A DNA stretch of 64,000 nt from Streptomyces sp. CGMCC 4.7035 (lineage in GTDB: Bacteria; Actinomycetota; Actinomycetes; Streptomycetales; Streptomycetaceae). Each line of letters opens with the position of its first letter. The stretch's first letter is position 1. Below are positions 1 through 64,000 of the stretch, piece after piece. A program made the position numbers and the translations under genes. The DNA is taken from NCBI RefSeq assembly GCF_031583065.1, contig NZ_CP134053.1, positions 6,241,001-6,305,000 of the forward strand. The letters run 5' to 3'. The notes under the pieces are model-generated. The model was not told the origin of the DNA. It searched no databases and saw only the letters and a list, made by a program, of their open reading frames with translations.

Positions 1-145
1 GGCGATGGGGCAGGCGGCGGTGCGGACGCTGCTGGAGGAGATCGGCGGGACGCCCGCGCCGCACAGTGAATTCGTGTTCATGCCGGAGCTGGTGGTGCGG
101 GGATCGACGGCTTCGGCGCCTGGTAACGGAGTCGTACCCAGGTAG
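1..145 (+). CDS. LacI-family transcriptional regulator, C-terminal fragment (probably MalR)
   Basis: The window opens inside a reading frame that ends at a TAG at 143-145. The last 47 codons read out a tail ending in PELVVRGST plus about a dozen residues, which is the typical final beta strand of LacI/GalR repressors. These proteins bind sugar-operon operators through an N-terminal helix-turn-helix (outside the window) and sense sugars through a periplasmic-binding-protein-like core. The neighbour to the right is a PAP2 gene and then glnE. As I recall, the maltose repressor malR sits at this place in Streptomyces coelicolor, so MalR is my guess from gene order, not from the fragment itself. 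Confidence 0.75.
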   Translation, partial: AMGQAAVRTLLEEIGGTPAPHSEFVFMPELVVRGSTASAPGNGVVPR

Positions 146-260
146 GCGCCATCGGGCTTCGCGGCGCTCCGCCAGGTGGAGAACAGGTGGAGAAAATGCG
201 GCCGGAACCCTTCCGGGGGATGATCTGTCGGGGAAGGCATTTCTGGCAGACTCTGTGCCT

Positions 261-1136
261 ATGGGCGAAAGGACCGTGACGACGCTGGAGGGCCGGGAGC
301 AGACCGCTCCGGCACCACAGCCGGTCACCGACGAAGCGGAGGACCGCGCGAGGCAAGGCCTCCTGCGTCGGCTCCGTACTCCTCGCCGTCCTCGCTTCTG
401 GTTCGAGATCCTGCTCATCGCGGTGAGTTACTGGACGTACTCGCTGATCCGCAACGCGGTGCCGGAGCAGAAGGCCGAGGCACTGGGCAACGCGGACTGG
501 GTGTGGCGGCTGGAGAACCACCTGGGGATCGCCGTCGAGGACGCGGTCAACCACACCACGAACTCGGTGACGTGGCTGATCGTCGGCATGAACTACTACT
601 ACGCCACGCTGCACTTCGTCGTGACGCTGGGTGTCCTGGTGTGGCTGTTCCGCAGCCATCCGGGCCGCTACGCGGCGACGCGGCTCGCCCTGTTCGCCAC
701 GACGGCGGTGGCACTGCTCGGCTACTACTTCTTCCCGCTGGCGCCGCCGCGCCTGATGAACGGTGGGGGCTTCGTCGACACCGTGGTGGTGCACCAGACC
801 TGGGGCTCGATGGCCTCGGGCGACCTGAAGCACATGTCGAACCAGTACGCCGCGATGCCGTCGATGCACATCGGATGGTCGCTGTGGTGCGGCCTGACGA
901 TCTTCGCGCTGACCACGGTGCCGTGGGTGCGCATCCTGAGCCTGCTGTACCCGGTGGCGACCCTGGTGGTGATCGTCGCCACGGCGAACCATTTCTGGCT
1001 GGACGCGGTGGGCGGCATGGTGTGCCTGACGTTCGGCTTCACGGTGGCGTGGCTGTGGTACGGCGCGTTGCCGTACGCGCTGCCGCGCCTGGTGACGGGG
1101 GCGGGTGCGCCCGCGCTGCTGCCCGCGAGAACGTGA
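261..1136 (+). CDS. PAP2-superfamily integral membrane phosphatase
   Basis: This 291-residue membrane protein looks like a PAP2-type lipid phosphatase/inositolphosphorylceramide-synthase-like enzyme (PAP2_3 group). It would dephosphorylate or transfer head groups of a lipid phosphate at the outer face of the membrane; the substrate cannot be read from sequence. Several hydrophobic segments follow a charged N-terminus. The P-S-M-H motif is at residues 200-203, and a second His (244) lies four residues before Asp 248, matching the His/Asp pair of the PAP2 active site. The open frame extends upstream to 66, but that part overlaps the LacI tail and is low-complexity Arg-rich, so I start at ATG 261. 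No clear ribosome binding site is visible. Confidence 0.8.
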   Translation: MGERTVTTLEGREQTAPAPQPVTDEAEDRARQGLLRRLRTPRRPRFWFEILLIAVSYWTYSLIRNAVPEQKAEALGNADWVWRLENHLGIAVEDAVNHTTNSVTWLIVGMNYYYATLHFVVTLGVLVWLFRSHPGRYAATRLALFATTAVALLGYYFFPLAPPRLMNGGGFVDTVVVHQTWGSMASGDLKHMSNQYAAMPSMHIGWSLWCGLTIFALTTVPWVRILSLLYPVATLVVIVATANHFWLDAVGGMVCLTFGFTVAWLWYGALPYALPRLVTGAGAPALLPART

Positions 1137-1475
1137 CGGGCGGTACGCCACCGGGACCGGCGATTGCCGTCAGGGGCCAGGGGTCCGTGGCTGGCAGCCC
1201 GACGTTCGTGGCCGACGGCCGTCGTCGGCAGCTCCTGGTGTAGCCGACGGTCCGTGACCCGCAGCCCCTAGTCCGTAGCTGACGGCCGTGCCGCGGTCAG
1301 CAGCCCCTGGTCCGTAGCCGAAACGGTCCGTGCCCCGCCCCAGTAGCCGGCGGCCAACACCGGCCACTCGACGTCCGTAGCCGACAGCGGCGGTAGTCCG
1401 TGGCCGACGGCCCATGACCGGCGGCTCGGCGTCCGTGGCCGACAGCGGCGGTAGTCCGAGGCCCATGACCGGTGG
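1137..1475. repeat. Gene-free stretch with degenerate direct repeats between convergent PAP2 gene and glnE
   Basis: This 339-bp space between two converging genes carries no credible coding region. It is built from degenerate repeats of phrases such as GTCCGTAGCCGACAGCGG. The clearest pair starts at 1373 and 1431 (58-bp period) and shares about 28 bases with one change. No strong hairpin terminator stands out. Confidence 0.6.
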
Positions 1476-4472
1476 TCACGCTCCGTAGAAGATCTGCTCC
1501 ACCACCGCCCGAGCCCTCCGCGTCGTGCGCCGGTAGTCGTCGAGCATGTCGCCCGCGTGGCCCGGGCCGTAGCCCAGATAGCGCCCCACCGCGGCCAGCT
1601 CCCGGCTCTGGGACGGGAACGTGTCGCCCGCCCGTCCCCGGACCAGCATCACCGCGTTGCGCACCCGCGTGGCGAGGACCCATGCCTCGTCCAGGATCGC
1701 CGCCTCCTCGCCGGGGATCAGTCCGGCCGCGCAGGCGGCGGAGAGGGCGGCGCGGGTGCGGGTGGTGCGCAGGCCCGGTTCCGCCCAGCCGTGCTGCAAC
1801 TGGAGCAGCTGGACCGTCCACTCCACGTCCGACAGGCCGCCCCGGCCCAGCTTCGTGTGGAGCGTCTTGTCGGCGCCCCGCGGCAGCCGTTCCGACTCCA
1901 TACGGGCCTTCAGGCGCCGGATCTCGCGCACGGCGTCCTCACCGAGGCCCTCCGCCGGGTAGCGCAGCGGGTCGACCAGCTCGATGAAGCGGCGGCCCAG
2001 GTCCTCGTCCCCGGCGACCGGCTCGGCCCGCAGCAGCGCCTGCGACTCCCAGACCAGCGACCAGCGCCGGTAGTACGCCTCGTACGACGTCAGGGTGCGC
2101 ACGAGCGGTCCCGACTTGCCCTCGGGCCGCAGACCGGCGTCGATCAGCAGCGGCGGATCGGTGCTCGGCAGCTGGAGCAGCCGGCGCATCTCCGCGACCA
2201 CGGTGTTCGCGGCCTCGGCCGCCTCCCGTTCGTCCACGCCCTCCCTGGGCTCGTGCACGAACAGAACGTCCGCGTCGGAGCCGTAGCCCAGTTCGTGACC
2301 GCCGAAGCGGCCCATGCCGATGACCGCGAACCGGGTGGGCAGCGTGTCGCCCCAGCCGTCCCGTACGACCGCCCGCAGCGTGCCCGCCAGCGTCGCGGCC
2401 GTCAGGTCCGAGACCGCGCCGCCCACCATGTCCACCAGGGCGCCCTGGTCCGGCAGGGCCGGTGCGTCCTCGGTGCCGTACGAGCCGACGATGTCCGTGG
2501 CTGCCGTACGGAACAGCTCACGCCGCCGCACGCCGCGCGCCACCGTGACCGCCTGCTGGGCGTTTTCCGCGCGGCCGACCGCCGCGAGGATCTCCTGCTC
2601 CAGATGGGCGCGGAAGCGGGGTTCGAGTCCGCCGCCGTCCCCGTCGCCGAGGAGTGCCACCGCCTCGGGCGCGCGCATCAGCAGGTCGGGGGCGAGCCTG
2701 CCCGCGGACAGAACACGGGCGAGGTTCTCGGCGGCGGCGCCCTCGTCGCGGAGCAGCCGCAGGTACCAGGGGGTCTTGCCGAGCGCGTCCGACACCTTGC
2801 GGAAGTTGAGCAGACCGGCGTCCGGGTCGGCGGAGTCGGCGAACCAGCCGAGGAGGACGGGCAGCAGGGTGCGCTGGATGGCGGCCTTGCGGGTGACGCC
2901 GGACGCCAGCGCCTCCAGATGGCGCAGGGCGGCCGCGGGGTCGGCGTAACCGAGGGCCACGAGGCGTTCACGGGCCGCCTCGGGGCTCAGCCGGGCCTCG
3001 CCGGGGGCGAGTTGGGCGACCGCGTCCAGGAGCGGGCGGTAGAAGAGCTTCTCGTGCAGGCGGCGTACGACGCTGGTGTGCCGCTTCCACTCGCGGTGCA
3101 GCTCGGCGACCGGGTCGGTCCGCAGGCCGAGGGAGCGGCCGAGGCGGCGCAGGTCGTCCTCGTCCACGGGGACGAGGTGGGTGCGGCGCAGCCGGTAGAG
3201 CTGGATGCGGTGCTCCATGGAGCGCAGGAAACGGTAGGCGTCGTCGAGCTGGGCGCCGTCGGCGCGCCCGACGTAGCCGCCGACCGCCAGCGCCTTCAGC
3301 GCGTCCAGCGTGGTGCCGCTGCGGAGCGAGGCGTCGGACCGGCCGTGCACCAGCTGGAGCAGTTGCACGGCGAACTCGACGTCTCGCAGGCCTCCCGGTC
3401 CGAGCTTGAGTTCGCGCTCGACCTCCGCGGCCGGGATGTTCGCGACGACCCGGCGGCGCATCTTCTGCACGTCGGCGACGAAGTTCTCGCGCTCGGCGGC
3501 CTGCCAGACGAGGGGGGAGAGGGTGGCGATGTACTCCTCGCCGAGGTCCATGTCCCCGGCCACCGGGCGCGCCTTGAGCAGGGCCTGGAACTCCCAGGTC
3601 TTGGCCCAGCGCTGGTAGTAGGCGAGGTGGCTGCTCAGGGTGCGCACCAGCGGACCGTTTCTGCCCTCGGGCCGCAGATTGGCGTCCACGGGCCAGATCG
3701 TGCCCTCGATCGTGGACTCGGAGCAGATCCGCATCATGTGCGAGGCGAGCCGGGTCGCCGCCTGGAGGGCCTTGCGCTCGTCGGCGCCGTTCGTGGTCTC
3801 GCCGACGAAGATGACGTCCACGTCGGAGACGTAGTTCAGCTCGTGGCCGCCGCACTTGCCCATCGCGATCACCGCGAGCCGGCAGATCGCCGCGTCGTCG
3901 GGGGCCGCGGCGCGGGCGATGGCGAGGGCGGCGCGCAGGGTGGCCGTGGCGAGGTCGGCCAGTTCGGCGGCGGTCTGGGCCACGTCGATCGTGCCGCACA
4001 CGTCGCGTGCGGCGATCGACAGCAGACAGCGGCGGTAGGCGACACGCAGCGAGACGGGGTCGGTGGCCTGCGCGAGCTGCCGTTCGAATTCCGCCACCCC
4101 GGGGTGGAGGTCCTGCGCCTCGTAGGTGACCAGCGCGTGCCAGTCGCCGGGGTGGCGGGCGAGGTGGTCGGCGAGCGCGGCGGAGGCGCCGAGGACGCCG
4201 AGCAGCCGGTCCCGCAGGGGCTTGGCCGCGATCAGCGTGTCCAGCAGCTCGCGCCGGGCGGTGGGGCCGGGCTGCGCCTCAAGGAGCCGGACGAGGCCGC
4301 GCAGCGCCAGATCGGGATCGGCGGTCCCGCCCAGGGCGTCGAGGAGGACGGGGTCGGTCCTTATCGGCGCCAGCTCGACGCTCTCCAGGAGCCGCTCGGC
4401 GGCGGACGGGTCGGTGAAGCCGTGCCGCAGCAGCCGAGTGAAGGTACTGCTCCTGCGCCCCGGCATCGTCAT
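1476..4472 (-). CDS. glnE: Bifunctional [glutamine synthetase] adenylyltransferase/adenylyl-removing enzyme
   Basis: GlnE adds AMP to, or removes it from, a tyrosine of dodecameric glutamine synthetase I and so sets its activity according to nitrogen status. The 998-residue protein has the family's tandem architecture: two nucleotidyltransferase domains, each with a G-(K/R)-(C/F)-G-G-H-E-L motif followed by S-D-(V/A)-D. The first lies near residue 205 (removing half) and the second near residue 720 (adenylylating half). The open frame runs further upstream to 4565, but the added residues are unlike the family. ATG at 4470-4472 or 4464-4466 gives the usual start; a GAGG sits six bases before the second, which may be the true one. 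Downstream is a convergent PAP2 gene. Confidence 0.95.
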   Translation of the reverse strand: MTMPGRRSSTFTRLLRHGFTDPSAAERLLESVELAPIRTDPVLLDALGGTADPDLALRGLVRLLEAQPGPTARRELLDTLIAAKPLRDRLLGVLGASAALADHLARHPGDWHALVTYEAQDLHPGVAEFERQLAQATDPVSLRVAYRRCLLSIAARDVCGTIDVAQTAAELADLATATLRAALAIARAAAPDDAAICRLAVIAMGKCGGHELNYVSDVDVIFVGETTNGADERKALQAATRLASHMMRICSESTIEGTIWPVDANLRPEGRNGPLVRTLSSHLAYYQRWAKTWEFQALLKARPVAGDMDLGEEYIATLSPLVWQAAERENFVADVQKMRRRVVANIPAAEVERELKLGPGGLRDVEFAVQLLQLVHGRSDASLRSGTTLDALKALAVGGYVGRADGAQLDDAYRFLRSMEHRIQLYRLRRTHLVPVDEDDLRRLGRSLGLRTDPVAELHREWKRHTSVVRRLHEKLFYRPLLDAVAQLAPGEARLSPEAARERLVALGYADPAAALRHLEALASGVTRKAAIQRTLLPVLLGWFADSADPDAGLLNFRKVSDALGKTPWYLRLLRDEGAAAENLARVLSAGRLAPDLLMRAPEAVALLGDGDGGGLEPRFRAHLEQEILAAVGRAENAQQAVTVARGVRRRELFRTAATDIVGSYGTEDAPALPDQGALVDMVGGAVSDLTAATLAGTLRAVVRDGWGDTLPTRFAVIGMGRFGGHELGYGSDADVLFVHEPREGVDEREAAEAANTVVAEMRRLLQLPSTDPPLLIDAGLRPEGKSGPLVRTLTSYEAYYRRWSLVWESQALLRAEPVAGDEDLGRRFIELVDPLRYPAEGLGEDAVREIRRLKARMESERLPRGADKTLHTKLGRGGLSDVEWTVQLLQLQHGWAEPGLRTTRTRAALSAACAAGLIPGEEAAILDEAWVLATRVRNAVMLVRGRAGDTFPSQSRELAAVGRYLGYGPGHAGDMLDDYRRTTRRARAVVEQIFYGA

Positions 4473-4782
4473 CCTCGGCCTCCCGTCGAACCCGCATTCG
4501 TACAAGCCATCGGACGAACCACCACCCATACAAACCACCAGATGAACCGGCACTCGCACAAGCATCGGATCAAGGTCGTACGAGCCGAGCCTAACCCGCG
4601 CCCTCTCGCCGGCGCGCCACCCCGGTTCGCGCTTCCATGCGGAGGCACCGCTTCCGTGAAGGCGGCTGTGGACCGGCCTCGGTTGTCAGACCACCCTCAC
4701 GGGCGCACCCGCTGCCGGGGGGCCCGGAGAGGTGCGTCCTCCAAGCCCCGGGCCTCTGAACAGCCGCCGCCTTGGTGGCCGC
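4473..4782. other. Intergenic stretch upstream of glnE
   Basis: About 310 bp between the start of glnE and the stop of the TagC-like gene, both on the minus strand. I see no coding region. An imperfect GC-rich hairpin around 4717-4770 (GCCCGG arms) may end transcription of the TagC-like gene. No convincing promoter for glnE could be picked out by eye. Confidence 0.4.
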
Positions 4783-5799
4783 CTACACGAACTCACTCTT
4801 GTAGAAGACGCTGGACTGCCGCACCCCGTCGGTGTTCGAGTGGAAGCCGAAGGCCAGCCGTGCGGCACCGGACGCCAGCCAGATCGCCATGCCCTGCGGT
4901 TCACGACCGTCCAGTGACTGGCCGGCCGTCGTCTCCCATCGGTCCACGACCAGGGACTGGCCGCTGTCGTTCAGGTCGATGACCGAGATGTACGACGGGC
5001 CGTTCGCCGCGCCCTCCAGAAGGTAGGCGTAGCGGCCGTAGACGGCGAACCCCTGGAAGGGATTGGTCTTCCCCCAGTCCCCCCGGGACGGCAGGGCCCG
5101 TTCGGCCAGCCGGTATTCGGGACTTTTGGTCAGCCGTCCGGCGCGGGCGTCGCTCATGGTGAAACCGACGATGCGCGGCATGTCATCGCCGACCTTGTAG
5201 CGCACCCACAGCCGGTCGGTCGACGGGTCGATCGCGGGCTGCGGGTTGATCATGGTGTCGCCGATCGAGGGCGTGCGGTCCTGGATCGACGTGTCGGTCT
5301 TCTCCAGCGTGGCCCCGTCGACGAACTTGAACCGTCCGACCCTTGTACCGAATCCGGAGTCACTGCTCATCCACTCGGTCCACAGGTAGACAGCGCCCTG
5401 ATAAGGCTCCACGCCGATCGAGACCCCATGGCCGAAGTTGTGCAGGGCCATCGCGCCGAGTTCGTTGCCGGAGGTGTCCGTCTTGGTGATCCACAGATCT
5501 CCGACGTGGTCGGGGGCCGTGTTCGCCGAGTTGGTCTGGGCGAAATAGATGTGCTGGTTGACGTTGTCGTACGCGAAAGACTGCATGACCCAGTTGGCAT
5601 GCAGGGACTTCTTCCAGACGGGGTTGCCGCCGTTCCCGTCCAGCTTGAACCGCGGGGAGTCATCGACCACGGCGTGCGCGGGGCCGGCGCCGAGCAGAGT
5701 GGCGCCGGAGCCGAGCAGGGCCGCGGCGGCCAAGCCGCCACCGGTCCCGAACAGCCGCCGCCGGCTGAGACCACGATCGTTCGAAGGCATCGGGTGCAT
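4783..5799 (-). CDS. Tat-secreted TagC-like beta-propeller protein
   Basis: The 338-residue product begins with a Tat signal (S-R-R-R-L-F within the first 17 residues, then a hydrophobic stretch and A-H-A cleavage site near residue 43), so it is exported folded. The mature part resembles proteins often labelled teichoic acid biosynthesis protein C, now grouped with the P68 phage receptor-binding/TagC-like beta-propeller domain: W/Y-rich repeats spaced by short loops. No catalytic residues are obvious, so a binding or surface role is more likely than synthesis. A GGAGAG lies just before the ATG at 5797-5799. It is monocistronic, with an inverted repeat upstream (5822-5848). Confidence 0.7.
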   Translation of the reverse strand: MHPMPSNDRGLSRRRLFGTGGGLAAAALLGSGATLLGAGPAHAVVDDSPRFKLDGNGGNPVWKKSLHANWVMQSFAYDNVNQHIYFAQTNSANTAPDHVGDLWITKTDTSGNELGAMALHNFGHGVSIGVEPYQGAVYLWTEWMSSDSGFGTRVGRFKFVDGATLEKTDTSIQDRTPSIGDTMINPQPAIDPSTDRLWVRYKVGDDMPRIVGFTMSDARAGRLTKSPEYRLAERALPSRGDWGKTNPFQGFAVYGRYAYLLEGAANGPSYISVIDLNDSGQSLVVDRWETTAGQSLDGREPQGMAIWLASGAARLAFGFHSNTDGVRQSSVFYKSEFV

Positions 5800-5821
5800 A
5801 TCTCTCCAGGTACTGAAACGT

Positions 5822-5848
5822 TAACTCACCGTACAGCGAGGCGAGTTA
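5822..5848. promoter_or_regulatory. Candidate operator: inverted repeat upstream of the TagC-like gene
   Basis: TAACTC at 5822-5827 is repeated in reverse complement as GAGTTA at 5843-5848, 15 bases apart, 23-49 bp before the start codon at 5799. The stretch is AT-rich compared with its surroundings. A dimeric repressor or activator could bind it; the factor is unknown. Confidence 0.35.
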
Positions 5849-6018
5849 CGCAATACCAAGGACCTCCCCAGCCCCGTGGGGCGCGAGCCGCGTCACCGAG
5901 GCCGCGTACGACTTCCCGGTTCCGCGTCCGCGCTTACCGGCCGCGGTTGCGCCGGGTATGTCCTTGACGCCCGGCAAGCCGGAGCCGCGACTGCAAGTCC
6001 GGGACGCCGTCCGGACAC

Positions 6019-6057
6019 GCCATCGGGCCCGCGATCGACCATCACGGGCCCGATGGC
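6019..6057 (-). terminator. Hairpin downstream of glnA2
   Basis: GCCATCGGGCCCG at 6019-6031 pairs perfectly with CGGGCCCGATGGC at 6045-6057 (13 bp, 13-base loop), about 45 bp after the glnA2 stop. There is no T-run, as is common for streptomycete terminators. The rest of the space 5849-6102 holds no gene I can support. Confidence 0.6.
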
Positions 6058-6102
6058 AACTCGGCCAGAAACCGCTCTCCACAGCGGCCGCGGCAAGACC
6101 GC

Positions 6103-7464
6103 CTACAGCACCGGCAGGTTCTTGCGCAGCTCGAACGCCGTCACCTCGGAGCGGTACTCCTCCCACTCCTGCCGCTTGTTGCGCAGGAAGAAGTCGAAGA
6201 CGTGCTCGCCCAGCGTCTCGGCGATCAGGTCGCTGCGCTCCATCAGGGTGAGCGCCTCGCCCAGGTTCTGCGGCAGCGGCTCGATGCCCATCGCGCGGCG
6301 CTCGGCGTCCGTCAGGGCCCACACGTCGTCCTCGGCGCCCGGCGGGAGCTCGTAGCCCTCCTCGATGCCCTTCAGGCCGGCGGCCAGCAGGACCGCGTAG
6401 GCCAGATACGGGTTCGCACCCGAGTCGAGCGAGCGGACCTCGACACGGGCCGAGCCCGTCTTGCCCGGCTTGTACATCGGGACGCGGACCAGGGCCGAGC
6501 GGTTGTTGTGGCCCCAGCAGATGTACGAGGGAGCCTCGCCGCCGGCGCCCGCTGTGCGCTCCGCGCCGCCCCAGATGCGCTTGTAGGAGTTGACCCACTG
6601 GTTCGTGACCGCGGAGATCTCCGCCGCGTGCCGCAGCAGGCCGGCGATGAAGGAGCGGCCGACCTTCGAGAGCTGGTACTCGGCGCCCGACTCGTAGAAC
6701 GCGTTCCGGTCGCCCTCGAAGAGCGACAGGTGCGTGTGCATGCCCGAGCCCGGGTGCTCCGAGAACGGCTTCGGCATGAAGGTCGCCTGGACCCCCTGCT
6801 CCAGCGCCACCTGCTTCATGACCAGGCGGAACGTCATGATGTTGTCCGCCGTGGACAGCGCGTCGGCATAGCGCAGGTCGATCTCCTGCTGGCCCGGCGC
6901 GCCCTCGTGGTGGGAGAACTCCACCGAGATGCCCATCGACTCCAGCATGGTGATGGCCTGGCGGCGGAAGTCCATGCCGATGTTCTGCGGGGTGTGGTCG
7001 AAGTAGCCGGAGTTGTCGGCCGGGGTCGGGCGGGAGCCGTCCAGCGGCCGGTCCTTCAGCAGGAAGAACTCGATCTCCGGGTGGGTGTAGAAGGTGAAGC
7101 CCAGGTCGGAGGCGCGGGCGAGGGCGCGCTTGAGCACGTATCGCGGGTCCGCGAAGGACGGGGAGCCGTCCGGCATGAGGATGTCGCAGAACATGCGAGC
7201 CGTGCCGGGTGCCTCGGCGCGCCAGGGCAGGACCTGGAAGGTCGACGGGTCCGGCTTGGCGATCATGTCGGACTCGTAGACCCGCGCGAAGCCCTCGATG
7301 GCGGAGCCGTCGAAGCCGATGCCCTCGTCGAAGGCCTGCTCCAGCTCGGCCGGCGCCACGGCCACGGACTTGAGGAAGCCCAGCACGTCCGTGAACCACA
7401 GGCGTACGAACCGGATGTCGCGCTCCTCCAAGGTCCGGAGCACGAACTCCTGCTGCTTGTCCAT
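6103..7464 (-). CDS. glnA2: Glutamine synthetase-like gamma-glutamylpolyamine synthetase GlnA2
   Basis: A 453-residue type I glutamine-synthetase-fold enzyme. The Streptomyces coelicolor protein of this length and locus (GlnA2) is reported to ligate glutamate to polyamines with ATP, the first step of polyamine catabolism, rather than to make glutamine; I assign that by family. Visible signatures are the N-terminal beta-grasp motif (FTDVLG), the G-F-D-G-S latch, the metal/ATP block with E-I-E-F and G-S-G-M-H-T-H, and the N-R-S-A-L-V-R-V-P Arg patch. The tyrosine motif adenylylated in canonical GS (NLYDLP-type) is absent. I start at Met-6 of the longer frame because GGGAAGCGGAAG immediately precedes it and the length then equals 453. 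glnE lies 1.6 kb downstream on the same strand. Confidence 0.9.
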   Translation of the reverse strand: MDKQQEFVLRTLEERDIRFVRLWFTDVLGFLKSVAVAPAELEQAFDEGIGFDGSAIEGFARVYESDMIAKPDPSTFQVLPWRAEAPGTARMFCDILMPDGSPSFADPRYVLKRALARASDLGFTFYTHPEIEFFLLKDRPLDGSRPTPADNSGYFDHTPQNIGMDFRRQAITMLESMGISVEFSHHEGAPGQQEIDLRYADALSTADNIMTFRLVMKQVALEQGVQATFMPKPFSEHPGSGMHTHLSLFEGDRNAFYESGAEYQLSKVGRSFIAGLLRHAAEISAVTNQWVNSYKRIWGGAERTAGAGGEAPSYICWGHNNRSALVRVPMYKPGKTGSARVEVRSLDSGANPYLAYAVLLAAGLKGIEEGYELPPGAEDDVWALTDAERRAMGIEPLPQNLGEALTLMERSDLIAETLGEHVFDFFLRNKRQEWEEYRSEVTAFELRKNLPVL

Positions 7465-7781
7465 CTTCCGCTTCCCCATCCTTGCTGGTCAGGCCGCCTG
7501 TCTCCGGTACCGCGGGAGGCGGTCGGGCACCTGAGCATCACACCACAACACCATTTCACGCACGTTGCGGACCTTGATCGGCCGGCCGACCCCGGACCGA
7601 ACGCCTCGCGTACGGCAGATGTTCTGCTCTGCCGCCCATCTTGCCTGTTCGTCGGCCCATAAGTAATGGCCGCCCCTGTCCTGTCTGCCCCCGCCTCCTA
7701 AATTTGCATCTCAGATGCAAGTTTAACTACCGTGCTGCACAGCCACGCGGGCCCGAACCCGCCCTTCATGAAGGAGTCCCG
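7465..7781. other. Divergent intergenic region between glnA2 and hmp
   Basis: This 317-bp space carries the promoters of two divergent genes. The only strong element is the NsrR-type operator at 7701-7723. The part next to glnA2 (7480-7620) shows no recognisable binding site to my eye, and no small gene. Confidence 0.6.
7701..7723. promoter_or_regulatory. NsrR-type operator of hmp
   Basis: An 11-1-11 inverted repeat: AATTTGCATCT, one central C at 7712, then AGATGCAAGTT; 10 of 11 positions are symmetrical. It matches the known NsrR consensus (AAnnTGCATnT-n-AnATGCAnnTT form) and sits about 59 bp before the hmp start. It predicts repression of hmp by the NsrR encoded at 9171-9614, relieved when NO damages the Fe-S cluster. 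Confidence 0.85.
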
Positions 7782-8963
7782 ATGCTGTCCGAACAGTCCG
7801 CCGCCACCGTGCGCGCCACCCTCCCCGCCGTCGGCGCCGCCATCGGCGAGATCACCGAGCGCTTCTACGGCAGGCTGTTCGCGGCCCACCCCGATCTGCT
7901 GCGCAACCTCTTCAACCGCGGCAACCAGGCCGCCGGCACCCAGCGACAGGCCCTCGCGGGCTCGATCGCGGCCTTCGCGACGTATCTCGTCGAGCACCCG
8001 GACGAGCGGCCCGACGTGATGCTGAGCCGCATCGCCCACAAGCACGCCTCCCTGGGCGTGCTGCCCGAGCAGTACCCCGTCGTCCACGAGCACCTCTTCG
8101 CCGCCATCGTCGAGGTCCTCGGCGAGGCGGTCACTCCCGAGGTCGCCGCCGCCTGGGACGAGGTCTACTGGCTGATGGCCAACGCCCTCATCGCCATCGA
8201 GAAGCGGCTGTACGAGGAGAGCGAGCACCTCGGCTTCCGGACGTGGGAGGTCGTCGGGCGCGTCGAGGAGACCGCGGACGTCGCCACCTTCCAGCTCCGC
8301 CCCGCCGACGACGGCCCCGTCCCGGACTTCGGCCCCGGCCAGTACGTCTCCGTACGCGTCGAGCTTCCCGACGGCGCCCGGCAGATCCGCCAGTACAGCC
8401 TCTCCAGCGCGCCCGGCTCACCGGTGCGGCAGATCAGCGTCAAGCGCGAGCGCGGTGGTGCGGGCCCCGACGGCGAGGTCTCGGGCCACCTCCACGCGCA
8501 CGTGCGCGAGGGCAGCACCCTGGAGCTGTCCGCCCCCTACGGCGACCTCGTCCTTCAGGCCACGGACGCCCCCCTGCTGCTCGCCTCCGCCGGCATCGGC
8601 GTCACCCCGATGATCGCCATGCTGGAACAGCTCGCCCGCACCGGTCACAGCGCCCCCGTCACGGTCGTGCACGCCGACCGTTCCCCCGCCGCGCACGCCC
8701 TGCGCGCCGACCACGAGGCCTTCGCGGCCAAGCTGCCGGACGCGGCCGTTCACCTCTGGTACGAGGAGGAGGCTCCCGACTCCGCGCACACCGGCCTCGT
8801 GGACCTGTCCACCGTGCCGGTCGCGTCGGGCACACGCGCGTACCTGTGCGGTCCGCTGCCCTTCATGCGCGCAGTGCGCACCCAGCTCATCGAGAAGGGT
8901 GTGGCGCCCGCCGACATCCACTACGAGGTGTTCGGGCCGGACCTCTGGCTGTCCCAGGGCTGA
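7782..8963 (+). CDS. hmp: Flavohaemoglobin, nitric oxide dioxygenase
   Basis: Hmp converts NO and O2 to nitrate using NAD(P)H through FAD and haem, protecting the cell from nitrosative stress. The 393 residues show a globin domain (about 1-135; proximal His in K-H-A-S-L, His 88), an FAD-binding domain (about 150-255; R-Q-Y-S-L-S-S) and a NAD-binding domain (about 260-393; S-A-G-I-G-V-T-P-M near its start and C-G-P-L-P-F-M near the end). The open frame extends back to 7641, but AAGGAG at 7771-7776 and the globin alignment fix ATG 7782. A strong NsrR operator lies upstream and nsrR itself follows on the other strand, giving a self-contained NO-response pair. Confidence 0.95.
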   Translation: MLSEQSAATVRATLPAVGAAIGEITERFYGRLFAAHPDLLRNLFNRGNQAAGTQRQALAGSIAAFATYLVEHPDERPDVMLSRIAHKHASLGVLPEQYPVVHEHLFAAIVEVLGEAVTPEVAAAWDEVYWLMANALIAIEKRLYEESEHLGFRTWEVVGRVEETADVATFQLRPADDGPVPDFGPGQYVSVRVELPDGARQIRQYSLSSAPGSPVRQISVKRERGGAGPDGEVSGHLHAHVREGSTLELSAPYGDLVLQATDAPLLLASAGIGVTPMIAMLEQLARTGHSAPVTVVHADRSPAAHALRADHEAFAAKLPDAAVHLWYEEEAPDSAHTGLVDLSTVPVASGTRAYLCGPLPFMRAVRTQLIEKGVAPADIHYEVFGPDLWLSQG

Positions 8964-8975
8964 GCGCTCCGCGGA

Positions 8976-9101
8976 CAGTGCGGCCCGTCGTGTGCGGGTA
9001 CGTCGTGGCTGGTCGCGCAGTGCGGCGCGTCGTCTGCGGGTACGTCGTGGCTGGTCGCGCAGTGCGGCGCGTCGTCTGCGGGTACGTCATGGCTGGTCGC
9101 A
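8976..9101. repeat. Three tandem 42-bp repeats downstream of hmp
   Basis: Units begin at 8976, 9018 and 9060 with CAGTGCGGC and contain GTACGTCGTGGCTGGTCGC; they differ at only a few positions. A partial fourth unit at 9102 runs into the hairpin at 9111-9127. The phrase GGCTGGTCGCGCAGTT with a following GCGCCCC hairpin recurs at 26101-26139, so it is a dispersed streptomycete intergenic element amplified here. Confidence 0.85.
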
Positions 9102-9110
9102 CAGTTCCCC

Positions 9111-9127
9111 GCGCCCCTTCGGGGCGC
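9111..9127. terminator. Bidirectional hairpin between hmp and nsrR
   Basis: GCGCCCC, loop TTC, GGGGCGC: a 7-bp GC stem with a 3-base loop in the convergent space between hmp and nsrR. It has no T-run; function is inferred from position. Confidence 0.6.
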
Positions 9128-9170
9128 TGAACCACCGAGTCGCCCGGGACCAGCCCGGCCACCAGCCCGC

Positions 9171-9614
9171 TCAGGAGTGAGGCGGCGCCGGAGAGAGGGT
9201 CAGCAGCAACGGCCCGGTCGGCTCCGCCACCACATCCTCCAGCGTCAGCGGGTCCAGCGAGGCGAAGAAGGCTTCCTGGGCCTGCCGCAGCGCGGACCGC
9301 AGCCGGCACCCGGAGCGGAGCGGGCAGGGCGTGGCGCCCTCGCACTCGACGACGTCGCCGACCCCCTCGAAGGCGCGGACGACCGCGCCGACCGACGCCG
9401 TGCGCCCGGCCTCGGTGACCGCGAGCCCGCCGCCCCGGCCACGTCGGGCTTCCAGCAGTCCCATGTGCTGGAGTTCGGCGACGACCTTCGCGGTGTGCGT
9501 GTAGGGCACGTCCATCGCCGCCGCCACCTCCCGCGTCGTGGGGTGGGACTCGCCGGCGACGGCGAGCCGCATCAGGACGCGCAGCGCGAGATCGGTGGAG
9601 CGCAACAGCCGCAT
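9171..9614 (-). CDS. nsrR: Rrf2-family [Fe-S] nitric-oxide-sensing repressor NsrR
   Basis: A 147-residue Rrf2 protein: winged helix in the first 80 residues, then three cysteines at 91, 97 and 103 (C-x5-C-x5-C), exactly the cluster ligand spacing of streptomycete NsrR. Such proteins carry a [4Fe-4S] cluster whose nitrosylation by NO lifts repression. I start at ATG 9612-9614 (M-R-L-L-R-S), since the longer frame would read through the gene's own operator (9631-9653); GGCGGGT precedes this start. It is convergent with hmp, whose promoter carries the matching operator. Little doubt about identity given both the cysteines and two sites. Confidence 0.9.
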   Translation of the reverse strand: MRLLRSTDLALRVLMRLAVAGESHPTTREVAAAMDVPYTHTAKVVAELQHMGLLEARRGRGGGLAVTEAGRTASVGAVVRAFEGVGDVVECEGATPCPLRSGCRLRSALRQAQEAFFASLDPLTLEDVVAEPTGPLLLTLSPAPPHS

Positions 9615-9630
9615 ACCCGCCAGCGTAAAT

Positions 9631-9653
9631 AATGCGCATCCAGCATTCAAATT
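9631..9653. promoter_or_regulatory. NsrR-type operator upstream of nsrR (autoregulation)
   Basis: AATGCGCATCC, centre A at 9642, GCATTCAAATT: an imperfect 11-1-11 repeat (7 of 11 symmetrical) that shares AAT..GCATC with the hmp operator on one arm and AATTTG on the other. It lies 17-39 bp before the nsrR start. Weaker symmetry suggests looser autoregulation. Confidence 0.65.
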
Positions 9654-9764
9654 ATCGGCACGAAAGCCGCCTATTCGGTCATTCGTGTGTCCTCCCTGCG
9701 TACGGCCCCTCAGGTCCCACTACGATCGGCGAGCCCGCACGTCCCTTCCCCATAAGGACTCACC

Positions 9765-10457
9765 ATGGGTTCCGCGAACAAGACCGGCTCCGCCGAGCGC
9801 AGGGCACGCATAGAGGAGATGCGCCGCGCCGAGCGTGCCCGTGAGCGCCGCAACCGGATCCTGACGATAGGGGCCAGCGTGGTCGTCGTCACCGGTCTCG
9901 TCATCGGCGGTGTCGTCCTCATCCAGTCGCAGTCCGGCGACAAGGCCTCCGCGGCGAGCGATTCCGGCGACAAGCCCACGGTGGGCGCCTCCAAGGACCC
10001 GGGCCACTTCGTCACGGGCGCGGACGGCGTGAAGACCTGGAAGGGCACGCTGGGCCGCACCCACGTCACCAAGAGGGTGAACTACCCCATGGAACCCCCG
10101 GTCGGCGGCGACCACAACCGGGTGTGGCAGAACTGCAACGGCGACGTCTACACCAAGGCGATCGACAACATGAACGCGGTGCACTCGCTGGAGCACGGCG
10201 CCGTCTGGGTGACGTACAACAGCAAGGCGTCCAAGGCCGACGTCGACGCGCTCGCGGCCAAGGTCAAGAAGACCCCGTACACCCTGATGAGCCCGGTCGA
10301 GGACCAGAAGGACCCCCTCATGCTCAGCGCCTGGGCCCACCAGCGGACGGTGAAGAGCGCGAGCGACCCGGACGTGGACAAGTTCTTCGCCCAGTTCGTC
10401 CAGGGCTCCCAGACGCCCGAGCCGGGCGCCGTCTGCACCGGCGGGCTGTCCCAGTGA
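9765..10457 (+). CDS. DUF3105 single-pass membrane protein
   Basis: A 230-residue protein with a very basic, Arg/Glu-rich cytoplasmic N-terminus (residues 1-30), one membrane helix (about 32-53) and an extracytoplasmic DUF3105 domain. Conserved features include the H-V-x-Y-P/N-Y-P-M-E-P-P-V-G-G-D-H segment and a later H-S-L-E-H-G-A motif, whose His and Cys residues could bind metal. The family's function is not established. Its stop overlaps the start of the DUF305 gene by four bases (GTGA), so the two are translationally coupled. ATG 9765 follows a purine-rich stretch (CCCATAAGGACTCACC). Confidence 0.85.
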   Translation: MGSANKTGSAERRARIEEMRRAERARERRNRILTIGASVVVVTGLVIGGVVLIQSQSGDKASAASDSGDKPTVGASKDPGHFVTGADGVKTWKGTLGRTHVTKRVNYPMEPPVGGDHNRVWQNCNGDVYTKAIDNMNAVHSLEHGAVWVTYNSKASKADVDALAAKVKKTPYTLMSPVEDQKDPLMLSAWAHQRTVKSASDPDVDKFFAQFVQGSQTPEPGAVCTGGLSQ

Positions 10458-11074
10458 GGCACATCGGCTGGATCGCCGGGGCCGCGGCGGCGGCGCTCGT
10501 CGCGGCCGGGGCGATCACGTACGCGGTCGCCGAGGACGCCGGACCTGCTAAGACGCCCACCGCCGACTCGGCCGACGCGGGCTTCGCGCGGGACATGGCG
10601 GTCCACCACCAGCAGGCCGTCGAGATGTCGTACATCGTGCGCGACCGCACGAAGAACGAGGATGTGCGCCGACTCGCGTACGACATCGCGCAGACGCAGG
10701 CCAACCAGCGCGGCATGCTGCTGGGCTGGCTCGACCTGTGGGGGCTTCCGAAAGTGTCCGCCGATCCGCCGATGACATGGATGGGCATGGGCGACATGGC
10801 CTCCGGCGAGGACGGCGCGCTGATGCCGGGCATGGCCACCGACAGCGAGCTGAAGAAGCTGAACACGCTGAACGGCAGGCAGGCCGAGGTTCTCTACCTC
10901 CAGTTGATGACCGATCACCACAAGGGCGGCATCCACATGGCCGAGGGCTGTGTCGCCAAGTGCACGGTGGGCGTGGAGAAGAGGCTGGCCCAGGGCATGG
11001 TCGACGCCCAGCAGTCGGAGATCGACCTGATGACCACCATGCTCAAGGAGCGGGGCGCGAAGCCGCGCGACTAG
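10454..11074 (+). CDS. DUF305 secreted/membrane-anchored protein
   Basis: The GTG at 10454 overlaps the preceding stop. The 206-residue product has an uncleaved or cleaved hydrophobic N-terminus (residues 4-25) and then a DUF305 ferritin-like helical domain. His pairs occur in V-H-H-Q-Q-A-V-E-M (51-52) and later in D-H-H-K-G-G-I-H-M-A, with many Met residues between (W-M-G-M-G-D-M). DUF305 proteins are often found with copper-handling genes; His/Met richness fits metal binding, but this is inference. Partner: DUF3105 upstream. Confidence 0.85.
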   Translation: MRHIGWIAGAAAAALVAAGAITYAVAEDAGPAKTPTADSADAGFARDMAVHHQQAVEMSYIVRDRTKNEDVRRLAYDIAQTQANQRGMLLGWLDLWGLPKVSADPPMTWMGMGDMASGEDGALMPGMATDSELKKLNTLNGRQAEVLYLQLMTDHHKGGIHMAEGCVAKCTVGVEKRLAQGMVDAQQSEIDLMTTMLKERGAKPRD

Positions 11075-11390
11075 TCGTCGGTCGCGCCCCGGCGCCGCCC
11101 CGGCGAGGCCCCGACGCCGCCCAGCGACGCTCCGACGCCGGACACGGCAAGGGCGCCGTAACAATCGCAATCATGCCGCAACAGCCGACGGACCGTCGAA
11201 AACGGGTCAAATCACCCTGAATCGCGGTCACTTGGGGTTGTCTTGGTCTTTTCATTCCCCTGGCATGAACCGTTCATCGCCAGAGTGGCCCCCATCGCTG
11301 ATCCATTCGCCGCGCCCTCATGCGCGGCGTTCTACGCGGATCACCGACGACCGACCACTACATGCGACGAACCGCATCGCAGGGGGTTCT
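11075..11390 (+). promoter_or_regulatory. Leader and promoter region of the sedolisin gene
   Basis: This 316-bp space has no credible gene. It contains a perfect 13-bp palindrome ATGAACCGTTCAT (11265-11277) in a locally AT-rich stretch that also has TTGTCTT and TCTTTTCATT, a plausible regulated promoter about 115-130 bp before the protease start. The first 80 bases after the DUF305 stop are GC-rich with CGGCG repeats. Confidence 0.4.
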
Positions 11391-13331
11391 ATGAGATCCA
11401 ATCGCGCCAAGGCGCGCGCCGGGGTGAGCATGGCAGCGACACTGCCGCTGCTCGCCGGCGCACTGGCGCTCGGCATACCCGCGGCGCACGCCGCGGACAG
11501 CCCCGGCCGGGACGCGCTCGCGGGCACCAAGCCCGCGTGGGCGACGGCCAAGGCGGACAAGGGCTCCACCTCGGACAACGCCCAGGTCACCGCGCGGGTC
11601 TACCTCGCCGGCCGTGACGCCAAGGGCCTGGCCGCCTACGCGAGGGCCGTCTCCGACCCGCACTCGCCGTTGTACGGCAGGTACCTGAGCGCCCACCAGA
11701 CACAGCAGCGCTTCGGCGCGACCAAGGCCCAGGTGGCCGAGGTGACGTCGTGGCTGAGGTCCTCGGGCCTGAAGGTCACCGCCGTCACCAAGCACTACGT
11801 CGCCGTCTCGGGTGACGTGGCAGCCGCCGAGAAGGCGTTCGGCACGCAGCTGCACAACTACGCCAAGGGCTCGAAGACCTACCGGGCGCCGTCGAAGACG
11901 GCCTCCGCGCCGGAGAGCCTGAACGGTGCCGTCCTGACCGTCACCGGCCTGGACAACGCCCCGCACAAGTCGACCCACAACGACCAGCTGCCGCCGCCGG
12001 ACTCGGTCTTCCGCAACTCCGGGCCGTTCTCCTCGTACTACGGCTCGAACGTCGCGACGACGCTGCCGGACGCCTACGGTACGAAGATCCCGTACGCGGT
12101 GAAGGGCTACACGGGTCAACAGCTGCGGGCCGCGTACGGTGCGGGCACCCGCACGGGCAAGGACGTACGGGTCGCCATCACCGACGCCTACGCCTCCCCG
12201 ACCATCGCCTTCGACGCGGCCACCTACGCGAAGAAGCACGGCGACGCCGCGTACACCAGCAGCCAGCTGCGCCAGGTGCTGCCGAAGAACTACACGAAGA
12301 CCAAGGAGTGCGGGGCCGCCGGCTGGTACGGCGAGGAGACGCTCGACGTCGAGGCCGTGCACGCGGTCGCGCCGGGCGCGAGCATCACCTACGTGGGTGC
12401 CGCCTCATGCTACGACGACGATCTGCTCGACTCGCTGAACAAGATCGTCGACGGGCATCTGGCCGACATCGTCTCCAACTCGTGGGGCGACATCGAGGCC
12501 AACCAGACGCCGGACCTCGCGGCCGCCTACGACCAGGTCTTCCAGTTCGGCGCCGTCCAGGGCATCGGCTTCTACTTCTCCTCCGGCGACAACGGCGACG
12601 AGGTCGCCAACACCGGTACGAAGCAGGTCGACACCCCGGCCAACTCGGCCTGGGTGACGGCGGTCGGCGGTACCTCGCTGGCCGTCGGCAAGGGCGACAA
12701 GTACCTGTGGGAGACCGGCTGGGGCACCGAGAAGGCGCTGCTGTCGAACGACGGCAAGAGCTGGACGAACTTCCCCGGCGCGTACACCTCGGGCGCGGGC
12801 GGCGGCACCAGCAAGACCGTGGCGGAGCCCTACTACCAGAAGGGTGTCGTCCCGGACGCGCTGGCCAACGCGAACAACGCCACCGGCAACCGCGTCGTCC
12901 CGGACATCGCGGCGATCGCCGACCCGAACACCGGTTTCAAGGTCGGCCAGACGCAGACCCTGCCGGACGGGACGCAGGCGTACGACGAGTACCGCATCGG
13001 CGGCACCTCGCTCGCCGCGCCTGTGATCGCGGCCGTCCAGGCGCTGGCCCAGGAGGCGCGCGGTGGCAAGCCGATCGGCTTCGCCAACCCGGCCATCTAC
13101 GCGAAGTACGGCTCGCAGGCGTACCACGACGTCACGGACAACCCCACGGGCTCCGGACTGGCCGTGGCGCGCATCGACTTCGTGAACGGCTACGACGCCA
13201 CGGGCGGCCTGGCCACCTCGGTCCGCAGCCTCGGCAAGGACAGCTCACTGCAGGCCGTGAAGGGCTATGACGACGTGACCGGTGTGGGCTCGCCCGCTCC
13301 CGGCTACGTGGAGTCGTGGCGCCGCCGCTGA
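11391..13331 (+). CDS. Secreted sedolisin (S53) serine-carboxyl peptidase precursor
   Basis: The 646-residue preproprotein has a signal peptide ending at A-H-A-A near residue 33, a pro-kumamolisin activation domain (about 60-210) and a subtilisin-fold catalytic domain. Catalytic residues are readable: Glu 315 and Asp 319 in G-E-E-T-L-D, Asp 400 in S-S-G-D-N-G-D, and Ser 540 in G-G-T-S-L-A-A-P. The C-terminal D-V-T-G-V-G-S segment fits the calcium site. Such enzymes are acid-active, pepstatin-insensitive extracellular proteases used in nutrient acquisition. The frame opens earlier (11232) but the signal peptide fixes ATG 11391, with AGGGGG before it. A strong hairpin follows. Confidence 0.93.
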   Translation: MRSNRAKARAGVSMAATLPLLAGALALGIPAAHAADSPGRDALAGTKPAWATAKADKGSTSDNAQVTARVYLAGRDAKGLAAYARAVSDPHSPLYGRYLSAHQTQQRFGATKAQVAEVTSWLRSSGLKVTAVTKHYVAVSGDVAAAEKAFGTQLHNYAKGSKTYRAPSKTASAPESLNGAVLTVTGLDNAPHKSTHNDQLPPPDSVFRNSGPFSSYYGSNVATTLPDAYGTKIPYAVKGYTGQQLRAAYGAGTRTGKDVRVAITDAYASPTIAFDAATYAKKHGDAAYTSSQLRQVLPKNYTKTKECGAAGWYGEETLDVEAVHAVAPGASITYVGAASCYDDDLLDSLNKIVDGHLADIVSNSWGDIEANQTPDLAAAYDQVFQFGAVQGIGFYFSSGDNGDEVANTGTKQVDTPANSAWVTAVGGTSLAVGKGDKYLWETGWGTEKALLSNDGKSWTNFPGAYTSGAGGGTSKTVAEPYYQKGVVPDALANANNATGNRVVPDIAAIADPNTGFKVGQTQTLPDGTQAYDEYRIGGTSLAAPVIAAVQALAQEARGGKPIGFANPAIYAKYGSQAYHDVTDNPTGSGLAVARIDFVNGYDATGGLATSVRSLGKDSSLQAVKGYDDVTGVGSPAPGYVESWRRR

Positions 13332-13382
13332 TCGCGCCGGTGACCGGCTGACGCCGGTCCGCTGACGCGGTAGGCGCTCCAG

Positions 13383-13418
13383 GGGGGCGTGGGGTACGCA
13401 ACAACACCCCACGCCCCC
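13383..13418 (+). terminator. Terminator of the sedolisin gene
   Basis: GGGGGCGTGGGGT (13383-13395) and ACCCCACGCCCCC (13406-13418) form a perfect 13-bp stem with a 10-base loop, just before the nadE promoter. Confidence 0.8.
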
Positions 13419-13424
13419 TATTGC

Positions 13425-13441
13425 GTCGCTCTGACGATTAC
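13425..13441. repeat. 17-bp direct repeat, left copy (nadE promoter)
   Basis: GTCGCTCTGACGATTAC occurs here and again at 19354-19370, in both cases directly before a nadE start region and directly after a strong terminator. Here it overlaps a likely -10 (TACACT, 13440-13445 region) six bases before the GTG, suggesting a leaderless transcript. It may be a shared regulatory site or the trace of a recombination that placed a new nadE behind the old promoter. Confidence 0.8.
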
Positions 13442-13450
13442 ACTGACCGC

Positions 13451-15490
13451 GTGCCTCCGTTGAACTTCTGGTCGATCTATCAGCATGGCTTCGCACGCGT
13501 CGCCGCCTGCACGGGCCACACCGTCATCGCCGACCCGCACGCCAACGCCGAAGCGGTCCTGCGCCACGCGCGCCGGTGCGCCGAGGACGGGGTCGCCGTC
13601 GCCGTCTTCCCGGAGATGGTGCTGTGCGGCTACTCGATCGAGGACCTGCTCCTCCAGGACGCGCTCCTCGACCAGGTCGAGGAGGCAGTCCAGGAGGTGG
13701 TGACCGGGTCGGCGGACCTGCTGCCCGTCCTGGTCGTCGGCGCCCCGCTGCGCCACCGCAACCGGATCTACAACTGCGCGGTCGTCGTGCACCGCGGCCG
13801 GATCCTCGGCGTGGTCCCCAAGTCGTACCCGCCGAACTACCGGGAGTTCTACGAGCGCCGGCAGATCGGTGACGGCGCCGACGAGCGCGGCGGCTCGATC
13901 CGCGTCGGCGGCGCGACCGTACCGTTCGGCGTGGACCTGCTGTTCGCGGCCGAGGACGTCCCCGGTCTTGTCCTGCACGCGGAGATCTGCGAGGACATGT
14001 GGGTGCCGGTGCCGCCCAGCGCGGAGGCGGCGCTGGCCGGTGCGACGGTGCTGGTCAACCTCTCCGGCAGCCCGATCACGGTCGGCCGGGCCGAGGACCG
14101 CAAGCTGCTGTGCCGCTCGGCGTCCTCCCGCTGCCTTGCCGCGTACGTCTACGCGGCGGCCGGACTGGGCGAGTCGACCACCGACCTGTCCTGGGACGGC
14201 CAGACCATGATCTACGAGAACGGCGTGCTGCTCGCCGAGACCGAGCGGTTCCCGCTCGGCGACGAGTACGCGGTGGCCGACGTGGACCTCGACCTGCTGC
14301 GGCAGGAACGACAGCGGCAGGGCACGTTCGACGACAACCGCCGTACGCACAGCGCGCGGACGAGTGACTTCCGGACGGTCGCCTTCGAGCTCGCCCCGCC
14401 CCTCACCGACCTGGGGCTGCGCCGCCGCCTGGAGCGCTTCCCGTTCGTACCGGCCGACCCCGACCGCCTCGCCCTGGACTGCTACGAGGCGTACAACATC
14501 CAGGTCGAAGGCCTCCAGCAGCGCCTCGCGGCGATCGGCGGCCCGAAGGTCGTCATCGGGGTGTCCGGCGGCCTGGACTCCACGCACGCGCTCATCGTCG
14601 CCGCCCGCGCGATGGACCGCGCGGGCCGCCCGCGCAGCGACATCCTGGCCTGGACCCTGCCCGGCTTCGCCACCAGCGACCACACCAAGGAAAACGCGCA
14701 TGCGCTGATGCGTTCCCTGGGCGTCACCGCGGCCGAGCTGGACATCACGCCGACCGCACGGCTGATGCTGAAGGAGATGGACCACCCGTTCGCCTCCGGC
14801 GAGCCGGTGTACGACGTCACCTTCGAGAACGTGCAGGCGGGTCTGCGCACCGACTACCTCTTCCGCCTCGCCAACCAGCGCGGCGGCATCGTCCTCGGCA
14901 CCGGCGACCTCTCGGAGCTGGCGCTCGGCTGGTCCACGTACGGCGTCGGCGACCAGATGAGCCACTACAACGTCAACGGCGGCGTGCCGAAGACCCTGAT
15001 CCAGCACCTCATCCGCTGGGTCATCAGCAGCGGCCAGTTCGACGAGGAGACCGGCAAGACGCTCGCCGCGATCCTCGACACCGAGATCAGCCCGGAGCTG
15101 GTGCCGGGCGAGGAGATGCAGTCGACGGAGTCGAAGATCGGCCCGTACGCCCTGCACGACTTCACGCTCTTCCACGTGCTGCGCTACGGCTTCCGTCCCT
15201 CCAAGATCGCCTTCCTGGCCTGGCACGCCTGGCACGACCCGGAAGCCGGCGCCTGGCCCCCGAACTTCCCCGAGGCCAAGCGGGTGGCGTACGACCTGCC
15301 CGAGATCCGGCACTGGCTGGAGGTCTTCTGCCGCCGCTTCTTCGGGTTCGCACAGTTCAAGCGCTCGGCGATGCCGAACGGCCCGAAGGTCTCGGCGGGC
15401 GGTTCACTGTCACCGCGGGGTGACTGGCGCGCACCGTCGGACAGCTCGGCCCGGACGTGGCTGCGGGACCTTGAGCGCTTCGATTTGTGA
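13451..15490 (+). CDS. nadE: Glutamine-dependent NAD+ synthetase (mycobacterial type)
   Basis: NadE makes NAD+ from deamido-NAD+, ATP and glutamine. The 679-residue protein has an N-terminal nitrilase-type glutaminase (triad Glu 55, Lys 124, Cys 180 in F-P-E-M, V-P-K-S-Y and E-I-C-E-D-M) and a C-terminal synthetase with the S-G-G-L-D-S P-loop at 372-377. Length and sequence closely follow the Mycobacterium tuberculosis enzyme as I remember it, not the shorter (about 600-residue) type usual in Streptomyces, whose remains lie at 19387-19690. GTG 13451 follows a -10-like TACACT by six bases, so the mRNA is probably leaderless. The 3' end overlaps a convergent DUF397 frame by 134 bp. Confidence 0.93.
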   Translation: MPPLNFWSIYQHGFARVAACTGHTVIADPHANAEAVLRHARRCAEDGVAVAVFPEMVLCGYSIEDLLLQDALLDQVEEAVQEVVTGSADLLPVLVVGAPLRHRNRIYNCAVVVHRGRILGVVPKSYPPNYREFYERRQIGDGADERGGSIRVGGATVPFGVDLLFAAEDVPGLVLHAEICEDMWVPVPPSAEAALAGATVLVNLSGSPITVGRAEDRKLLCRSASSRCLAAYVYAAAGLGESTTDLSWDGQTMIYENGVLLAETERFPLGDEYAVADVDLDLLRQERQRQGTFDDNRRTHSARTSDFRTVAFELAPPLTDLGLRRRLERFPFVPADPDRLALDCYEAYNIQVEGLQQRLAAIGGPKVVIGVSGGLDSTHALIVAARAMDRAGRPRSDILAWTLPGFATSDHTKENAHALMRSLGVTAAELDITPTARLMLKEMDHPFASGEPVYDVTFENVQAGLRTDYLFRLANQRGGIVLGTGDLSELALGWSTYGVGDQMSHYNVNGGVPKTLIQHLIRWVISSGQFDEETGKTLAAILDTEISPELVPGEEMQSTESKIGPYALHDFTLFHVLRYGFRPSKIAFLAWHAWHDPEAGAWPPNFPEAKRVAYDLPEIRHWLEVFCRRFFGFAQFKRSAMPNGPKVSAGGSLSPRGDWRAPSDSSARTWLRDLERFDL

Positions 15491-15755
15491 GCAGCTGAGG
15501 CCCCGGGGGCCTTTGAGCAGCTGAGGCCCCGGGGGCTCCGCCCCGGGCCCCGGTTGAGCCCTTGAGTGCGGCGACGAAGGGGGCCCAGGCGGCGGCCGTC
15601 ACGACGAGGGCGGGACCGTGGGGGACCTTGGAGTCACGGACGGGGACGAGTCCGGGGAAGTCGCTGGCCACTTCGACGCAGTCCCCACCGGTCGCATTGC
15701 TGTAGCTGCTCTTGAACCAGAGCGCGTCACTCAAGTCGATCCGGTTGCTTGCCAT
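15357..15755 (-). CDS. DUF397 protein with aberrant C-terminal extension
   Basis: The first 65 residues are a standard DUF397 domain (W-F-K-S-S-Y-S-N, G-D-C-V-E-V-A, V-R-D-S-K, F-V-A-A-L-K-G), the small partner protein found next to scr1/XRE regulators in streptomycetes. The family normally stops right after this point. Here the frame continues another 67 residues through a GC-rich repeat (15493-15545) and then antisense through the end of nadE. The normal stop therefore seems to have been lost when this sequence was joined to nadE. ATG 15753-15755 overlaps the end of the truncated XRE frame, as in intact loci. Confidence 0.75.
   Translation of the reverse strand: MASNRIDLSDALWFKSSYSNATGGDCVEVASDFPGLVPVRDSKVPHGPALVVTAAAWAPFVAALKGSTGARGGAPGASAAQRPPGPQLLTNRSAQGPAATSGPSCPTVRASHPAVTVNRPPRPSGRSASPSA
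15491..15548. repeat. Tandem GC-rich repeat at the nadE/DUF397 junction
   Basis: GAGCAGCTGAGGCCCCGGGG occurs twice (starting near 15487 and 15513) followed by a GGGGCTCCGCCCCGGGCCCC hairpin. This is the kind of palindromic intergenic repeat common in Streptomyces; here it also encodes part of the DUF397 extension. Confidence 0.6.
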
Positions 15756-15963
15756 TTCGATAGTCCCCTGCCGCTGCCTTGATCATGGCCAGGGACGTCT
15801 CCGGTGACAACGCGACGGCCCTGAGGCGATCGTAAGACCTGCGGTACTCATGTACGAGGGCAATATCGTCGATGGTGTCGCCGCTGTGCAGCGCCTCTGT
15901 GTAGAACAGCGGCGGGGCGTCGGGGAAGGTCATGATCTTCGCCGAGCCGGTCATGAACGGGTG
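15727..15963 (-). pseudogene. C-terminal remnant of a scr1-type XRE regulator (DUF5753)
   Basis: About 78 residues match only the end of DUF5753 regulators: M-T-F-P-D-A-P-P-L-F-Y-T-E, then D-D-I-A-L-V-H-E-Y and A-L-S-P-E-T-S-L-A-M-I. The helix-turn-helix and most of the ligand domain (roughly 200 residues) are missing; upstream sequence in the frame is unrelated Arg/Ser-rich noise. The missing part has been deleted right up to the start of the divergent ATP-binding gene. Without its DNA-binding domain it cannot act as a regulator. Confidence 0.75.
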
Positions 15964-16006
15964 CGCTACGGCTGGCCATCGCCCTCCGGAAGACGGCGGC
16001 CGGACA

Positions 16007-16372
16007 ATGACCTTCGCACTCACCCTGCTCGCGACACCGAAGGCCGTACCAGAACTCCGCCACCACCTCCGCGCACACGACTTCGAAGTCCGCCTGTGCG
16101 CAACGGAGTTACTGACAAACGTCATCGACCACCTCGGCGAAGGCACCCCGGTGACCGTCCGCGTCATGAGCACGCCGCCCCACGGCTGCACCCGCATCGA
16201 GGTCACCGACCCCGACCCACACGCCCTACCCGCTCCCCTCTCCGCCCCCGCCACGGCCGAGTCCGGCCGAGGCCTGGTCCTCGTAGACGCCCTCTCACAC
16301 CGGTGGGGCGTGGACCAGGCCGTGGACCGGAAGACGGTCTGGTGCGAGCTGACAGGACCAGGGATGGGCTAG
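16007..16372 (+). CDS. ATP-binding protein, RsbW-like HATPase_c fold
   Basis: The 121-residue product is a small GHKL/HATPase domain of the anti-sigma-factor kinase type that is often divergently coupled to XRE/DUF397 pairs in streptomycetes. Readable signatures are the N-box (E-L-L-T-N-V-I-D-H), V-x-D-x-D-P, and the G-box (S-G-R-G-L-V-L-V-D-A) with W-G-V-D and T-V-W-C-E-L near the end. The first helix between A-V-P-E-L-R and the N-box is shorter than usual, so a small deletion is possible. ATG 16007 is used; the frame upstream is antisense to the XRE remnant. An IS481 end begins two bases after the stop. Confidence 0.75.
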   Translation: MTFALTLLATPKAVPELRHHLRAHDFEVRLCATELLTNVIDHLGEGTPVTVRVMSTPPHGCTRIEVTDPDPHALPAPLSAPATAESGRGLVLVDALSHRWGVDQAVDRKTVWCELTGPGMG

Positions 16373-16373
16373 G

Positions 16374-16905
16374 TGTTCCGTCCACGGAGGTTGGTGACAC
16401 AGGTCTCGGCTGAGGGATCTTGAAACGGGTGAGGGCCTTCTGGCCTGGTGTGGATTGCGACATCTGCACCAGCAACAGAAAGGCCCTCGTGCCCCACCGT
16501 AATGCACCCCTGACCGAGACCGGTCGCCTTCGGCTTGCCCGTTGCGTGGTCGGCTGGACCCTGCGCCGGGCTGCCGAACGCTTTCAAGTCTCGCCGAGCA
16601 CGGCCCAACGGTGGGCCGACCGCTACCGGCAAAACGGGGAGGCCGGCATGGCCGACCGCTCCAGCCGCCCGCACCGCAGCCCGCGCCGGATACCGACCCG
16701 CACCGAGCGGCGCATCATCAAGGTCCGCGTCCTGCGCCGTTGGGGACCGGCCCGCATCGCGCACCTGCTGCGGCTGGTGCCCTCCACGGTGCACCGCGTG
16801 CTGACCCGCTACGGCCTGGCCCGTCTCACACATCTGGACCGGGCCACAGGCCGCGTCATACGCCGCTACGAACGCGAGAAGCCCGGCGAACTGGTGGATG
16901 TCGAC
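16374..16905 (+). mobile_element. Truncated IS481-family insertion sequence
   Basis: A TGT-starting sequence abuts the stop of the ATP-binding gene and leads into a transposase frame at 16489. A 9-bp inverted repeat, GAGGGCCTT (16431-16439) with AAGGCCCTC (16480-16488), sits directly before the transposase start and could limit its translation. The element stops abruptly at about 16905 in the middle of the transposase, with no right end visible, so it is dead. Confidence 0.75.
16489..16905 (+). pseudogene. IS481 transposase, N-terminal half only
   Basis: From GTG 16489 about 139 codons read as the DNA-binding part of an IS481/IS30-like transposase: R-N-A-P-L-T-x-x-G-R, W-T-L-R-R-A-A-E-R-F-Q-V-S (helix-turn-helix), the D-R-S-S-R-P-H linker, and R-R-W-G-P-A-R-I-A-H-L-L. 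The match ends at P-G-E-L-V-x-V-D, exactly where the DDE catalytic core should begin. Downstream the same frame runs into the leader of the DUF6153 gene. No catalytic triad, so not functional. Confidence 0.85.
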
Positions 16906-17031
16906 CGTCATCGGGGGGCGGGCGCGTATGTGTGTCGGGTACGCGTGCGCGCGGCTGAGGCCCCTGCTCACGGCTGGGCCGTACACGGGTTCGCGTGCCG
17001 TCGGATACCCGGTGGGGGTAAGGTTCCCTCC

Positions 17032-17502
17032 ATGACGACGAGGAGCCGCGAGCGGTACGGGCAGCTGTTGCTGTTCGCCGTGCTGCTCTTCGGGATCGTC
17101 ACCATGCATACGGTGGGGCATCCGTCGGAGAACGGGATGCCCTCGCACGACACTGCGGTCGTCACCGCACCCCACCAGGTCGTCACCACGCTCCGCCAGG
17201 CCGTCACCGCCCCCCATCAGGCCGTCACCGCACCCCATCAGGTCCAGGCCCCCGAGGCGGTGACCGACCCGGCTCCCGCGGCGAACGCCGGGACGCCTCC
17301 GATGACCGGCATGAACCCGCTGTCGGTCTGCCTCGCCGTGCTCGGCGCGTTCACGCTCGTCCTGCTGCTGGGTGCGGCCCTGGGGCGCCCGTGGGACTCC
17401 GGCGCACCGCCGGTCCCGCTCGCGCGCCTGCTGCGGGCGCTGTGGCCCAACCCCCCGCCGCCGAGATCCCTGCTCACCCGTCTGTCGGTGCTGCGCCAGT
17501 AG
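17032..17502 (+). CDS. DUF6153-like small membrane protein
   Basis: The 156-residue protein has two hydrophobic helices (about 9-25 and 104-124) flanking a loop with H-T-V-G-H-P and four tandem 7-residue repeats of the form V-T-A-P-H-Q-V/A (residues 44-71), encoded by four 21-bp DNA repeats at 17161-17244. It resembles DUF6153 proteins, which lie next to copper-handling genes in actinomycetes; here a multicopper oxidase follows 115 bp downstream on the same strand. His-rich loop plus location suggest a metal-related role; unproven. ATG 17032 is preceded by GGTGGGGGTAAGG. Confidence 0.65.
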   Translation: MTTRSRERYGQLLLFAVLLFGIVTMHTVGHPSENGMPSHDTAVVTAPHQVVTTLRQAVTAPHQAVTAPHQVQAPEAVTDPAPAANAGTPPMTGMNPLSVCLAVLGAFTLVLLLGAALGRPWDSGAPPVPLARLLRALWPNPPPPRSLLTRLSVLRQ

Positions 17503-17617
17503 GCCGGCGCACCGGCCGCTTCGTGCTGCCCGCGTGGATCCTCCGCGCACGGCGCACCCGAAGCGGCGGATGCGTCCCTCCCCACGCAACACCACCACGA
17601 CGAGGTGTCACCCAGTC

Positions 17618-19306
17618 ATGCGTACTCGCATCATGCGCGCTCACCCGCGCGCGCTCACCCGCCGCACCCTGCTCGGCGCGTCGATCGCCGTAGCCGGTAC
17701 GGGAGTCCTGACCGCCTGCTCGGGCTCGGACCACTCAAGCCACTCCGGCCACTCCGGCCACTCGAACCACGACGGAAGCGGGGTCTCCGACGCTCCCGGC
17801 GGATATGTCGACCCGGCGGGGCCCGAGGTCGCGGCCGCCGAGAAGAAGCGCGGCTCCGGCACGGTCCGGAAGGTACGGCTCACGGCCGCCGCGACCTCCC
17901 TCGACCTGGGCGGCCGTACGGTCAGGTCCTGGGCGTACGGCGACGGACTGCCCGGCCGGGAGGTCCGGGTCACCGCGGGCGACACGCTCGCCCTCACGCT
18001 CGCCAACCACCTCCCCCAGCCGACCTCCCTGCACTGGCACGGCATCGCCCTGCGCAACGACATGGACGGCGTCCCCGGTCTCACCCAGCGCGCGATCAAG
18101 CCGGGCGCCGACTTCACCCACCGCTTCACCGTGCCGCATCCGGGCACGTACTGGTTCCACCCCCACTCCGGCACCCAGCAGGACCGGGGGCTGTACGCGC
18201 CGCTGATCGTCGAGGACCCGAAGGAGCCCCTGTCGTACGACAAGGAGTGGGTGATCGTCCTGGACGACTGGGTCGACGGGGTGGACGGGTCGACGCCGGA
18301 CGCCGTGCTGGAGGAGCTGCGCAACGGCATGGGCGGGATGGACACGGGCGGCATGGACATGGGTGGCATGGACATGGGCGACTCCACGGACCACTCCGGG
18401 CACGACATGTCCGGCATGGCGGGTATGTCGATGAAGGCCAGTGCGTCGCCGTCCGCCTCCGGCCCCTCCCGCATGCTCATGGGCGCCCGGAGCGAGCTGC
18501 TCGGCGGGGACGCGGGCGATGTGGCGTACCCGTACTACCTGGTGAACGGGCGCACGGCGACCGACCCCTCCGTCTTCCGCGCCCGCCCCGGGGACCGCAT
18601 CCGGATCCGGATCATCAACGCGGGCGGGGACACGGCCTTCCGGGTCGCTCTCGGCGGACACACCATGACGGTGACGCACACGGACGGCTTCCCGGTGCGG
18701 CACGCGACGACGGACGCGCTGCTGATCGGTATGGGCGAACGCTACGACGTCCTGGTCACCGCCAAGGACGGCGTCTTCCCGCTGACCGCGCTCGCCGAGG
18801 GCAAGAACGCGTCGGCGCTCGCGCTGCTGCGTACGGGTGGCGGGGCGGCGCCCGCCGCGACCGTACGGCCGAAGGAGCTGGACGGACGGCTGCTGACGGC
18901 GGACGGGCTGAAGGCCGACGACTCGGTGGCCCTCGCACCGAAGGAGCCGGACCGGACGGTGAGGCTGCGGCTCACGGGCGGCATGGCGAAGTACGACTGG
19001 GCGTTCGACAAGAAGCCCTACACCGCCACCCAGCGGCATCCCGTGCGGGCCGGCGAACGGGTGCGGCTGGTCTTCGCCAACTCCACGTCCATGTGGCACC
19101 CGGTGCATCTGCACGGCCACACGTTCCAGCTCGCGGGCGGGGCGGGCGCTGCGGGCGGGGCACGTAAGGACACCGCGATCGTGCTGCCGAACAAGACGCT
19201 GACGGTGGACTTCGACGCCGACAACCCGGGCCTGTGGATGATCCACTGCCACAACGTCTACCACGCCGAGGCGGGGATGATGACGGTGCTCGGCTACCGC
19301 GGCTGA
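17618..19306 (+). CDS. Tat-exported multicopper oxidase with Met/His-rich loop
   Basis: A 562-residue CopA/CueO-like oxidase. The N-terminus has a twin-arginine motif (T-R-R-T-L-L-G) and a lipobox (L-T-A-C), so it is probably a Tat-exported lipoprotein. Copper ligands are complete: L-H-W-H (His 139, 141), F-H-P-H (181, 183), H-P-V-H-L-H-G-H (494, 497, 499) and H-C-H-x3-H (543, 545, 549) with a Met five residues on as T1 ligand. A His-rich stretch at about 38-52 and a Met-rich insert (about 242-288, repeated G-G-M-D-M) suit Cu(I) oxidation and resistance. I chose ATG 17618; ATG 17633 is an alternative. Confidence 0.9.
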   Translation: MRTRIMRAHPRALTRRTLLGASIAVAGTGVLTACSGSDHSSHSGHSGHSNHDGSGVSDAPGGYVDPAGPEVAAAEKKRGSGTVRKVRLTAAATSLDLGGRTVRSWAYGDGLPGREVRVTAGDTLALTLANHLPQPTSLHWHGIALRNDMDGVPGLTQRAIKPGADFTHRFTVPHPGTYWFHPHSGTQQDRGLYAPLIVEDPKEPLSYDKEWVIVLDDWVDGVDGSTPDAVLEELRNGMGGMDTGGMDMGGMDMGDSTDHSGHDMSGMAGMSMKASASPSASGPSRMLMGARSELLGGDAGDVAYPYYLVNGRTATDPSVFRARPGDRIRIRIINAGGDTAFRVALGGHTMTVTHTDGFPVRHATTDALLIGMGERYDVLVTAKDGVFPLTALAEGKNASALALLRTGGGAAPAATVRPKELDGRLLTADGLKADDSVALAPKEPDRTVRLRLTGGMAKYDWAFDKKPYTATQRHPVRAGERVRLVFANSTSMWHPVHLHGHTFQLAGGAGAAGGARKDTAIVLPNKTLTVDFDADNPGLWMIHCHNVYHAEAGMMTVLGYRG

Positions 19307-19313
19307 GAGCCGG

Positions 19314-19345
19314 GTGTGGGGCACCTCACGTGGGGTGCCCCACAC
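19314..19345 (+). terminator. Terminator of the multicopper oxidase gene
   Basis: GTGTGGGGCACC (19314-19325) pairs perfectly with GGTGCCCCACAC (19334-19345), 12 bp with an 8-base loop, eight bases after the stop codon. Confidence 0.8.
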
Positions 19346-19353
19346 CACACAGT

Positions 19354-19370
19354 GTCGCTCTGACGATTAC
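19354..19370. repeat. 17-bp direct repeat, right copy (promoter of dead nadE)
   Basis: Exact second copy of the sequence at 13425-13441. It is followed by TAGACT (a good -10) and, six bases on, by the position where the old nadE start codon should be, now CCC. Confidence 0.8.
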
Positions 19371-19386
19371 TGGCGTTTAGACTGGG

Positions 19387-19690
19387 CCCGCTTAACTACG
19401 CCTCGCCCTGAATCAGATCGACTCGACCGTCGGTGATCTCGCCGGAAACGCCGAGGCGATCGTCCGTTGGACCCGGCACTCCGCCGAGCAGGGAGCGCAT
19501 CTGGTGGCGTTCCCTGAGGGCTGCGTGGTGCTGGACCTCGACCTGCCGGCGGCGGACGCGGACGCGCCGGAAGCCCGCGACGCAGTCGCCAATGGACAGC
19601 GTGTGGACGACGGCCTGCGCATCGACCGCCTGGTGCTGTCCGAGGACCTGCCGCCGGCCTACGAGCCGGAGCACACCGGCGACTACCCCG
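19387..19690 (+). pseudogene. nadE: Decayed NAD+ synthetase of the usual Streptomyces type
   Basis: From 19396 the frame reads L-R-L-A-L-N-Q-I-D-S-T-V-G-D-L-A-G-N, the characteristic start of the about 600-residue streptomycete NadE, on to H-L-V-A-F-P-E. It then jumps to V-V-L-D-L-D-L-P-A and D-D-G-L-R-I-D-R-L-V-L-S, which belong some 170 residues further on, and ends at P-A-Y-E-P-E-x-T-G. The expected start (GTG) is CCC and the expected third codon (CAA) is TAA. So the gene has lost its start, gained a stop, lost most of the glutaminase domain and all of the synthetase domain. An intact, different nadE is present at 13451. Confidence 0.85.
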
Positions 19691-19910
19691 CCCCCGAACC
19701 CCCGCGGGGCTCCGCCCCCGCACCCCGCTCCTCAAACGCCGGAGGGGCTGATAAATCAGCCCGTCTGGGGGTCCCCCCTGCTCGAAGAGCTTGGGGGAGT
19801 TTGACGACGAGGCCGTCAAGGCCGACAGCGGGGGTCTGGGGGCGCAGCCCCCCAGGTACGGGACGGGTAGGGGCGGCGGGGGCGAAAAAGCCACCCGCCC
19901 GAGCCCGCGT
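19691..19910. repeat. Streptomycete palindromic repeat region
   Basis: The stretch holds no gene. It consists of GC-rich palindromic pieces: CCCCGCGGGGCTCCGCCCCC, CAAACGCCGGAGGGGCTG (a motif I recognise as common between streptomycete genes), a GGGGGTCCCCCC box, and TGGGGGCGCAGCCCCCCA (19837-19854), which may end the MFS gene on the minus strand. Confidence 0.6.
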
Positions 19911-21134
19911 TCAGCCGCGCACGCTCTCCGCACGCTCCGGAACGTGCACCGCGACCAGCCGCCCCGGTACCGGCACGTGCACAGACGCCCGTCGGCGGTC
20001 CACCGCCCACGCGGCCCCCGCCACCCCCAGCCCCAGCACCGCCAGGCCCGCGCCCGCCACCGCCGGTGACGTCACGCCGAAGCCCGCCGCCAGCGCCAGG
20101 CCGCCGATCCACGCTCCGCCCGCGTTCGCCAGGTTGAAGGCCGCCTGGTTCGCCGAGGACGCCAGCGAGGGGGCCGCCGACGCCTTCTCCATGACCATCA
20201 ACTGCAGCGGGGAGCCGGTGATGAACGCCGCCACCCCCAGCAGCGTCACCGCCAGGGCCGCGCTCCACTCGGCGCCCATGAGCAGCGGGAACAGGGCCAG
20301 GACCAGCGCCAGCGACGTCAGGCCGCCGAACAGCGTGCCCCGCAGGGAGTGGTCCGCGAGCCGGCCGCCCACCAGGTTGCCGATCGTCGCGCCCACACCG
20401 AACAGCGCCAGCAGAAACGTGACGTTCGCGTCCGCGTAGCCCGCCGCGTCCGTCAGCATCGGCGTCACGTAGCTGTACGCCGAGAACAGCGCGCCGAAGC
20501 CCGCCACCGTCGTGCCCAGCGCCAGCCACACCGGCAGGGACCGCAGGGCCGCCAGTTCGCCGCGCAGGCCGCCCGCCGGGGCGTGGGTGTGGTCCGCCGG
20601 GATCAGGAAGAAGAGGGAGGCGATCGCGGCCACGCCGATCGCGCTCACGCCGAGGAAGGTGGCCCGCCACCCGAGGTGCTGGCCCATCAGCGTCGCCACC
20701 GGCACACCGGCGATGTTCGCGACCGTCAGGCCCATGAACATCAGCGAGACCGAGCGGGCCTTGCGCTCGGGCGCGGCCAGGTTGGTGGCGACGACCGCGC
20801 CGACACCGAAGAACGCCCCGTGCGGCAGACCGCTCAGGAAGCGCGCGGCCAGCAGCCAGTGCTGGTCCGGGGCGAGGCCGGAGAGCGCGTTGCCGAGCAC
20901 GAACAGGGCCATCAGGCCGATGAGGACCTTGCGGCGGGACATACGGGCCGTGACCGCGGCGAGCAGCGGCGCGCCGATCACCACGCCCAGCGCGTACGCC
21001 GAGACCAGGTACCCGGCGGTGGGGATGGATATGTGCAGGTCGTCCGCGACGTTGGGCAGCAGGCCCATCATCACGAACTCGGTGGTGCCGATGCCGAAGG
21101 CACCCACGGCGAGGGCGAGCAGGGCCAGGGGCAT
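19911..21134 (-). CDS. MFS drug/sugar efflux transporter (AraJ-like, DHA1)
   Basis: A 407-residue, 12-helix major facilitator. The N-terminal G-T-T-E-F-V-M-M-G-L-L-P and R-x-S-R-R-K loop signature and the P-H-G-A-F-F-G motif mark the AraJ/YdeA group, proton-driven exporters of sugars or drugs. The basic C-terminal tail is cytoplasmic. GAAAGG lies about ten bases before ATG 21132-21134. It stands alone; a short palindrome (21194-21210) upstream is a likely repressor site. Substrate unknown. Confidence 0.85.
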   Translation of the reverse strand: MPLALLALAVGAFGIGTTEFVMMGLLPNVADDLHISIPTAGYLVSAYALGVVIGAPLLAAVTARMSRRKVLIGLMALFVLGNALSGLAPDQHWLLAARFLSGLPHGAFFGVGAVVATNLAAPERKARSVSLMFMGLTVANIAGVPVATLMGQHLGWRATFLGVSAIGVAAIASLFFLIPADHTHAPAGGLRGELAALRSLPVWLALGTTVAGFGALFSAYSYVTPMLTDAAGYADANVTFLLALFGVGATIGNLVGGRLADHSLRGTLFGGLTSLALVLALFPLLMGAEWSAALAVTLLGVAAFITGSPLQLMVMEKASAAPSLASSANQAAFNLANAGGAWIGGLALAAGFGVTSPAVAGAGLAVLGLGVAGAAWAVDRRRASVHVPVPGRLVAVHVPERAESVRG

Positions 21135-21193
21135 GAAGGGCCTGTGCCTTTCAGGGGTTCAGGGGCGGAGTTCCGTCGTTCCGCCCCAGCTTA

Positions 21194-21210
21194 TGTTCCC
21201 TTGCGGAACA
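21194..21210. promoter_or_regulatory. Candidate operator of the AraJ-like MFS gene
   Basis: TGTTCC-CTTGC-GGAACA, a perfect 6-5-6 inverted repeat 60-76 bp before the start codon, in an otherwise GC-rich, non-repetitive leader. No regulator gene for it lies adjacent. Confidence 0.45.
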
Positions 21211-21261
21211 AAGCCTGCCAGGCCCAGTATTCCGGGAGGTAAATGCGGGGTTGCCCGCAAC

Positions 21262-22296
21262 CTACGTGTCGAGCCTCACACGCGCCGCGACCGGCAGGTG
21301 GTCGCTCCCCGTCCGCGGCAGGCTCCATGAGCTCACCGGGTCGACGCCCCTGACCAGGATCTGGTCGATGCGCGCCATCGGGAACGACGCCGGCCAGCTG
21401 AACCCGAAGCCACTGCCCGCCGCGCCCTGTGTGGAGCGCAGTTGCGCGGTGACGGCGTTGAGCGCGCGGTCGTTCATGGTGCCGTTCAGATCGCCGAGCA
21501 GGATCACCTTGTCCAGGCTCTCGTTGGCGATGGCCTCACCGAGCGCGTCCGCGCTGGTGTCGCGCTGCCGTGCGGTGAACCCGGCCGCCAGCTTCACCCG
21601 CACGGAGGGCATGTGGGCGACGTAGAAGGCGACCGGCCCGGACGGCGTGGTCACGGTGGCCCGCATCGCCCGCGTCCAGCCCAGCTTGATGTCCACGGCC
21701 TTCACCCCGCTCAGCGGGTACTTGCTCCACAGTCCGACCGTGCCCTGCACCGAGTGGTACTTGTACGTCGACGCCAGCGCCTGCTCGTACACCGGAACCG
21801 CGGACGCCTTCAGCTCCTCCAGGGCCAGCACGTCCGCGCCGGACGCGGCCACGTCACGCGCGGTGGCGGCCGGGTCGGGGTTGGCGGCGTTGACGTTGTG
21901 CGTGGCGACGGTCAGGTCGCCTCCGCCGCCGCCCGTCTTGTCGCCGAGCAGCCCGCCGAAGAGGTTCAGCCAGGCGACCACGGGAACCAGCACGGCGATC
22001 AGCGCGGTCGCCGACTTCCGCACCAGCGCGAGGACCAGCAGCAGCGGGACGAACACGACCCCGAGCCAGGGCAGAAATGTCTCGGTGAGACTGCCGAGGT
22101 TGCCGACGCTGTTGGGGATCCGGGCGTGCAGCAGCATCACCAGCGCGAGGACGAGCGCGAGAGCGGCCAGCACGATTCCACGGCGCCAGATGCCGCGGTC
22201 GGTGCGCAGGGTGTCGTACAGGCGCCGGAGCCGGGATCCTCTGCGCTCCGGCTCCGTGCCGTCGCTGCCCGTCTCGGTCATGTACGCCTGCGCCAT
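21262..22296 (-). CDS. Endonuclease/exonuclease/phosphatase-family membrane protein
   Basis: The 344-residue protein has a cytoplasmic basic N-terminus, three hydrophobic segments (about 37-60, 68-90, 95-115) and an EEP catalytic domain facing the outside. Motifs are T-H-N-V-N (start), L-E-E-L (metal Glu), G-D-L-N-G-T and the terminal G-S-D-H-L-P-V. Members hydrolyse phosphodiesters or phospholipids/sphingomyelin-like substrates at the cell surface; the exact substrate is unknown. GGTGAGG precedes ATG 22294-22296. ATG at Met-6 is an alternative. Confidence 0.85.
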   Translation of the reverse strand: MAQAYMTETGSDGTEPERRGSRLRRLYDTLRTDRGIWRRGIVLAALALVLALVMLLHARIPNSVGNLGSLTETFLPWLGVVFVPLLLVLALVRKSATALIAVLVPVVAWLNLFGGLLGDKTGGGGGDLTVATHNVNAANPDPAATARDVAASGADVLALEELKASAVPVYEQALASTYKYHSVQGTVGLWSKYPLSGVKAVDIKLGWTRAMRATVTTPSGPVAFYVAHMPSVRVKLAAGFTARQRDTSADALGEAIANESLDKVILLGDLNGTMNDRALNAVTAQLRSTQGAAGSGFGFSWPASFPMARIDQILVRGVDPVSSWSLPRTGSDHLPVAARVRLDT

Positions 22297-22476
22297 ACCG
22301 TCGCCTCACCACTTGCCGTGCACTCCGTCGTCCCCTCGGCTATGACCCTAGGGGATGATCGGCTCCGTTCCCGCCGTCCCGTGACGGCCGTACGGGGACG
22401 ATGACGACGAAGGCGGCGTCCGGAGTTCCGAACGAGGGGACGGACGGGGTTTCTGTGACGAAACGCGCACACATCC

Positions 22477-23100
22477 CTAGGTGCTGACGGGCCGTAGCCC
22501 CGCGAGGACCGTGTCGACGATCCGCTCGGCGAGGCCCTCCTCGTCGAGCCGGGCGTCGGGGCGCAGCACGGAGCGTACGAGCATGGGGCCGACGAGGATG
22601 TCGTTCATCAGGTCGACGTCCACGTCCTGGCGCAGCTCGCCGTTCTTCTGCCCGCGGCGCAGGACTTCGATCCCGAGCCGGCGCCGGGGGGCGATCACGG
22701 TCGCGTGGTACGCGGCCCAGATCTTGGGGCTGCTCTTCATCTGGGCCTGCACGTTGCGCAGGATCGCCGAGGCGCGGCTGGCCAGACCGCGCTGCCGCAG
22801 CGACTCCAGGAGCACCACGAGGTCGTCGCGCATCGAGGTGCCGGGCAGTTCGGGGTCGTCGGGTTCGGCGGCGCACAGGACGTCGACGAAGAGGTCCTCC
22901 TTGTTGCTCCACCGGCGGTAGATGGTGGCCTTGCCCACGCCGGCGGTGCGGGCGATGCGCTCTATGGACAGGTCGGCGAGGGGCACGCCGTCCTCGATGA
23001 GCTTCATCACCCCTTCGATGATGGCCCGTTCGACGGCCTCGCTGCGGGGGCGTCCGCGCACGGGGTAGTCCTGCTGGGGCCGGCTCTCGGCGAGGCTCAC
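22477..23100 (-). CDS. TetR-family repressor paired with EmrB-type pump
   Basis: The 207-residue regulator has an N-terminal TetR helix-turn-helix (about 20-66: I-E-R-I-A-R-T-A-G-V-G-K-A-T-I-Y-R-R-W) and a C-terminal ligand domain. The longer frame starts at 23151, but AAGGAG lies nine bases before GTG 23098-23100, giving M-S-L-A-E-S as the start. It follows the EmrB-like pump gene on the same strand by about 90 bp, and a long palindrome in front of the pump is the obvious target. Such pairs respond to the exported toxicant. Confidence 0.85.
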   Translation of the reverse strand: MSLAESRPQQDYPVRGRPRSEAVERAIIEGVMKLIEDGVPLADLSIERIARTAGVGKATIYRRWSNKEDLFVDVLCAAEPDDPELPGTSMRDDLVVLLESLRQRGLASRASAILRNVQAQMKSSPKIWAAYHATVIAPRRRLGIEVLRRGQKNGELRQDVDVDLMNDILVGPMLVRSVLRPDARLDEEGLAERIVDTVLAGLRPVST

Positions 23101-23191
23101 GTTCGACTCTCCTTGCTGCGCTGGGATCATTCTCCCCGGCTGTACGCCCAACGGGCACCCGTCCCCCCGAGTGCCCGTTCCTGACGTACGG

Positions 23192-24784
23192 TCAGTGCTC
23201 GGCCGCCACCAGCTCCGTCTCCTCCGTGCCCTGCGGCGACGCGGGCGCCTTCCCGGGCAGGAACAGTGCCACCACGATCGCGCCGAGCACCGCCACTCCC
23301 GCCCCCCACAGGGCCGTGACGTGCATCGCGTGCAGGAACGCGTCGTTCGCCGGGGCGACGAGTGCCTTGCCGTTCGGGCCGAGCTTCGCGGCCACGCCGA
23401 GCGTCGCCTCGATCGACTCGCCCGCGGTGTGGCGGATCCCCGCCGGCAGGAGGGCGAGCTTGTCCTGGATGCCGTCGCGGTACGTCGTCGACAGGACCGA
23501 GCCGAGCACCGCGATGCCGAGCGCGCCGCCGACCTGGCGCATGGTGTTGCTGAGCGCGGACGCGGACCCCGCCTTCTCGCGGGGCAGCGCCTGCATGATG
23601 ACCACGCTGGTCGGGGTCATGATGTGGGCCATGCCGGTACCCATGAGGAAGAAGACGACCTCCAGGATCCAGATCGGCGTGTCCGCCTCGAACCCGGCGA
23701 ACGCGGCGAGCGTCGCGGCGATGACGACCAGGCCGGCCGTGGTCGTGGCCTTGTTGCCGAAGCGATCGACCAGCAGCCGGGCACGCGGCGCGAAGATCAT
23801 CTGCGCGGCGGCCAGCGGCAGCATCAGCACACCGCTCTTCAGCGGCGAGTAGCCCCGGATGCTCTGGGTGTAGAAGACGGAGAAGAAGGTCACGCCCATC
23901 AGTGCGAAGAAGACCAGCGCGATCGCGGCGATGGCGGCGGAGAAGACCTTGTTCTTGAAGTACGTGACGTCGATGGACGGGTGGTCGCTGCGCTTCTCGA
24001 ACACGACGAAGCCCGCGAGCACGACGAGACCGGCGGCGATGGTCGCGAGCACCTTGGCGTCGGTGAAGTCGGCCAGCTGGCCGCCCTTGATGATGCCGTA
24101 GACGAGCAGGACCAGGCCGACGACCGACAGGACGACGCCGACGGGGTCGAGGCGGCCGGGGTTGGGGTCGCGGGAGTCGGGGACCAGCCAGAGCATCAGG
24201 GCCAGCGCGAGGATCACGATCGGCACGTTGATCAGGAAGACGGAGCCCCACCAAAAGTGGTCCAGGAGCACGCCACCGGTGATCGGCCCTATGGCGATGG
24301 CGAGGCCGACGCCGCCGGCCCAGATGCCGATGGCCTTGGGCTGCTCGTCCCGCTCGAAGACGTTCATGAGGACGGCGAGCGTCGCGGGCATCACGAAGGC
24401 CGCGCCGAGGCCCATGACCGCCCGGAACACGATGAGCTGCGCGGGTGAACCCGACTCGGCGGCGAGTGCCGACCCGGCACCGAACACGGCGAGACCGGCC
24501 AGCAGAGTCTTTTTGCGGCCCAGGCGGTCGCCGAGGAGGCCCGCGGTGAACAGCAGCCCGGCGAAGACCAGGGTGTAGGCGTTGATGGCCCACTCCAGCT
24601 CGCTCTGGGTGGCGCCCAGGCCCGTCGGCGCCGGGGTCGAGATGGTCTTGATCGCGACGTTCAGGATCGAGTTGTCGAGCACCACGATCAGCAGGCTGAG
24701 CATCAGCACGCCGAGAATGGCCCACCGACGCCGGTGCACGGCCTCGGGCACCCGCCGTTCGACTGGGGCAGCAGGAGTTGTCAT
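23192..24784 (-). CDS. EmrB/QacA-type 14-helix MFS multidrug transporter
   Basis: A 530-residue DHA2 drug:proton antiporter with 14 predicted helices. Signatures are L-D-N-S-I-L-N-V-A (motif D1), [10 protein letters not shown] (motif A) and G-P-I-T-G-G (motif C). The C-terminal loop before the last helix is long, as in this group. The ATG (24782-24784) has no ribosome binding site but sits six bases after TAGTCT, so the mRNA is probably leaderless. A 13-9-13 palindrome lies immediately upstream; the TetR gene follows downstream. Confidence 0.88.
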
Positions 24785-24790
24785 GGGACG

Positions 24791-24834
24791 AGACTAGGTG
24801 AATTCCGATACGGAACGGTCTCGTATCGGAATTC
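24791..24834 (-). promoter_or_regulatory. Promoter and TetR operator of the EmrB-type pump
   Basis: GAATTCCGATACG (24800-24812) is followed after nine bases by its exact reverse complement CGTATCGGAATTC (24822-24834). On the minus strand the palindrome abuts TAGTCT (24791-24796), a -10 box six bases before the ATG. A repressor here would cover the -35 region and spacer. Confidence 0.8.
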
Positions 24835-24881
24835 TTTACGGAGGCCTTAACAACGGACCTAGGACCAACGGACCTAGGACT

Positions 24882-25025
24882 TCGGGTTCTCGGGTTCTCG
24901 GGTTCTCGGGTTCTCGGGTCCTCGGGTCCTCGGGTCCTCGGGTCCTCGGGTCCTCGGGTCCTCGGGTCCTCGGGTCCTCGGGTCCTCGGGTCCTCGGGTC
25001 CTCGGGTCCTCGGGTCCTCGGGTCC
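24882..25025. repeat. Octanucleotide tandem repeat, 18 copies
   Basis: Four TCGGGTTC units (24882-24913) are followed by fourteen TCGGGTCC units (to 25025), with no other variation. It is preceded by two copies of CGGACCTAGGAC. The array lies between the divergent EmrB-type pump and panB. Because eight is not a multiple of three it is open in several frames, but this is not evidence of coding. Copy number is likely to vary between isolates. Confidence 0.95.
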
Positions 25026-25169
25026 GAGCATGCCGTACGGAACGGCCGGAACCCGGCGGTGACCCGCGGCGCCTCCCCCGCACTAGCCGCGCGTGGCACG
25101 AGGTGCCACCATGGGGGTGATCCGGGGACGCCGTCAGGGCGCCTCGAGATGACCGAAGGAGCCGTTGCG

Positions 25170-26057
25170 ATGACGCAGCTTCCGGCTGCCCAGGGGCAGC
25201 CCGCTCAGGGTGTGCTCAAGCCCTCCGACAGCAGCAAGGCGCTGTACGGCGGAAAGAGCACCCGCCGCATCACCGTGCGCGACATCACCGCCGCCAAGGA
25301 GCGGGGCGAGAAGTGGCCCATGCTCACCGCGTACGACGCGATGACCGCATCCGTGTTCGATGAGGCCGGCATCCCGGTCATGCTCGTCGGCGACTCGGCG
25401 GGCAACTGCCACCTCGGGTACGAGACGACCGTGCCCGTCACGCTCGACGAGATGACCATGCTGTCCGCCGCCGTCGTACGGGGCACCAAGCGCGCCCTGA
25501 TCGTCGGCGACCTTCCCTTCGGCTCGTACCAGGAGGGCCCGGTGCAGGCGCTGCGCTCGGCCACCCGCCTGGTCAAGGAGGCCGGGGTCGGTGCGGTGAA
25601 GCTGGAGGGCGGCGAGCGCTCGCACGGCCAGATCGAGCTGCTGGTGGAGTCCGGCATCCCGGTCATGGCCCACATCGGCCTGACCCCGCAGTCCGTGAAC
25701 ACCATGGGCTACCGCGTGCAGGGCCGCGGCGACGAGGCGGCGCACCAGCTGCTGCGCGACGCCAAGGCGGTGCAGGACGCGGGCGCGTTCGCGGTCGTCC
25801 TGGAACTCGTTCCCGCGGAGCTGGCGGCCGAGGTGACACGGGTGCTGCACATCCCGACGGTCGGCATCGGAGCCGGGCCGGAGACGGACGCGCAGGTGCT
25901 TGTGTGGACCGACATGATGGGGCTGACCGGCGGCCGTGTGCCGAAGTTCGTGAAGAAGTACGCGGACCTGCGTCAGGTCATGGGCGACGCGGCGAGGGCT
26001 TTCGCCGAGGACGTAGTGGGCGGGACGTTCCCGTTGGAGGAGCACTCGGTGCACTGA
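25170..26057 (+). CDS. panB: 3-methyl-2-oxobutanoate hydroxymethyltransferase
   Basis: PanB adds a hydroxymethyl group from methylene-tetrahydrofolate to alpha-ketoisovalerate, the first committed step of pantothenate and CoA synthesis. The 295-residue TIM-barrel shows the family markers: T-A-Y-D-A (near 58), V-G-D-S with the Mg ligand Asp, V-x-G-D-L-P-F-G-S-Y, K-L-E-G-G, H-I-G-L-T-P-Q and G-I-G-A-G-P-x-T-D. ATG 25170 is preceded by GAAGGAG (25155-25161). The open frame further upstream only reads through the octanucleotide repeat. Two hairpins follow. Confidence 0.95.
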   Translation: MTQLPAAQGQPAQGVLKPSDSSKALYGGKSTRRITVRDITAAKERGEKWPMLTAYDAMTASVFDEAGIPVMLVGDSAGNCHLGYETTVPVTLDEMTMLSAAVVRGTKRALIVGDLPFGSYQEGPVQALRSATRLVKEAGVGAVKLEGGERSHGQIELLVESGIPVMAHIGLTPQSVNTMGYRVQGRGDEAAHQLLRDAKAVQDAGAFAVVLELVPAELAAEVTRVLHIPTVGIGAGPETDAQVLVWTDMMGLTGGRVPKFVKKYADLRQVMGDAARAFAEDVVGGTFPLEEHSVH

Positions 26058-26119
26058 GCGTCTGCCGGGTGCGGTAGTCGACATACTGCGGGCCGCGTGT
26101 GGCTGGTCGCGCAGTTCCT

Positions 26120-26176
26120 CGCGCCCCTTACGGGGCGCGCAGCAGCCCGCCGATCTTCCCCCGTCGGCGGGCTGCT
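26120..26176. terminator. Double hairpin after panB
   Basis: CGCGCCCC-TTAC-GGGGCGCG (26120-26139) is followed at once by a 13-bp stem AGCAGCCCGCCGA (26141-26153) / TCGGCGGGCTGCT (26164-26176). The first hairpin with its GGCTGGTCGCGCAGTT lead-in is the same dispersed element as near 9092-9127. Confidence 0.75.
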
Positions 26177-26182
26177 TGCTGT

Positions 26183-26228
26183 CTGTCGGCGATCTGTAGG
26201 CGGCCGTCCACAGCTGTCGGCGATCTGT
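26183..26228 (+). promoter_or_regulatory. Direct repeats in the drrAB promoter
   Basis: CTGTCGGCGATCTGT occurs at 26183-26197 and 26214-26228 (31-bp period, about three helical turns), followed by GTCGGTGG twice. The drrA start is about 40 bp downstream. Same-face direct repeats suggest cooperative binding of a regulator; none is encoded next door. Confidence 0.45.
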
Positions 26229-26265
26229 CGGTGGTTTGTCGGTGGCGGCTGACAGCTTGGTCGGC

Positions 26266-27291
26266 ATGACGCGAATCGACAACAACCCCAGCGACGCCGC
26301 CCCGGACGCGGCCGTCACCGTACGGGGGCTGGTCAAGCACTACGGCGGGACCAAGGCGCTGGACGGCGTCGACCTCGACGTGCGGGAGGGCACCGTCCTC
26401 GGCGTGCTCGGGCCGAACGGCGCCGGCAAGACCACCCTGGTCCGCTGCCTGTCCACCCTCATCACCCCGGACGCCGGCCACGCCGTGGTCGCCGGCTACG
26501 ACGTCGTACGACAGCCCCGCCAGACCCGCCGCGTGATCGGCCTCACCGGCCAGTACGCCTCGGTCGACGAGAAGCTCTCCGGCTTCGAGAACCTTTACAT
26601 GATCGGCCGGCTCCTCGACCTGCCTCGCAAGGAGGCCCGGGCCCGGGCCGACGGGCTCCTGGAGCGGTTCTCGCTCACGGAGGCGGCCAAGCGCCCGGCG
26701 GCCACGTACTCCGGCGGTATGCGGCGGCGCCTGGACCTCGCCGCGTCGCTGATCGGACACCCGGCCGTCCTCTATCTGGACGAGCCCACCACCGGCCTGG
26801 ACCCGCGCACGCGGAACGAGGTGTGGACCGAGGTCAAGCGGATGGTCACCGAGGGCGCCACCGTGCTGCTGACCACCCAGTACATGGAGGAGGCCGAGCA
26901 ACTGGCCTCCGAACTGACCGTCATCGACCGCGGCAAGGTCATCGCGGGCGGCCGCATCGACGAGCTGAAGGCGAAGGTCGGCGGCCGTACGCTGCGCATC
27001 CGCCCGGCCGACCCGCTGGAGCTGCGCCCGATGGCCACGGCGCTCGACGAGTTCGGGCTCACCGGTCCCGGCAACGCGACCGTGGACACCGACACCGGCA
27101 CCGTCCTCGTGCCGATCCTCAGCGACGAGCAGCTGACCGCGGTGGTCGGCGCGCTCACCGCCCGCGGCATCACGCTCGCCGGCATCGCCACCGAACTGCC
27201 CAGCCTGGACGAGGTGTTCCTGTCCCTCACCGGCCACAAGGCCGGTCCCGCGCAGGACGCGTCCGCCGCCCGCGAGGAGGTCGCCGCATGA
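26266..27291 (+). CDS. DrrA-type ABC exporter ATPase
   Basis: A 341-residue ATP-binding subunit of a two-gene drug exporter of the DrrAB (daunorubicin resistance) type. Walker A is G-P-N-G-A-G-K-T at 49-56, the signature Y-S-G-G-M-R-R-R, Walker B L-Y-L-D-E-P-T-T-G-L-D, and the switch His region T-T-Q-Y-M-E-E-A-E. The C-terminal domain ends in L-P-S-L-D-E-V-F-L-S-L-T-G, the typical DrrA tail contacting the permease. ATG 26266 is preferred over an upstream GTG at 26236. Its stop overlaps the next start by four bases (ATGA). Confidence 0.9.
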   Translation: MTRIDNNPSDAAPDAAVTVRGLVKHYGGTKALDGVDLDVREGTVLGVLGPNGAGKTTLVRCLSTLITPDAGHAVVAGYDVVRQPRQTRRVIGLTGQYASVDEKLSGFENLYMIGRLLDLPRKEARARADGLLERFSLTEAAKRPAATYSGGMRRRLDLAASLIGHPAVLYLDEPTTGLDPRTRNEVWTEVKRMVTEGATVLLTTQYMEEAEQLASELTVIDRGKVIAGGRIDELKAKVGGRTLRIRPADPLELRPMATALDEFGLTGPGNATVDTDTGTVLVPILSDEQLTAVVGALTARGITLAGIATELPSLDEVFLSLTGHKAGPAQDASAAREEVAA

Positions 27292-28103
27292 GTGCCACCA
27301 CTGTCAGCTCCACCCTTGTTCCCACGGAAGGCCGCATCGGACTGCGCGGCAACCTGCGCCACATCGGCGCGCTGATCCGCCGCAATCTGCTGTGGATCCG
27401 CCAGGACCCGGAGTCGATGTTCGACGCGGTCCTGTTCCCGGTCGTCTTCTGCCTGCTGTTCGTGTTCGTCTTCGGCGGCGCGATCGCGGGCACCGACAAC
27501 CGGCACGCGTACGTCAACTACGTGGTCCCCGGCCTGATGGCGATGATGGGCATGAACATCGCGCAGGGTGTCGGCACCGGATTCAACGAGGACTTCCACA
27601 AGGGCGTGATGGACCGCTTCCGGTCCCTGCCGATCAGCCGCTCCTCCGTGTTGATCGCCAAGATCACAGTGGAGATCGGACGGATGCTCGTCGCCACGGC
27701 GATCCTGCTCGCGGTGGGCTTCATGCTCGGCCTGTCCGTGTCGAACGTACCCGGCCTGTTCGCGGCCATCGGCCTGTCGGTCGTCTTCGGGTTCGGGGTC
27801 ATGTGGATCTTCCTGACCCTGGGCGTGGTGATGAAGTCCGCCCAGTCCGTCCAAGCGATGGGGTTCCTCGTGCTGATGCCGTTGCAGTTCGGTTCGTCGA
27901 TCTTCGCCCCGACCAAGACCATGCCGGGCTGGCTCCAGGCCTTCACGGACTACAACCCGCTGTCGTCGCTGGCGGACGCCGCCCGGGGCCTGATGAACGG
28001 GGGCCCGATCGCGCACGACGTGCTGCTGACCCTCGCCTGGTCGGCCGTCCTCACGCTGGTCATGGCGCCGATCGCCATCCGCAAGTTCAGCAACAAGACC
28101 TGA
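27288..28103 (+). CDS. DrrB-type ABC-2 exporter permease
   Basis: A 271-residue, six-helix ABC-2 permease that forms the channel for the ATPase encoded upstream. Signs of the family are the amphipathic start (I-R-R-N-L-L-W-I-R-Q-D-P), Y-V-V-P-G-L, the cytoplasmic R-F-R-S-L-P-I-S-R loop (contact with the ATPase) and the Y-N-P-L-S segment before the last helix. It overlaps drrA (ATGA). Likely exports a hydrophobic natural product or toxin. The last codons are partly duplicated just after the stop (TTCAGCGACAAGACCTGACG), followed by four CACAGC repeats (28135-28158). Confidence 0.9.
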   Translation: MSATTVSSTLVPTEGRIGLRGNLRHIGALIRRNLLWIRQDPESMFDAVLFPVVFCLLFVFVFGGAIAGTDNRHAYVNYVVPGLMAMMGMNIAQGVGTGFNEDFHKGVMDRFRSLPISRSSVLIAKITVEIGRMLVATAILLAVGFMLGLSVSNVPGLFAAIGLSVVFGFGVMWIFLTLGVVMKSAQSVQAMGFLVLMPLQFGSSIFAPTKTMPGWLQAFTDYNPLSSLADAARGLMNGGPIAHDVLLTLAWSAVLTLVMAPIAIRKFSNKT

Positions 28104-28167
28104 CGCACGTTCAGCGACAAGACCTGACGCCCGGCACAGCCACAGCCACAGCCACAGCCGGTCCGCG

Positions 28168-31100
28168 TCACACGAGGGCGGCGGCCTCCTCCAGGGAGAG
28201 GCCGTCGCCCTCCGCGTACGCCGCCTCGTATGCCGCGTCGCCCAGGACCGCCCGGGCGCCCGCCTCCGCCGTGGCGCGGGCCTCGCGCTCCGACGGGGAC
28301 CGGAAGTGGGCGGGCGGCAGCAGATGGTCGGCGGCGGCCAGACACCTGGCCGCGTCCCGGACACGGGATCCGCCGTCCAGGCCGGTGAGCGCGAGCGCCG
28401 CGGTGGTCAGGTGCATGGACCCCAGGTGCGGCGCGATCAACGAGGTCAGCTGGTCAGAGGCCTGGGCGAGGGACCTCCGCAGCTTGTCCAGGGCCTCCTC
28501 GTACCGCTCCTCGAGCACGTCCAGCCAGGCCTCCACGCCGAGCACCAAGCCGTCGAAGACCACGAAGGAGACGGCCGCGAAGTCCGTGCGCAGCAGGGCG
28601 ATCTGCTCGCGCGCCTCGGCCACACGGTTCGTGCGGCTGAGCAGCATCGCCAGGACGAGCCGGGCGACCGGCATGGCGTCGGTCACCGAGCTGTGGCCCT
28701 CGTCGAGCACCTCGCGCAGCAGCCGCTCTCCCTTCTCCTCCTGCCTCGCGTCGATGAGGACGCTGCCGAGGCGGGCACTGAGTACGGCCATCTGGGAACG
28801 GGCACCGAGCTGTTCGGCGTACTCCCGCGCGGCCTCGTAGTCGGCGGCGGCGAGGAGGTATTCACCGCGGCGCTCGCGGGACTCGCCGCGGGCGGACAGG
28901 GCCTCGGCCGCACCCCAGGTGTCTCCCATCCCGCGGAAGATCTCCAGCGCCTCGTCCGCGTCCCGGGTCGCGTCCCCCGCCCAGTGGGCGCGGTTGGCGA
29001 GGACGTTGGCGCGCATCTGGAGGGCCTGGGCCAGATCCCAGGTGTAGCCGAGTTCGCGGCAGGTGCTGACGCATTCGTCGATGACGGCGCGCACACGGTC
29101 CAGGTCGACGGTGAGCAGGACGGCGAAGAACCATATGGAGCCCGGCCAGCGGCTGGCCTGCGGCTGGCCGGGGCGGTAGGTCTCGCTGATGACGCGCAGC
29201 TTCTCCTTCGCCTCCGGCGTGTCCCATGCCTGAATATCCATGTCCATGCAGGCCATATGGATGAGATGGGCGCCACGGCGGGCCTCGTCGAGGAGCTCCG
29301 GAGGCATCGGCGGCGGATTGTCGGTGCAGCGTTCCAGGAGGTCGGGCGCGGGCCGCGTGGGCGGTGCGAAGGGGTCGGGGCCGAGGGCCGTGACGGCGGC
29401 GGACCAGGTGCGGGCCTCGGCGCGCAGGTCGCGCATCTGCCAGTACCAGCACAGCGAGAGCAGCAGGCAGAGCGCCTCCTGCTCGTCGCGGACGGCCACG
29501 GCCCGGCGCAGGGCGGTGCGCAGGTTCTCGTACTCCACCTCGAAGCGCTCGACCGCGGCACGCTGACCCGACGAGCGCAGCAACGGGTCGGTGGTACGGG
29601 CGAGTTCGCGGTAGTACGTGAGGTGGGCGCGCTCGGTCTCGGGCCGCTCGCCGGATTCGTCGAGCCGTTCGCCCGCGTACTCGGCGACGGTTTCCAGGAG
29701 CCGGTAGCGCATCTCGCCGTCGCCCGAAGGGGCGGCCACCACCAGGGACTTGTCGACGAGCGAGCCGAGTGCCTCCAGCGCGGCGGGGCCGCACACGGCC
29801 TCGGCCGCGGTGAGGTCGCAGCCGCCGGAGAACACGGACAGCCGGCGCAGCACCGCGCGTTCGTCCGTGTCGAGCAGGTCCCAGGACCAGTCGACGACGG
29901 CCCGCAGGGTCTGCTGCCGGGGCAGCACGGTGCGGCTGCCGGAGGTGAGCAGCCGGAAGCGGTCGTCGAGCCGGTCCGCGATCTGGCGCGGCGACAGCAT
30001 CCGCAGCCGGGCCGCGGCCAGTTCGATGGCGAGCGGCAGTCCGTCGAGGCGGCGGCAGATCTCCGCGGCGGCCTCGGGGTCGTCCTCGATACGGAAGCCG
30101 GGCCGGGCGGCGGCGCCGCGGTCGGCGAACAGCTTCAGCGCGTACGGCTGCGGCAGCGGCTCGACCGGGCGCAGCAACTCCCCGGGTACGCCGAGGGGTT
30201 CGCGGCTGGTGGCCAGGACCGTCAGCTCGGGGCAGCGCTCGAGGAGGTGCTCGACGAGCCGGGCGGCGGCCTCCACGACGTGTTCGCAGTTGTCGAGGAC
30301 GATCAGCATACGGCGCCGCGCGCAGTGTTCCGCGAGCCGGACGAGGGGGTCGTCGTGCCAGTCGGAGACGGCGCGCATCTCCTCGGCGCCGGCGCCGCGC
30401 AGGACGGTCTCGCGCGCCCCGACGGCGGTGAGCACGGCCTCGGGCACGGCTTCCGGGTCGTCGACGGGCGCCAGTTCGGCCAGCCACACCCCGTCCCGTG
30501 CCGTCTGCGCCACGGCCTCGGCGGCCTCCTGCGACAGCCGCGTCTTGCCGGCGCCGCCGGGGCCGAGGAGGGTGACGAGCCGGGCGGCGGCGAGATCACC
30601 GCGGATGGCGTCGATGTCGGCGCCCCGCCCGACGAAGGAGGTCAGGCGGGCCCGGAGGTTTCCGGGGGGTGGTGGGGCGAGGGGGGTCCCCTCGGTCAAA
30701 GGCGTCCGCTGCCAGGCCGGAACGGCCCAGGCCGCAGGCGTCTCGACACCCCTGTTCCCCGGCCCGACCTCGCGGCCGACCACCCGAGCCCCGGTGTCCC
30801 GCCCGGCGCCGGGGCCGGGAGCACCGGCGTTCCACGCGGCGGCGTCGGAGCCAGCAGCACCCGCATCCCGCCCGGCGGTATCGGCACCCGCATCCCACCC
30901 GGCGCCCGAGCCAGGAGCACCGCCACGCCACCCGGCAGCATCAGCGCCCACAGCATCCGCATCCCGCACAGCACGGCCGGAGCCCGCAGCACCCCCATCC
31001 CGCCCGGCGGTATCGGCACCCGCAGCACCCGGACCCCGCACGGCGCCGGAACCAACAGCACCGCCTTGCCACCCGGCACGGCCGGAACCGGCAGCACCCG

Positions 31101-31878
31101 CATCCCGCGCGGTCCTGCCCGTGCCGTTCGCCCGCGCCCGGGGCCCCTCCCCCGGTCGCAGCAACTCCCCGTGCAGTGCCCGCAGTTCCGGACCCGGGTC
31201 CGAGCCGAGACGGTCCGCGAGCAGTTGTCGTACCTCCTCGTACGCGGCCAGTGCCTCCGCCGGGCGGCCCGCGTCGCGCAGGGCGCGCAGGCGCAGGACC
31301 TGGAGGGGCTCGTCCAGGGGGTGGAGGTCGCACAGGGCGGTCAGCTCGGGCAGGTGCTGCTCGCCGTGGCCGAGGGCGAGGGCCGCGGTGAGCCGGGCGC
31401 GCCGCGCGTCGAGGCGGCGGGACTCCCAGCGAGCCGCCTCGGCGGTGCGGTCGGGAAGGTCGGCGAGGGCGGGACCGTGCCACAGGGCGAGGGCGTCGTC
31501 GAGGACGAGCGCCGCCTTGGCGGCGTCGCCGTCGGCCAGTGCGCGCAGGCCCTCGCCGGCCAGCCGGTCGAAGTGGTGCAGGTCGACGTCGTCCGGCGCC
31601 GCGGCCAGTCGGTAGCCGCCGTCCGTGGACTGCACCGCGGCCGGACCGAGCGTCCGGCGCAGCCGCCCGACCAGCGCCTGTAGCGCGCCGGTGGCGTCGG
31701 CGGGCGGGCCGCCGTCCCACACCTCGTCGACGAGGAGGGCGGCGGGTACGGCCCGCCCGGCCCGCAGGGCGAGCACGGTCAGCAGGGCACGCAGCCGGGC
31801 CCCGCCGACCGGGACGGACGTGCCGTCGGAGCGGAGTGCCTGGGTGGTGCCGAGAATGCGGTAGCGCACGGGGGTCAT
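28168..31878 (-). CDS. AfsR/SARP-family regulator with NB-ARC and TPR domains
   Basis: A 1236-residue regulator. Residues 1-250 are a SARP head: an OmpR-type winged helix (L-R-A-L-L-T-V-L-A-L-R) and bacterial transcriptional activator (BTAD) domain. Then comes a 130-residue Gly/Ala/Asp/Arg-rich degenerate repeat linker (about 256-388). An NB-ARC/STAND ATPase follows with Walker A G-P-G-G-A-G-K-T near 438 and Walker B L-I-V-L-D-N-C-E-H, and finally a TPR-like helical half. Such proteins activate antibiotic or morphological genes in response to signals sensed by the STAND/TPR part. ATG 31876-31878 follows CTGGAGACA; the longer frame to 32205 overlaps the Uma2 gene and is noise. Convergent with drrB, hinting at a link. 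Confidence 0.9.
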   Translation of the reverse strand: MTPVRYRILGTTQALRSDGTSVPVGGARLRALLTVLALRAGRAVPAALLVDEVWDGGPPADATGALQALVGRLRRTLGPAAVQSTDGGYRLAAAPDDVDLHHFDRLAGEGLRALADGDAAKAALVLDDALALWHGPALADLPDRTAEAARWESRRLDARRARLTAALALGHGEQHLPELTALCDLHPLDEPLQVLRLRALRDAGRPAEALAAYEEVRQLLADRLGSDPGPELRALHGELLRPGEGPRARANGTGRTARDAGAAGSGRAGWQGGAVGSGAVRGPGAAGADTAGRDGGAAGSGRAVRDADAVGADAAGWRGGAPGSGAGWDAGADTAGRDAGAAGSDAAAWNAGAPGPGAGRDTGARVVGREVGPGNRGVETPAAWAVPAWQRTPLTEGTPLAPPPPGNLRARLTSFVGRGADIDAIRGDLAAARLVTLLGPGGAGKTRLSQEAAEAVAQTARDGVWLAELAPVDDPEAVPEAVLTAVGARETVLRGAGAEEMRAVSDWHDDPLVRLAEHCARRRMLIVLDNCEHVVEAAARLVEHLLERCPELTVLATSREPLGVPGELLRPVEPLPQPYALKLFADRGAAARPGFRIEDDPEAAAEICRRLDGLPLAIELAAARLRMLSPRQIADRLDDRFRLLTSGSRTVLPRQQTLRAVVDWSWDLLDTDERAVLRRLSVFSGGCDLTAAEAVCGPAALEALGSLVDKSLVVAAPSGDGEMRYRLLETVAEYAGERLDESGERPETERAHLTYYRELARTTDPLLRSSGQRAAVERFEVEYENLRTALRRAVAVRDEQEALCLLLSLCWYWQMRDLRAEARTWSAAVTALGPDPFAPPTRPAPDLLERCTDNPPPMPPELLDEARRGAHLIHMACMDMDIQAWDTPEAKEKLRVISETYRPGQPQASRWPGSIWFFAVLLTVDLDRVRAVIDECVSTCRELGYTWDLAQALQMRANVLANRAHWAGDATRDADEALEIFRGMGDTWGAAEALSARGESRERRGEYLLAAADYEAAREYAEQLGARSQMAVLSARLGSVLIDARQEEKGERLLREVLDEGHSSVTDAMPVARLVLAMLLSRTNRVAEAREQIALLRTDFAAVSFVVFDGLVLGVEAWLDVLEERYEEALDKLRRSLAQASDQLTSLIAPHLGSMHLTTAALALTGLDGGSRVRDAARCLAAADHLLPPAHFRSPSEREARATAEAGARAVLGDAAYEAAYAEGDGLSLEEAAALV

Positions 31879-31913
31879 TGTCTCCAGAGACGACCGGGCA
31901 CCGCTTCCGGGTT

Positions 31914-32459
31914 TCAGACGCGCATGAACTGGGAGGAGTCGAGCACGAGGGTCTGGTCGGCCACGGGGATCTGGATGTCCTTGCCGAACGGGCCGGACTG
32001 GGTGCACTGATAGGTGCCGTTCTCCGGCTGGGTCAGGAGCTGCCAGGAGGCTGAGAGGACGTCGACGATGAGGTAGGCCGGGATGCCGCGCATGGCGTAG
32101 TGCTCCGGTTTGGTGCTGTAGTCGCGGTTCTTGCTCTCCGGAGAAACGACCTCGACCACGAATGGCAGCAAGCCCTCGTCGAACTCGCTGCTTCCGGAGT
32201 CCCACTGGTCCTCCGGGAGGACGGAGACGTCGGGTTCGGGTTTGTAGCCTTCACGTGCAGGCAGGATCTTGAACTCGCCGATCGGCATCCAACCCGGCAT
32301 CCGCGCTTCGATCTGGTTCGCGATCCGCCGCTGAGTCGTGAGATGCGCCTGCGTGACAGGTACCACCGTGAGTCCGTTCCTTGTCAGGCGGAGCCGCAGC
32401 CGCCTGGGCAACTGAATGGCCTCGAGCGCATCTGCCACCCACTCATCGGTAATGGTCAC
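31914..32459 (-). CDS. Uma2-family (DUF820) PD-(D/E)xK nuclease-fold protein
   Basis: The 181-residue protein matches Uma2/DUF820: P-E-P-D-V-S-V, then F-V-V-E-V-V-S-P-E-S-K-N-R-D-Y-x-x-K (the P-D...E-V-x-S core) and G-I-P-A-Y-L-I-V-D. The fold is that of restriction-like nucleases; most members have no tested activity and occur in many copies in streptomycetes. GTG 32457-32459 is well placed behind GGGAGGTGTC. It is 35 bp upstream of the AfsR-like gene on the same strand. Confidence 0.88.
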   Translation of the reverse strand: MTITDEWVADALEAIQLPRRLRLRLTRNGLTVVPVTQAHLTTQRRIANQIEARMPGWMPIGEFKILPAREGYKPEPDVSVLPEDQWDSGSSEFDEGLLPFVVEVVSPESKNRDYSTKPEHYAMRGIPAYLIVDVLSASWQLLTQPENGTYQCTQSGPFGKDIQIPVADQTLVLDSSQFMRV

Positions 32460-32590
32460 GACACCTCCCTGGTTCAGTCGATTCCAGCCTACCGACTACC
32501 AGGAACCCGCACCGGTCCGCAGGACGTTCCACTCCCATCACCGGTACGGTCGACCCCGCCGCACCCGACACGCCACCAGGAGCCCTCCCT

Positions 32591-33388
32591 ATGACGACCG
32601 CCACCACCAGCCGCAGCGACCGGCGGATCAGTCCCGTCTTCCTGGGGATCCTGGCCGTCACGACGGTCACCGGCTGGGCCACCTGGACCGGCTTCGCCGA
32701 GCAGCCCGGCGTGGCCGTGTTCCTGTTCGTGACGGCCGCGTGGATCGTCTCGCTGTGTCTGCACGAGTACGCGCACGCGCGCACCGCCCTGCACAGCGGC
32801 GACATCTCGGTCGGCGCGAAGGGCTACCTCACGCTCAATCCTCTGAAGTACACGCACGCGCTGCTGAGCATCGTCCTGCCGGTGATCTTCGTGATCATGG
32901 GCGGGATCGGTCTGCCGGGCGGCGCGGTCTTCATCGAGCGGGGCCGGATCCGGGGCCGCTGGCGGCACAGCCTGATCTCGGCGGCGGGCCCGCTGACCAA
33001 CGTCCTGTTCGCGGCCGTGTGCACGGCACCGTTCTGGCTGCACGCGCTGGACGGGGTGCCGTACGAGTTCCAGTACGCCCTGGCGTTCCTCGCCATGCTC
33101 CAGGTCACCGCGGCGATCCTGAACTTCCTGCCGGTGCCCGGTCTGGACGGCTACGGGGTGATCGAGCCCTGGCTGTCGTACAACGTGAAGCGCCAGGTGG
33201 AGCCGTTCGCCCCGTTCGGTCTGCTGTTCGTGTTCGCGCTGCTGTGGATCCCGTCGGTGAACCGCGAGTTCTTCCAGGCGATCGACTCGGTGCTGAACGC
33301 GCTGGGGATCGACACGGTCGCGGTCGACTGCGGTCAGTGGCTGTACCGCTTCTGGGAGGGCACCCCCGAACTCTGCGTCAGCCGGTGA
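32591..33388 (+). CDS. Site-2-protease-type (M50) intramembrane metalloprotease
   Basis: A 265-residue polytopic membrane protein. The zinc motif H-E-Y-A-H is at 58-62 in the second helix, and the third ligand lies in N-F-L-P-V-P-G-L-D-G (near 178-187). No PDZ domain is present, so it belongs to the short M50 group. Such enzymes cut membrane-spanning substrates such as anti-sigma factors, but the substrate here is unknown. GGAG precedes ATG 32591. It converges on a small membrane protein with an 11-bp overlap of the 3' ends. Confidence 0.88.
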   Translation: MTTATTSRSDRRISPVFLGILAVTTVTGWATWTGFAEQPGVAVFLFVTAAWIVSLCLHEYAHARTALHSGDISVGAKGYLTLNPLKYTHALLSIVLPVIFVIMGGIGLPGGAVFIERGRIRGRWRHSLISAAGPLTNVLFAAVCTAPFWLHALDGVPYEFQYALAFLAMLQVTAAILNFLPVPGLDGYGVIEPWLSYNVKRQVEPFAPFGLLFVFALLWIPSVNREFFQAIDSVLNALGIDTVAVDCGQWLYRFWEGTPELCVSR

Positions 33389-33566
33389 CCGAGGTGCCCC
33401 GGTCGCGGTCGCGGCCTCGGCGGGCGTAGTACCACGTCATGTTGGACGACAGACCCGCGAGCAGCACCCAGACGATCCCCAGCCAGCTGCCCTGGACGAA
33501 GGAGACGACGGCCGCGGCGACGGCGAGGACGCAGACGGTGAGGGCGTACAGGGCGAGGCGGGGCAT
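33378..33566 (-). CDS. Small two-helix membrane protein
   Basis: A 62-residue protein: M-P-R-L-A-L-Y start, two hydrophobic stretches (about 4-25 and 27-45) and a basic tail with R-R-G-R-D-R-D-R. I do not recognise a family. ATG 33564-33566 is preceded by AGGAG at about 11 bases. The longer frame (to 33623) has no support. Its orientation agrees with npdG upstream on the same strand (70 bp apart), so it may be co-transcribed. Confidence 0.6.
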   Translation of the reverse strand: MPRLALYALTVCVLAVAAAVVSFVQGSWLGIVWVLLAGLSSNMTWYYARRGRDRDRGTSVTG

Positions 33567-33636
33567 GAGGGTCGGCTCCTGACGGACGGACGGCGTGGTC
33601 GTACGGCATCCAGTGTCCCCCATGCCCGCAGACCCA

Positions 33637-34341
33637 CTAGACGTCGGTCACCCGGAGCCCGGCGTGCGCCTTGTAGCGCCGGTTCACGGAGATCAGGTTC
33701 GCCACGAGGGACTCGACCTGGTGCGCGTTGCGCAGCCGCCCCGAGAAGATGCCGCGCATACCGGGGATGCGCCCGGCCAGCGCCTGCACGATCTCGACGT
33801 CGGCGCGCTCCTCGCCGAGGACCATGACATCGGTGTCGATCTGGTCGACCTCCGGGTCCTGGAGCAGCACGGCGGACAGATGGTGGAAGGCGGCGGTGAC
33901 CCGTGAGTCCGGCAGCAGCGCGGCGGCCTGCTCGGCGGCGCTGCCCTCCTCCGGCTTGAGCGCGTAGGCGCCCTTCTTGTCGAAGCCGAGCGGGTTGACG
34001 CAGTCGACGACGAGCTTGCCGGCCAGTTCCTCGCGCAGGGTCTCCAGGGTCTTGCCGTGGCCCTCCCACGGCACGGCGACGATCACGATGTCGCTGCGCC
34101 GGGACGCCTCGGCGTTGTCGGCGCCCTCGACGCCGTGTCCGATCTCCTCGGCGGCGGCCTGTGCGCGCTCCGCGGCACGCGAGCCGATGATCACCTTCTG
34201 GCCGGCCCGGGCGAGCCGGTAGGCGAGGCCCTTGCCCTGCGGCCCGGTGCCGCCGAGCACGCCGACGACGAGCCCGGCGACGTCGGGGAGGTCCCAGGGG
34301 TCCTTCGCGGGGGCCTTGGGTGCACTGTCGGTAGAGGTCAT
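33637..34341 (-). CDS. npdG: F420H2:NADP+ oxidoreductase
   Basis: This 234-residue NADPH-dependent F420 reductase passes hydride between NADP and the deazaflavin F420, supplying reduced F420 to actinobacterial F420-dependent enzymes. The Rossmann motif is V-G-V-L-G-G-T-G-P-Q-G-K-G-L-A, followed by I-I-G-S-R-x-x-E-R-A (NADP phosphate binding), V-P-W-E-G-H and K-L-V-V-D-C-V-N-P-L-G-F. The frame is open far upstream, but the family start is ATG 34339-34341, seven bases after a TAGAGT -10 box, so the transcript is probably leaderless. An LLM-type enzyme in the island at 60019 could use F420 or FMN. Confidence 0.92.
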   Translation of the reverse strand: MTSTDSAPKAPAKDPWDLPDVAGLVVGVLGGTGPQGKGLAYRLARAGQKVIIGSRAAERAQAAAEEIGHGVEGADNAEASRRSDIVIVAVPWEGHGKTLETLREELAGKLVVDCVNPLGFDKKGAYALKPEEGSAAEQAAALLPDSRVTAAFHHLSAVLLQDPEVDQIDTDVMVLGEERADVEIVQALAGRIPGMRGIFSGRLRNAHQVESLVANLISVNRRYKAHAGLRVTDV

Positions 34342-34506
34342 GCGGCCGACTCTACGTGCGCCCCGGCCCCGCACGCCGGTCAGGTGAGCGCCGGATGCGG
34401 TTCGAGTGGCCCATGGGGTCGCGGCTTTCTTGTCGGAATCATCGGAATCATCGGAATCGGATGAACTCCGGGTCATGAGTAATCCGTTGCGGCAGGATGT
34501 TTTGGC

Positions 34507-35109
34507 ATGGACGCCGTACGGGTCGCGTTGCTGCGGGAAGTGCTCGCCGGGACCGAGTGGCTGGGAGCCACGCGGCGGTTCGCCGGGGCGTTGCGGGGAT
34601 CCGTGGTGCCGTACGGGGGCGGGCTGCTGCTCGTGGGCACGGCGGAGTACGAGCCGTGGCATCTGGCGGCACACCTGGTCGACGAGGCGGCGTGGTCGGG
34701 CACGCCGGAGCTGTCGCCGACGCTGGTGCGGCACGGGGCGCGGGCCTCGGATCCGGCGCACCTGGCCGTGGGGCTCGGACGGCTGTCGGCCGCGCGGCGC
34801 GGGGAGACGCTCCTGGTGGTGTCGCCCGCCGCACCGGGAGCCGGGCTCCTGGAACGGGTCCACGACGCGCGGCGGGCAGGGGCGACGGTGCTGGCGCTGG
34901 AGGCCGGAGACCGCGATCTGACGGCCATGGCGCACGAGTCGCTGACGGTCCCGGCGGACACGGACCTCGACCTGGACACGGTGCAGCACCTGGTGAGCGC
35001 GGCGGCCGGGGAGAACGCGGTGCCCGTGCCACGGGGGCGCCGACGGCTGCGGGACCGGTTGTCACGCCTGGCGGATCAGCTGACGTCGCCGCCGCCGACG
35101 CGGTGGTAG
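34507..35109 (+). CDS. Conserved hypothetical protein, SIS-like Rossmann fold suspected
   Basis: A 200-residue soluble protein. Residues about 97-150 (G-E-T-L-L-V-V-S-P, then R-R-A-G-A-T-V-L-A-L-E) look like the beta-alpha-beta core of sugar-isomerase (SIS) domains, but no full family signature is visible. The C-terminus is basic and Arg/Pro-rich. Upstream (34433-34459) lie three copies of TCGGAATCA. ATG 34507 is the first good start. Function not known. Confidence 0.6.
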   Translation: MDAVRVALLREVLAGTEWLGATRRFAGALRGSVVPYGGGLLLVGTAEYEPWHLAAHLVDEAAWSGTPELSPTLVRHGARASDPAHLAVGLGRLSAARRGETLLVVSPAAPGAGLLERVHDARRAGATVLALEAGDRDLTAMAHESLTVPADTDLDLDTVQHLVSAAAGENAVPVPRGRRRLRDRLSRLADQLTSPPPTRW

Positions 35110-35162
35110 GCCCGGGAAAACCAGTTGATCGGGGCGCCGGGGTCCGCTGAGCATGGCCCGTC

Positions 35163-36548
35163 GTGACAGATGAACCCCCTGCCTCCCCCGTGTCAGCACC
35201 CGCACCGGCCGCGAAGCCCGAGGACCAACCGTCCCCCGACACCGGAGCCCCTGAAGCCCTTGCTTCCCCTCGTGGCTCCCGGTTGCGCGCCCTGCTCCCC
35301 GACCTCGCGCCCTGGCACGCTTCGGCGGACTTCCGCCGGCTCTGGCTGGCCGGGGTGATCACCAACTTCGGCACCTTCCTCACCTTCGTCGCGGTTCCGG
35401 TGCAGCTGAAGGACCTCACCGGCTCGGCGGCGGCCGTGGGCGCGGTCGGCGCCGTGGAGCTCATACCGCTGATCGTGTTCGGTCTGTACGGCGGCGCGCT
35501 CGCGGACGCGTACGACAAGCGGAAGCTGATCCTCTTCACCGAGGCCGGGCAGGGCCTGCTGTCCGCCGTGCTCCTGCTGAACGCGCTGCTGCCCGAGCCC
35601 GCGATCTGGCCCCTGTACGCCGTGGCGGCCCTCTCCACCGCCCTCGGCGCACTCCAGCGACCCGCCCTCGACTCCCTCGTCCCGCGGATCGTGGCGCACG
35701 AGCACCTCCCGGCCGCCGCCTCGCTCAACTCGCTGCGCTGGACGGTCGGCGGGGTCGCGGGCCCGGCGCTGGCGGGTGTGGTCGTCGCCTATGCCGGGCT
35801 CGGCGCGGCGTACGGCGCGGACGTCGTGACTTTCGTGGTGTCGGTGGCGCTGGGCTTCGGGCTCGCCGCGTCGCCCGCGTCGCACGAGGCCGCGAAGCCG
35901 TCGCTGCGGTCGATCGTGGAGGGCGCGCGGTACGCGTGGAGCCGTAAGGAACTCCTGGGTACGTACGTCATCGACCTCGCCGCGATGTTCTTCGCGATGC
36001 CGCTGGCGCTGCTGCCGTTCCTCGCGGACGAGATGCACGCCGAGTGGTCGCTGGGGCTGATGTACGCGAGCATTCCCGCGGGGGCGCTGATCGTGTCGCT
36101 GACGAGCGGGTGGACGTCACGGATCCACCGGCACGGGCTGCTGGTGGTCCTCGCGGCGGCCGCCTGGGGGCTGGCGATCGCGGCGGCGGGCGTCGTGGGG
36201 AACGTGTGGCTGGTCCTGCTCTTCCTCACGCTCGGGGGCGCATTCGACATGGTCAGCGGGATCTTCCGGAGCGCGATGTGGAACCAGACGATCCCGGATG
36301 AGCTGCGCGGCCGCCTGGCCGGCATCGAGCTGCTGTCGTACGCGGTCGGCCCGACGGTGGGCCAGGCCCGGTCGGGCGCCATGGCGGCGTGGACGAGCGT
36401 CCGCACGTCGGTCTGGTCGGGCGGCCTGCTGTGCGCGGGGGCGGTGGGGCTGCTGGCCCTGTGCCTGCCGGGTCTGATGCGGTATGACGCCCGTACGAAC
36501 GAGCACGCTGTACGGCTACGGGCGGCACGCGAGGCCGTGGTGGGCTGA
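35163..36548 (+). CDS. MFS exporter of the enterobactin-exporter (MFS_3/EntS-like) group
   Basis: A 461-residue, 12-helix MFS protein with a long Pro/Ala-rich cytoplasmic head (1-50). F-R-R-L-W-L-A-G-V-I-T-N-F-G-T-F at the first helix, L-A-D-A-Y-D-K-R-K-L (motif A) and R-P-A-L-D-S-L-V-P are typical of the MFS_3/EntS family, which exports siderophores or macrolides. GTG 35163 is used. It ends in a shared terminator with the small gene on the other strand. Substrate unknown. Confidence 0.8.
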   Translation: MTDEPPASPVSAPAPAAKPEDQPSPDTGAPEALASPRGSRLRALLPDLAPWHASADFRRLWLAGVITNFGTFLTFVAVPVQLKDLTGSAAAVGAVGAVELIPLIVFGLYGGALADAYDKRKLILFTEAGQGLLSAVLLLNALLPEPAIWPLYAVAALSTALGALQRPALDSLVPRIVAHEHLPAAASLNSLRWTVGGVAGPALAGVVVAYAGLGAAYGADVVTFVVSVALGFGLAASPASHEAAKPSLRSIVEGARYAWSRKELLGTYVIDLAAMFFAMPLALLPFLADEMHAEWSLGLMYASIPAGALIVSLTSGWTSRIHRHGLLVVLAAAAWGLAIAAAGVVGNVWLVLLFLTLGGAFDMVSGIFRSAMWNQTIPDELRGRLAGIELLSYAVGPTVGQARSGAMAAWTSVRTSVWSGGLLCAGAVGLLALCLPGLMRYDARTNEHAVRLRAAREAVVG

Positions 36549-36559
36549 GCGGCCCGAAG

Positions 36560-36589
36560 CGCCCACCCGCCCGGAAGGGCGGGTGGGCG
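36560..36589. terminator. Bidirectional terminator
   Basis: CGCCCACCCGCCC-GGAA-GGGCGGGTGGGCG: a perfect 13-bp stem with a stable GGAA tetraloop in the convergent space between the MFS gene and the 76-residue protein gene. Confidence 0.85.
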
Positions 36590-36655
36590 GGGAATCCTCG
36601 CCGCGCGGCGGCGGAGACGGCGCGCCCGGGGGACGGTGCCCCGTAAGCCCAGGGT

Positions 36656-36886
36656 TCAGTCGTCGTCCCGCTCCCCCGCAGAGGCGTCGTGCCACCGCGG
36701 ATCCGTCTCCCACTCCAGGTTCCGCTCGCGTGCGATCTCCATCGCGTGCTCCGCCTCCCCGCGGGACGCGTACGGCCCGAAGCGGTCCTTCGCGGGACAC
36801 TCGGGGCCCTCCTCGACCTTCTGGTGGACGAGGCAGTAGTACCACTCCCCCGGCTTCCCGACCGTCCGCTTCTTGAACAGCGCCAT
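36656..36886 (-). CDS. Conserved small hydrophilic protein beside map
   Basis: The 76-residue product (M-A-L-F-K-K-R start) is charged and soluble, with W-Y-Y-C, a second Cys at 30 and [14 protein letters not shown], reminiscent of SPOR-type short repeats. I recall a similar small gene divergent from map in other Streptomyces, but its function is not known. AAAGGAG sits nine bases before ATG 36884-36886. The gene is divergent from map, 60 bp apart. Confidence 0.75.
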
Positions 36887-36933
36887 CGCAGGAGCTCCTT
36901 TCACCAGGGCCATGGTCCCCCACACCCGCTGGA

Positions 36934-36939
36934 TAGACT
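36934..36939 (+). promoter_or_regulatory. -10 box of map (leaderless)
   Basis: TAGACT is seven bases before the map ATG and no ribosome binding site is present, so transcription should begin at or next to the start codon. Confidence 0.55.
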
Positions 36940-36946
36940 CGCTGGC

Positions 36947-37804
36947 ATGTCTGGCCAGTCGCTGCTCGTACCAGGAGAGCTGTCTCCCACCCGTTCCGTA
37001 CCCGGAAACATCCGCCGCCCCGAGTACGTCGGCAAACCCATGCCGGCCCCGTACACCGGCCCCGAGGTACAGACTCCCGAAACCGTCGAGGCGATGCGGA
37101 TCGCCGGGCGGATCGCGGCGCAGGCGATGGAAGAGGCGGCGAAGATCATCGCGCCCGGCGTCACCACGGACGAGCTGGACCGGGTCGCGCACGAGTACAT
37201 GTGCGACCACGGCGCCTATCCGTCGACGCTGGGCTACCGCGGCTTCCCCAAGTCGCTGTGCACCTCGCTCAACGAGGTCATCTGCCACGGCATCCCGGAC
37301 TCCACGGTCCTGCGCGACGGCGACATCATCAACCTGGACGTGACGGCGTACATCGGCGGCGTCCACGGTGACAACAACGCCACGTACCTCGTCGGCGACG
37401 TGGACGACGAGTCCCGGCTGCTCGTCGAGCGCACCCGCGAGTCCCTCAACCGCGCCATCAAGGCCGTCAAGCCCGGCCGTCAGGTCAACATCATCGGGCG
37501 GGTCATCGAGTCGTACGCCAAGCGGTTCGGGTACGGGGTCGTGCGGGACTTCACCGGGCACGGGATCAACTCGTCGTTCCACTCCGGGCTGATCATCCCG
37601 CACTACGACAGCCCGCATGCGACCACCGTGATGCAGCCCGGCATGACCTTCACCATCGAGCCCATGCTCACGCTCGGCACGCACGAGTACGACATGTGGG
37701 ACGACGGCTGGACCGTGGTCACCAAGGACCGCAAGCGCACCGCCCAGTTCGAGCACACGCTGGTCGTGACGGACACGGGCGCGGAGATCCTGACCCTGCC
37801 CTAG
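36947..37804 (+). CDS. map: Type I methionine aminopeptidase
   Basis: Removes the initiator methionine from nascent proteins. The 285-residue sequence has the actinobacterial N-terminal extension (about 35 residues, Pro-rich, with a S-P-T-R-S-V-P element that binds the ribosome in related enzymes). The full dinuclear metal site is Asp 131, Asp 142, His 205 (T-G-H-G-I), Glu 238 (T-I-E-P-M) and Glu 269 (F-E-H-T). The substrate His lies in F-H-S-G. ATG 36947 is supported by the -10 box. A strong terminator follows. Confidence 0.95.
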
Positions 37805-37826
37805 TCCCCGTCTCCGCGCACACCCG

Positions 37827-37856
37827 AGAGCCCGCTCTGTCCACAGAGCGGGCTCT
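37827..37856 (+). terminator. Terminator of map
   Basis: AGAGCCCGCTCTG-TCCA-CAGAGCGGGCTCT, a perfect 13-bp stem followed by TTC, 22 bp after the stop codon. Confidence 0.85.
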
Positions 37857-37880
37857 TTCGTGTGGGTTTGCCCGGGGCCG

Positions 37881-37907
37881 GGTAAGGTTTTACCGACAGA
37901 GTGTCGG
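37881..37907 (+). promoter_or_regulatory. Two overlapping palindromes before the haem oxygenase gene
   Basis: GGTAA-GGTT-TTACC (37881-37894) overlaps CCGACA-GAG-TGTCGG (37893-37907), 18-44 bp upstream of the ATG. Either could bind a haem- or iron-responsive regulator; neither fits the DmdR/IdeR iron-box consensus well. Confidence 0.45.
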
Positions 37908-37924
37908 GAAATGCTGGAGGTGCC

Positions 37925-38593
37925 ATGACCACGCCGGACATGTCCCGCACGGCGTTCTCGACGCTCCTGCGCACCGCGTCGCAGGCACAGCACCGGGAGG
38001 CGAACGGCTCGGCGTTCATCACCGACCTGCTCGGCGGCGGGCTCGGCGTCGACGCGTACGCGCGCTACGCCGAGCAGTTGTGGTTCGTGTACGAGGCCCT
38101 GGAGACGGGTGCCGGGCGGCTGGCCGCCGACCCGGTGGCCGGTCCGTTCGTACGGCGGGAGCTGTTCCGGCTGCCCGGACTGGAGCGGGACCTCGCGCAT
38201 CTGCGCGGTCCCGGCTGGCGGGCGGACCTCAGGGCCCTGCCCGCGACACGGACCTACGCGGCCCGCGTGCGGGAGTGCGCCGAGCGATGGCCCGCCGGGT
38301 ACGTCGCCCACCACTACACCCGTTACCTGGGCGACCTCGCCGGCGGCCAGATCATCCGCGACACGGCGGAGAGGACATGGGGGTTCACCCGGAAGGGTGA
38401 CGGGGTGCGGTTCTATGTGTTCGACGCCATCCCCAACCCGGCGGCGTTCAGGAGGACGTACCGCGCGCTCCTGGACGACATCCGGGTGGACGACATGGAG
38501 AAGCAGCGGGTCGTCGCCGAGTGCAGGCGGGCGTACGCGCTGAACACGGCGGTCCTGCGGGCCCTGGGCGAGGAGTTCCCGCTGAGCGCCTGA
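37925..38593 (+). CDS. Biliverdin-producing haem oxygenase
   Basis: The 222-residue all-helical protein opens haem to biliverdin, CO and Fe2+, releasing iron for nutrition. The proximal haem ligand is His 23 in Q-H-R-E-A-N-G-S, and the distal helix carries R-Y-L-G-D-L-A-G-G-Q-I-I. F-Y-x-F and the C-terminal E-x-x-x-A-Y-x-L-N helix fit HmuO. CTGGAGG precedes ATG 37925. It is convergent with the PhzF gene, only five bases apart. The iron-uptake efe operon starts 0.9 kb further on. Confidence 0.92.
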   Translation: MTTPDMSRTAFSTLLRTASQAQHREANGSAFITDLLGGGLGVDAYARYAEQLWFVYEALETGAGRLAADPVAGPFVRRELFRLPGLERDLAHLRGPGWRADLRALPATRTYAARVRECAERWPAGYVAHHYTRYLGDLAGGQIIRDTAERTWGFTRKGDGVRFYVFDAIPNPAAFRRTYRALLDDIRVDDMEKQRVVAECRRAYALNTAVLRALGEEFPLSA

Positions 38594-38598
38594 GGGGG

Positions 38599-39255
38599 TC
38601 AGCGCTCCAGGACCACCCGTCCTCCGACCTCCACCCACCCCTCCGGTTGCGGTGCCGTGAGGATCTGTGAGCCGGTGCCCTGGACGATGTTCAGCGCGCG
38701 GCCCAGCCGGGCCGTCAGCAGCAGGGCCGCCGCACCCGTCGCCTCGTCCTCGTCGATGCCGTCGCCACGGCCGGGGAAGGCGCGGGCGCGAATACGGCCC
38801 GCGGGCTCGTCCTCCCAGGCCCAGGCGTAGATCCACTCGCCGGGCGGGGGGACGGTCAGGTCGTCCACCTCCGCGGCCGTCGCGTACTGCCGCAGCGTGC
38901 GCGGTGGCGCCCATTCCGGGCGGGCCTCGATCCAGCTGAACTCGCCGTCCTGACGCGCGCCCACCACACCGGCGGGCGTGACGAGTTCGGGCACGTCGAG
39001 CAGCCAGGTCACCCCCACACAGGGGTGCCCGGCGAACGGCAGCCGCAGCGTGGGGGTGTAGATGTCGATGACGCCGCGCTCGGGGTCGTCGACGAACACG
39101 GTCTCACTGAAGCCGAGCTTCGCGGCGAGTTCCTGCCTCTCGCTCTGTTCGGGGACCAGCGAACCGTTGCGGATGACGCCCAGTTCGTTGCCGTATCCGC
39201 CCCTGGGCCCGCAGAAGACGCGCAGCACGTCGTAGTCAGTCACGCGGGCATTCAA
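38599..39255 (-). CDS. PhzF-family isomerase/epimerase
   Basis: A 218-residue protein of the PhzF fold (diaminopimelate-epimerase-like). The catalytic Glu lies in F-S-E-T-V-F-V (about 48-54) and the second conserved block is F-A-G-H-P-C-V-G. The usual GDGEDPATGSA-like block reads G-D-G-I-D-E-D-E-A-T-G-A-A. It is shorter than the typical 260-290 residues, so one sub-domain is reduced. Substrate unknown. ATG 39253-39255 has GGGTG about eight bases before it; GTG 39241-39243 is an alternative. Confidence 0.8.
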   Translation of the reverse strand: MNARVTDYDVLRVFCGPRGGYGNELGVIRNGSLVPEQSERQELAAKLGFSETVFVDDPERGVIDIYTPTLRLPFAGHPCVGVTWLLDVPELVTPAGVVGARQDGEFSWIEARPEWAPPRTLRQYATAAEVDDLTVPPPGEWIYAWAWEDEPAGRIRARAFPGRGDGIDEDEATGAAALLLTARLGRALNIVQGTGSQILTAPQPEGWVEVGGRVVLER

Positions 39256-39444
39256 ACATCACCCGGACGCGAGGACGTCGGCGTCCCGGCAGACCTCGCC
39301 CGCCCACCACCCTCTCCCCCCACTTGACCCTCCCTTGACCATTTATTGGGGTCTGTTTTGAGCCGTCGTGATCAAGCCGTTTCTGTGATCTTTCTGTGGG
39401 AGCTGAATCAGGACCCGGGTGGGTACGGGTGAGGTAAGCCTGGG

Positions 39445-39463
39445 TTAAGTTAGGGCAGCCTCA
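39445..39463 (+). promoter_or_regulatory. DmdR/IdeR-type iron box of the efe operon
   Basis: TTAAGTTAGGGCAGCCTCA agrees with the DmdR1/IdeR consensus TTAGGTTAGGCTAACCTAA at 14 of 19 positions and lies 59-77 bp before efeO. It predicts repression by the iron-loaded regulator. The rest of 39256-39444 holds no gene. Confidence 0.75.
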
Positions 39464-39521
39464 CCACACCGCGCGGGCTCCTCCGTGCGGTGTGTCCTTA
39501 CGTCCGTTCCTTGGAGCATGC

Positions 39522-40670
39522 ATGCGAGCCGTCCGACTCTCCGTCGTCACTGCCGCCGCCGCGGCGGCTCTCACCGTCGTCACCGGGTGCACGGAGAAGA
39601 GCGCAGCGGAGGACTCCGACCACCTGATCCGGGTCAGCGCGACCGACTCGAAGTGTGAGGTGTCGAAGAAGGAGTTCCCGGCCGGGCACATCGAGCTGTC
39701 GGTCGAGAACAAGGGCTCCAAGGTGACCGAGGTCTACCTGCTCTTCCCGGACGACCGGATCGTCGCCGAGCGCGAGAACATCGGCCCCGGCACCAAGCAG
39801 ACCGTCACCGCCGAGGTGAAGGCCGGTGACTACCGGATCGCGTGCAAGCCCGGCATGAAGGGCAAGGGCATACGCCAGGACGTCAAGGCCACCGGCGGCA
39901 GTGCCGCCAAGCGCGACCCGCGCCTGGACGAGGCCGTGGCCGCCTACCGCGAGTACGCGCAGGCGCAGGCCGACGAGACGCTGCCCAAGGTCAAGGTGTT
40001 CACCGACGCGGTCAAGGCCGGTGACCTCCAGGCCGCGCAGAAGGCGTACGCCCCCTCGCGCATCGGCTGGGAGCGCACCGAGCCGGTCGCCGAGTCCTTC
40101 GGCGACATCGACCCCAAGGTCGACGTCCGTGAGGACGGTCTGGAGGACGGCCAGGACCCGGCCACGGACTGGACCGGCTGGCACCGCCTGGAGAAGGCCC
40201 TCTGGCAGGACAAGAAGATCGGCGACCGTGAGAAGCAGCTCGCCGACCAGCTGGTGAAGGACCTGACCGACTGGCAGAGCCGGGTCGGCAAGGCCGAGAT
40301 CACCCCGACCTCCATGGCCAACGGCGCCAAGGAGCTGCTGGACGAGGTCGCCACCGGCAAGGTCACCGGCGAGGAGGAGCGCTACTCGCACACCGACCTG
40401 GTCGACTTCAAGGCCAACGTCGAGGGCGCGCAGAAGTCGTACGAGCTGCTGAAGCCGGTCGCCAAGGACAACGACGCGGCGCTGGTCACCGAGCTCGACA
40501 AGCAGTTCGCGGCGCTGAACACGCTCCTGGACAAGTACCGCCCGAACCCGGCCTCGTACGACTTCACCTCGTACGACAAGGTCGGCAAGGCCGACCGCAA
40601 GGAGCTCTCGGACGCGGTCAACGCGCTCGCGGAGCCGCTGTCCAAGCTCGCCGCCGCCGCGGTGAAGTAG
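39522..40670 (+). CDS. efeO: EfeO: iron-uptake lipoprotein with cupredoxin and M75 domains
   Basis: A 382-residue lipoprotein (lipobox V-V-T-G-C near residue 23). Its N-terminal half is a cupredoxin-like domain (about 35-120) and the C-terminal half the imelysin/M75 helical domain with the G-W-H-R-L-E-K-A-L-W motif (H-x-x-E). EfeO is thought to bind and oxidise or deliver extracytoplasmic ferrous/ferric iron to EfeU. GGAG sits six bases before ATG 39522; the frame start at 39492 lacks a signal peptide alignment. First gene of the operon behind an iron box. Confidence 0.93.
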   Translation: MRAVRLSVVTAAAAAALTVVTGCTEKSAAEDSDHLIRVSATDSKCEVSKKEFPAGHIELSVENKGSKVTEVYLLFPDDRIVAERENIGPGTKQTVTAEVKAGDYRIACKPGMKGKGIRQDVKATGGSAAKRDPRLDEAVAAYREYAQAQADETLPKVKVFTDAVKAGDLQAAQKAYAPSRIGWERTEPVAESFGDIDPKVDVREDGLEDGQDPATDWTGWHRLEKALWQDKKIGDREKQLADQLVKDLTDWQSRVGKAEITPTSMANGAKELLDEVATGKVTGEEERYSHTDLVDFKANVEGAQKSYELLKPVAKDNDAALVTELDKQFAALNTLLDKYRPNPASYDFTSYDKVGKADRKELSDAVNALAEPLSKLAAAAVK

Positions 40671-40682
40671 GGGGTCACGAAC

Positions 40683-41969
40683 ATGACGGACACGACCACG
40701 GACACGACTTCCACGGAGACCACCTCCTCGGCCCCTTCCCGCCGCGCACTGATCGGCTGGGGTGGTGCGGGCCTCGCGCTCGGCGCCGCCGCGGCCGGTG
40801 GCGCGGTGGCCATGACCCGTACGGGCGACGACGTGGCACCGGCCGGGGCCGCCCTCGGCACCGCCGTCGAGTTCCACGGCGCGCACCAGGCCGGCATCGC
40901 CACGCCGGTGCAGGACCGGCTGCACTTCGCCGCGTTCGACGTGAAGACCGACGACCGCGCCGAGTTCGTGCAGATGCTCAAGGACTGGACGGCGGCCGCA
41001 CGGCGGATGACCGCGGGTCAGACGGTCGGCGAGGGCGCGTACGGCGGGCTCGCCGAGGCGCCGCCGGACGACACCGGTGAGGCCCTCGGCCTCAAGCCGT
41101 CGCGGCTGACGCTGACGATCGGCTTCGGGCCGTCGTTCTTCGAGAAGTTCGGCCTGGCGGACAAGCGTCCCGAGGCGCTGGTCGACCTGCCCAAGTTCCC
41201 CGGCGACAACCTCGACAAGACCCGCACCGGCGGCGACCTGTGCATCCAGGCCTGCGCGGACGACCCGCAGGTCGCCGTGCACGCGATCCGCAACCTGGCT
41301 CGCATCGGCTTCGGCAAGGTCGCCATCCGCTGGTCCCAGCTCGGCTTCGGCAAGACCTCGTCCACGACCCCCGACGCCCAGACCCCGCGCAACCTCATGG
41401 GGTTCAAGGACGGCACCCGCAACATCGCGGGCACCGAGACGGACCGGCTGAAGAAGTTCGTGTGGGTCGGCGACGGCGACGGCGACAAGGGCTCGGCCTG
41501 GATGGCCGGCGGCTCGTATCTCGTCGCCCGGCGTATCCGCATGAACATCGAGACCTGGGACCGTACCTCGCTCCAGGAGCAGGAGGACGTCTTCGGCCGC
41601 GACAAGGGCGAGGGCGCCCCGGTCGGCAAGGCTAAGGAGCACGACGAGCCGTTCCTGAAGGCGATGAAGCCCGACGCGCACGTCCGGCTCGCGCACCCCG
41701 ACTCCAACAACGGGATCACGATCCTGCGCCGGGGCTACTCCTTCACCGACGGCACCGACGGCCTCGGCCGTCTGGACGCGGGCCTGTTCTTCCTGGCCTA
41801 CATGCGTGACGTGCGCAAGGGGTTCATCCCGCTGCAGCGCAAGCTGTCGGCGTCCGACGCGCTCAACGAGTACATCCAGCACGTGGGTTCGGCGATCTTC
41901 GCGGTCCCGCCCGGCGTCCGTGACAAGGACGACTGGTGGGGCCGGACGCTGTTCTCCAAGGAGGCGTAG
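40683..41969 (+). CDS. efeB: EfeB: Tat-exported dye-decolourising-type haem peroxidase
   Basis: The 428-residue product has a Tat signal (S-R-R-A-L-I-G, hydrophobic core to about 48) and a DyP peroxidase domain with G-F-K-D-G-T-R-N (distal Asp/Arg) and proximal His in V-R-L-A-H-P-D. It carries haem and is implicated in iron acquisition, by haem deferrochelation or Fe2+ oxidation. It begins 12 bp after efeO and ends 3 bp before efeU. Confidence 0.93.
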   Translation: MTDTTTDTTSTETTSSAPSRRALIGWGGAGLALGAAAAGGAVAMTRTGDDVAPAGAALGTAVEFHGAHQAGIATPVQDRLHFAAFDVKTDDRAEFVQMLKDWTAAARRMTAGQTVGEGAYGGLAEAPPDDTGEALGLKPSRLTLTIGFGPSFFEKFGLADKRPEALVDLPKFPGDNLDKTRTGGDLCIQACADDPQVAVHAIRNLARIGFGKVAIRWSQLGFGKTSSTTPDAQTPRNLMGFKDGTRNIAGTETDRLKKFVWVGDGDGDKGSAWMAGGSYLVARRIRMNIETWDRTSLQEQEDVFGRDKGEGAPVGKAKEHDEPFLKAMKPDAHVRLAHPDSNNGITILRRGYSFTDGTDGLGRLDAGLFFLAYMRDVRKGFIPLQRKLSASDALNEYIQHVGSAIFAVPPGVRDKDDWWGRTLFSKEA

Positions 41970-41972
41970 CCC

Positions 41973-42848
41973 GTGTTCTCCAACTACCTGATCGGCCTGC
42001 GTGAAGGACTCGAAGCCAGTCTCGTCGTCTGCATCCTGATCGCCTATCTGGTCAAGACCGGCCGCCGGGACGCCCTGAAGCCGATCTGGATCGGCATCGG
42101 CATCGCGGTCGCCATCGCGCTGGGCTTCGGCTGCGTCCTCGAATTCGGCTCCCAGGAACTGACGTTCAAGGCGCAGGAGGCGCTCGGCGGCTCCCTGTCG
42201 ATCCTCGCGGTCGGCCTGGTGACCTGGATGGTCTTCTGGATGCGGCGCACGGCCCGGCATCTGAAGTCGGAACTGCACGGCAAGCTGGACGCGGCCCTGC
42301 GGATGGGCACGGGCGCGCTGGTCGCCACCGCGTTCCTGGCCGTCGGCCGGGAGGGCCTGGAGACCGCGCTGTTCGTGTGGACGTCGGTGCACGCGGCGAG
42401 CGACGGCACCCCGCGTCCGCTGGTCGGTGCCGCCCTCGGCCTGGCCACAGCCGTCTTCCTGGGCTGGCTGTTCTACCGCGGCGCGCTGAAGATCAACCTC
42501 GCCAAGTTCTTCACCTGGACCGGCGGGATGCTGGTCGTCGTCGCGGCGGGCGTGCTCGCGTACGGCATCCACGACCTCCAGGAGGCCGACTGGGTCCCGG
42601 GCCTGGCGAAGCTGGCCTTCGACATCAGTGACACCATCCCGCCGGACAGCTGGTACGGCACTCTCCTCAAGGGCGTCTTCAACTTCCAGCCCGACCCGAC
42701 AGTTCTTCAGGTCACGGTGTGGGCTCTGTACCTGGTCCCGACGCTCGCCGTCTTCCTCGCCCCGGTAGGGTTCGCCTCCGGGAAGGGGAAGGTGAAGGTC
42801 ACTGATGAGCAGGGATCGCGGGGATCGCAGCCCTCGAACGCTTCGTAG
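41973..42848 (+). CDS. efeU: EfeU: Ftr1-family iron permease
   Basis: A 291-residue, seven-helix permease. The two iron-binding R-E-G-L-E motifs are at residues 10-14 (first helix) and in the fourth helix (V-G-R-E-G-L-E-T), as in Ftr1/EfeU. It transports iron presented by EfeO/EfeB. GTG 41973 is used, with GGAGG in the end of efeB as the likely ribosome binding site. Its 3' end overlaps the next gene by 44 bp, so translation is coupled. Confidence 0.93.
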   Translation: MFSNYLIGLREGLEASLVVCILIAYLVKTGRRDALKPIWIGIGIAVAIALGFGCVLEFGSQELTFKAQEALGGSLSILAVGLVTWMVFWMRRTARHLKSELHGKLDAALRMGTGALVATAFLAVGREGLETALFVWTSVHAASDGTPRPLVGAALGLATAVFLGWLFYRGALKINLAKFFTWTGGMLVVVAAGVLAYGIHDLQEADWVPGLAKLAFDISDTIPPDSWYGTLLKGVFNFQPDPTVLQVTVWALYLVPTLAVFLAPVGFASGKGKVKVTDEQGSRGSQPSNAS

Positions 42849-43806
42849 TCCGGTCCGGTTCGTCCCGGCGACGATGGCCGTGGCGGCTCTGTCCGTCACG
42901 GCGAGCGGCTGTGTGGTGGTGCACGGCGAACGGGAAGTCGTACCCACGGCGACACGCGCCGAAGCCGCCCGCGCGCTGAAGGACTTCACCGCCGCGTACA
43001 ACGAGGCGGACAAGGCGTACGACCGGTCCCTGGACGCCGACCGGGTCACCGGCGCGCTCGCCGACATCGACGGCGGCAAGCTCGAAGCGGGCCACAAGAA
43101 CAACCCGGGCGGCAACGCCGGTCACGTCCCGCTGAAGCTGACCGACGCCAAGTTCACGATCCCCGCGAAGGCCGGCTGGCCGCGCTGGTTCGTCGCCGAC
43201 ACCCGCGCCAACAAGGGCAACGCGAACAGCCATTGGCTGCTCGTCTTCACCCGCTCCGACGCGAGCAAGGTCTGGGCGGTGTCGTATCTGACGATCCTCG
43301 CGGCCGGTGACATACCGACGTTCAAGACGGACAAGGACGGCTGGGCGGAGCCCGTCACCGCGGACGACGCGACGCTCGCGGTCAAGCCGCGCAGGCTCGG
43401 CCGGGAGTACGTGACGTACCTGAAGTCCGGCGGGGACACGTTCGCGCCCGGCACGCACACCTCGCAGTGGCGGGCGACGCGGGAGAAGAACGCGAGGAAA
43501 CCGGGTCTCGCCCAGCAGTACATCGACGAACCGCTCACCAACGGCGACTACGCGCCGGTGGGGCTGCGCACCTCGGACGGCGGCGCGTTGGTCTTCTTCG
43601 CCACGCACCACTACCGGAAGCAGACGGCCGCACAGGGCGTCAACATGAACGTCACCGACGCGAGCATCAAGGCGCTGCTGACCGGCGAGGCCAAGCAGTC
43701 CCTGACGCTGGAGTTCGTCGCCGACCAGGCGGTACTGGACCCGCCGAAGGGCCAGGTCAAGTTCCTTAGCCGGTTGGAGGGGCTGACGGGGGCGAAGGGG
43801 GAGTAG
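42805..43806 (+). CDS. Secreted lipoprotein, fourth gene of the efe operon
   Basis: The 333-residue product has a signal peptide with lipobox T-A-S-G-C near residue 36 and a soluble mature domain of about 295 residues. I do not recognise a family; the fold seems mixed alpha/beta, with two Tyr/Lys-rich segments and no Cys in the mature part besides the anchor. Its start lies inside efeU (GAAGG before ATG 42805), so it should be made together with the iron importer. An accessory role at the membrane is inferred from this only. Confidence 0.75.
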   Translation: MSRDRGDRSPRTLRSPVRFVPATMAVAALSVTASGCVVVHGEREVVPTATRAEAARALKDFTAAYNEADKAYDRSLDADRVTGALADIDGGKLEAGHKNNPGGNAGHVPLKLTDAKFTIPAKAGWPRWFVADTRANKGNANSHWLLVFTRSDASKVWAVSYLTILAAGDIPTFKTDKDGWAEPVTADDATLAVKPRRLGREYVTYLKSGGDTFAPGTHTSQWRATREKNARKPGLAQQYIDEPLTNGDYAPVGLRTSDGGALVFFATHHYRKQTAAQGVNMNVTDASIKALLTGEAKQSLTLEFVADQAVLDPPKGQVKFLSRLEGLTGAKGE

Positions 43807-43827
43807 CCGCTGTGGGCAAGCCGGGGT

Positions 43828-44559
43828 TCAGCCCTGGTGGGGCCACGCGGCGAGTTCGTTCTCGCTCCCCGCGTGCCGCGCACATGCGTCGGTCAACACC
43901 TCGAGCAGGCTCAACGGATCCGGCAGCGCGTGCTCCGGCCCCCGCACCCACTCGACCGTCAGGTCACCCGGCAACTGCGCGGGCGGTACGAGCACGTACG
44001 ACCCCCGGCAGTGCCAGCGCAGCCCGGGGTGCTCGTCCATCGTCTCCGGGTGGCAGTCCAGCTCGCACGGCCACCACTCGTCCTCGTCCTCGGGCGTACC
44101 GCGGGTCAGCGTGAAGAACAGCATGCGCCCGTCGCCGGTCGAGGCGACCGGCCCCACCTCGACGCCGGAGTCGAGGAGCCGCCGCAGGGCCTCCTCGCCG
44201 GCCTCGCGGGGGACGTCCAGCACGTCGTGCACCATCCCGGTCGCGGTGATGAAGTTCGCCTGCGGCTGGTGCCGGGCCCAGCGCTCGATCTGCGCCTTGT
44301 CCGTGGTGGACTGCGTCTGCCAGGCGAAGGAGAGCGGATGCCGGGCGGGCGTGGGACAGCCCACGCGGTCGCAGGAACACCGGTAACCGGCGGGGTGCGC
44401 GGCGGGCGCGAGCGGCAGCCCGGCGGCGGCGGCAGCCAGCAGCATCGCCTCACGGCCGCCGTCGCCGGCGTCCTCCTTGAGACGGGCGGGACGGCGTCCA
44501 CGCAGCCACTGGGAGATCCTGCCCTGCCCGCCCGTGCGGCGGCCGAACTCTGCGCTCAT
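43828..44559 (-). CDS. Bifunctional primase/polymerase (prim-pol) domain protein
   Basis: A 243-residue protein matching the N-terminal prim-pol domain group found free-standing in Streptomyces. It has a Cys cluster C-S-C-D-R-V-G-C (zinc-like), the H-P-L-S-F-A-W-Q-T-Q-S-T-T-D segment, N-F-I-T-A-T-G-M (normally N-x-G-x-x-T-G), and V-L-D-V-P with the conserved catalytic Asp. Active-site conservation is partial, so a regulatory rather than polymerase role is possible. Start 44557-44559. Convergent with the lipoprotein gene. Confidence 0.75.
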   Translation of the reverse strand: MSAEFGRRTGGQGRISQWLRGRRPARLKEDAGDGGREAMLLAAAAAGLPLAPAAHPAGYRCSCDRVGCPTPARHPLSFAWQTQSTTDKAQIERWARHQPQANFITATGMVHDVLDVPREAGEEALRRLLDSGVEVGPVASTGDGRMLFFTLTRGTPEDEDEWWPCELDCHPETMDEHPGLRWHCRGSYVLVPPAQLPGDLTVEWVRGPEHALPDPLSLLEVLTDACARHAGSENELAAWPHQG

Positions 44560-44720
44560 CTATCCCCTCGCCTCGCTGCTGTGGTGCGGACAGCATGCCT
44601 TATGGTCCCACCATCCTGCGCCTCGGGTGACCAGGGCCCCGCAACCGGGGTGGGTCGGGCAATGCCCACCGCGAACCCGGATCGAGGGCTATTGCGGGAT
44701 TTCATGCGATTCGCCGGGCC

Positions 44721-44816
44721 GGGACAGGGACAGGACAGGACAGGGACAGGGGCAGGGGCAGGGACAGGGACAGGGACAGGGGCAGGGGCAGGGGCAGGGG
44801 CAGGAAAGGGACAGGG
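44721..44816. repeat. G-rich hexanucleotide repeat (GGGACA/GGGGCA)
   Basis: Some 15 near-continuous units of GGGACA or GGGGCA, with a few 5-base slips, lie in the 292-bp space between the Rsm22-like gene and the prim-pol gene. The plus strand has many closely spaced G runs able to form quadruplexes. The rest of 44560-44851 has no gene. Confidence 0.9.
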
Positions 44817-44851
44817 GACGCACCCCGGTGAGCTCTCGGCCTGCCGTCTGC

Positions 44852-45841
44852 TCAGGCCTGGGGCGGCGGCCAGGCGTCGCCCCAGTCCGCGTCGCGGGCC
44901 GCCTTGTAGAGCGGCCCGTGCCGCTTGGTCACCGTGTCGCGGCGCAGGGACTCGTCGGGGCCGCACAGGTCGAGGAGGACCTGACCCTTGCGGATCTGCG
45001 GCTTGCGGACGACCCGGGAGGGCGCCGGCACGACCGGGAATCGGGTGGCGGCGACGTAGCTGAACTTCTCGTCCTCGTACGCGAGGGAGCCGCCCTTGAC
45101 CTGCCGGTGCAGCGAGGAACGGCTGACCCGGGCCGAGAAGTGGCACCAGTCCTCGCCGGGGACGATGGGGCATGCCGCGCTGTGCGGGCAGGGGGCGGCG
45201 ACGCGGAAGCCGGCGGCGATCAGGCGGTCGCGGGCCTCGATGACGCGGGCGTAGCCGTCCGGGGTGCCGGGTTCGACGATCACGACGGCCTGGGCCGCTG
45301 CGGCCGCGGCGTCGACTACGGCGAGGCGATCGGCCTCGGTCAGCTCACCGAGGACGTACGAGACCGTCACCAGATCACTGCTCTCGATGGTGAGCGCCGA
45401 TCCGATACGAGAGCGGCGCCACTCGGCGGCCTTCAGCACCGGGTTGGCGGCGGCGATCTCCCGGCCCAGGGCGAGCGCGGGCTCGGCCCAGTCGAGCACG
45501 GTGACCTGACGCTCCCCGTCCCAGGTCGCGCTCACGGCCCAGGTCGCCGCGCCGGTCCCGCCGCCGACGTCCACATGGCTGGCCGGGGCCCACCCGGGCG
45601 CGGCGTCCGCGAACGCGTCGAGCGCCGCGCACACCGCCGCGAACGTCGCGGGCATCCGGTACGCGGCATACGCGACCACGTCCGAACGGTCCCGGAGCAC
45701 GGGCGCGTCGGTCGGGGTCCGTCCCCGGTAGTTCGCGATCAGCCGGTCCACGGCCTGCGCGGCCTGCCTGGGCGGAAGCCCGTCGAGCAGCGCGGCGAGG
45801 GCGGCGCGGAGGGTGTCGGCTGGGAAGACGGGGGCGTTCAC
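44852..45841 (-). CDS. Rsm22-like (small-ribosomal-subunit-associated) methyltransferase
   Basis: The 329-residue protein has a Rossmann SAM motif (V-D-V-G-G-G-T-G-A-A-T-W-A), T-V-S-Y-V-L-G-E-L, V-I-V-E-P-G-T-P-x-G and a Cys motif C-P-H-S-A-A-C-P-I with W-C-H-F-S, as in Rsm22 proteins that carry an Fe-S cluster and act on the small ribosomal subunit. GTG 45839-45841 lies seven bases after TAGAAT with no ribosome binding site, so the mRNA is probably leaderless; the longer frame to 45892 runs through the promoter. Confidence 0.85.
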   Translation of the reverse strand: MNAPVFPADTLRAALAALLDGLPPRQAAQAVDRLIANYRGRTPTDAPVLRDRSDVVAYAAYRMPATFAAVCAALDAFADAAPGWAPASHVDVGGGTGAATWAVSATWDGERQVTVLDWAEPALALGREIAAANPVLKAAEWRRSRIGSALTIESSDLVTVSYVLGELTEADRLAVVDAAAAAAQAVVIVEPGTPDGYARVIEARDRLIAAGFRVAAPCPHSAACPIVPGEDWCHFSARVSRSSLHRQVKGGSLAYEDEKFSYVAATRFPVVPAPSRVVRKPQIRKGQVLLDLCGPDESLRRDTVTKRHGPLYKAARDADWGDAWPPPQA

Positions 45842-45848
45842 GTGCCCG

Positions 45849-45854
45849 ATTCTA
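45849..45854 (-). promoter_or_regulatory. -10 box of the Rsm22-like gene (leaderless)
   Basis: TAGAAT on the minus strand, seven bases from the GTG; same arrangement as at map and npdG. Confidence 0.55.
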
Positions 45855-45876
45855 TGGGCCGGGGGGCGGGCGCCGC

Positions 45877-47070
45877 TCACCCTGAAGCGCACCGCTCAGG
45901 CCCCCGCACCGCCCGCGCCAGCCGGTCCCCCGCCGCCGCCCGTGGTCGGCTGTCCGGGACCCGGCGGCGCGGATGGACCGTGTTCGCCAGGAGGACCAGG
46001 AACGTGTCCGTCGCCGGGTCCAGGACCAGTGACGTACCCGTGAAGCCCGTATGGCCGGCCGCGCCCCGACCCGACAACTCCCCCATGAACCACGGCTGGT
46101 CGACCGCGAACCCCAGCCCGGGCGAGGTGAGCATCCGTTCGACGAAATCGGGCCCCAGGATGCGCGCCGTGCCGTACGAACCGCCGGCCAGCAGAGTGCG
46201 GCAGAAGACGGCCAGGTCGCGCGCGGTCGAGAAGAGGCCCGCATGACCGGCCACCCCGCCGAGCACCCAGGCGTTCTCGTCGTGGACCACGCCCCGCAGC
46301 ATCCCCCGGTCCACCTTGGCCCACGGCCGCCGCTGGTCCTCCGTCGCCGCCGCGCCCGGGCTCGGCCCGAAACCCGTCGCCGTCATCCCGAGCGGCCGGG
46401 TGATGCAGTCATGGATGAGCACGTCGAGCGGACGGCCGGTGACGCGTTCCAGAACGTATTGCAGGAGCAGCAGGTTCAGGTCCGAATAGCAGTACGTCCC
46501 GGGTACGCCCACCGGCGCCTCCGACCGCAGCAACGCGAGCCGTGCCGCGTCCGACGCGCAGTCGTACAGCGGGAGTTCGGGCCGCAGACCCGAGGTGTGG
46601 GTGAGCAACTGTCGTACGGTGATCCCGTGTTCCGCCGCCGCGTGGAATTCCGGCAGATACGCCGCCACCCGCGCGTCGATGCCGAGCGTGCCGCGCTCCA
46701 GTTGCTGGACGGCGGCGACCGCCGTGAACAGCTTGGTGAGCGAGGCCAGGTCGAAGGGCGTGTCCACGGTCATCGGCACCCGTGCCGCGGGCGGCAGTTC
46801 GACAGCCCGGTCCGCCTCCGCGTCGTACGCGGCATACCGGACCGCCCAGCCCAATGCCTCCTCCACGGCGATCACGGGGCCACGCCCGGCGACCACCACG
46901 GCGCCCGCCGCCCAGGGCCGCTCTCCGCTCACGGCGTCGTGGATCTCCCGTACGAGAAGACGCAGTTCCTCGGGATCGAGCCCCGCCTTCTCAGGGGTGT
47001 CAATGCGCAGTCTCGGCGCGCTCAGCTCTCTGCTCCCTCCACGCCCGCGCGTGTGTTCCAGGGACGGCAC
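45877..47070 (-). CDS. Beta-lactamase-fold serine hydrolase
   Basis: A 397-residue class C beta-lactamase/D-alanyl carboxypeptidase-like esterase. The S-x-x-K motif is S-L-T-K, the Y-x-N-like motif C-Y-S-D-L-N and the third box H-T-G-F-T-G. No signal peptide is evident, suggesting a cytoplasmic esterase or peptidase. The reading frame starts at ATG 47068-47070 inside the preceding MFS gene (49-bp overlap); the conserved part begins with S-A-P-R-L-R-I-D just after the MFS stop, where only a CTG is available behind GGAGGGAG. So the true start is uncertain. Confidence 0.8.
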   Translation of the reverse strand: MPSLEHTRGRGGSRELSAPRLRIDTPEKAGLDPEELRLLVREIHDAVSGERPWAAGAVVVAGRGPVIAVEEALGWAVRYAAYDAEADRAVELPPAARVPMTVDTPFDLASLTKLFTAVAAVQQLERGTLGIDARVAAYLPEFHAAAEHGITVRQLLTHTSGLRPELPLYDCASDAARLALLRSEAPVGVPGTYCYSDLNLLLLQYVLERVTGRPLDVLIHDCITRPLGMTATGFGPSPGAAATEDQRRPWAKVDRGMLRGVVHDENAWVLGGVAGHAGLFSTARDLAVFCRTLLAGGSYGTARILGPDFVERMLTSPGLGFAVDQPWFMGELSGRGAAGHTGFTGTSLVLDPATDTFLVLLANTVHPRRRVPDSRPRAAAGDRLARAVRGPERCASG

Positions 47071-48398
47071 AGTGCCACGAAGCAGGCCACGGCCACCAGT
47101 GCCGCCGCCAGTTGGACGACGGCCATCGGGACCGCCGTGTGCTCACCGGCGATCCCGACCAGCGGCGAGGCGACGGCGCCGATGAGGAAGGAGGACGTGC
47201 CGAGGAGCGCGGAGGCGGCACCGGCGTTGCGCCGGGTGCGCATCAGGGCGAGTGACTGGGCGTTGGGCAGCGCGAGACCCATCGCCGACATGAGGACGAA
47301 GAGGGCCGCGGCGACCGGGCCGAGGCCCACCTCGCCGAGCGCGCCCATCGACATCAGCAGCAGGGCGGTCGCGGCGAGGGTGATGACCGCGAGGCCCACC
47401 GCCAGCACCTTGTCGAGGCTGACCCGGCCGACCAGGACCTTGCCGTTGATCTGTCCGACGACCACCAGGCCCACGGAGTTGACGCCGAACAGCAGGCTGA
47501 AGGTCTGCGGGGAGGCGCCGTAGATTTCCTGGATCACGAAGGGGGACGCGCTGACGTAGGCGAACAGCGCGGCGAAGGCGAAGCTGCCCGCGACCGTGTA
47601 GCCGGTGAAGACGCGGTCGGCCAGCAGCGCCCGCATGGAGCGCAGGGCCTCGCCCACTCCCCCGCTGTGCCGCTCGGCCGGAGGGAGCGTCTCGGGCAGC
47701 CTCACCCACACCAGCGCGGTGAGCGCGATCCCGACGGCGGTGAGGACGACGAAGACGCCCCGCCAGTCGGTGACGCGCAGGATCTGGCCGCCGATCAGCG
47801 GCGCGACGATCGGCGCGACCCCGGAGATCAGCATGAGGGTGGAGAAGAACCGGGCCATGGCCACGCCGTCGTACAGATCGCGGACGACGGCGCGCGCGAT
47901 CACGATCCCGGCCGCTCCCGCGAGCCCCTGCACCAGCCGGAACGCGACGAGGGTCTCCACCGAGGGCGCGAGCGCGCACAGCACGGTGGCGACGACGTAG
48001 ACGACGAGGCCCACGAGCAGCGGACGCCGCCGTCCCCACTTGTCGCTCATCGGACCGACCAGCAGCTGCCCGAGCGCCATGCCCGCGAGGCAGGCGGTGA
48101 GGGTGAGCTGCACGGTCGCGGCGGGCGCGTGCAGGGACGTGGTGACCTCCGGGAGGGACGGGAGGTACATGTCCATGGCCAGCGGGGGCGTGGCGTTGAG
48201 GCTGCCGAGGATGAAGGTGACGAGCAGACCGGTACGGCGGAGGGCGGCATCATGGCGGGGGGACGACGCGGCGGTGGACTGCGGTGCGTCGGAAGGGGGA
48301 ATCGGCGCCTTCGCCTCGGCCATGTGGCCCTCTATGTGGCCTTCTATGTGGCCTTCCGGCTCCTTGCGGTCGTGCGTGGTACAGCCACGCTCGGGCAT
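47022..48398 (-). CDS. Bcr/CflA-family MFS drug resistance transporter
   Basis: A 458-residue, 12-helix DHA1 exporter. A-M-D-M-Y-L-P-S-L-P in the first helix, G-P-M-S-D-K-W-G-R-R-R-P (motif A) and R-L-V-Q-G-L-A-G-A-A-G (motif C-like) are typical of Bcr/CflA. The N-terminus contains G-H-I-E-G-H-I-E-G-H-M, from a short DNA duplication. AGGGAGGGG before ATG 48396-48398 supports the long start; Met-26 is possible. Translationally coupled to the serine hydrolase downstream. Confidence 0.85.
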   Translation of the reverse strand: MPERGCTTHDRKEPEGHIEGHIEGHMAEAKAPIPPSDAPQSTAASSPRHDAALRRTGLLVTFILGSLNATPPLAMDMYLPSLPEVTTSLHAPAATVQLTLTACLAGMALGQLLVGPMSDKWGRRRPLLVGLVVYVVATVLCALAPSVETLVAFRLVQGLAGAAGIVIARAVVRDLYDGVAMARFFSTLMLISGVAPIVAPLIGGQILRVTDWRGVFVVLTAVGIALTALVWVRLPETLPPAERHSGGVGEALRSMRALLADRVFTGYTVAGSFAFAALFAYVSASPFVIQEIYGASPQTFSLLFGVNSVGLVVVGQINGKVLVGRVSLDKVLAVGLAVITLAATALLLMSMGALGEVGLGPVAAALFVLMSAMGLALPNAQSLALMRTRRNAGAASALLGTSSFLIGAVASPLVGIAGEHTAVPMAVVQLAAALVAVACFVALCRPWNTRAGVEGAES

Positions 48399-48489
48399 GT
48401 GCCCCTCCCTTGTCGTACGGTCCGCCGCCTATGCTCTCAGCTCGTACGGAGTGATCGGGTCGCGTACCGAGGGGCGGACAGGGGCGGAC

Positions 48490-49497
48490 ATGGCGGGGAC
48501 GGCTGACGGGCGGGTGCGGTGGGGAATCCTGGCGACCGGCGGGATCGCCGCGGCCTTCGCGGCCGATCTGGTCGACCTGCCGGACGCGGAGATCGTGGCG
48601 GTGGCCTCGCGCAGCGAGGAGTCGGCGAAGGCGTTCGCGGAACGGTTCGGGATACCGCGGGCCTACGGGGAGTGGGACGCCCTCGCCATGGACGAGGACG
48701 TCGACGTGGTGTACGTCGCCACTCCGCACTCGGCGCACCGGGCCGCGGCCGGACTGTGCCTGGAGGCCGGGCGGAACGTGCTGTGCGAGAAGGCGTTCAC
48801 CCTGAACGCGCGTGAGGCACAGGAGCTGGTCGCGCTGGCGAAGGAGCGCGACCGTTTCCTGATGGAGGCCATGTGGATGTACTGCCATCCGCTGGTGCGG
48901 CGGTTGAAGGCGCTGGTCGACGACGGGGCGATCGGCGAGGTGCGCAGTGTGCAGGCCGACTTCGGGTTGGCCGGTCCCTTCCCACCTTCACACCGGCTGC
49001 GGGATCCGGCACAGGGCGGTGGGGCGCTGCTGGACCTGGGTGTGTATCCGGTGTCGTTCGCGCAGCTGCTGCTCGGGGAGCCGTCGGACATCGTCGCGAG
49101 AGCGATGCTCTCCGACGAGGGCGTTGATCTCCAGACGGGGGCACTGCTCTCCTGGGAGAGCGGCGCTCTCGCCTCGGTGCACTGCTCCATCCACGGCGGT
49201 ACTCCCACCTCCGCCTCGGTCACCGGCTCCAAGGGCCGCATCGACGTCCCGTACGGCTTCTTCTTCCCGGACCACTTCCTGCTCCACCGGGACGGCCACG
49301 ACCCCGAGGAGTTCCGCGCCGACCCCGCCGACGGCCCACGCACCAGCCTCAAGCACGAGGCCTTGGAGGTCATGCGCGCCCTCAGGGCGGGCGAAACCCA
49401 GTCCCCGCTCGTCCCCCTCGACGGCACCCTCGCGGTGATGCGCACACTCGACGCGATACGGGACCGGATCGGCGTCCGCTACCCCGGGGAGCAGTGA
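48490..49497 (+). CDS. Gfo/Idh/MocA-family NAD(P)-dependent oxidoreductase
   Basis: A 335-residue sugar-type dehydrogenase. The nucleotide motif is G-I-L-A-T-G-G-I-A, followed by V-A-S-R-S, V-Y-V-A-T-P-H-S-A-H and the E-K-A-F-T catalytic Lys (usually E-K-P). D-L-G-V-Y-P-V marks the C-terminal domain with Asp...Tyr/Pro. It resembles trans-1,2-dihydrobenzene-1,2-diol dehydrogenase-like members, but the substrate is unknown. ATG 48490 preferred; the frame further upstream is antisense to the MFS gene. Divergent from it by 91 bp. Confidence 0.85.
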   Translation: MAGTADGRVRWGILATGGIAAAFAADLVDLPDAEIVAVASRSEESAKAFAERFGIPRAYGEWDALAMDEDVDVVYVATPHSAHRAAAGLCLEAGRNVLCEKAFTLNAREAQELVALAKERDRFLMEAMWMYCHPLVRRLKALVDDGAIGEVRSVQADFGLAGPFPPSHRLRDPAQGGGALLDLGVYPVSFAQLLLGEPSDIVARAMLSDEGVDLQTGALLSWESGALASVHCSIHGGTPTSASVTGSKGRIDVPYGFFFPDHFLLHRDGHDPEEFRADPADGPRTSLKHEALEVMRALRAGETQSPLVPLDGTLAVMRTLDAIRDRIGVRYPGEQ

Positions 49498-49692
49498 CCC
49501 ACGGGCCGCGACTGACGGGACCCACGCCGGTCAGCGGATCCACCCCGCGTCCGGCCGGCGACTCAATCTACACAACCGGAATACTGCCCTCCGCACGCTT
49601 TCCGCACATGACAGGCATATGCTCAACATCTCCTCCACGAAAGCTTCACAGTTGGAGTACTGAGCTTCCGCAGGCCACACCAAGGGGGAGGC

Positions 49693-49771
49693 GGCAGCCG
49701 TTCCGTGGTCCGGCAGGGGGTGGACCTCGCGTGGGACCGCGAGGTACGCGCCGGACCGCGGAACGGCTGCC
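49693..49771. terminator. Nested near-perfect inverted repeat between convergent genes
   Basis: The outer arms 49693-49714 and 49750-49771 (22 bp) differ at one position; the inner arms ACCTCGCG (49724-49731) and CGCGAGGT (49738-49745) are perfect. It ends six bases before the stop of the carboxypeptidase gene and lies about 195 bp after the oxidoreductase stop, so it could serve both as terminator. Its 79-bp size is large for a terminator; a miniature mobile element is the alternative. Sequence 49498-49692 shows nothing else. Confidence 0.7.
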
Positions 49772-49777
49772 CATACG

Positions 49778-51040
49778 TCAGCGCCCGTCGCCGCCGCCCC
49801 GGTCGCCGCCGCCCCCGCCACCGTCCCCGCCACCGGCCGCCGCTTCCGCACGCCGGTCACCGCTCTCGCCGTCCGCCGCCGCTTCCTTCCGCCGGCGGCC
49901 CCGCAGCGCGTACGCCCCGCCGGCCAGCAGCGCCACCGCTCCGCCGGCCCCGCCGACCAGCCCCCACGTCGATCCGCCCGTCGCGGCGGAGGCCTCCGCA
50001 CCGGAGGCCCCCTTCTTCGCCGCCCCCGTCGGTGAGGGCGACACCTTCGCGCCGCCCTCGCTCAGCGGATCGACCAGCGTGCCCACGGCCCGAGCGGTCC
50101 CGGCATGCGCGAATCCCCAGTCGAGCAGGGCGGCGGTCTCCTGGTAGACGCCGTTGCCGCCGGGCTCCGGGTGCATGACGGTCACGAGGAGGGTGCGGCC
50201 CCCGCGGGTGGCGGCACCGGTGAAGGTGTTGCCCGCGTGGCTGGTGTAACCGTTCTTGACGCCGATGAGCCCCTTGTATATGCCAAGGCCCCACGAACCG
50301 GTCAAAAGGCGGTCGGTGTTCTGGATCTGGAAGGTCTTCTTGCCGCCCGCAGGGAAGTGGGCGGTCCTCGTCGAGCAGTAGCCACGGAAGTCGGCGCTCT
50401 TCAGGCCGTGGCGGGCGAACAGGGTGAGGTCGTACGCGGAGGAGATCTGCCCCTTGTGGTCGAAGCCGTCGGGGCTCACCACATGCGTGTCAAGGGCCTG
50501 TAGATCCTCGGCCCTGGCCTGCATCTCGGCGACGGTCTTCGCGAGCCCGCCGTTCATATGGCTGAGGACGTGCACCGCGTCGTTGCCTGAGCGCAGGAAG
50601 ACGCCGAGCCACAGCTGCTCGACGGTGTAGGTGATTCCGGGCTTGATGCCGACCAGGCTGGAGCCCGACGGGACGTCCGCGAGGTCGGCGTCGGTCACCT
50701 TGTACGTCCGGGTCCGCTCGAACTTCTCGAGAACGGTGTCCGCGAACAGCATCTTCAGAGTGGAGGCGGGCGCGAGCCGCCGGTGCGCGTTGCACGCGGC
50801 GAGCACCTCGCCGCTCTCGCAGTCGGCGACGAGCCAGGAGCGGGCGGAGAGCCTCTTGGGCAGGCCGGCGGCCCCCTGCACCTGGATGCCAGGGCGACCC
50901 AGCCGTTCGCCGCCGATGGTGGTGGCAGCGGACGCGGACGTGGGTGCGGCCAGGGTCAGCGGCGTGGCGGCGGCGAGCCCGAGCACGGCGCGGCGGGACA
51001 TCCGCGCGGCCCTCGGGGAGAGCGGAAAGGAATCACGCAT
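49778..51040 (-). CDS. D-alanyl-D-alanine carboxypeptidase (S11, DacC-like)
   Basis: The 420-residue penicillin-binding protein trims pentapeptide stems of peptidoglycan. The N-terminus has a Tat-like signal (S-R-R-A-V-L-G, cleavage after A-S-A near 39). Active-site boxes are S-T-L-K (nucleophile Ser), S-G-N-D and K-N-G (in place of K-T-G). After the catalytic domain come a Ser/Gly/Ala linker, a C-terminal membrane helix and a very Gly/Asp/Arg-rich tail. ATG 51038-51040 chosen from the signal peptide; AGCGGAAAGG precedes it. The Asn in the third box is common in the streptomycete branch. Confidence 0.88.
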   Translation of the reverse strand: MRDSFPLSPRAARMSRRAVLGLAAATPLTLAAPTSASAATTIGGERLGRPGIQVQGAAGLPKRLSARSWLVADCESGEVLAACNAHRRLAPASTLKMLFADTVLEKFERTRTYKVTDADLADVPSGSSLVGIKPGITYTVEQLWLGVFLRSGNDAVHVLSHMNGGLAKTVAEMQARAEDLQALDTHVVSPDGFDHKGQISSAYDLTLFARHGLKSADFRGYCSTRTAHFPAGGKKTFQIQNTDRLLTGSWGLGIYKGLIGVKNGYTSHAGNTFTGAATRGGRTLLVTVMHPEPGGNGVYQETAALLDWGFAHAGTARAVGTLVDPLSEGGAKVSPSPTGAAKKGASGAEASAATGGSTWGLVGGAGGAVALLAGGAYALRGRRRKEAAADGESGDRRAEAAAGGGDGGGGGGDRGGGDGR

Positions 51041-51200
51041 CCCGGGACCGTACAAAGGGAGTCCGCGGCGGCGCACAGCGGGGTCACAAAGTTGCGGCAA
51101 AGGCCGGGTTACGACGAGGCGACACCCCTGCGAACGGGGGCGCGCATACGCGGGCCCACCCTTGTACGCCCTCCACCGTCCCACCGGGAGGAGCGCGCCG

Positions 51201-51325
51201 CTGACGTTCATCATGGTCACCCACGACTCACGATCGCCCGCCGTGCGCCGCGCCTGGCCACCATCAAGGCGGGGCAGCTCACGCTGACCGAGCAGGGTCA
51301 GGGAGTGCTGACCAGGAGGTACTGA
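51201..51325 (+). pseudogene. Frameshifted tail of an ABC transporter ATPase
   Basis: L-T-F-I-M-V-T-H-D-S in one frame continues in the next frame as T-I-A-R-R-A-P-R-L-A-T-I-K-A-G-Q-L-T-L and runs to TGA 51323-51325. Together they look like the switch-His strand (V-T-H-D) and the C-terminal end of a MacB/LolD-type ABC ATPase. One base is missing and nothing recognisable precedes it, so only about 40 codons of a lost gene remain. The match is short and this is a tentative reading. The rest of 51041-51353 has no gene. Confidence 0.45.
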
Positions 51326-51353
51326 TCCGCTCGTACGGCCTTGTGGGGGCCGC

Positions 51354-52349
51354 TCACCGCCCAAGTACCCGGTCGACCTCGGCCAGTTGCTCCGCGGTGA
51401 GCGGGCCCTTCGCGATCGCGCCCGCGTTCTCCTCCGCCTGGGCGACCGAGCGGAAGCCCGGGATCGGGACGGTACGCGGGCTGCGGGCCCAGATCCAGGC
51501 GAGGGCGCCCTGGGCGAGCGTACGGCCGTCGCTGGTGAGGATGGACCGGAGGGCCTCCACACGGCTCAGCCACTCCGCGTCGGCTCCGCCGCCTTCGGAG
51601 AAACCTGCCAGCCACGCGGGCGGCGCGTTGCGGATGTCGCCGGATTCGAGGGCGCTCCCCACGGTGTGCTTGCCGGTCAGCAACCCCATGGCGAGGGGGC
51701 TGCGGTTGATGCTCGCGAGGTTCGACTCCTCGCACAGGGCGAGGAGTTCGGGCGCTTCCTGGAGGATGTTGAGGCGGTGCTGGACGGCCGTGCAGTGGGG
51801 GCCCTCGGCGAAGACGGCGGCCCTCGCGGGGTCGTCGGTGCTCCAGGCGTACGCGCGGATGAGCCCCTCGCGTACGAACTCCTCGCAGGTCTCGCGGAGT
51901 TCGGCGGCCCGCTCCGGGTCGGCGTCCGAGAGGTGCAGCTGGTAGAGGTCGATGTGGTCGGTGTCGAGGCGGCGCAGGGAGGCGGTCAGGGCGCGGCGGG
52001 CGTACTCCGGGGAGTCGTCGCTGCCGACGAGCAGCCGGCGTTCCTCGTCAATAAGGTTGCCCCACTTGGTGGCGAGGACCACGTCGGCCCGCCGCTTGCC
52101 GAGGGCACGCGCGAGGATGCGCTCGCTGTGGCCGGTGCCGTACGCGTCGGCCGTGTCGAAGAAGGTGACGCCGAGGTCGAGGGCGCGCCGGATCGCCCGG
52201 ACGGACTCCTCGTCGTCGACCTTGCCCCAGCCCAGCGGCTGTCCGTCCGGGGTGCTCCACTCGCCGCCGATGGCCCAGCAGCCGAAGCCGAGGGCGCTGA
52301 CCTCGATGCCGGCGCGGCCCAGTGTCCTGGTGTGCTCGATGGTCTCCAT
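51354..52349 (-). CDS. Aldo/keto reductase
   Basis: A 331-residue NADPH-dependent (alpha/beta)8 reductase. Family markers: F-F-D-T-A-D-A-Y-G (catalytic Asp and Tyr), V-V-L-A-T-K-W-G (Lys), D-L-Y-Q-L-H (His), and I-P-G-F-R-S near the C-terminus for the cofactor. The substrate is likely a carbonyl compound, but unknown. ATG 52347-52349 lies eight bases behind the -10 box of a MerR-type promoter (52358-52388), so regulation by a thiol, metal or drug-sensing MerR protein is expected. Confidence 0.9.
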   Translation of the reverse strand: METIEHTRTLGRAGIEVSALGFGCWAIGGEWSTPDGQPLGWGKVDDEESVRAIRRALDLGVTFFDTADAYGTGHSERILARALGKRRADVVLATKWGNLIDEERRLLVGSDDSPEYARRALTASLRRLDTDHIDLYQLHLSDADPERAAELRETCEEFVREGLIRAYAWSTDDPARAAVFAEGPHCTAVQHRLNILQEAPELLALCEESNLASINRSPLAMGLLTGKHTVGSALESGDIRNAPPAWLAGFSEGGGADAEWLSRVEALRSILTSDGRTLAQGALAWIWARSPRTVPIPGFRSVAQAEENAGAIAKGPLTAEQLAEVDRVLGR

Positions 52350-52357
52350 GCCCGGAA

Positions 52358-52388
52358 ACGTTAGGAGTTGGAGTTCACTCCAAGGCAA
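52358..52388 (-). promoter_or_regulatory. MerR-type promoter with 19-bp spacer
   Basis: On the minus strand TTGCCT (52383-52388) and TAACGT (52358-52363) are separated by 19 bp. The spacer contains the perfect palindrome TTGGAGTGAACTCCAA (52368-52383). An over-long spacer with a palindrome between -35 and -10 is the hallmark of promoters twisted open by MerR activators. Confidence 0.75.
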
Positions 52389-52439
52389 GGCCTCGAACCG
52401 GGGCTTGGGCACGGACTGGCGCGTACGGGCGAACGCTCC

Positions 52440-52766
52440 TCAGGCCTGACCGGTCTCGAAGCGGGTGATCCGGCCGTCGTCGTCCACGGTGAAGGACCAC
52501 CGGGTGCGCATCTCGCCCCAGGTGTCGTTGCGGTAGGTGGCGATGAGGGAACGACCGCCCTTGGACTCGTTGTCGACGTCCATGTGGCCGTGGGAGGAGA
52601 AGATCTCCTGGTCGATCCAGTCGGCGAGGTCCCGGTCGGAGCCGTCGTCCGCCATGGTGGCGCCGGGCGCGAGGAGCGCCATGAAGCCCTCGCGGTCGTG
52701 GGAGTTGACGGCGGTGACGAAAGCCCGGACGGCGGGGTCGCTGAGTTTGGCTGTCTGAATCGTCAT
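52440..52766 (-). CDS. SnoaL/NTF2-like small protein
   Basis: A 108-residue cone-fold protein. F-V-T-A-V-N-S-H-D, L-L-A-P-G-A-T-M-A-D-D-G and W-S-F-T-V-D-D-D-G-R-I-T-R-F are typical of NTF2-like domains. These act as small isomerases/hydrolases or binding proteins; nothing here identifies a substrate. ATG 52764-52766. The longer frame upstream is antisense to the DoxX gene. Confidence 0.8.
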   Translation of the reverse strand: MTIQTAKLSDPAVRAFVTAVNSHDREGFMALLAPGATMADDGSDRDLADWIDQEIFSSHGHMDVDNESKGGRSLIATYRNDTWGEMRTRWSFTVDDDGRITRFETGQA

Positions 52767-52919
52767 GCCTGTCAGGCTTACCCGAGTCCCCGGGCCCCGC
52801 CACCCGAGCCCAGGGGCCCGCCACCCGAACGGCGCCGAGAACGGGCCGGGCCGGTGTGGCCGGTGGGACGGTGGGAACGCGGACGGAACTGTCCCTGCTG
52901 CCTGCCCCCGGGAGTGATC

Positions 52920-53486
52920 GTGACCTGTATCGACCGACGTGACGTGGGACTTCTGCTGCTTCGGCTGGGCACCGGCGGGGTGCTGGCGGCGCACGGCGCG
53001 CAGATGCTGTTCGGCTGGTTCGGAGGAGGCGGGCTCGAGGGGACCGGGCAGTACATGGAGTCCGTGGGCTACCGGCCGGGGAAGGCGAGCGCGACGGCGG
53101 CCGGACTCGCACAGGCGGGCGGTGGCACGCTGCTGGCACTGGGCCTGGCGACGCCGGCTGCCGGTGCGGCGGCGGCCGGTTCGATGGCGGGGGCGGCGGC
53201 GGTGCACGTACCGAACGGGTTCTTCGCCCAGAGCGGCGGCTACGAGTACGCGGCGACCCTCGGCCTCACGGCGGCGGGCCTGGCGGTCACGGGCCCCGGC
53301 CGGCTCTCGGTGGACGCGCTGTTCGGCCACGCCGTGAACCGCGGGTGGATGGTCCCGGCGGCGTTCGCGGCGACGGCGACGGTCACGGCGCTGGTGGTGG
53401 GGGCGCGGAACAAGCGGCTGCGGAGGCAGACGGAGGGGGAGCAGGACCCGCTGTTCGATGACCAGGAGGCCCTCTTCGACGAGTAG
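52920..53486 (+). CDS. DoxX-family membrane protein
   Basis: The 188-residue protein has four hydrophobic helices and the DoxX pattern L-L-L-R-L-G-T-G-G-V-L-A-A-H-G, G-W-F-G-G-G-G-L-E-G-T and H-V-P-N-G-F-F. DoxX proteins associate with membrane oxidoreductases and redox homeostasis. The C-terminal tail is charged and acidic, cytoplasmic. GTG 52920 follows GGGAG by five bases. Followed 23 bp later by the MazG-like gene. Confidence 0.82.
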   Translation: MTCIDRRDVGLLLLRLGTGGVLAAHGAQMLFGWFGGGGLEGTGQYMESVGYRPGKASATAAGLAQAGGGTLLALGLATPAAGAAAAGSMAGAAAVHVPNGFFAQSGGYEYAATLGLTAAGLAVTGPGRLSVDALFGHAVNRGWMVPAAFAATATVTALVVGARNKRLRRQTEGEQDPLFDDQEALFDE

Positions 53487-53509
53487 CCCCCGCATGGCAG
53501 GCTGCGGGT

Positions 53510-53839
53510 ATGAGTGAGCACGTCGACTCCGCGGACCTGTGGGATTCGATCACCCGACTGCACGCGTGGCTGGACGCGAACCGCACGCACGACGGTGCGG
53601 ACGGCCTGCTGCTGCGCGTGCTGAAGCTGTCGGAGGAGGTCGGCGAGGTCGCGCAGGCGGTGATCGGCGCGACGGGACAGAATCCCCGCAAGGGCACGAC
53701 GCACAGCTGGGCGGACGTCGAGGCGGAGCTGTGCGACGTGGTGATCACGGCCCTGGTGGCCCTGCGCACCCTGACACCGCAGGCGCGCGAGGTGTTCGCG
53801 GCGCATCTGGAGAGGGTCACGAACCGCTCGCTCGGCTGA
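53510..53839 (+). CDS. MazG-like nucleotide pyrophosphohydrolase
   Basis: A 109-residue helical protein with the MazG/all-alpha NTP-PPase signature: L-K-L-S-E-E-V-G-E-V-A-Q-A-V and, further on, E-L-C-D-V-V-I-T (E-E-x-x-E...E-x-x-D metal site). These enzymes hydrolyse non-canonical or excess nucleoside triphosphates to monophosphates. ATG 53510. Probably co-transcribed with the DoxX gene. Confidence 0.87.
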   Translation: MSEHVDSADLWDSITRLHAWLDANRTHDGADGLLLRVLKLSEEVGEVAQAVIGATGQNPRKGTTHSWADVEAELCDVVITALVALRTLTPQAREVFAAHLERVTNRSLG

Positions 53840-53890
53840 CCGGGTTCCGCGGGGGACCGTGGATCCACCACAGGGGGGACAGGGGAGGGC

Positions 53891-54412
53891 ATGCCCGACA
53901 ACGCGTTCTGGATCGCCTCGTTGACCGCGGGTACGGCCGTCCTGGCGAGCTGGGTGACCAGCCGCGGGACGGCGCGGGCCGCACGCATCCAGGCCGACAC
54001 GACGACACGGGCGCAGCGGGTGGAACGGCTGCGGGAGACCCGGCGCACCGCGTACGCGAACCTGATCGAGCAGGCGCAGCGGATGGGCGACCTGTACTGG
54101 AAGGTGTCGGACCTCTGCGCGGACGACATCACCCAAGCCCCCGGGGAGCTACGGCAGTTGAGGGACCGCCTGCGGGACGAGTACAGCGGGCTGCGTCACT
54201 GCACGTGGATCGTGTCGTTGGAGGGCCCGCCCGAAGTCGCCGAGGCGGCCGACGCGCTGCGGCGCACCACGACCCCTTCCTACCGGGCCGTCGAGGCCAT
54301 GCTCGACGGCGACCGCGAGGCCGCCGAGCGGTTCGACGCGGCGTACGCGCCCTTCTGGCAGGCGCTGAGGGACTTCGTCGAGCGGGCGCGTGAGGCGCTG
54401 CGCGTGATGTGA
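53891..54412 (+). CDS. Membrane-anchored coiled-coil protein of unknown function
   Basis: The 173-residue protein starts with one hydrophobic helix (about 6-23) and continues as a mostly helical, Arg/Glu-rich cytoplasmic domain with likely coiled coil (about 30-95). I recognise no family; short membrane-tethered helical proteins of this kind are widespread in streptomycetes. GGGGAGGG precedes ATG 53891. Confidence 0.65.
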   Translation: MPDNAFWIASLTAGTAVLASWVTSRGTARAARIQADTTTRAQRVERLRETRRTAYANLIEQAQRMGDLYWKVSDLCADDITQAPGELRQLRDRLRDEYSGLRHCTWIVSLEGPPEVAEAADALRRTTTPSYRAVEAMLDGDREAAERFDAAYAPFWQALRDFVERAREALRVM

Positions 54413-54542
54413 ACCGGCTGGGCCGACCACAGAAGAACGGTGGCGTAGATCACACCGGATCTTGTCGCTCGCTTGTCGGCCACCTGCAACCTGGACCGGG
54501 TTCACACGTCTGTCGGGACGAAGGTGCCTTCACTGGAGAACC

Positions 54543-55196
54543 ATGACGACAGCCACGCACGCTTTCCCACCAGCCTCCACGAAAATGCGCACGACGCTCA
54601 GCGGATGGGCACGGCTGCTGCGCAGCGTGGCCCAGAGGCGGGAGCACCCTGACCCCGCCTTGCCACGCCCCTGCCCGAGCAGATCTCCCGACGCGTACGC
54701 GGCGGAGGGCACGCCTGGAATCGACGAGCTCTACCATGAGCACCGGCTGGGGCTGGTCCGGCTCGCGCTGTTGCTGGTCGATGACCTGCCCACGGCCGAG
54801 GACTTGGTGCAGGACGCGTTCGCCGCACTCGTCCGCAGGCACGGCGCCTGGCTGACGGGCGTGCACGACCCGGTGGCCTATGTCCGGACGAGCGTGGTGA
54901 ACGGGGCGCGTTCCGTACTGCGGCGGCGCAGGACCGCACGCGCACATGTCCCCGAACGGCAGAGCCCCGTTCCGCTGCCCGAAGAACACGTCCTGCTGAA
55001 AGAAGAGCACCGCGAAGTCCTCGACGCGCTGCGCAGACTCACCCGACGCCAGCGCGAGGTTCTCGTGCTGCGGTACTGGTCTCATCTTTCCGAGGCACAG
55101 ATCGCCGAGACGCTCGGGCTGTCCCGCGGGACGGTCAAGTCGACGGCCAGCAGGGCGCTGGACGCGCTCGGCAGGCACCTGGGGGCAACGCGGTGA
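54543..55196 (+). CDS. SigE-family ECF RNA polymerase sigma factor
   Basis: A 217-residue ECF sigma factor. After a 70-residue unusual N-terminal extension come region 2 (Y-H-E-H-R-L-G-L-V-R-L-A-L-L-L-V, then A-E-D-L-V-Q-D-A-F) and region 4 (L-T-R-R-Q-R-E-V-L-V-L-R-Y-W-S-H-L-S-E-A-Q-I-A). GGAGAA immediately precedes ATG 54543. TTGTCGCTCGCTTGTCGG upstream is a possible autoregulated promoter. The stop overlaps the next start by four bases, so the sigma factor, the small membrane protein and the mannosyltransferase form one operon. Confidence 0.87.
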   Translation: MTTATHAFPPASTKMRTTLSGWARLLRSVAQRREHPDPALPRPCPSRSPDAYAAEGTPGIDELYHEHRLGLVRLALLLVDDLPTAEDLVQDAFAALVRRHGAWLTGVHDPVAYVRTSVVNGARSVLRRRRTARAHVPERQSPVPLPEEHVLLKEEHREVLDALRRLTRRQREVLVLRYWSHLSEAQIAETLGLSRGTVKSTASRALDALGRHLGATR

Positions 55197-55576
55197 ACGG
55201 ATCGACGACTCACCCGAGGCGTGAACAGCTCGAAGACCGGCTGCGAGCCGCCCTCGACGCCAAGGCCCACAGCGTCGACATCAACGACCTGCGACCCGCC
55301 TTCCCGCCCCCGCAACCCGCCCGACCGCGATTCCCGGCTCGCCGCGTCGCCCTCCTCGGCCTCGGCCTCGTCATCGGCCTCGCGGCAGTGGCCGCGAGCG
55401 TCCTGCTCATCGCGGTCGGGCATGAGCCGTTCGAACCGAACGAGCCCGCCCGCCCGTCCCAGTCCCAGTCCCAGTCCCAGTCCCAGTCCCACAGCGAGTC
55501 CCCCACGACGCCGGTGGCAGGGGAACGCTCACCGTCCCCGTCCGCAACGGTGACGGAGACGAGCGGGCCGCGGTGA
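55193..55576 (+). CDS. Single-pass membrane protein with Ser/Thr/Pro-rich outer tail (putative anti-sigma partner)
   Basis: The 127-residue product has an about 48-residue cytoplasmic head (E-Q-L-E-D-R-L-R-A-A-L-D-A-K-A), one membrane helix (about 52-75) and an outer tail of about 50 residues that is mostly Ser, Thr, Pro and Gln, including an (S-Q)5 run encoded by five CCCAGT repeats (55458-55487). Position between an ECF sigma gene and a protein mannosyltransferase, with 4-bp overlaps on both sides (GTGA), suggests an anti-sigma factor or sensor. The head lacks a zinc-binding anti-sigma motif, so this is inference. Confidence 0.75.
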   Translation: MNGSTTHPRREQLEDRLRAALDAKAHSVDINDLRPAFPPPQPARPRFPARRVALLGLGLVIGLAAVAASVLLIAVGHEPFEPNEPARPSQSQSQSQSQSHSESPTTPVAGERSPSPSATVTETSGPR

Positions 55577-57246
55577 ATGAATCCTTGACCTGGACGGGCC
55601 GCTTGCGCCGCTTCGGTTACGTACCGCTTCCGCGCACCGACACCGGGGAACGCCTGGCGCCGAGCCATCCCCGGCCACCGACTCATCTCTGGCAGGCTCT
55701 GGGCTGTCCCCCGGCCGTCGCCTCCCGTGCCGCGAGGGCGACCGGCTGGCTGGGACCGTTGCTGACCGCCGCCATCGCCGGGGTGATCCGCTTCTGGCGA
55801 CTCGGCCGGCCGCACGACCTGATGTTCGACGAGACCTACTACGCCAAGGACGCCTGGGCTCAACTCCAGCTCGGCTACGAAACCGTGTGGCCGGACCGCA
55901 CAACAGCCGACCCGCAGATCCTCGCCCACCACCAGGTCATACCCCTCTCGGACACCGGTGCGTTCGTCGCCCACCCGCCGCTGGGCAAGTGGGTCATCGC
56001 CATCGGTGAGTGGCTGTTCGGCCTGAATCCGTTCGGTTGGCGCTTCATGACAGCGGTCCTCGGCACACTGTCCGTTCTGATGCTGTGCCGCATCGGACGG
56101 CGTCTGTTCCGTTCGACGTTCCTCGGCTGTCTGGCCGGCTTGCTGATGGCCGTGGACGGCTTGCACTACGTCATGAGCCGCAGCGCACTGCTGGACATCG
56201 TGGTGATGTTCTTCGTCCTGTCCGCGTTCGGCTGCCTGCTGATCGACCGGGACCGGGCGCGGGCGCGACTGCTCCAGGCGCTGCCCAGGGACGAGGCGGA
56301 CAGGGTGAGGCCGGATCAGCACACGGGCGACCGGGCCGGAATGGGGTGGCGGCCCTGGCGGTTGGCCGCCGGCGTCTCCTTGGGCCTGGCGGCGGCGACC
56401 AAATGGAACGGTCTCTATTTCCTGCTGTGCTTCACGGTGATGACCCTGCTGTGGGACGTGGGCTCCCGTCGTACCGCCGGGGCAGGGCACCCGTACCGCG
56501 CGGTGCTGCGCAAGGACCTCGGCTGGTCCGTGGCGTCCCTCGTCCCCGTCGCTCTGGCGACGTATCTGACGACATGGACCGGATGGTTCCTGTCCGACAA
56601 AGGGTATGGCCGGCACTGGGCGGACGGCCGGGGCGGCACATGGGCGTGGATCCCCGCGCCCCTGCGCAGCCTCTGGCACTACGAATACCAGGTCTACCAA
56701 TTCAATATCGGGCTGGAGAAACCCCACCCGTATCAGTCGAATCCGTGGAGCTGGCCGGTGCTCGGTCGCCCCGTACTGTTCTCTTTCGAGTCGTCACCCG
56801 ACGGACAGCACGGCTGCGGTGCATCCGGAGGCTGTGTGCGAGACATCACCGCTCTGGGCACACCGATGCTGTGGTGGTCGGCCTGTGGCGCCCTGATCTA
56901 CCTGCTGTACCGGTGGGCGCTACGACGCGACTGGCGCGCCGGCGCCGTCCTGTGCGCGGTGGCGGCGGGCTGGCTGCCGTGGTTCCTCTACCAGGACCGC
57001 ACCATCTTCTCCTTCTACGCGGTCGTCTTCCTGCCCTACCTGTGCCTGGCCGTGGCGATGACGGCCGGCGCGCTCCTCGGCCCACCCGGAGCCGCCCGAC
57101 GACGCCGCCTGTGGGGCACGGTGGGCGCCGGCACCCTCACGCTGCTGGTCCTGTGGAACTTCATCTATTTCTTCGCTCTGTACACGGGTACGCAGATCCC
57201 CAATACCTCTTGGCGCGAGCGGATGTGGCTCGACTCCTGGGTGTAG
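55573..57246 (+). CDS. Protein O-mannosyltransferase (PMT, GT39 family)
   Basis: The 557-residue, multi-helix enzyme transfers mannose from polyprenyl-phosphate mannose to Ser/Thr of exported proteins. The catalytic motif F-D-E-T-Y-Y-A-K-D-A-W sits in the first outer loop (about residue 79-89), followed by H-P-P-L-G-K-W. Later loops have W-H-Y-E-Y and H-P-Y-x-S-x-P-W-x-W-P, all typical of PMTs. GTG 55573 overlaps the preceding stop. Its C-terminus lies just before a set of GGAAAC repeats and the rnpB-derived repeat at 57302. Confidence 0.92.
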   Translation: MNESLTWTGRLRRFGYVPLPRTDTGERLAPSHPRPPTHLWQALGCPPAVASRAARATGWLGPLLTAAIAGVIRFWRLGRPHDLMFDETYYAKDAWAQLQLGYETVWPDRTTADPQILAHHQVIPLSDTGAFVAHPPLGKWVIAIGEWLFGLNPFGWRFMTAVLGTLSVLMLCRIGRRLFRSTFLGCLAGLLMAVDGLHYVMSRSALLDIVVMFFVLSAFGCLLIDRDRARARLLQALPRDEADRVRPDQHTGDRAGMGWRPWRLAAGVSLGLAAATKWNGLYFLLCFTVMTLLWDVGSRRTAGAGHPYRAVLRKDLGWSVASLVPVALATYLTTWTGWFLSDKGYGRHWADGRGGTWAWIPAPLRSLWHYEYQVYQFNIGLEKPHPYQSNPWSWPVLGRPVLFSFESSPDGQHGCGASGGCVRDITALGTPMLWWSACGALIYLLYRWALRRDWRAGAVLCAVAAGWLPWFLYQDRTIFSFYAVVFLPYLCLAVAMTAGALLGPPGAARRRRLWGTVGAGTLTLLVLWNFIYFFALYTGTQIPNTSWRERMWLDSWV

Positions 57247-57254
57247 TGATCCTG

Positions 57255-57292
57255 CGGAAACCGGAAACGCGGAAACACGGAAACGCGGAAAT
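57255..57292. repeat. Five tandem CGGAAAC-type repeats
   Basis: CGGAAAC starts at 57255, 57262, 57270, 57278 and (as CGGAAAT) 57286, with 7-8-bp spacing, between the end of the PMT gene and the 34-bp repeat. They could be binding sites for a recombinase or just a local expansion. Confidence 0.7.
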
Positions 57293-57301
57293 AGGGAACG
57301 C

Positions 57302-57335
57302 AGAGCGGCAGACGAGTCGGGCTGTACGCCGGGTT
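57302..57335. repeat. 34-bp direct repeat, distal copy (putative attL)
   Basis: Identical over 34 bases to 63219-63252, which contains the last 29 bases of rnpB. Similarity continues a few bases to the left (GAACG). The copy here has no RNase P RNA attached. Two such copies 5.9 kb apart, one completing an RNA gene, is the layout left by integration at the 3' end of that gene. Confidence 0.85.
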
Positions 57336-57393
57336 TTCCTGGAGCACCTTCTGGCCGGCTTCTTCGCGGGCCGGATCGGTTGTGACCCGCTAG

Positions 57394-58032
57394 TCAGCAG
57401 CCGACGGGCGCGTCCCCCCGGAACGCCCCGGCCACCACGGGGACGAGCTGCCGCTCGATCTGCTCGGCGGACATCGCGGCGAACTCGGTGCCGATGGGCG
57501 CCAACGCGAGCCAGTTCAGCAGGCCGGCTGCACATCGCGTACGGAAGACCAGTTCCTGCTCGGGGACTCCGGGAACGTTCGCCGTCAGCACCCTGAGGGC
57601 CTCCCTGCGGCACCGGTCGAACTTGCCGGTCAGCCTCTCCCACCCCTGGGGCGGATCGATACCGACGCGCGCCACGGTCCGCATCACGGCCAGCTCATGC
57701 CCACCGGCCGCCAGCGCGCGCATCATCGGCCGGGCGAACGCCGCCGCCACGTCCTGGAGCGTCGAAGTGGAGCCGAGCGGACCGAGCGCCAGAAGCTGTG
57801 CGTCCAGATACTGTTCCAACGCGTGCTCTATCGCCGAGTCACACAGCGCCTTCAGCGACCCGAAGTGGTAACTCACGGCGGCGACGTTGACTCCGGCGCG
57901 ATCCATGATCTCGCGGAGCGTCACGCCCTCCTGGCCGCGTTGCGCGATCAGCTCCAGAGCGGCCGTCTGCAGGCCGTCCCGGGTGCGCTGACCAGCCTCC
58001 CGGCGCAGGTCCGTCCTTTCTGCCCGTTTCAC
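57394..58032 (-). CDS. TetR-family transcriptional regulator
   Basis: The 212-residue protein has the TetR helix-turn-helix in residues 18-65 (L-R-E-I-M-D-R-A-G-V-N-V-A-A-V-S-Y-H-F-G) and a C-terminal TetR_C domain. GTG 58030-58032 is the likely start. It is divergent from, and nearly touching, the remains of an epoxide hydrolase gene, which was probably its target. Within the rnpB island. Confidence 0.8.
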   Translation of the reverse strand: MKRAERTDLRREAGQRTRDGLQTAALELIAQRGQEGVTLREIMDRAGVNVAAVSYHFGSLKALCDSAIEHALEQYLDAQLLALGPLGSTSTLQDVAAAFARPMMRALAAGGHELAVMRTVARVGIDPPQGWERLTGKFDRCRREALRVLTANVPGVPEQELVFRTRCAAGLLNWLALAPIGTEFAAMSAEQIERQLVPVVAGAFRGDAPVGC

Positions 58033-58051
58033 GCGATGTACCCAAGCAGAT

Positions 58052-58468
58052 GCTCGGCCCCAGACCGTCGGCTACGCCCTCGCCGACTCCCCCTCGGGAC
58101 AAGCCGCCTGGATCTACGAGAAGTTCCTCGACTGGACCGACAGCACCGGCCGGCCCGAGGGCGTCCTGTCCCGGGACGACATGCTCGACAACATCACGCT
58201 GTACTGGCTCACCGACACCGCCGCCTCCTCGGCCCGCCTGTACTGGCAGAACTACGGCGCGTCGGGACTGACCACGCTCGACCTGCCGGTGGGACCGAGC
58301 GTCTTCCCGCACGAACTCGTCCGCAGCCCGAAGATCTGGGCCGAACGCGCCTACAGCGACCTCGTCTACTTCAACGACCGGATCCCCCTGGGCGGCCACT
58401 TCGCCGCGTTCGAACAGCCCCTGCTGTTCACCCAGGAAGTCCGGAAGTTCGCCCGCCTGGTGAAGTGA
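58052..58468 (+). pseudogene. Epoxide hydrolase, C-terminal third only
   Basis: The frame begins in mid-domain with R-P-Q-T-V-G-Y-A-L-A-D-S-P-S-G and continues through D-N-I-T-L-Y-W-L-T-D-T and G-G-H-F-A-A-F-E-Q-P to a TGA at 58466-58468. This is the end of an alpha/beta epoxide hydrolase with an EHN domain, including the catalytic His of G-G-H-F. The nucleophile Asp and about 250 N-terminal residues are absent, cut off beside the TetR start. Not functional. Confidence 0.8.
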
Positions 58469-58561
58469 CCCCGGATCACCCCTGACGCAGGTGCCGCTTC
58501 ATGCACCCGCCCAGCCACACCTAAGATGGTAGAGAGGTCAACCTTCTCGTAGGGTGGGGCT

Positions 58562-59029
58562 ATGCCCATGGAGGAAGCACCCCGCTGGCTGAGCCCGGTC
58601 GAGGAACGAGCCTGGCGAGGCATGCTGCGCATGCACGACCTGCTGGTCAATCAGGCCGGGCGGACCCTGCAGAGCGAGTTCGGGCTGTCCGCGACCGACT
58701 ATTCCGTGCTCGCGGAGCTGACCCGCGCGCCCGGCGACCGACTTCGAGTGCTGGAACTCGCGAAGGTGCTCGGGTGGGAGAAGAGCCGTGTGTCGCACCA
58801 TCTCTCGCGCATGGCCAAGCGCGGCCTGGTCGCCAGGGAGGAGTGCCTCGACGACGGACGCGGGGCGTACATGATGGTGACCGCGGCCGGCCGTGCGGCC
58901 CTGGAGAACGCCGCGCCCCAGCACGTGGAGGACGTCCGGCGTCTGTTTCTGGACCACCTCTCGCCCGGCCAGATCACGCTGCTGGCGGAGATCACCGACT
59001 CGGTCATCGAGAAGATCGACATCAATTAG
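58562..59029 (+). CDS. MarR-family regulator (copy 1)
   Basis: A 155-residue winged-helix regulator: L-S-A-T-D-Y-S-V-L-A-E-L, L-G-W-E-K-S-R-V-S-H-H-L-S-R-M (recognition helix) and R-G-A-Y-M-M-V-T wing. It is clearly paralogous to the MarR at 62252 (most of the HTH region identical). An imperfect inverted repeat AGAGGT-CA-ACCTTCT lies about 20-35 bp upstream and may be its own operator. ATG 58562 follows GGGTGGGG. Confidence 0.85.
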   Translation: MPMEEAPRWLSPVEERAWRGMLRMHDLLVNQAGRTLQSEFGLSATDYSVLAELTRAPGDRLRVLELAKVLGWEKSRVSHHLSRMAKRGLVAREECLDDGRGAYMMVTAAGRAALENAAPQHVEDVRRLFLDHLSPGQITLLAEITDSVIEKIDIN

Positions 59030-59215
59030 CCGGCGCAGCGCGCCCGAGAAGCGATCCGTGGTTTGACTGACGAAGCGCCGACCACCCGACAGTCGAAGGC
59101 GGCGGACGACGTGGTCCGCTCACCGCCCCGGGGAACCTCAGGAGACCGGGCAACCCCGCCGGGATCACTCACGTCGCTCGCGCCCTCGCCTCCACGGACT
59201 CGTCGGCCGCCCTGC

Positions 59216-60011
59216 TCTCGCCTCGGCTTCCCCCTGGGCGAGCAGCTCCAGGAAGCCGTCGTCACGCTGCTGCACGGCCTCCCGGCCCCGGCCTTCGAAT
59301 TCCTGCTGCTGGCCGTGCACGCGGGAACCGATCGGATGGACACCCTGCTGAAGGCGGCCCGGCTCGCCGACGTCCCCGCCGCCGCGCCGGCGTCGGCAGA
59401 GTCCGCCGGGCTTGATCGGCGTGGAAGCGGGGCAGCTGCGTTTCCGGCATCCGCTGGTGCCCTCGGCGGTGCACTGGAGCGCCTCCTTCACTCAGCGACG
59501 CCGGGTGCACCTCGCCCTGGCCGAGTCGTTCGTCGGCGCCCCCTACGAACGCGCCCCGCACCGCGCGGCCGTCTCCGCGCAACCGGACGAGTCCACGGCC
59601 GCCGCGCTGGAAGAAGGCGCGACCGACGACCTCCCGCAGGCCGTCGCCGTCCTGGAGACGGCCGCCGACCTCAGTCCGGCCCGACGGGACCAGATCCGCA
59701 GACTGATCAAAGCGGCCCACGCGGCGGCGATGCGCGGACAGACCCCCGTACTGCGCGGCCTCGTCAGACGGATCATCGCCCTGCCGGCGGACGCGGAGCA
59801 CGCCGCGTCCGCGCGTGCGCTGGAGGCACGGCTCGCCTGTCTCACCGAAGGGGTGCCGGCCCACGCCCTCTCGCTGCTCACCAGCTCGGTGACCGCCAGG
59901 CACACACAGTGGCCCGCCGCCCTTCCTGCCACTGCCGACAGCCGTCGTGGCGGAGCGCTCGGCGGGGCCGCCGCCCCGGACGGCGGAATGAACGCGTTCG
60001 CCGATTGTTGA
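59216..60011 (+). pseudogene. LuxR-type (AAA-LuxR) regulator, internal fragment with frameshift
   Basis: One frame gives L-Q-E-A-V-V-T-L-L-H-G-L-P and on to A-E-S-A-G-L; the neighbouring frame then continues I-G-V-E-A-G-Q-L-R-F-R-H-P-L-V-P-S-A-V, A-H-R-A-like helices and L-E-A-R-L-A. This is the region following the ATPase in large LuxR regulators (the G-x-L-x-F-R-H-P-L-V-R-S-A-V box is diagnostic). The Walker ATPase part, the end and the helix-turn-helix are missing, and a one-base shift near 59412 breaks the rest. Confidence 0.7.
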
Positions 60012-60018
60012 AAGCGGC

Positions 60019-61041
60019 ATGAAAAAGATCGGGTTCCTGTCCTTCGGACACTGGACGCCGTCGCCGCACTCGAAGACGCGTTCCGCGTCGGACTCGCTGC
60101 TGCAGGCCATCGACCTCGCCGTCGCCGCGGAGGAGCTGGGTGCGGACGGCGCCTACTTCCGCGTCCACCACTTCGCACGACAGCACGCCTCACCGTTCCC
60201 GCTCCTCGCCGCCATCGGCGCGCGCACCAGCCGGATCGAGATCGGCACGGGTGTGATCGACATGCGCTACGAGAACCCGCTGTACATGGCGGAGGACGCG
60301 GGCGCGGCCGACCTCATCGCGGGGGGTCGGCTCCAGCTCGGCCTCAGCCGGGGCTCACCGGAGCAGGTGATCGACGGCTGGCGCCACTTCGGCTACCGGC
60401 CGCCGGAGGGCGGCACCGACGCCGACCTGGCCCGTGCCCACACCGAGGAACTGCTCCAGGCCCTCACCGGGGTGGGGTTCGCGGAGCCGCACCCCAGTCC
60501 GATGTTCGCCAACCCGCCGGGGCCGCTGCGCATCGAACCGCACTCTGAGGATCTGCGCGACCGGATCTGGTGGGGTTCCGGCTCGAACGCCACCGCGGTC
60601 TGGGCCGCCGGGCTCGGGATGAACATGCAGAGCTCGACCCTCAAGGACGACGAGAGCGGCGAGCCGCTCCACGTCCAGCAGCGCAAGCAGATCGAGGCGT
60701 ACCACGAGGCATGGCGCGCCGCGGGCCACTCGCGCACGCCCAGGGTGTCGGTCAGCCGCAGCGTCTTCCCGCTCGTCGACGAGCGGGACCGTGCGTACTT
60801 CGGCCGGGACCGCGACTCGAAGGACCAGATCGGCTACATCGACGCCGACACCCGCAGCATCTTCGGCCGCTCCTACGCCGCCGAGCCCGATGCGCTCGTC
60901 AAGCAGCTGGCCGAGGACGAGGCTGTCGCCGCAGCCGACACGCTGCTGCTGACCGTGCCCAACCAGCTCGGCGTCGACTACAACGCGCATGTCCTCGACA
61001 GCATCCTGACGCACGTCGCGCCGGCTCTCGGCTGGCGCTGA
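60019..61041 (+). CDS. LLM-class (luciferase-like) flavin-dependent monooxygenase
   Basis: A 340-residue TIM-barrel oxidoreductase of the bacterial-luciferase-like class, using FMN or F420. Markers are I-G-F-L-S-F-G-H-W at the start, A-A-E-E-L-G-A-D-G-A-Y-F-R-V-H-H-F, I-E-I-G-T-G-V-I-D-M-R-Y-E-N-P and G-R-L-Q-L-G-L-S-R-G-S-P. Complete and well conserved, unlike its neighbours. ATG 60019 follows GAAAGCGG. NpdG (33637) shows that F420 is present in the cell, but which flavin is used cannot be told. Confidence 0.88.
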   Translation: MKKIGFLSFGHWTPSPHSKTRSASDSLLQAIDLAVAAEELGADGAYFRVHHFARQHASPFPLLAAIGARTSRIEIGTGVIDMRYENPLYMAEDAGAADLIAGGRLQLGLSRGSPEQVIDGWRHFGYRPPEGGTDADLARAHTEELLQALTGVGFAEPHPSPMFANPPGPLRIEPHSEDLRDRIWWGSGSNATAVWAAGLGMNMQSSTLKDDESGEPLHVQQRKQIEAYHEAWRAAGHSRTPRVSVSRSVFPLVDERDRAYFGRDRDSKDQIGYIDADTRSIFGRSYAAEPDALVKQLAEDEAVAAADTLLLTVPNQLGVDYNAHVLDSILTHVAPALGWR

Positions 61042-61337
61042 GGAACGGAGCCGAGGCGGGCGCCGCCCGGCGAAGCCGCGTCCCACACGGACGCCGGGGA
61101 CCCGGCGGCGCCTTCGCCCGGCGGCGATTGGAATGCGCCGCCAAACCGCACCAAAAGCGACATCACACCCGTCCAGCCACAGACGCCACGGCGATCATCC
61201 CCCGACGTCATCACGCAAGAGCAAGGCAGATGACACTTCAACTTGTTAGTTGACACGTCATCTTCTTGGTTCTAATGTGATTGAACGCAAAACGGACCAG
61301 CGGGCGGGCAGGCCGCCACGAACACAGGAGAGACGTC
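61042..61337 (+). promoter_or_regulatory. Promoter region of the SDR gene with MarR-like operator
   Basis: A near-consensus promoter, TTGACA (61250-61255), 17 bp, TAATGT (61273-61278), is overlapped at its -35 by the palindrome TCAACT-TGTT-AGTTGA (61238-61253). Its core resembles the element before marR copy 2 (TATCAACTTGATA). The part 61042-61230 is GC-rich with no gene. Confidence 0.7.
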
Positions 61338-62087
61338 ATGGGACAGCTGCACGGCAAGACGGTCGTCATCACCGGTGGCACCAGCGGCATCGGGCTGGCG
61401 ACGGCCCAGCGCTTCGCGCAAGAGGGCGCCCACGTCTACATCACGGGTCGCCGCAAGGAGGTCCTCGACCAGGCCGCCGAGCAGATCGGCGGCAACGTCA
61501 CCCCGGTCCAGGCCGACAGCTCCAACCTGGCCGACCTCGACCGCCTGTACGCCACCGTCGCCGAGGCCGGGCACCAGATCGACGTCCTGTTCGCCAACGC
61601 GGGCGGCGGCGAGTTCGCCCCCCTCGACCAGGTCACCGAGGAGCACTTCGACAGCACCTTCGACAGCAACGTGAAGGGCACCGTCTTCACCGTGCAGAAG
61701 GCGCTCCCCCACCTGGTCGACGGCGCCTCCGTCATCCTCACGGGCTCCATCGCCGGCGTCTCCGGCGACCCGGCCTTCGGTGTCTACGGCGCCTCCAAGG
61801 CCGCCATCCGCTCCTTCTCCCGCACGTGGGCCAACGAGCTCAGCGGGCGCGGCATCCGCGTCAACACCATCTCCCCCGGCCCCATCACCACCCCCGGGCT
61901 CAACAGTCTCGCCGCGGACGAGGAAGGTGCCGCGCAGCTGCGAGAGACCCTCACCGGCATCGTCCCCCTCGGCCGCATGGGCCAGCCGGAGGAAGTCGCC
62001 AACCTTGCGCTGTTCCTCGCCACGGACCAGTCCAGCTTCATCACCGGCACCGAGATCTTCGTCGACGGTGGTGCCAAGCAGGTGTAA
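61338..62087 (+). CDS. Short-chain dehydrogenase/reductase
   Basis: A 249-residue classical SDR. Cofactor motif T-G-G-T-S-G-I-G, N-A-G-G-G, catalytic Ser in T-G-S-I-A-G, and Y-G-A-S-K; the end I-F-V-D-G-G is typical. T-G-R-R-K after the second strand suggests NADPH. AGGAGAG eight bases before ATG 61338 and a strong promoter upstream indicate a well-expressed, inducible gene. marR copy 2 follows 165 bp downstream. Confidence 0.92.
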   Translation: MGQLHGKTVVITGGTSGIGLATAQRFAQEGAHVYITGRRKEVLDQAAEQIGGNVTPVQADSSNLADLDRLYATVAEAGHQIDVLFANAGGGEFAPLDQVTEEHFDSTFDSNVKGTVFTVQKALPHLVDGASVILTGSIAGVSGDPAFGVYGASKAAIRSFSRTWANELSGRGIRVNTISPGPITTPGLNSLAADEEGAAQLRETLTGIVPLGRMGQPEEVANLALFLATDQSSFITGTEIFVDGGAKQV

Positions 62088-62230
62088 AGCGGCCCAACCC
62101 CGCGAGGCAACGGGGCCGTGGCACTCCGTCCCGGCCCCGCCGCCTCCCGGCCGTGGGCCCGCCGGCCCACCGCTCAGGCGGCGCGATCGCGGCGCAGGTG
62201 CCCGAGGCGCCATGAGGCAAGTAGGTGATG

Positions 62231-62243
62231 TATCAACTTGATA
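62231..62243 (+). promoter_or_regulatory. Candidate MarR operator before marR copy 2
   Basis: TATCAA-C-TTGATA, a perfect 13-bp palindrome nine bases before the start codon. It shares TCAACTTG with the SDR promoter operator at 61238-61253. Confidence 0.6.
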
Positions 62244-62251
62244 GGGGGGTC

Positions 62252-62728
62252 ATGACCGCTGAACCACCCCGCTGGCTGACGGGGGTCGAAGAACAGGCCT
62301 GGCGGGGCCTGCTGAGTGTGTTCGAGCGCCTCATCACACGTACCGGGCAGCCCCTGCAGACCGAGTACGGACTGTCCGCCGCGGACTACATGATGCTCGC
62401 CGAGCTGACCCGTGTGCCCGGCGGCAGGCTCCGCGTCCTGGAGCTCGCCAAGGAACTGGGGTGGGAGAAGAGCAGGGTGTCCCACCACATGGCACGGATG
62501 GCGAGGCGCGGTCTGGTCGACCGCGAGACGTGCGCCTACGACCGCCGCGGGGTGTACGTGAGCGTGACACCGGCCGGCTACGAGGTCATGTCGGCGGCGA
62601 CCCGGCGTCACGCGAACGACGTTCGCCGACTTTTCTTCGACCACCTCACCTCCGCTCAGGTGACCCAACTGGCAGAGATCACCGATACGGTGCTGGACGT
62701 TCTCGCGGGGTTGCCCGTCCGCGACTGA
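62252..62728 (+). CDS. MarR-family regulator (copy 2)
   Basis: The 158-residue paralogue of the MarR at 58562: same opening P-P-R-W-L, L-S-A-A-D-Y-M-M-L-A-E-L-T-R and L-G-W-E-K-S-R-V-S-H-H-M-A-R-M. GGGGGG lies before ATG 62252. The palindromes here and in front of the SDR gene point to control of both by this protein. Confidence 0.85.
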   Translation: MTAEPPRWLTGVEEQAWRGLLSVFERLITRTGQPLQTEYGLSAADYMMLAELTRVPGGRLRVLELAKELGWEKSRVSHHMARMARRGLVDRETCAYDRRGVYVSVTPAGYEVMSAATRRHANDVRRLFFDHLTSAQVTQLAEITDTVLDVLAGLPVRD

Positions 62729-62755
62729 TGCGCCGGGTCCGCGGTCGTGCAGGTG

Positions 62756-62846
62756 TCACCGGTGGTCCCCGTCCGCGTCCCGCGCGGACAGGGCGTCCCT
62801 GAGAGCCCCGCGAGAGGTGATGCCGAGCTTCGGATAGATGCGGATA
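62756..62846 (-). pseudogene. LuxR helix-turn-helix, second half (reversed)
   Basis: On the minus strand I-Y-P-K-L-G-I-T-S-R-G-A-L-R-D-A-L then 11 residues and TGA. This is the end of a LuxR-type DNA-binding domain. Its first half lies right next to it but on the other strand, so the domain has been split by an inversion. Confidence 0.65.
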
Positions 62847-62945
62847 GCCCGCCTGGCGGCCGCCGGTCTGTCCAACCGGGAGATCGCCGGCCGACTCCGA
62901 ATCTCCCCGCGCACCGTCGCCTCGCGCCTGGACGACGCGTTCGCC
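62838..62945 (+). pseudogene. LuxR helix-turn-helix, first half
   Basis: On the plus strand I-A-R-L-A-A-A-G-L-S-N-R-E-I-A-G-R-L and I-S-P-R-T-V-A-S-R-L: the recognition part of a LuxR domain, directly abutting its reversed second half. Downstream of about 62945 the frame becomes unrelated. Together with 59216-60011 these are pieces of one or two broken large LuxR regulators. Confidence 0.7.
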
Positions 62946-63218
62946 CGGATGACAGGAGGCGAACCCTGGGACGTCATGCGTCCGGCCATGTCAGCCTTCT
63001 ACGTGTACGCGCTGGGCGGCACCGTTGGCAGCCGCCTTGACATGTCGCGAGCAATGTCACCCGTCCCGGCCCGGTCAGGGGTCACTGGAGAACTCGCCAT
63101 CAGTGCTCGGGTTCGGCCAGAGCAGGCCGCCGGGGAGAGCGACACGCTGCCCATGCGCCGTATCCGGGCATTCTGGGTGTCAAATGTGCTCCCGTCCTGC
63201 TCTGACCTGCGAGAACGA

Positions 63219-63252
63219 AGAGCGGCAGACGAGTCGGGCTGTACGCCGGGTT
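63219..63252. repeat. 34-bp direct repeat at the 3' end of rnpB (putative attR)
   Basis: Covers the last 29 bases of rnpB plus five bases beyond. It is identical to 57302-57335. Sequence 62946-63218 between the LuxR fragment and this repeat holds no gene I can recognise. Confidence 0.85.
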
Positions 63253-63634
63253 CTGTTCCGAGGGGTCCTCGCGGGCCCCTCGGCGACGGCCATCCATCTA
63301 GGACCGGCGTTGCCGCCGGCCTCGTGCGGTCTACCCGCGGACTCGGGCGGGCAGCCCTCGAACGTCCGCGCAGGAGCACCGGGGTGCTCCCTTTTGACCT
63401 TGCTCCGGGTGGGGTTTACCTAGCTGCCCAGGTCACCCTGGGCACTGGTGGTCTCTTACACCACCGTTTCACCCTTACCCAGCGCCTGAGCGCCGGGCGG
63501 TCTGTTTTCTGTGGCACTGTCCCGCGGGTCACCCCGGGTGGCCGTTAGCCATCACCCTGCCCTGTGGAGCCCGGACGTTCCTCGGGAAGCCCCCTAGGGG
63601 GACTCCACGCGGCCGTCCGCCCGGCTCGTCTGCC
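63224..63634 (-). ncRNA. rnpB: RNase P RNA (type A)
   Basis: The catalytic RNA of RNase P, which matures tRNA 5' ends. On the minus strand the 411-nt sequence starts GGCAGACGAGCCGGGCGG and ends GCCCGACTCGTCTGCC, so the two ends form the P1 helix. Universally conserved pieces are present: GAGGAACGTCCGGGCTCCAC (CR I region), AGGGTGAAA with GGTGCGGTAAGAG-like context, and AGATGGATGGCCGTC near the 3' part (CR V). The 3' end carries the sequence duplicated at 57302-57335. The 5' end overlaps the EamA reading frame by 41 nt. Confidence 0.95.
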
Positions 63635-64000
63635 GTGTCGACCATGGTACCGGGCGTGCGCCGCGCCTCGGTACGGCAGCCGGTCCCGCCGTCGCGAGCA
63701 CCGAGCCCGCCAGGATCAGGGCGAAGGAGCCGAGGATCCCGGCCGTCAGGCGTTCGTCCAGGAAGAGCGCCCCCGCCGCGACCGCGACCGCCGGATTGAC
63801 GTACGTGATGACCGTCGCCCGGGTCGGGCCCGCCTCCTTGATCAGCTCCAGGAAGGCCACGAACGCGACGGCCGTGCAGATCACGCCCAGGCCGGCCAGG
63901 GCGGCCAGGACCTGCCCGGAGGGTACGGCGGTCGGCCAGGTGGCCGCGGCCGCCGGGGCGTAGACCAGCGCCGCCAGCGCCAGGCAGGATGCCGTGAGCT
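63594..64000 (-). CDS. EamA/DMT-family transporter, C-terminal part (runs off the window)
   Basis: The last about 135 codons of a ten-helix drug/metabolite transporter: V-I-C-T-A-V-A-F-V-A-F, then G-P-T-R-A-T-V-I-T-Y-V-N-P-A-V-A-V and L-D-E-R-L-T-A-G-I-L-G-S, all typical of the second EamA repeat. The start lies beyond 64000. After the last helix (A-G-S-V-L-A-T) a basic tail of about 30 residues reads into the 5' end of rnpB before the stop at 63594. Confidence 0.85.
   Translation of the reverse strand, partial: LTASCLALAALVYAPAAAATWPTAVPSGQVLAALAGLGVICTAVAFVAFLELIKEAGPTRATVITYVNPAVAVAAGALFLDERLTAGILGSFALILAGSVLATAGPAAVPRRGARPVPWSTRQTSRADGRVESP

What the first reader, a model, noticed from the sequence alone, without database searches (positions are those of the whole stretch)
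57302..63252. A 5.9-kb island apparently integrated at the 3' end of rnpB
A 34-bp sequence that includes the last 29 bases of RNase P RNA is repeated exactly 5917 bp away, with no rnpB attached to the second copy. Between the copies lie two MarR paralogues, TetR, LLM and SDR enzymes and at least four broken genes, a typical accessory mix. Elements that integrate into the 3' ends of tRNA or tmRNA genes leave exactly this layout because they restore the gene end. Use of rnpB as an attachment site is unusual. No integrase is present, so the element is either decayed, mobilised in trans, or a satellite.
Basis: partly seen in the sequence, partly recalled or inferred. Interest (0 to 1): 0.88.

Follow-up and report, generated by a model that had tools for sequence, protein, structure and literature searches.

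The report
Decayed island at RNase P gene
A small, probably now immobile stretch of foreign DNA sits against the end of the gene for the RNA part of RNase P in a Streptomyces chromosome, and the same spot is used again and again across Streptomyces by inserted DNA, including a virus and an island with anti-virus genes.

Summary
The repeat is real: 34 bp exact (57302-57335, 63219-63252), the only two copies in the 8.09-Mb genome. The right copy ends an intact rnpB. The island reading is supported, with corrections. The rnpB 3' end is a recurrent attachment site in Streptomyces: 100 of 391 other genomes hold two or more copies of the core, and in at least 48 a same-strand pair lies within 150 kb, against 2 opposite-strand pairs. 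In 64 named loci the 5' side of rnpB is syntenic (mean pairwise coverage 0.65) and the 3' side is not (0.02). Tyrosine integrases abut the core in 10 of 30 integrase loci, one in a 56-kb prophage. An empty site (L172) joins rnpB to a MazG-like gene, not to PMT, so the window's inserted DNA probably runs from about 54.4 to 63.2 kb, perhaps as two tandem units. The left end of the 5.9-kb unit matches element ends in other species (score 67; 30 at most in 5000 random stretches). It holds no tyrosine integrase, like 15 of 17 other short islands tested. Best reading: a decayed, integrase-less (CIME-like) element. Ten searches of an open-access library gave no paper naming rnpB as an attachment site.

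The parts
63226..63628 (-). rnpB, RNase P RNA (RF00010), intact; its 3' end is the attachment site
   Evidence: 290 bits, model 1-367 of 367
63219..63252 (+). rnpB-side attachment copy, 34 bp exact (40 bp, 63213-63252, with one mismatch)
57302..57335 (+). distal attachment copy, 34 bp exact (40 bp, 57296-57335), no rnpB attached
57336..57393 (+). element end next to the distal copy, alike in L184, L205, L201 and L043; similarity stops at 57393
   Evidence: score 67 to L184 (51 of 62 aligned columns identical), at most 30 in 5000 random stretches
63193..63218 (+). element end next to rnpB (CTCTGACCTGCG motif), weaker match to the same end type
   Evidence: best score 28, reached 2 times in 5000 random stretches, before correction for 137 comparisons
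57394..58032 (-). TetR regulator; the piece 57394-58054 is 75-89% alike in other genomes and also lies 4.6 kb from rnpB in L124 (83%)
58055..58468 (+). C-terminal fragment of a hydrolase-like gene (broken; named by my own reading, no Pfam hit)
58562..59029 (+). MarR regulator 1
59187..60011 (+). remnant of a large regulator, reading frame broken (identity by my own reading, no Pfam hit)
60019..61041 (+). luciferase-like monooxygenase (PF00296)
61338..62087 (+). short-chain dehydrogenase/reductase
62225..62728 (+). MarR regulator 2, paralogue of MarR 1 (300-bp DNA repeat 75% alike)
62838..62980 (+). LuxR-type HTH fragment (broken)
54413..57295 (+). probable older inserted unit: ECF sigma factor, small ORF, PMT (55573-57246)
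   Evidence: inferred, no own attachment copy at its far end
57248..57295 (+). GGAAACGC-like repeats outside the distal copy, weakly like a rnpB-side element end
   Evidence: score 20, reached 16 times in 5000 random stretches
53510..53839 (+). MazG-like gene (PF03819, 19.3 bits, below the cut-off of 22), neighbour of rnpB at the empty site in L172
53891..54412 (+). 173-aa protein shared with L118 (85%), taken as core in this lineage

Best explanation
The 57.3-63.2 kb stretch is a decayed, integrase-less mobile element that was placed at the 3' end of rnpB by site-specific recombination. Shown: a duplicated 3'-end core, an intact rnpB, a left element end shared with other species, the same site occupied in many Streptomyces, and tyrosine integrases abutting the core in relatives. 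Inferred: a recombinase, most likely a tyrosine integrase, joined an element-borne copy of the rnpB 3' end to the chromosomal one and so rebuilt the gene end; the integrase and backbone were later lost, and a patchwork of TetR, MarR, LLM and SDR genes remained between attL and attR (a CIME-like state). An older unit holding PMT probably lies beside it, so the locus grew by tandem accretion. It is probably immobile now.
For: Repeat and genome-wide uniqueness. Genus survey: 100 of 391 other genomes with at least two cores; at least 48 with a same-strand pair within 150 kb against 2 with an opposite-strand pair. In 13 of 14 pairs read in full, one copy ends an RF00010 gene and the other does not; in the fourteenth, G359, neither does. 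One-sided variability: 0.654 against 0.022 mean pairwise coverage in 64 loci. Left end match. Integrase about 30 bp from the core in a prophage and 88-105 bp from it in six other genomes. The rnpB label clusters on the integrase tree: 3 changes, 8.6 in shuffles. Empty site in L172. Cargo occurs in pieces elsewhere.
Against: No empty site was seen in a close relative: L172 is 78-79% alike in the shared DNA, and the nearer L118 (83-86%) is occupied by other DNA. The rnpB-side end matches only weakly. No integrase or remnant was found in the window unit, so which recombinase placed it is unknown; L184 and the G359 element, with the same end type, gave no integrase hit either. In 55 of 79 named loci the window's left-flank genes are not within 9 kb of rnpB, which could partly reflect other rearrangements.
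Confidence: 0.84

Rival explanations
1. Satellite: the short elements are not decayed but are specialised integrase-less elements that borrow an integrase from large rnpB elements in trans.
For: 16 of 18 short islands, the window's included, lack a PF00589 match, while five pairs 75-116 kb apart have a rnpB-type integrase next to one copy. Short islands of different species share the same ends.
Against: No common gene set was noticed: the ORF lists differ from island to island (by eye, no clustering was run). The window unit holds broken genes and the own genome has no close helper integrase.
Confidence: 0.2
2. Homologous recombination or a segmental duplication copied the rnpB 3' end, and the genes between came in by ordinary gene flow.
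For: The cargo is a mosaic of pieces found apart in other genomes. In G033 one copy keeps a longer, worn stretch of rnpB.
Against: The other distal copies read keep little of rnpB beyond the core, pairs keep one orientation (48 to 2), and copies are joined to shared element ends and integrases.
Confidence: 0.07
3. A conserved chromosomal gene block, with the left copy a chance or regulatory repeat.
For: Only one point: the TetR gene also lies 4.6 kb from rnpB in L124.
Against: PMT and the best cargo matches are not near the core elsewhere (29 and 14 loci). The core is unique to these two places in the genome. The 3' side of rnpB is not conserved.
Confidence: 0.02

Closest known systems
Genomic islands, prophages and ICEs/AICEs integrated at the 3' ends of tRNA or tmRNA genes (pSAM2 and SLP1 in Streptomyces; recalled, not tested)
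   Same: Direct repeat of the gene's 3' end, gene end intact, one-sided variability, tyrosine integrase next to one att copy in several relatives
   Different: The target is rnpB; the window unit has no integrase, and no replication or transfer gene among the ORFs scanned
CIME, cis-mobilisable elements of streptococcal ICEs (recalled)
   Same: att-flanked, integrase-less; three or more core copies in a row in relatives (G033/L117, G216, L180)
   Different: Mobilisation in cis not shown; different site and host; no partner element seen in this genome
Defence islands at integration hot spots (recalled as a concept)
   Same: Islands at the rnpB site carry PglW, BrxC, PglZ and BrxHI (G007) and type I restriction (G309); a methylase lies beside rnpB in G049
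   Different: The window unit itself carries no recognised defence gene; only 8 chosen proteins were scanned in all
Phage satellites of the PICI type (recalled)
   Same: Small and integrase-less at a shared att site
   Different: No phage-type gene among the window ORFs scanned

Membership tests
Site-specific island at the 3' end of an RNA gene | Direct repeat that includes the gene's 3' end, one copy completing the gene | tested here: met
Site-specific island at the 3' end of an RNA gene | Empty site in relatives with one copy | tested here: met
   L172: left-flank gene 58 bp from the core, one core copy; one clear case, and in a distant relative
Site-specific island at the 3' end of an RNA gene | Integrase gene in the element | tested here: not met
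   No PF00589 match in the window unit. Met in relatives G034, G325, G112, G204, G148, G122, G265, G184, G282, G176
Site-specific island at the 3' end of an RNA gene | Excised circle with joined att | not testable with these tools
   needs PCR or reads
CIME (cis-mobilisable element) | attL and attR present, recombinase absent | tested here: met
   serine recombinases were looked for only among the ORFs
CIME (cis-mobilisable element) | Ends related to those of an autonomous element | tested here: inconclusive
   Left end matches type-alpha ends, but the recombinase of that type is not identified
CIME (cis-mobilisable element) | Mobilised in cis after accretion | not testable with these tools
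   tandem arrays seen only as sequence
AICE | Replication and FtsK-like transfer genes with an integrase | tested here: not met
   Pfam scan of 8 ORFs of the window unit; not every ORF was scanned
Phage satellite (PICI) | Phage-like packaging or interference genes | tested here: not met
   same 8 ORFs
Transposon | Terminal inverted repeats and a transposase | tested here: not met
   The terminal repeat is direct; no transposase among the 8 ORFs scanned

The most novel reading that the evidence does not exclude
The 3' end of rnpB is a genus-wide hot spot in Streptomyces for prophages and defence islands, and one element type that uses it (shared ends, often a 512-aa HTH protein and a ParA-like ATPase, no recognisable integrase so far) moves with a recombinase not yet identified or only with help in trans. 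The window is a worn member of that type.
Probability: 0.45. Interest if true: 0.78.

Novelty: new variant of a known kind. Interest (0 to 1): 0.66.

Why it matters
RNase P RNA is needed by nearly every bacterial cell (recalled), so a site at its very end is almost always present, and an element that restores the gene end does no harm. If the rnpB 3' end is a standing hot spot, one short marker sequence can be used to find prophages and accessory islands, some with defence genes, across Streptomyces genomes. Its integrases become candidate tools for stable insertion, and the fate of integrase-less islands at a known site becomes testable.

Tried and rejected
Chromosomal block: rejected, with one point kept on the other side (TetR near rnpB in L124). 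Phage attP: the 35-base core matched two unnamed faecal fragments of the phage collection and nothing else there; the G034 integrase matched 12 phage records, all under 60% identity and none over 80% of its length. Plasmids: L079 has the core with an element-like flank but no annotation; an 18-kb plasmid with a related integrase has no core within 5 mismatches. The idea that the 512-aa HTH protein of type-alpha elements is a recombinase found no support: Pfam sees only HTH, NCBIfam only weak regulator matches, and the model is poor (pLDDT 54.7), so no fold search was made. Helix P1 was looked at for scars of integration: 93 of 108 rnpB genes share one C-A mismatch; I did not sort them by presence of an island, so it says nothing here. 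A first integrase tree had rows in the wrong reading frame and was discarded.

Papers: ten searches, none on rnpB as an attachment site. I saw matching passages, not whole texts, of PMC2516327, PMC5462765, PMC4524478, PMC2705793, PMC8776855, PMC2386152, PMC2824730, PMC3541175 and PMC2864759; there rnpB is a typing marker, a promoter, an annotated RNA or part of a reference title. The other listed papers I saw in the listing only. Most subscription papers are not held.

Limits of the counts: the 392 genomes include the own one. Some second copies carry one mismatch to a degenerate pattern and may be chance, though the reversed pattern gave 0. The place lists are truncated, so pair counts are lower bounds; the tally was typed from those lists. 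Only 14 pairs were read in full. PF00589 found the G034 integrase only at E 1.9e-4, so very divergent integrases could be missed, and serine recombinases were not searched genome-wide. L174 had no core and was dropped (79 of 80 used); 64 of 79 had 8 kb on both sides. The distances rest on the nearest tblastx match, in some loci a short one.
Full report
What is in the sequence. The two copies are exact over 34 bp (57302-57335, 63219-63252) and extend to 40 bp with one mismatch, 5917 bp apart. The right copy ends rnpB, a full-length RF00010 match on the minus strand (63628-63226, 290 bits). In the whole 8.09-Mb genome the 29-bp pattern with up to 3 mismatches is found only at these two places. 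Between them lie TetR, MarR, LLM, SDR and MarR genes and three broken genes that I could point to: a hydrolase-like C-terminal fragment, a frame-broken regulator and a LuxR-type HTH fragment.

The site recurs. In 100 relatives, second copies close to the first and in the same orientation were seen in G007, G015, G033, G034 and G058. In one search (392 genomes, the own one included) 100 of the 391 others hold two or more copies. For the pairs readable from the truncated lists, 48 genomes have a same-strand pair within 150 kb on one contig (16 at 10 kb or less, 22 at 10-60 kb, 10 above 60 kb) and 2 have an opposite-strand pair. Of 14 pairs read in full, 13 have one copy that ends an RF00010 gene and one or two that do not (G007, G009, G015, G033, G058, G127, G169, G171, G193, G210, G249, G309, G423); in G359 no rnpB lies at either copy. 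So some elements sit at second sites; distant copies without rnpB in G040 and G049 and a copy on its own contig in G022 fit that (L044, L047, L043). Among named loci with up to 10 kb of flank, a second core lies downstream of rnpB in L117 (S. diastatochromogenes), L136, L159, L166, L180 and L184 (S. shenzhenensis), 6 of 79; three further hits (L159, L123, L190) lie upstream or on the other strand.

One side of rnpB is stable and the other is not. In the 64 named loci with 8 kb on both sides, mean pairwise blastn coverage is 0.654 on the 5' side and 0.022 on the 3' side, and 0.018 in the first 200 bp of the 3' side. The change falls at the attachment site.

Empty site and true size. Window DNA up to 53.84 kb is homologous to DNA beside rnpB in relatives. 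In L172 (Streptomyces sp. RB17) the MazG-like gene begins 58 bp from the core, and in L137 left-flank DNA begins at 170 bp. In 14 loci the nearest match begins 1.1-8.4 kb away, in 55 none is seen within at least 9 kb, and 8 contigs are too short (79 loci). L118, with the highest identity to the window's left flank (83-86%), shares DNA up to 54.41 kb and then has other DNA for 5.9 kb. PMT homologues in other genomes are at most 76% alike, and none of the 29 best loci has the core within 1.5 kb. The inserted DNA in the window therefore probably runs from about 54.4 (or 53.84) to 63.21 kb: an older unit with an ECF sigma factor and PMT, and the 5.9-kb unit. The outer side of the left copy resembles a rnpB-side element end only weakly (score 20, reached 16 times in 5000), so the tandem reading is inferred.

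Element ends. Distal copies in L184, L205, L201 and L043 share an inner arm that the window also has (57336-57393); scores are 67, 62, 42 and 40, against at most 30 in 5000 random stretches. L203, which looks alike by eye, scores only 24 (18 of 5000). On the rnpB side the window has the CTCTGACCTGCG motif in the same place as a common end type, but the score (best 28) is weak given 137 comparisons. In the named loci a CAGGTCA or TGACCTG motif lies within 120 bp downstream of the core in 24 of 79, against 2 of 79 upstream of rnpB and 36 of 1580 random stretches.

Integrases. In G034 a tyrosine integrase (PF00589, phrog_1; a weak PF22022 match) ends about 30 bp from the core, in an island with a portal, terminase, major head protein, tape measure and endolysin: a prophage of about 56 kb. 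A genus search and the core lists put related integrases 88-105 bp from a core copy in G204, G148, G122, G265, G184 and G282. In five of these the partner copy lies 75-116 kb away; it was placed by pattern and not read. Of 30 integrase loci examined, 10 have the core within the locus. On their tree the rnpB label needs 3 changes, against 8.6 in shuffles, with 0 of 500 as low; near-copies help this. Of 18 short islands checked with PF00589, the window's included, two hold a match, G034 and G249; three of the 18 (G202, G296, G230) were placed by pattern only, and the G359 one is not at rnpB. The own genome's best match to the rnpB-type integrase is 37% over 341 of 418 residues.

Cargo. Parts of the window's cargo match 135 of the 296 genomes searched, the own one included, mostly as separate pieces: a TetR piece (57394 to about 58054, 75-89%), a hydrolase piece from 58055, LLM and SDR. 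LLM and SDR are joined in G316, and MarR, LLM and SDR lie within 4 kb in G149. None of the 14 best loci of other genomes has the core within 1.5 kb. One exception among the named loci: TetR lies 4.6 kb from rnpB in L124. Other islands: PglW, BrxC, PglZ and BrxHI in G007 and type I restriction in G309 at rnpB, a methylase beside rnpB in G049, and Cas10 in the G359 element at a second site. Only 8 proteins were scanned there, chosen because they looked promising, so this shows presence, not a rate.

Type-alpha elements. Three elements have a 512-aa HTH protein next to their distal end (L201, L205, L043). It has at least 328 homologues (capped search), one of them in the own genome at 3.39 Mb beside the same arm but at another target, the 3' end of a tiny ORF. 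No integrase was found in L184 (tblastn and three ORFs) or in the G359 element. What moves this type is open.

Mechanism. The best reading is site-specific integration at the rnpB 3' end that restored the gene, followed by loss of the integrase and backbone. The recombination step is inferred from anatomy and relatives; it was not observed. The membership claim is limited: the unit fails the test of carrying an integrase, so it is filed as a decayed, CIME-like island and not as an autonomous element.

Noticed in passing
L219 9867-10300 and 16757-17237: In the own genome an element with the same end and HTH gene sits at the 3' end of a tiny ORF (MPHITAFARNQWYS, my own reading), with a second such end 6.9 kb away: a likely further attachment site, also seen in G040 (L222).
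   Followed up: partly
L033 and L034 (G007, copies at 2239472 and 2269744): A 30-kb island at rnpB holds PglW, BrxC/PglY, PglZ and BrxHI, members of BREX type 2/Pgl, plus a PDC-M23B helicase-like protein.
   Followed up: partly
L201 and L202 (G359): A 22.8-kb element with Cas10 lies between two core copies without rnpB; a large serine recombinase gene lies just outside it.
   Followed up: no
window 63226-63628 and 107 other rnpB genes: Helix P1 carries a C-A mismatch at its fifth pair in 93 of 108 rnpB genes compared; the mismatched A lies in the attachment core.
   Followed up: partly
window 57262-57293: Tandem copies of an 8-bp GGAAACGC-like unit just outside the distal copy.
   Followed up: no
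L191 18280-18360 and L204 9567-9663: Short stretches like the rnpB-type integrase, in L204 next to the core: possible stages of integrase loss.
   Followed up: no
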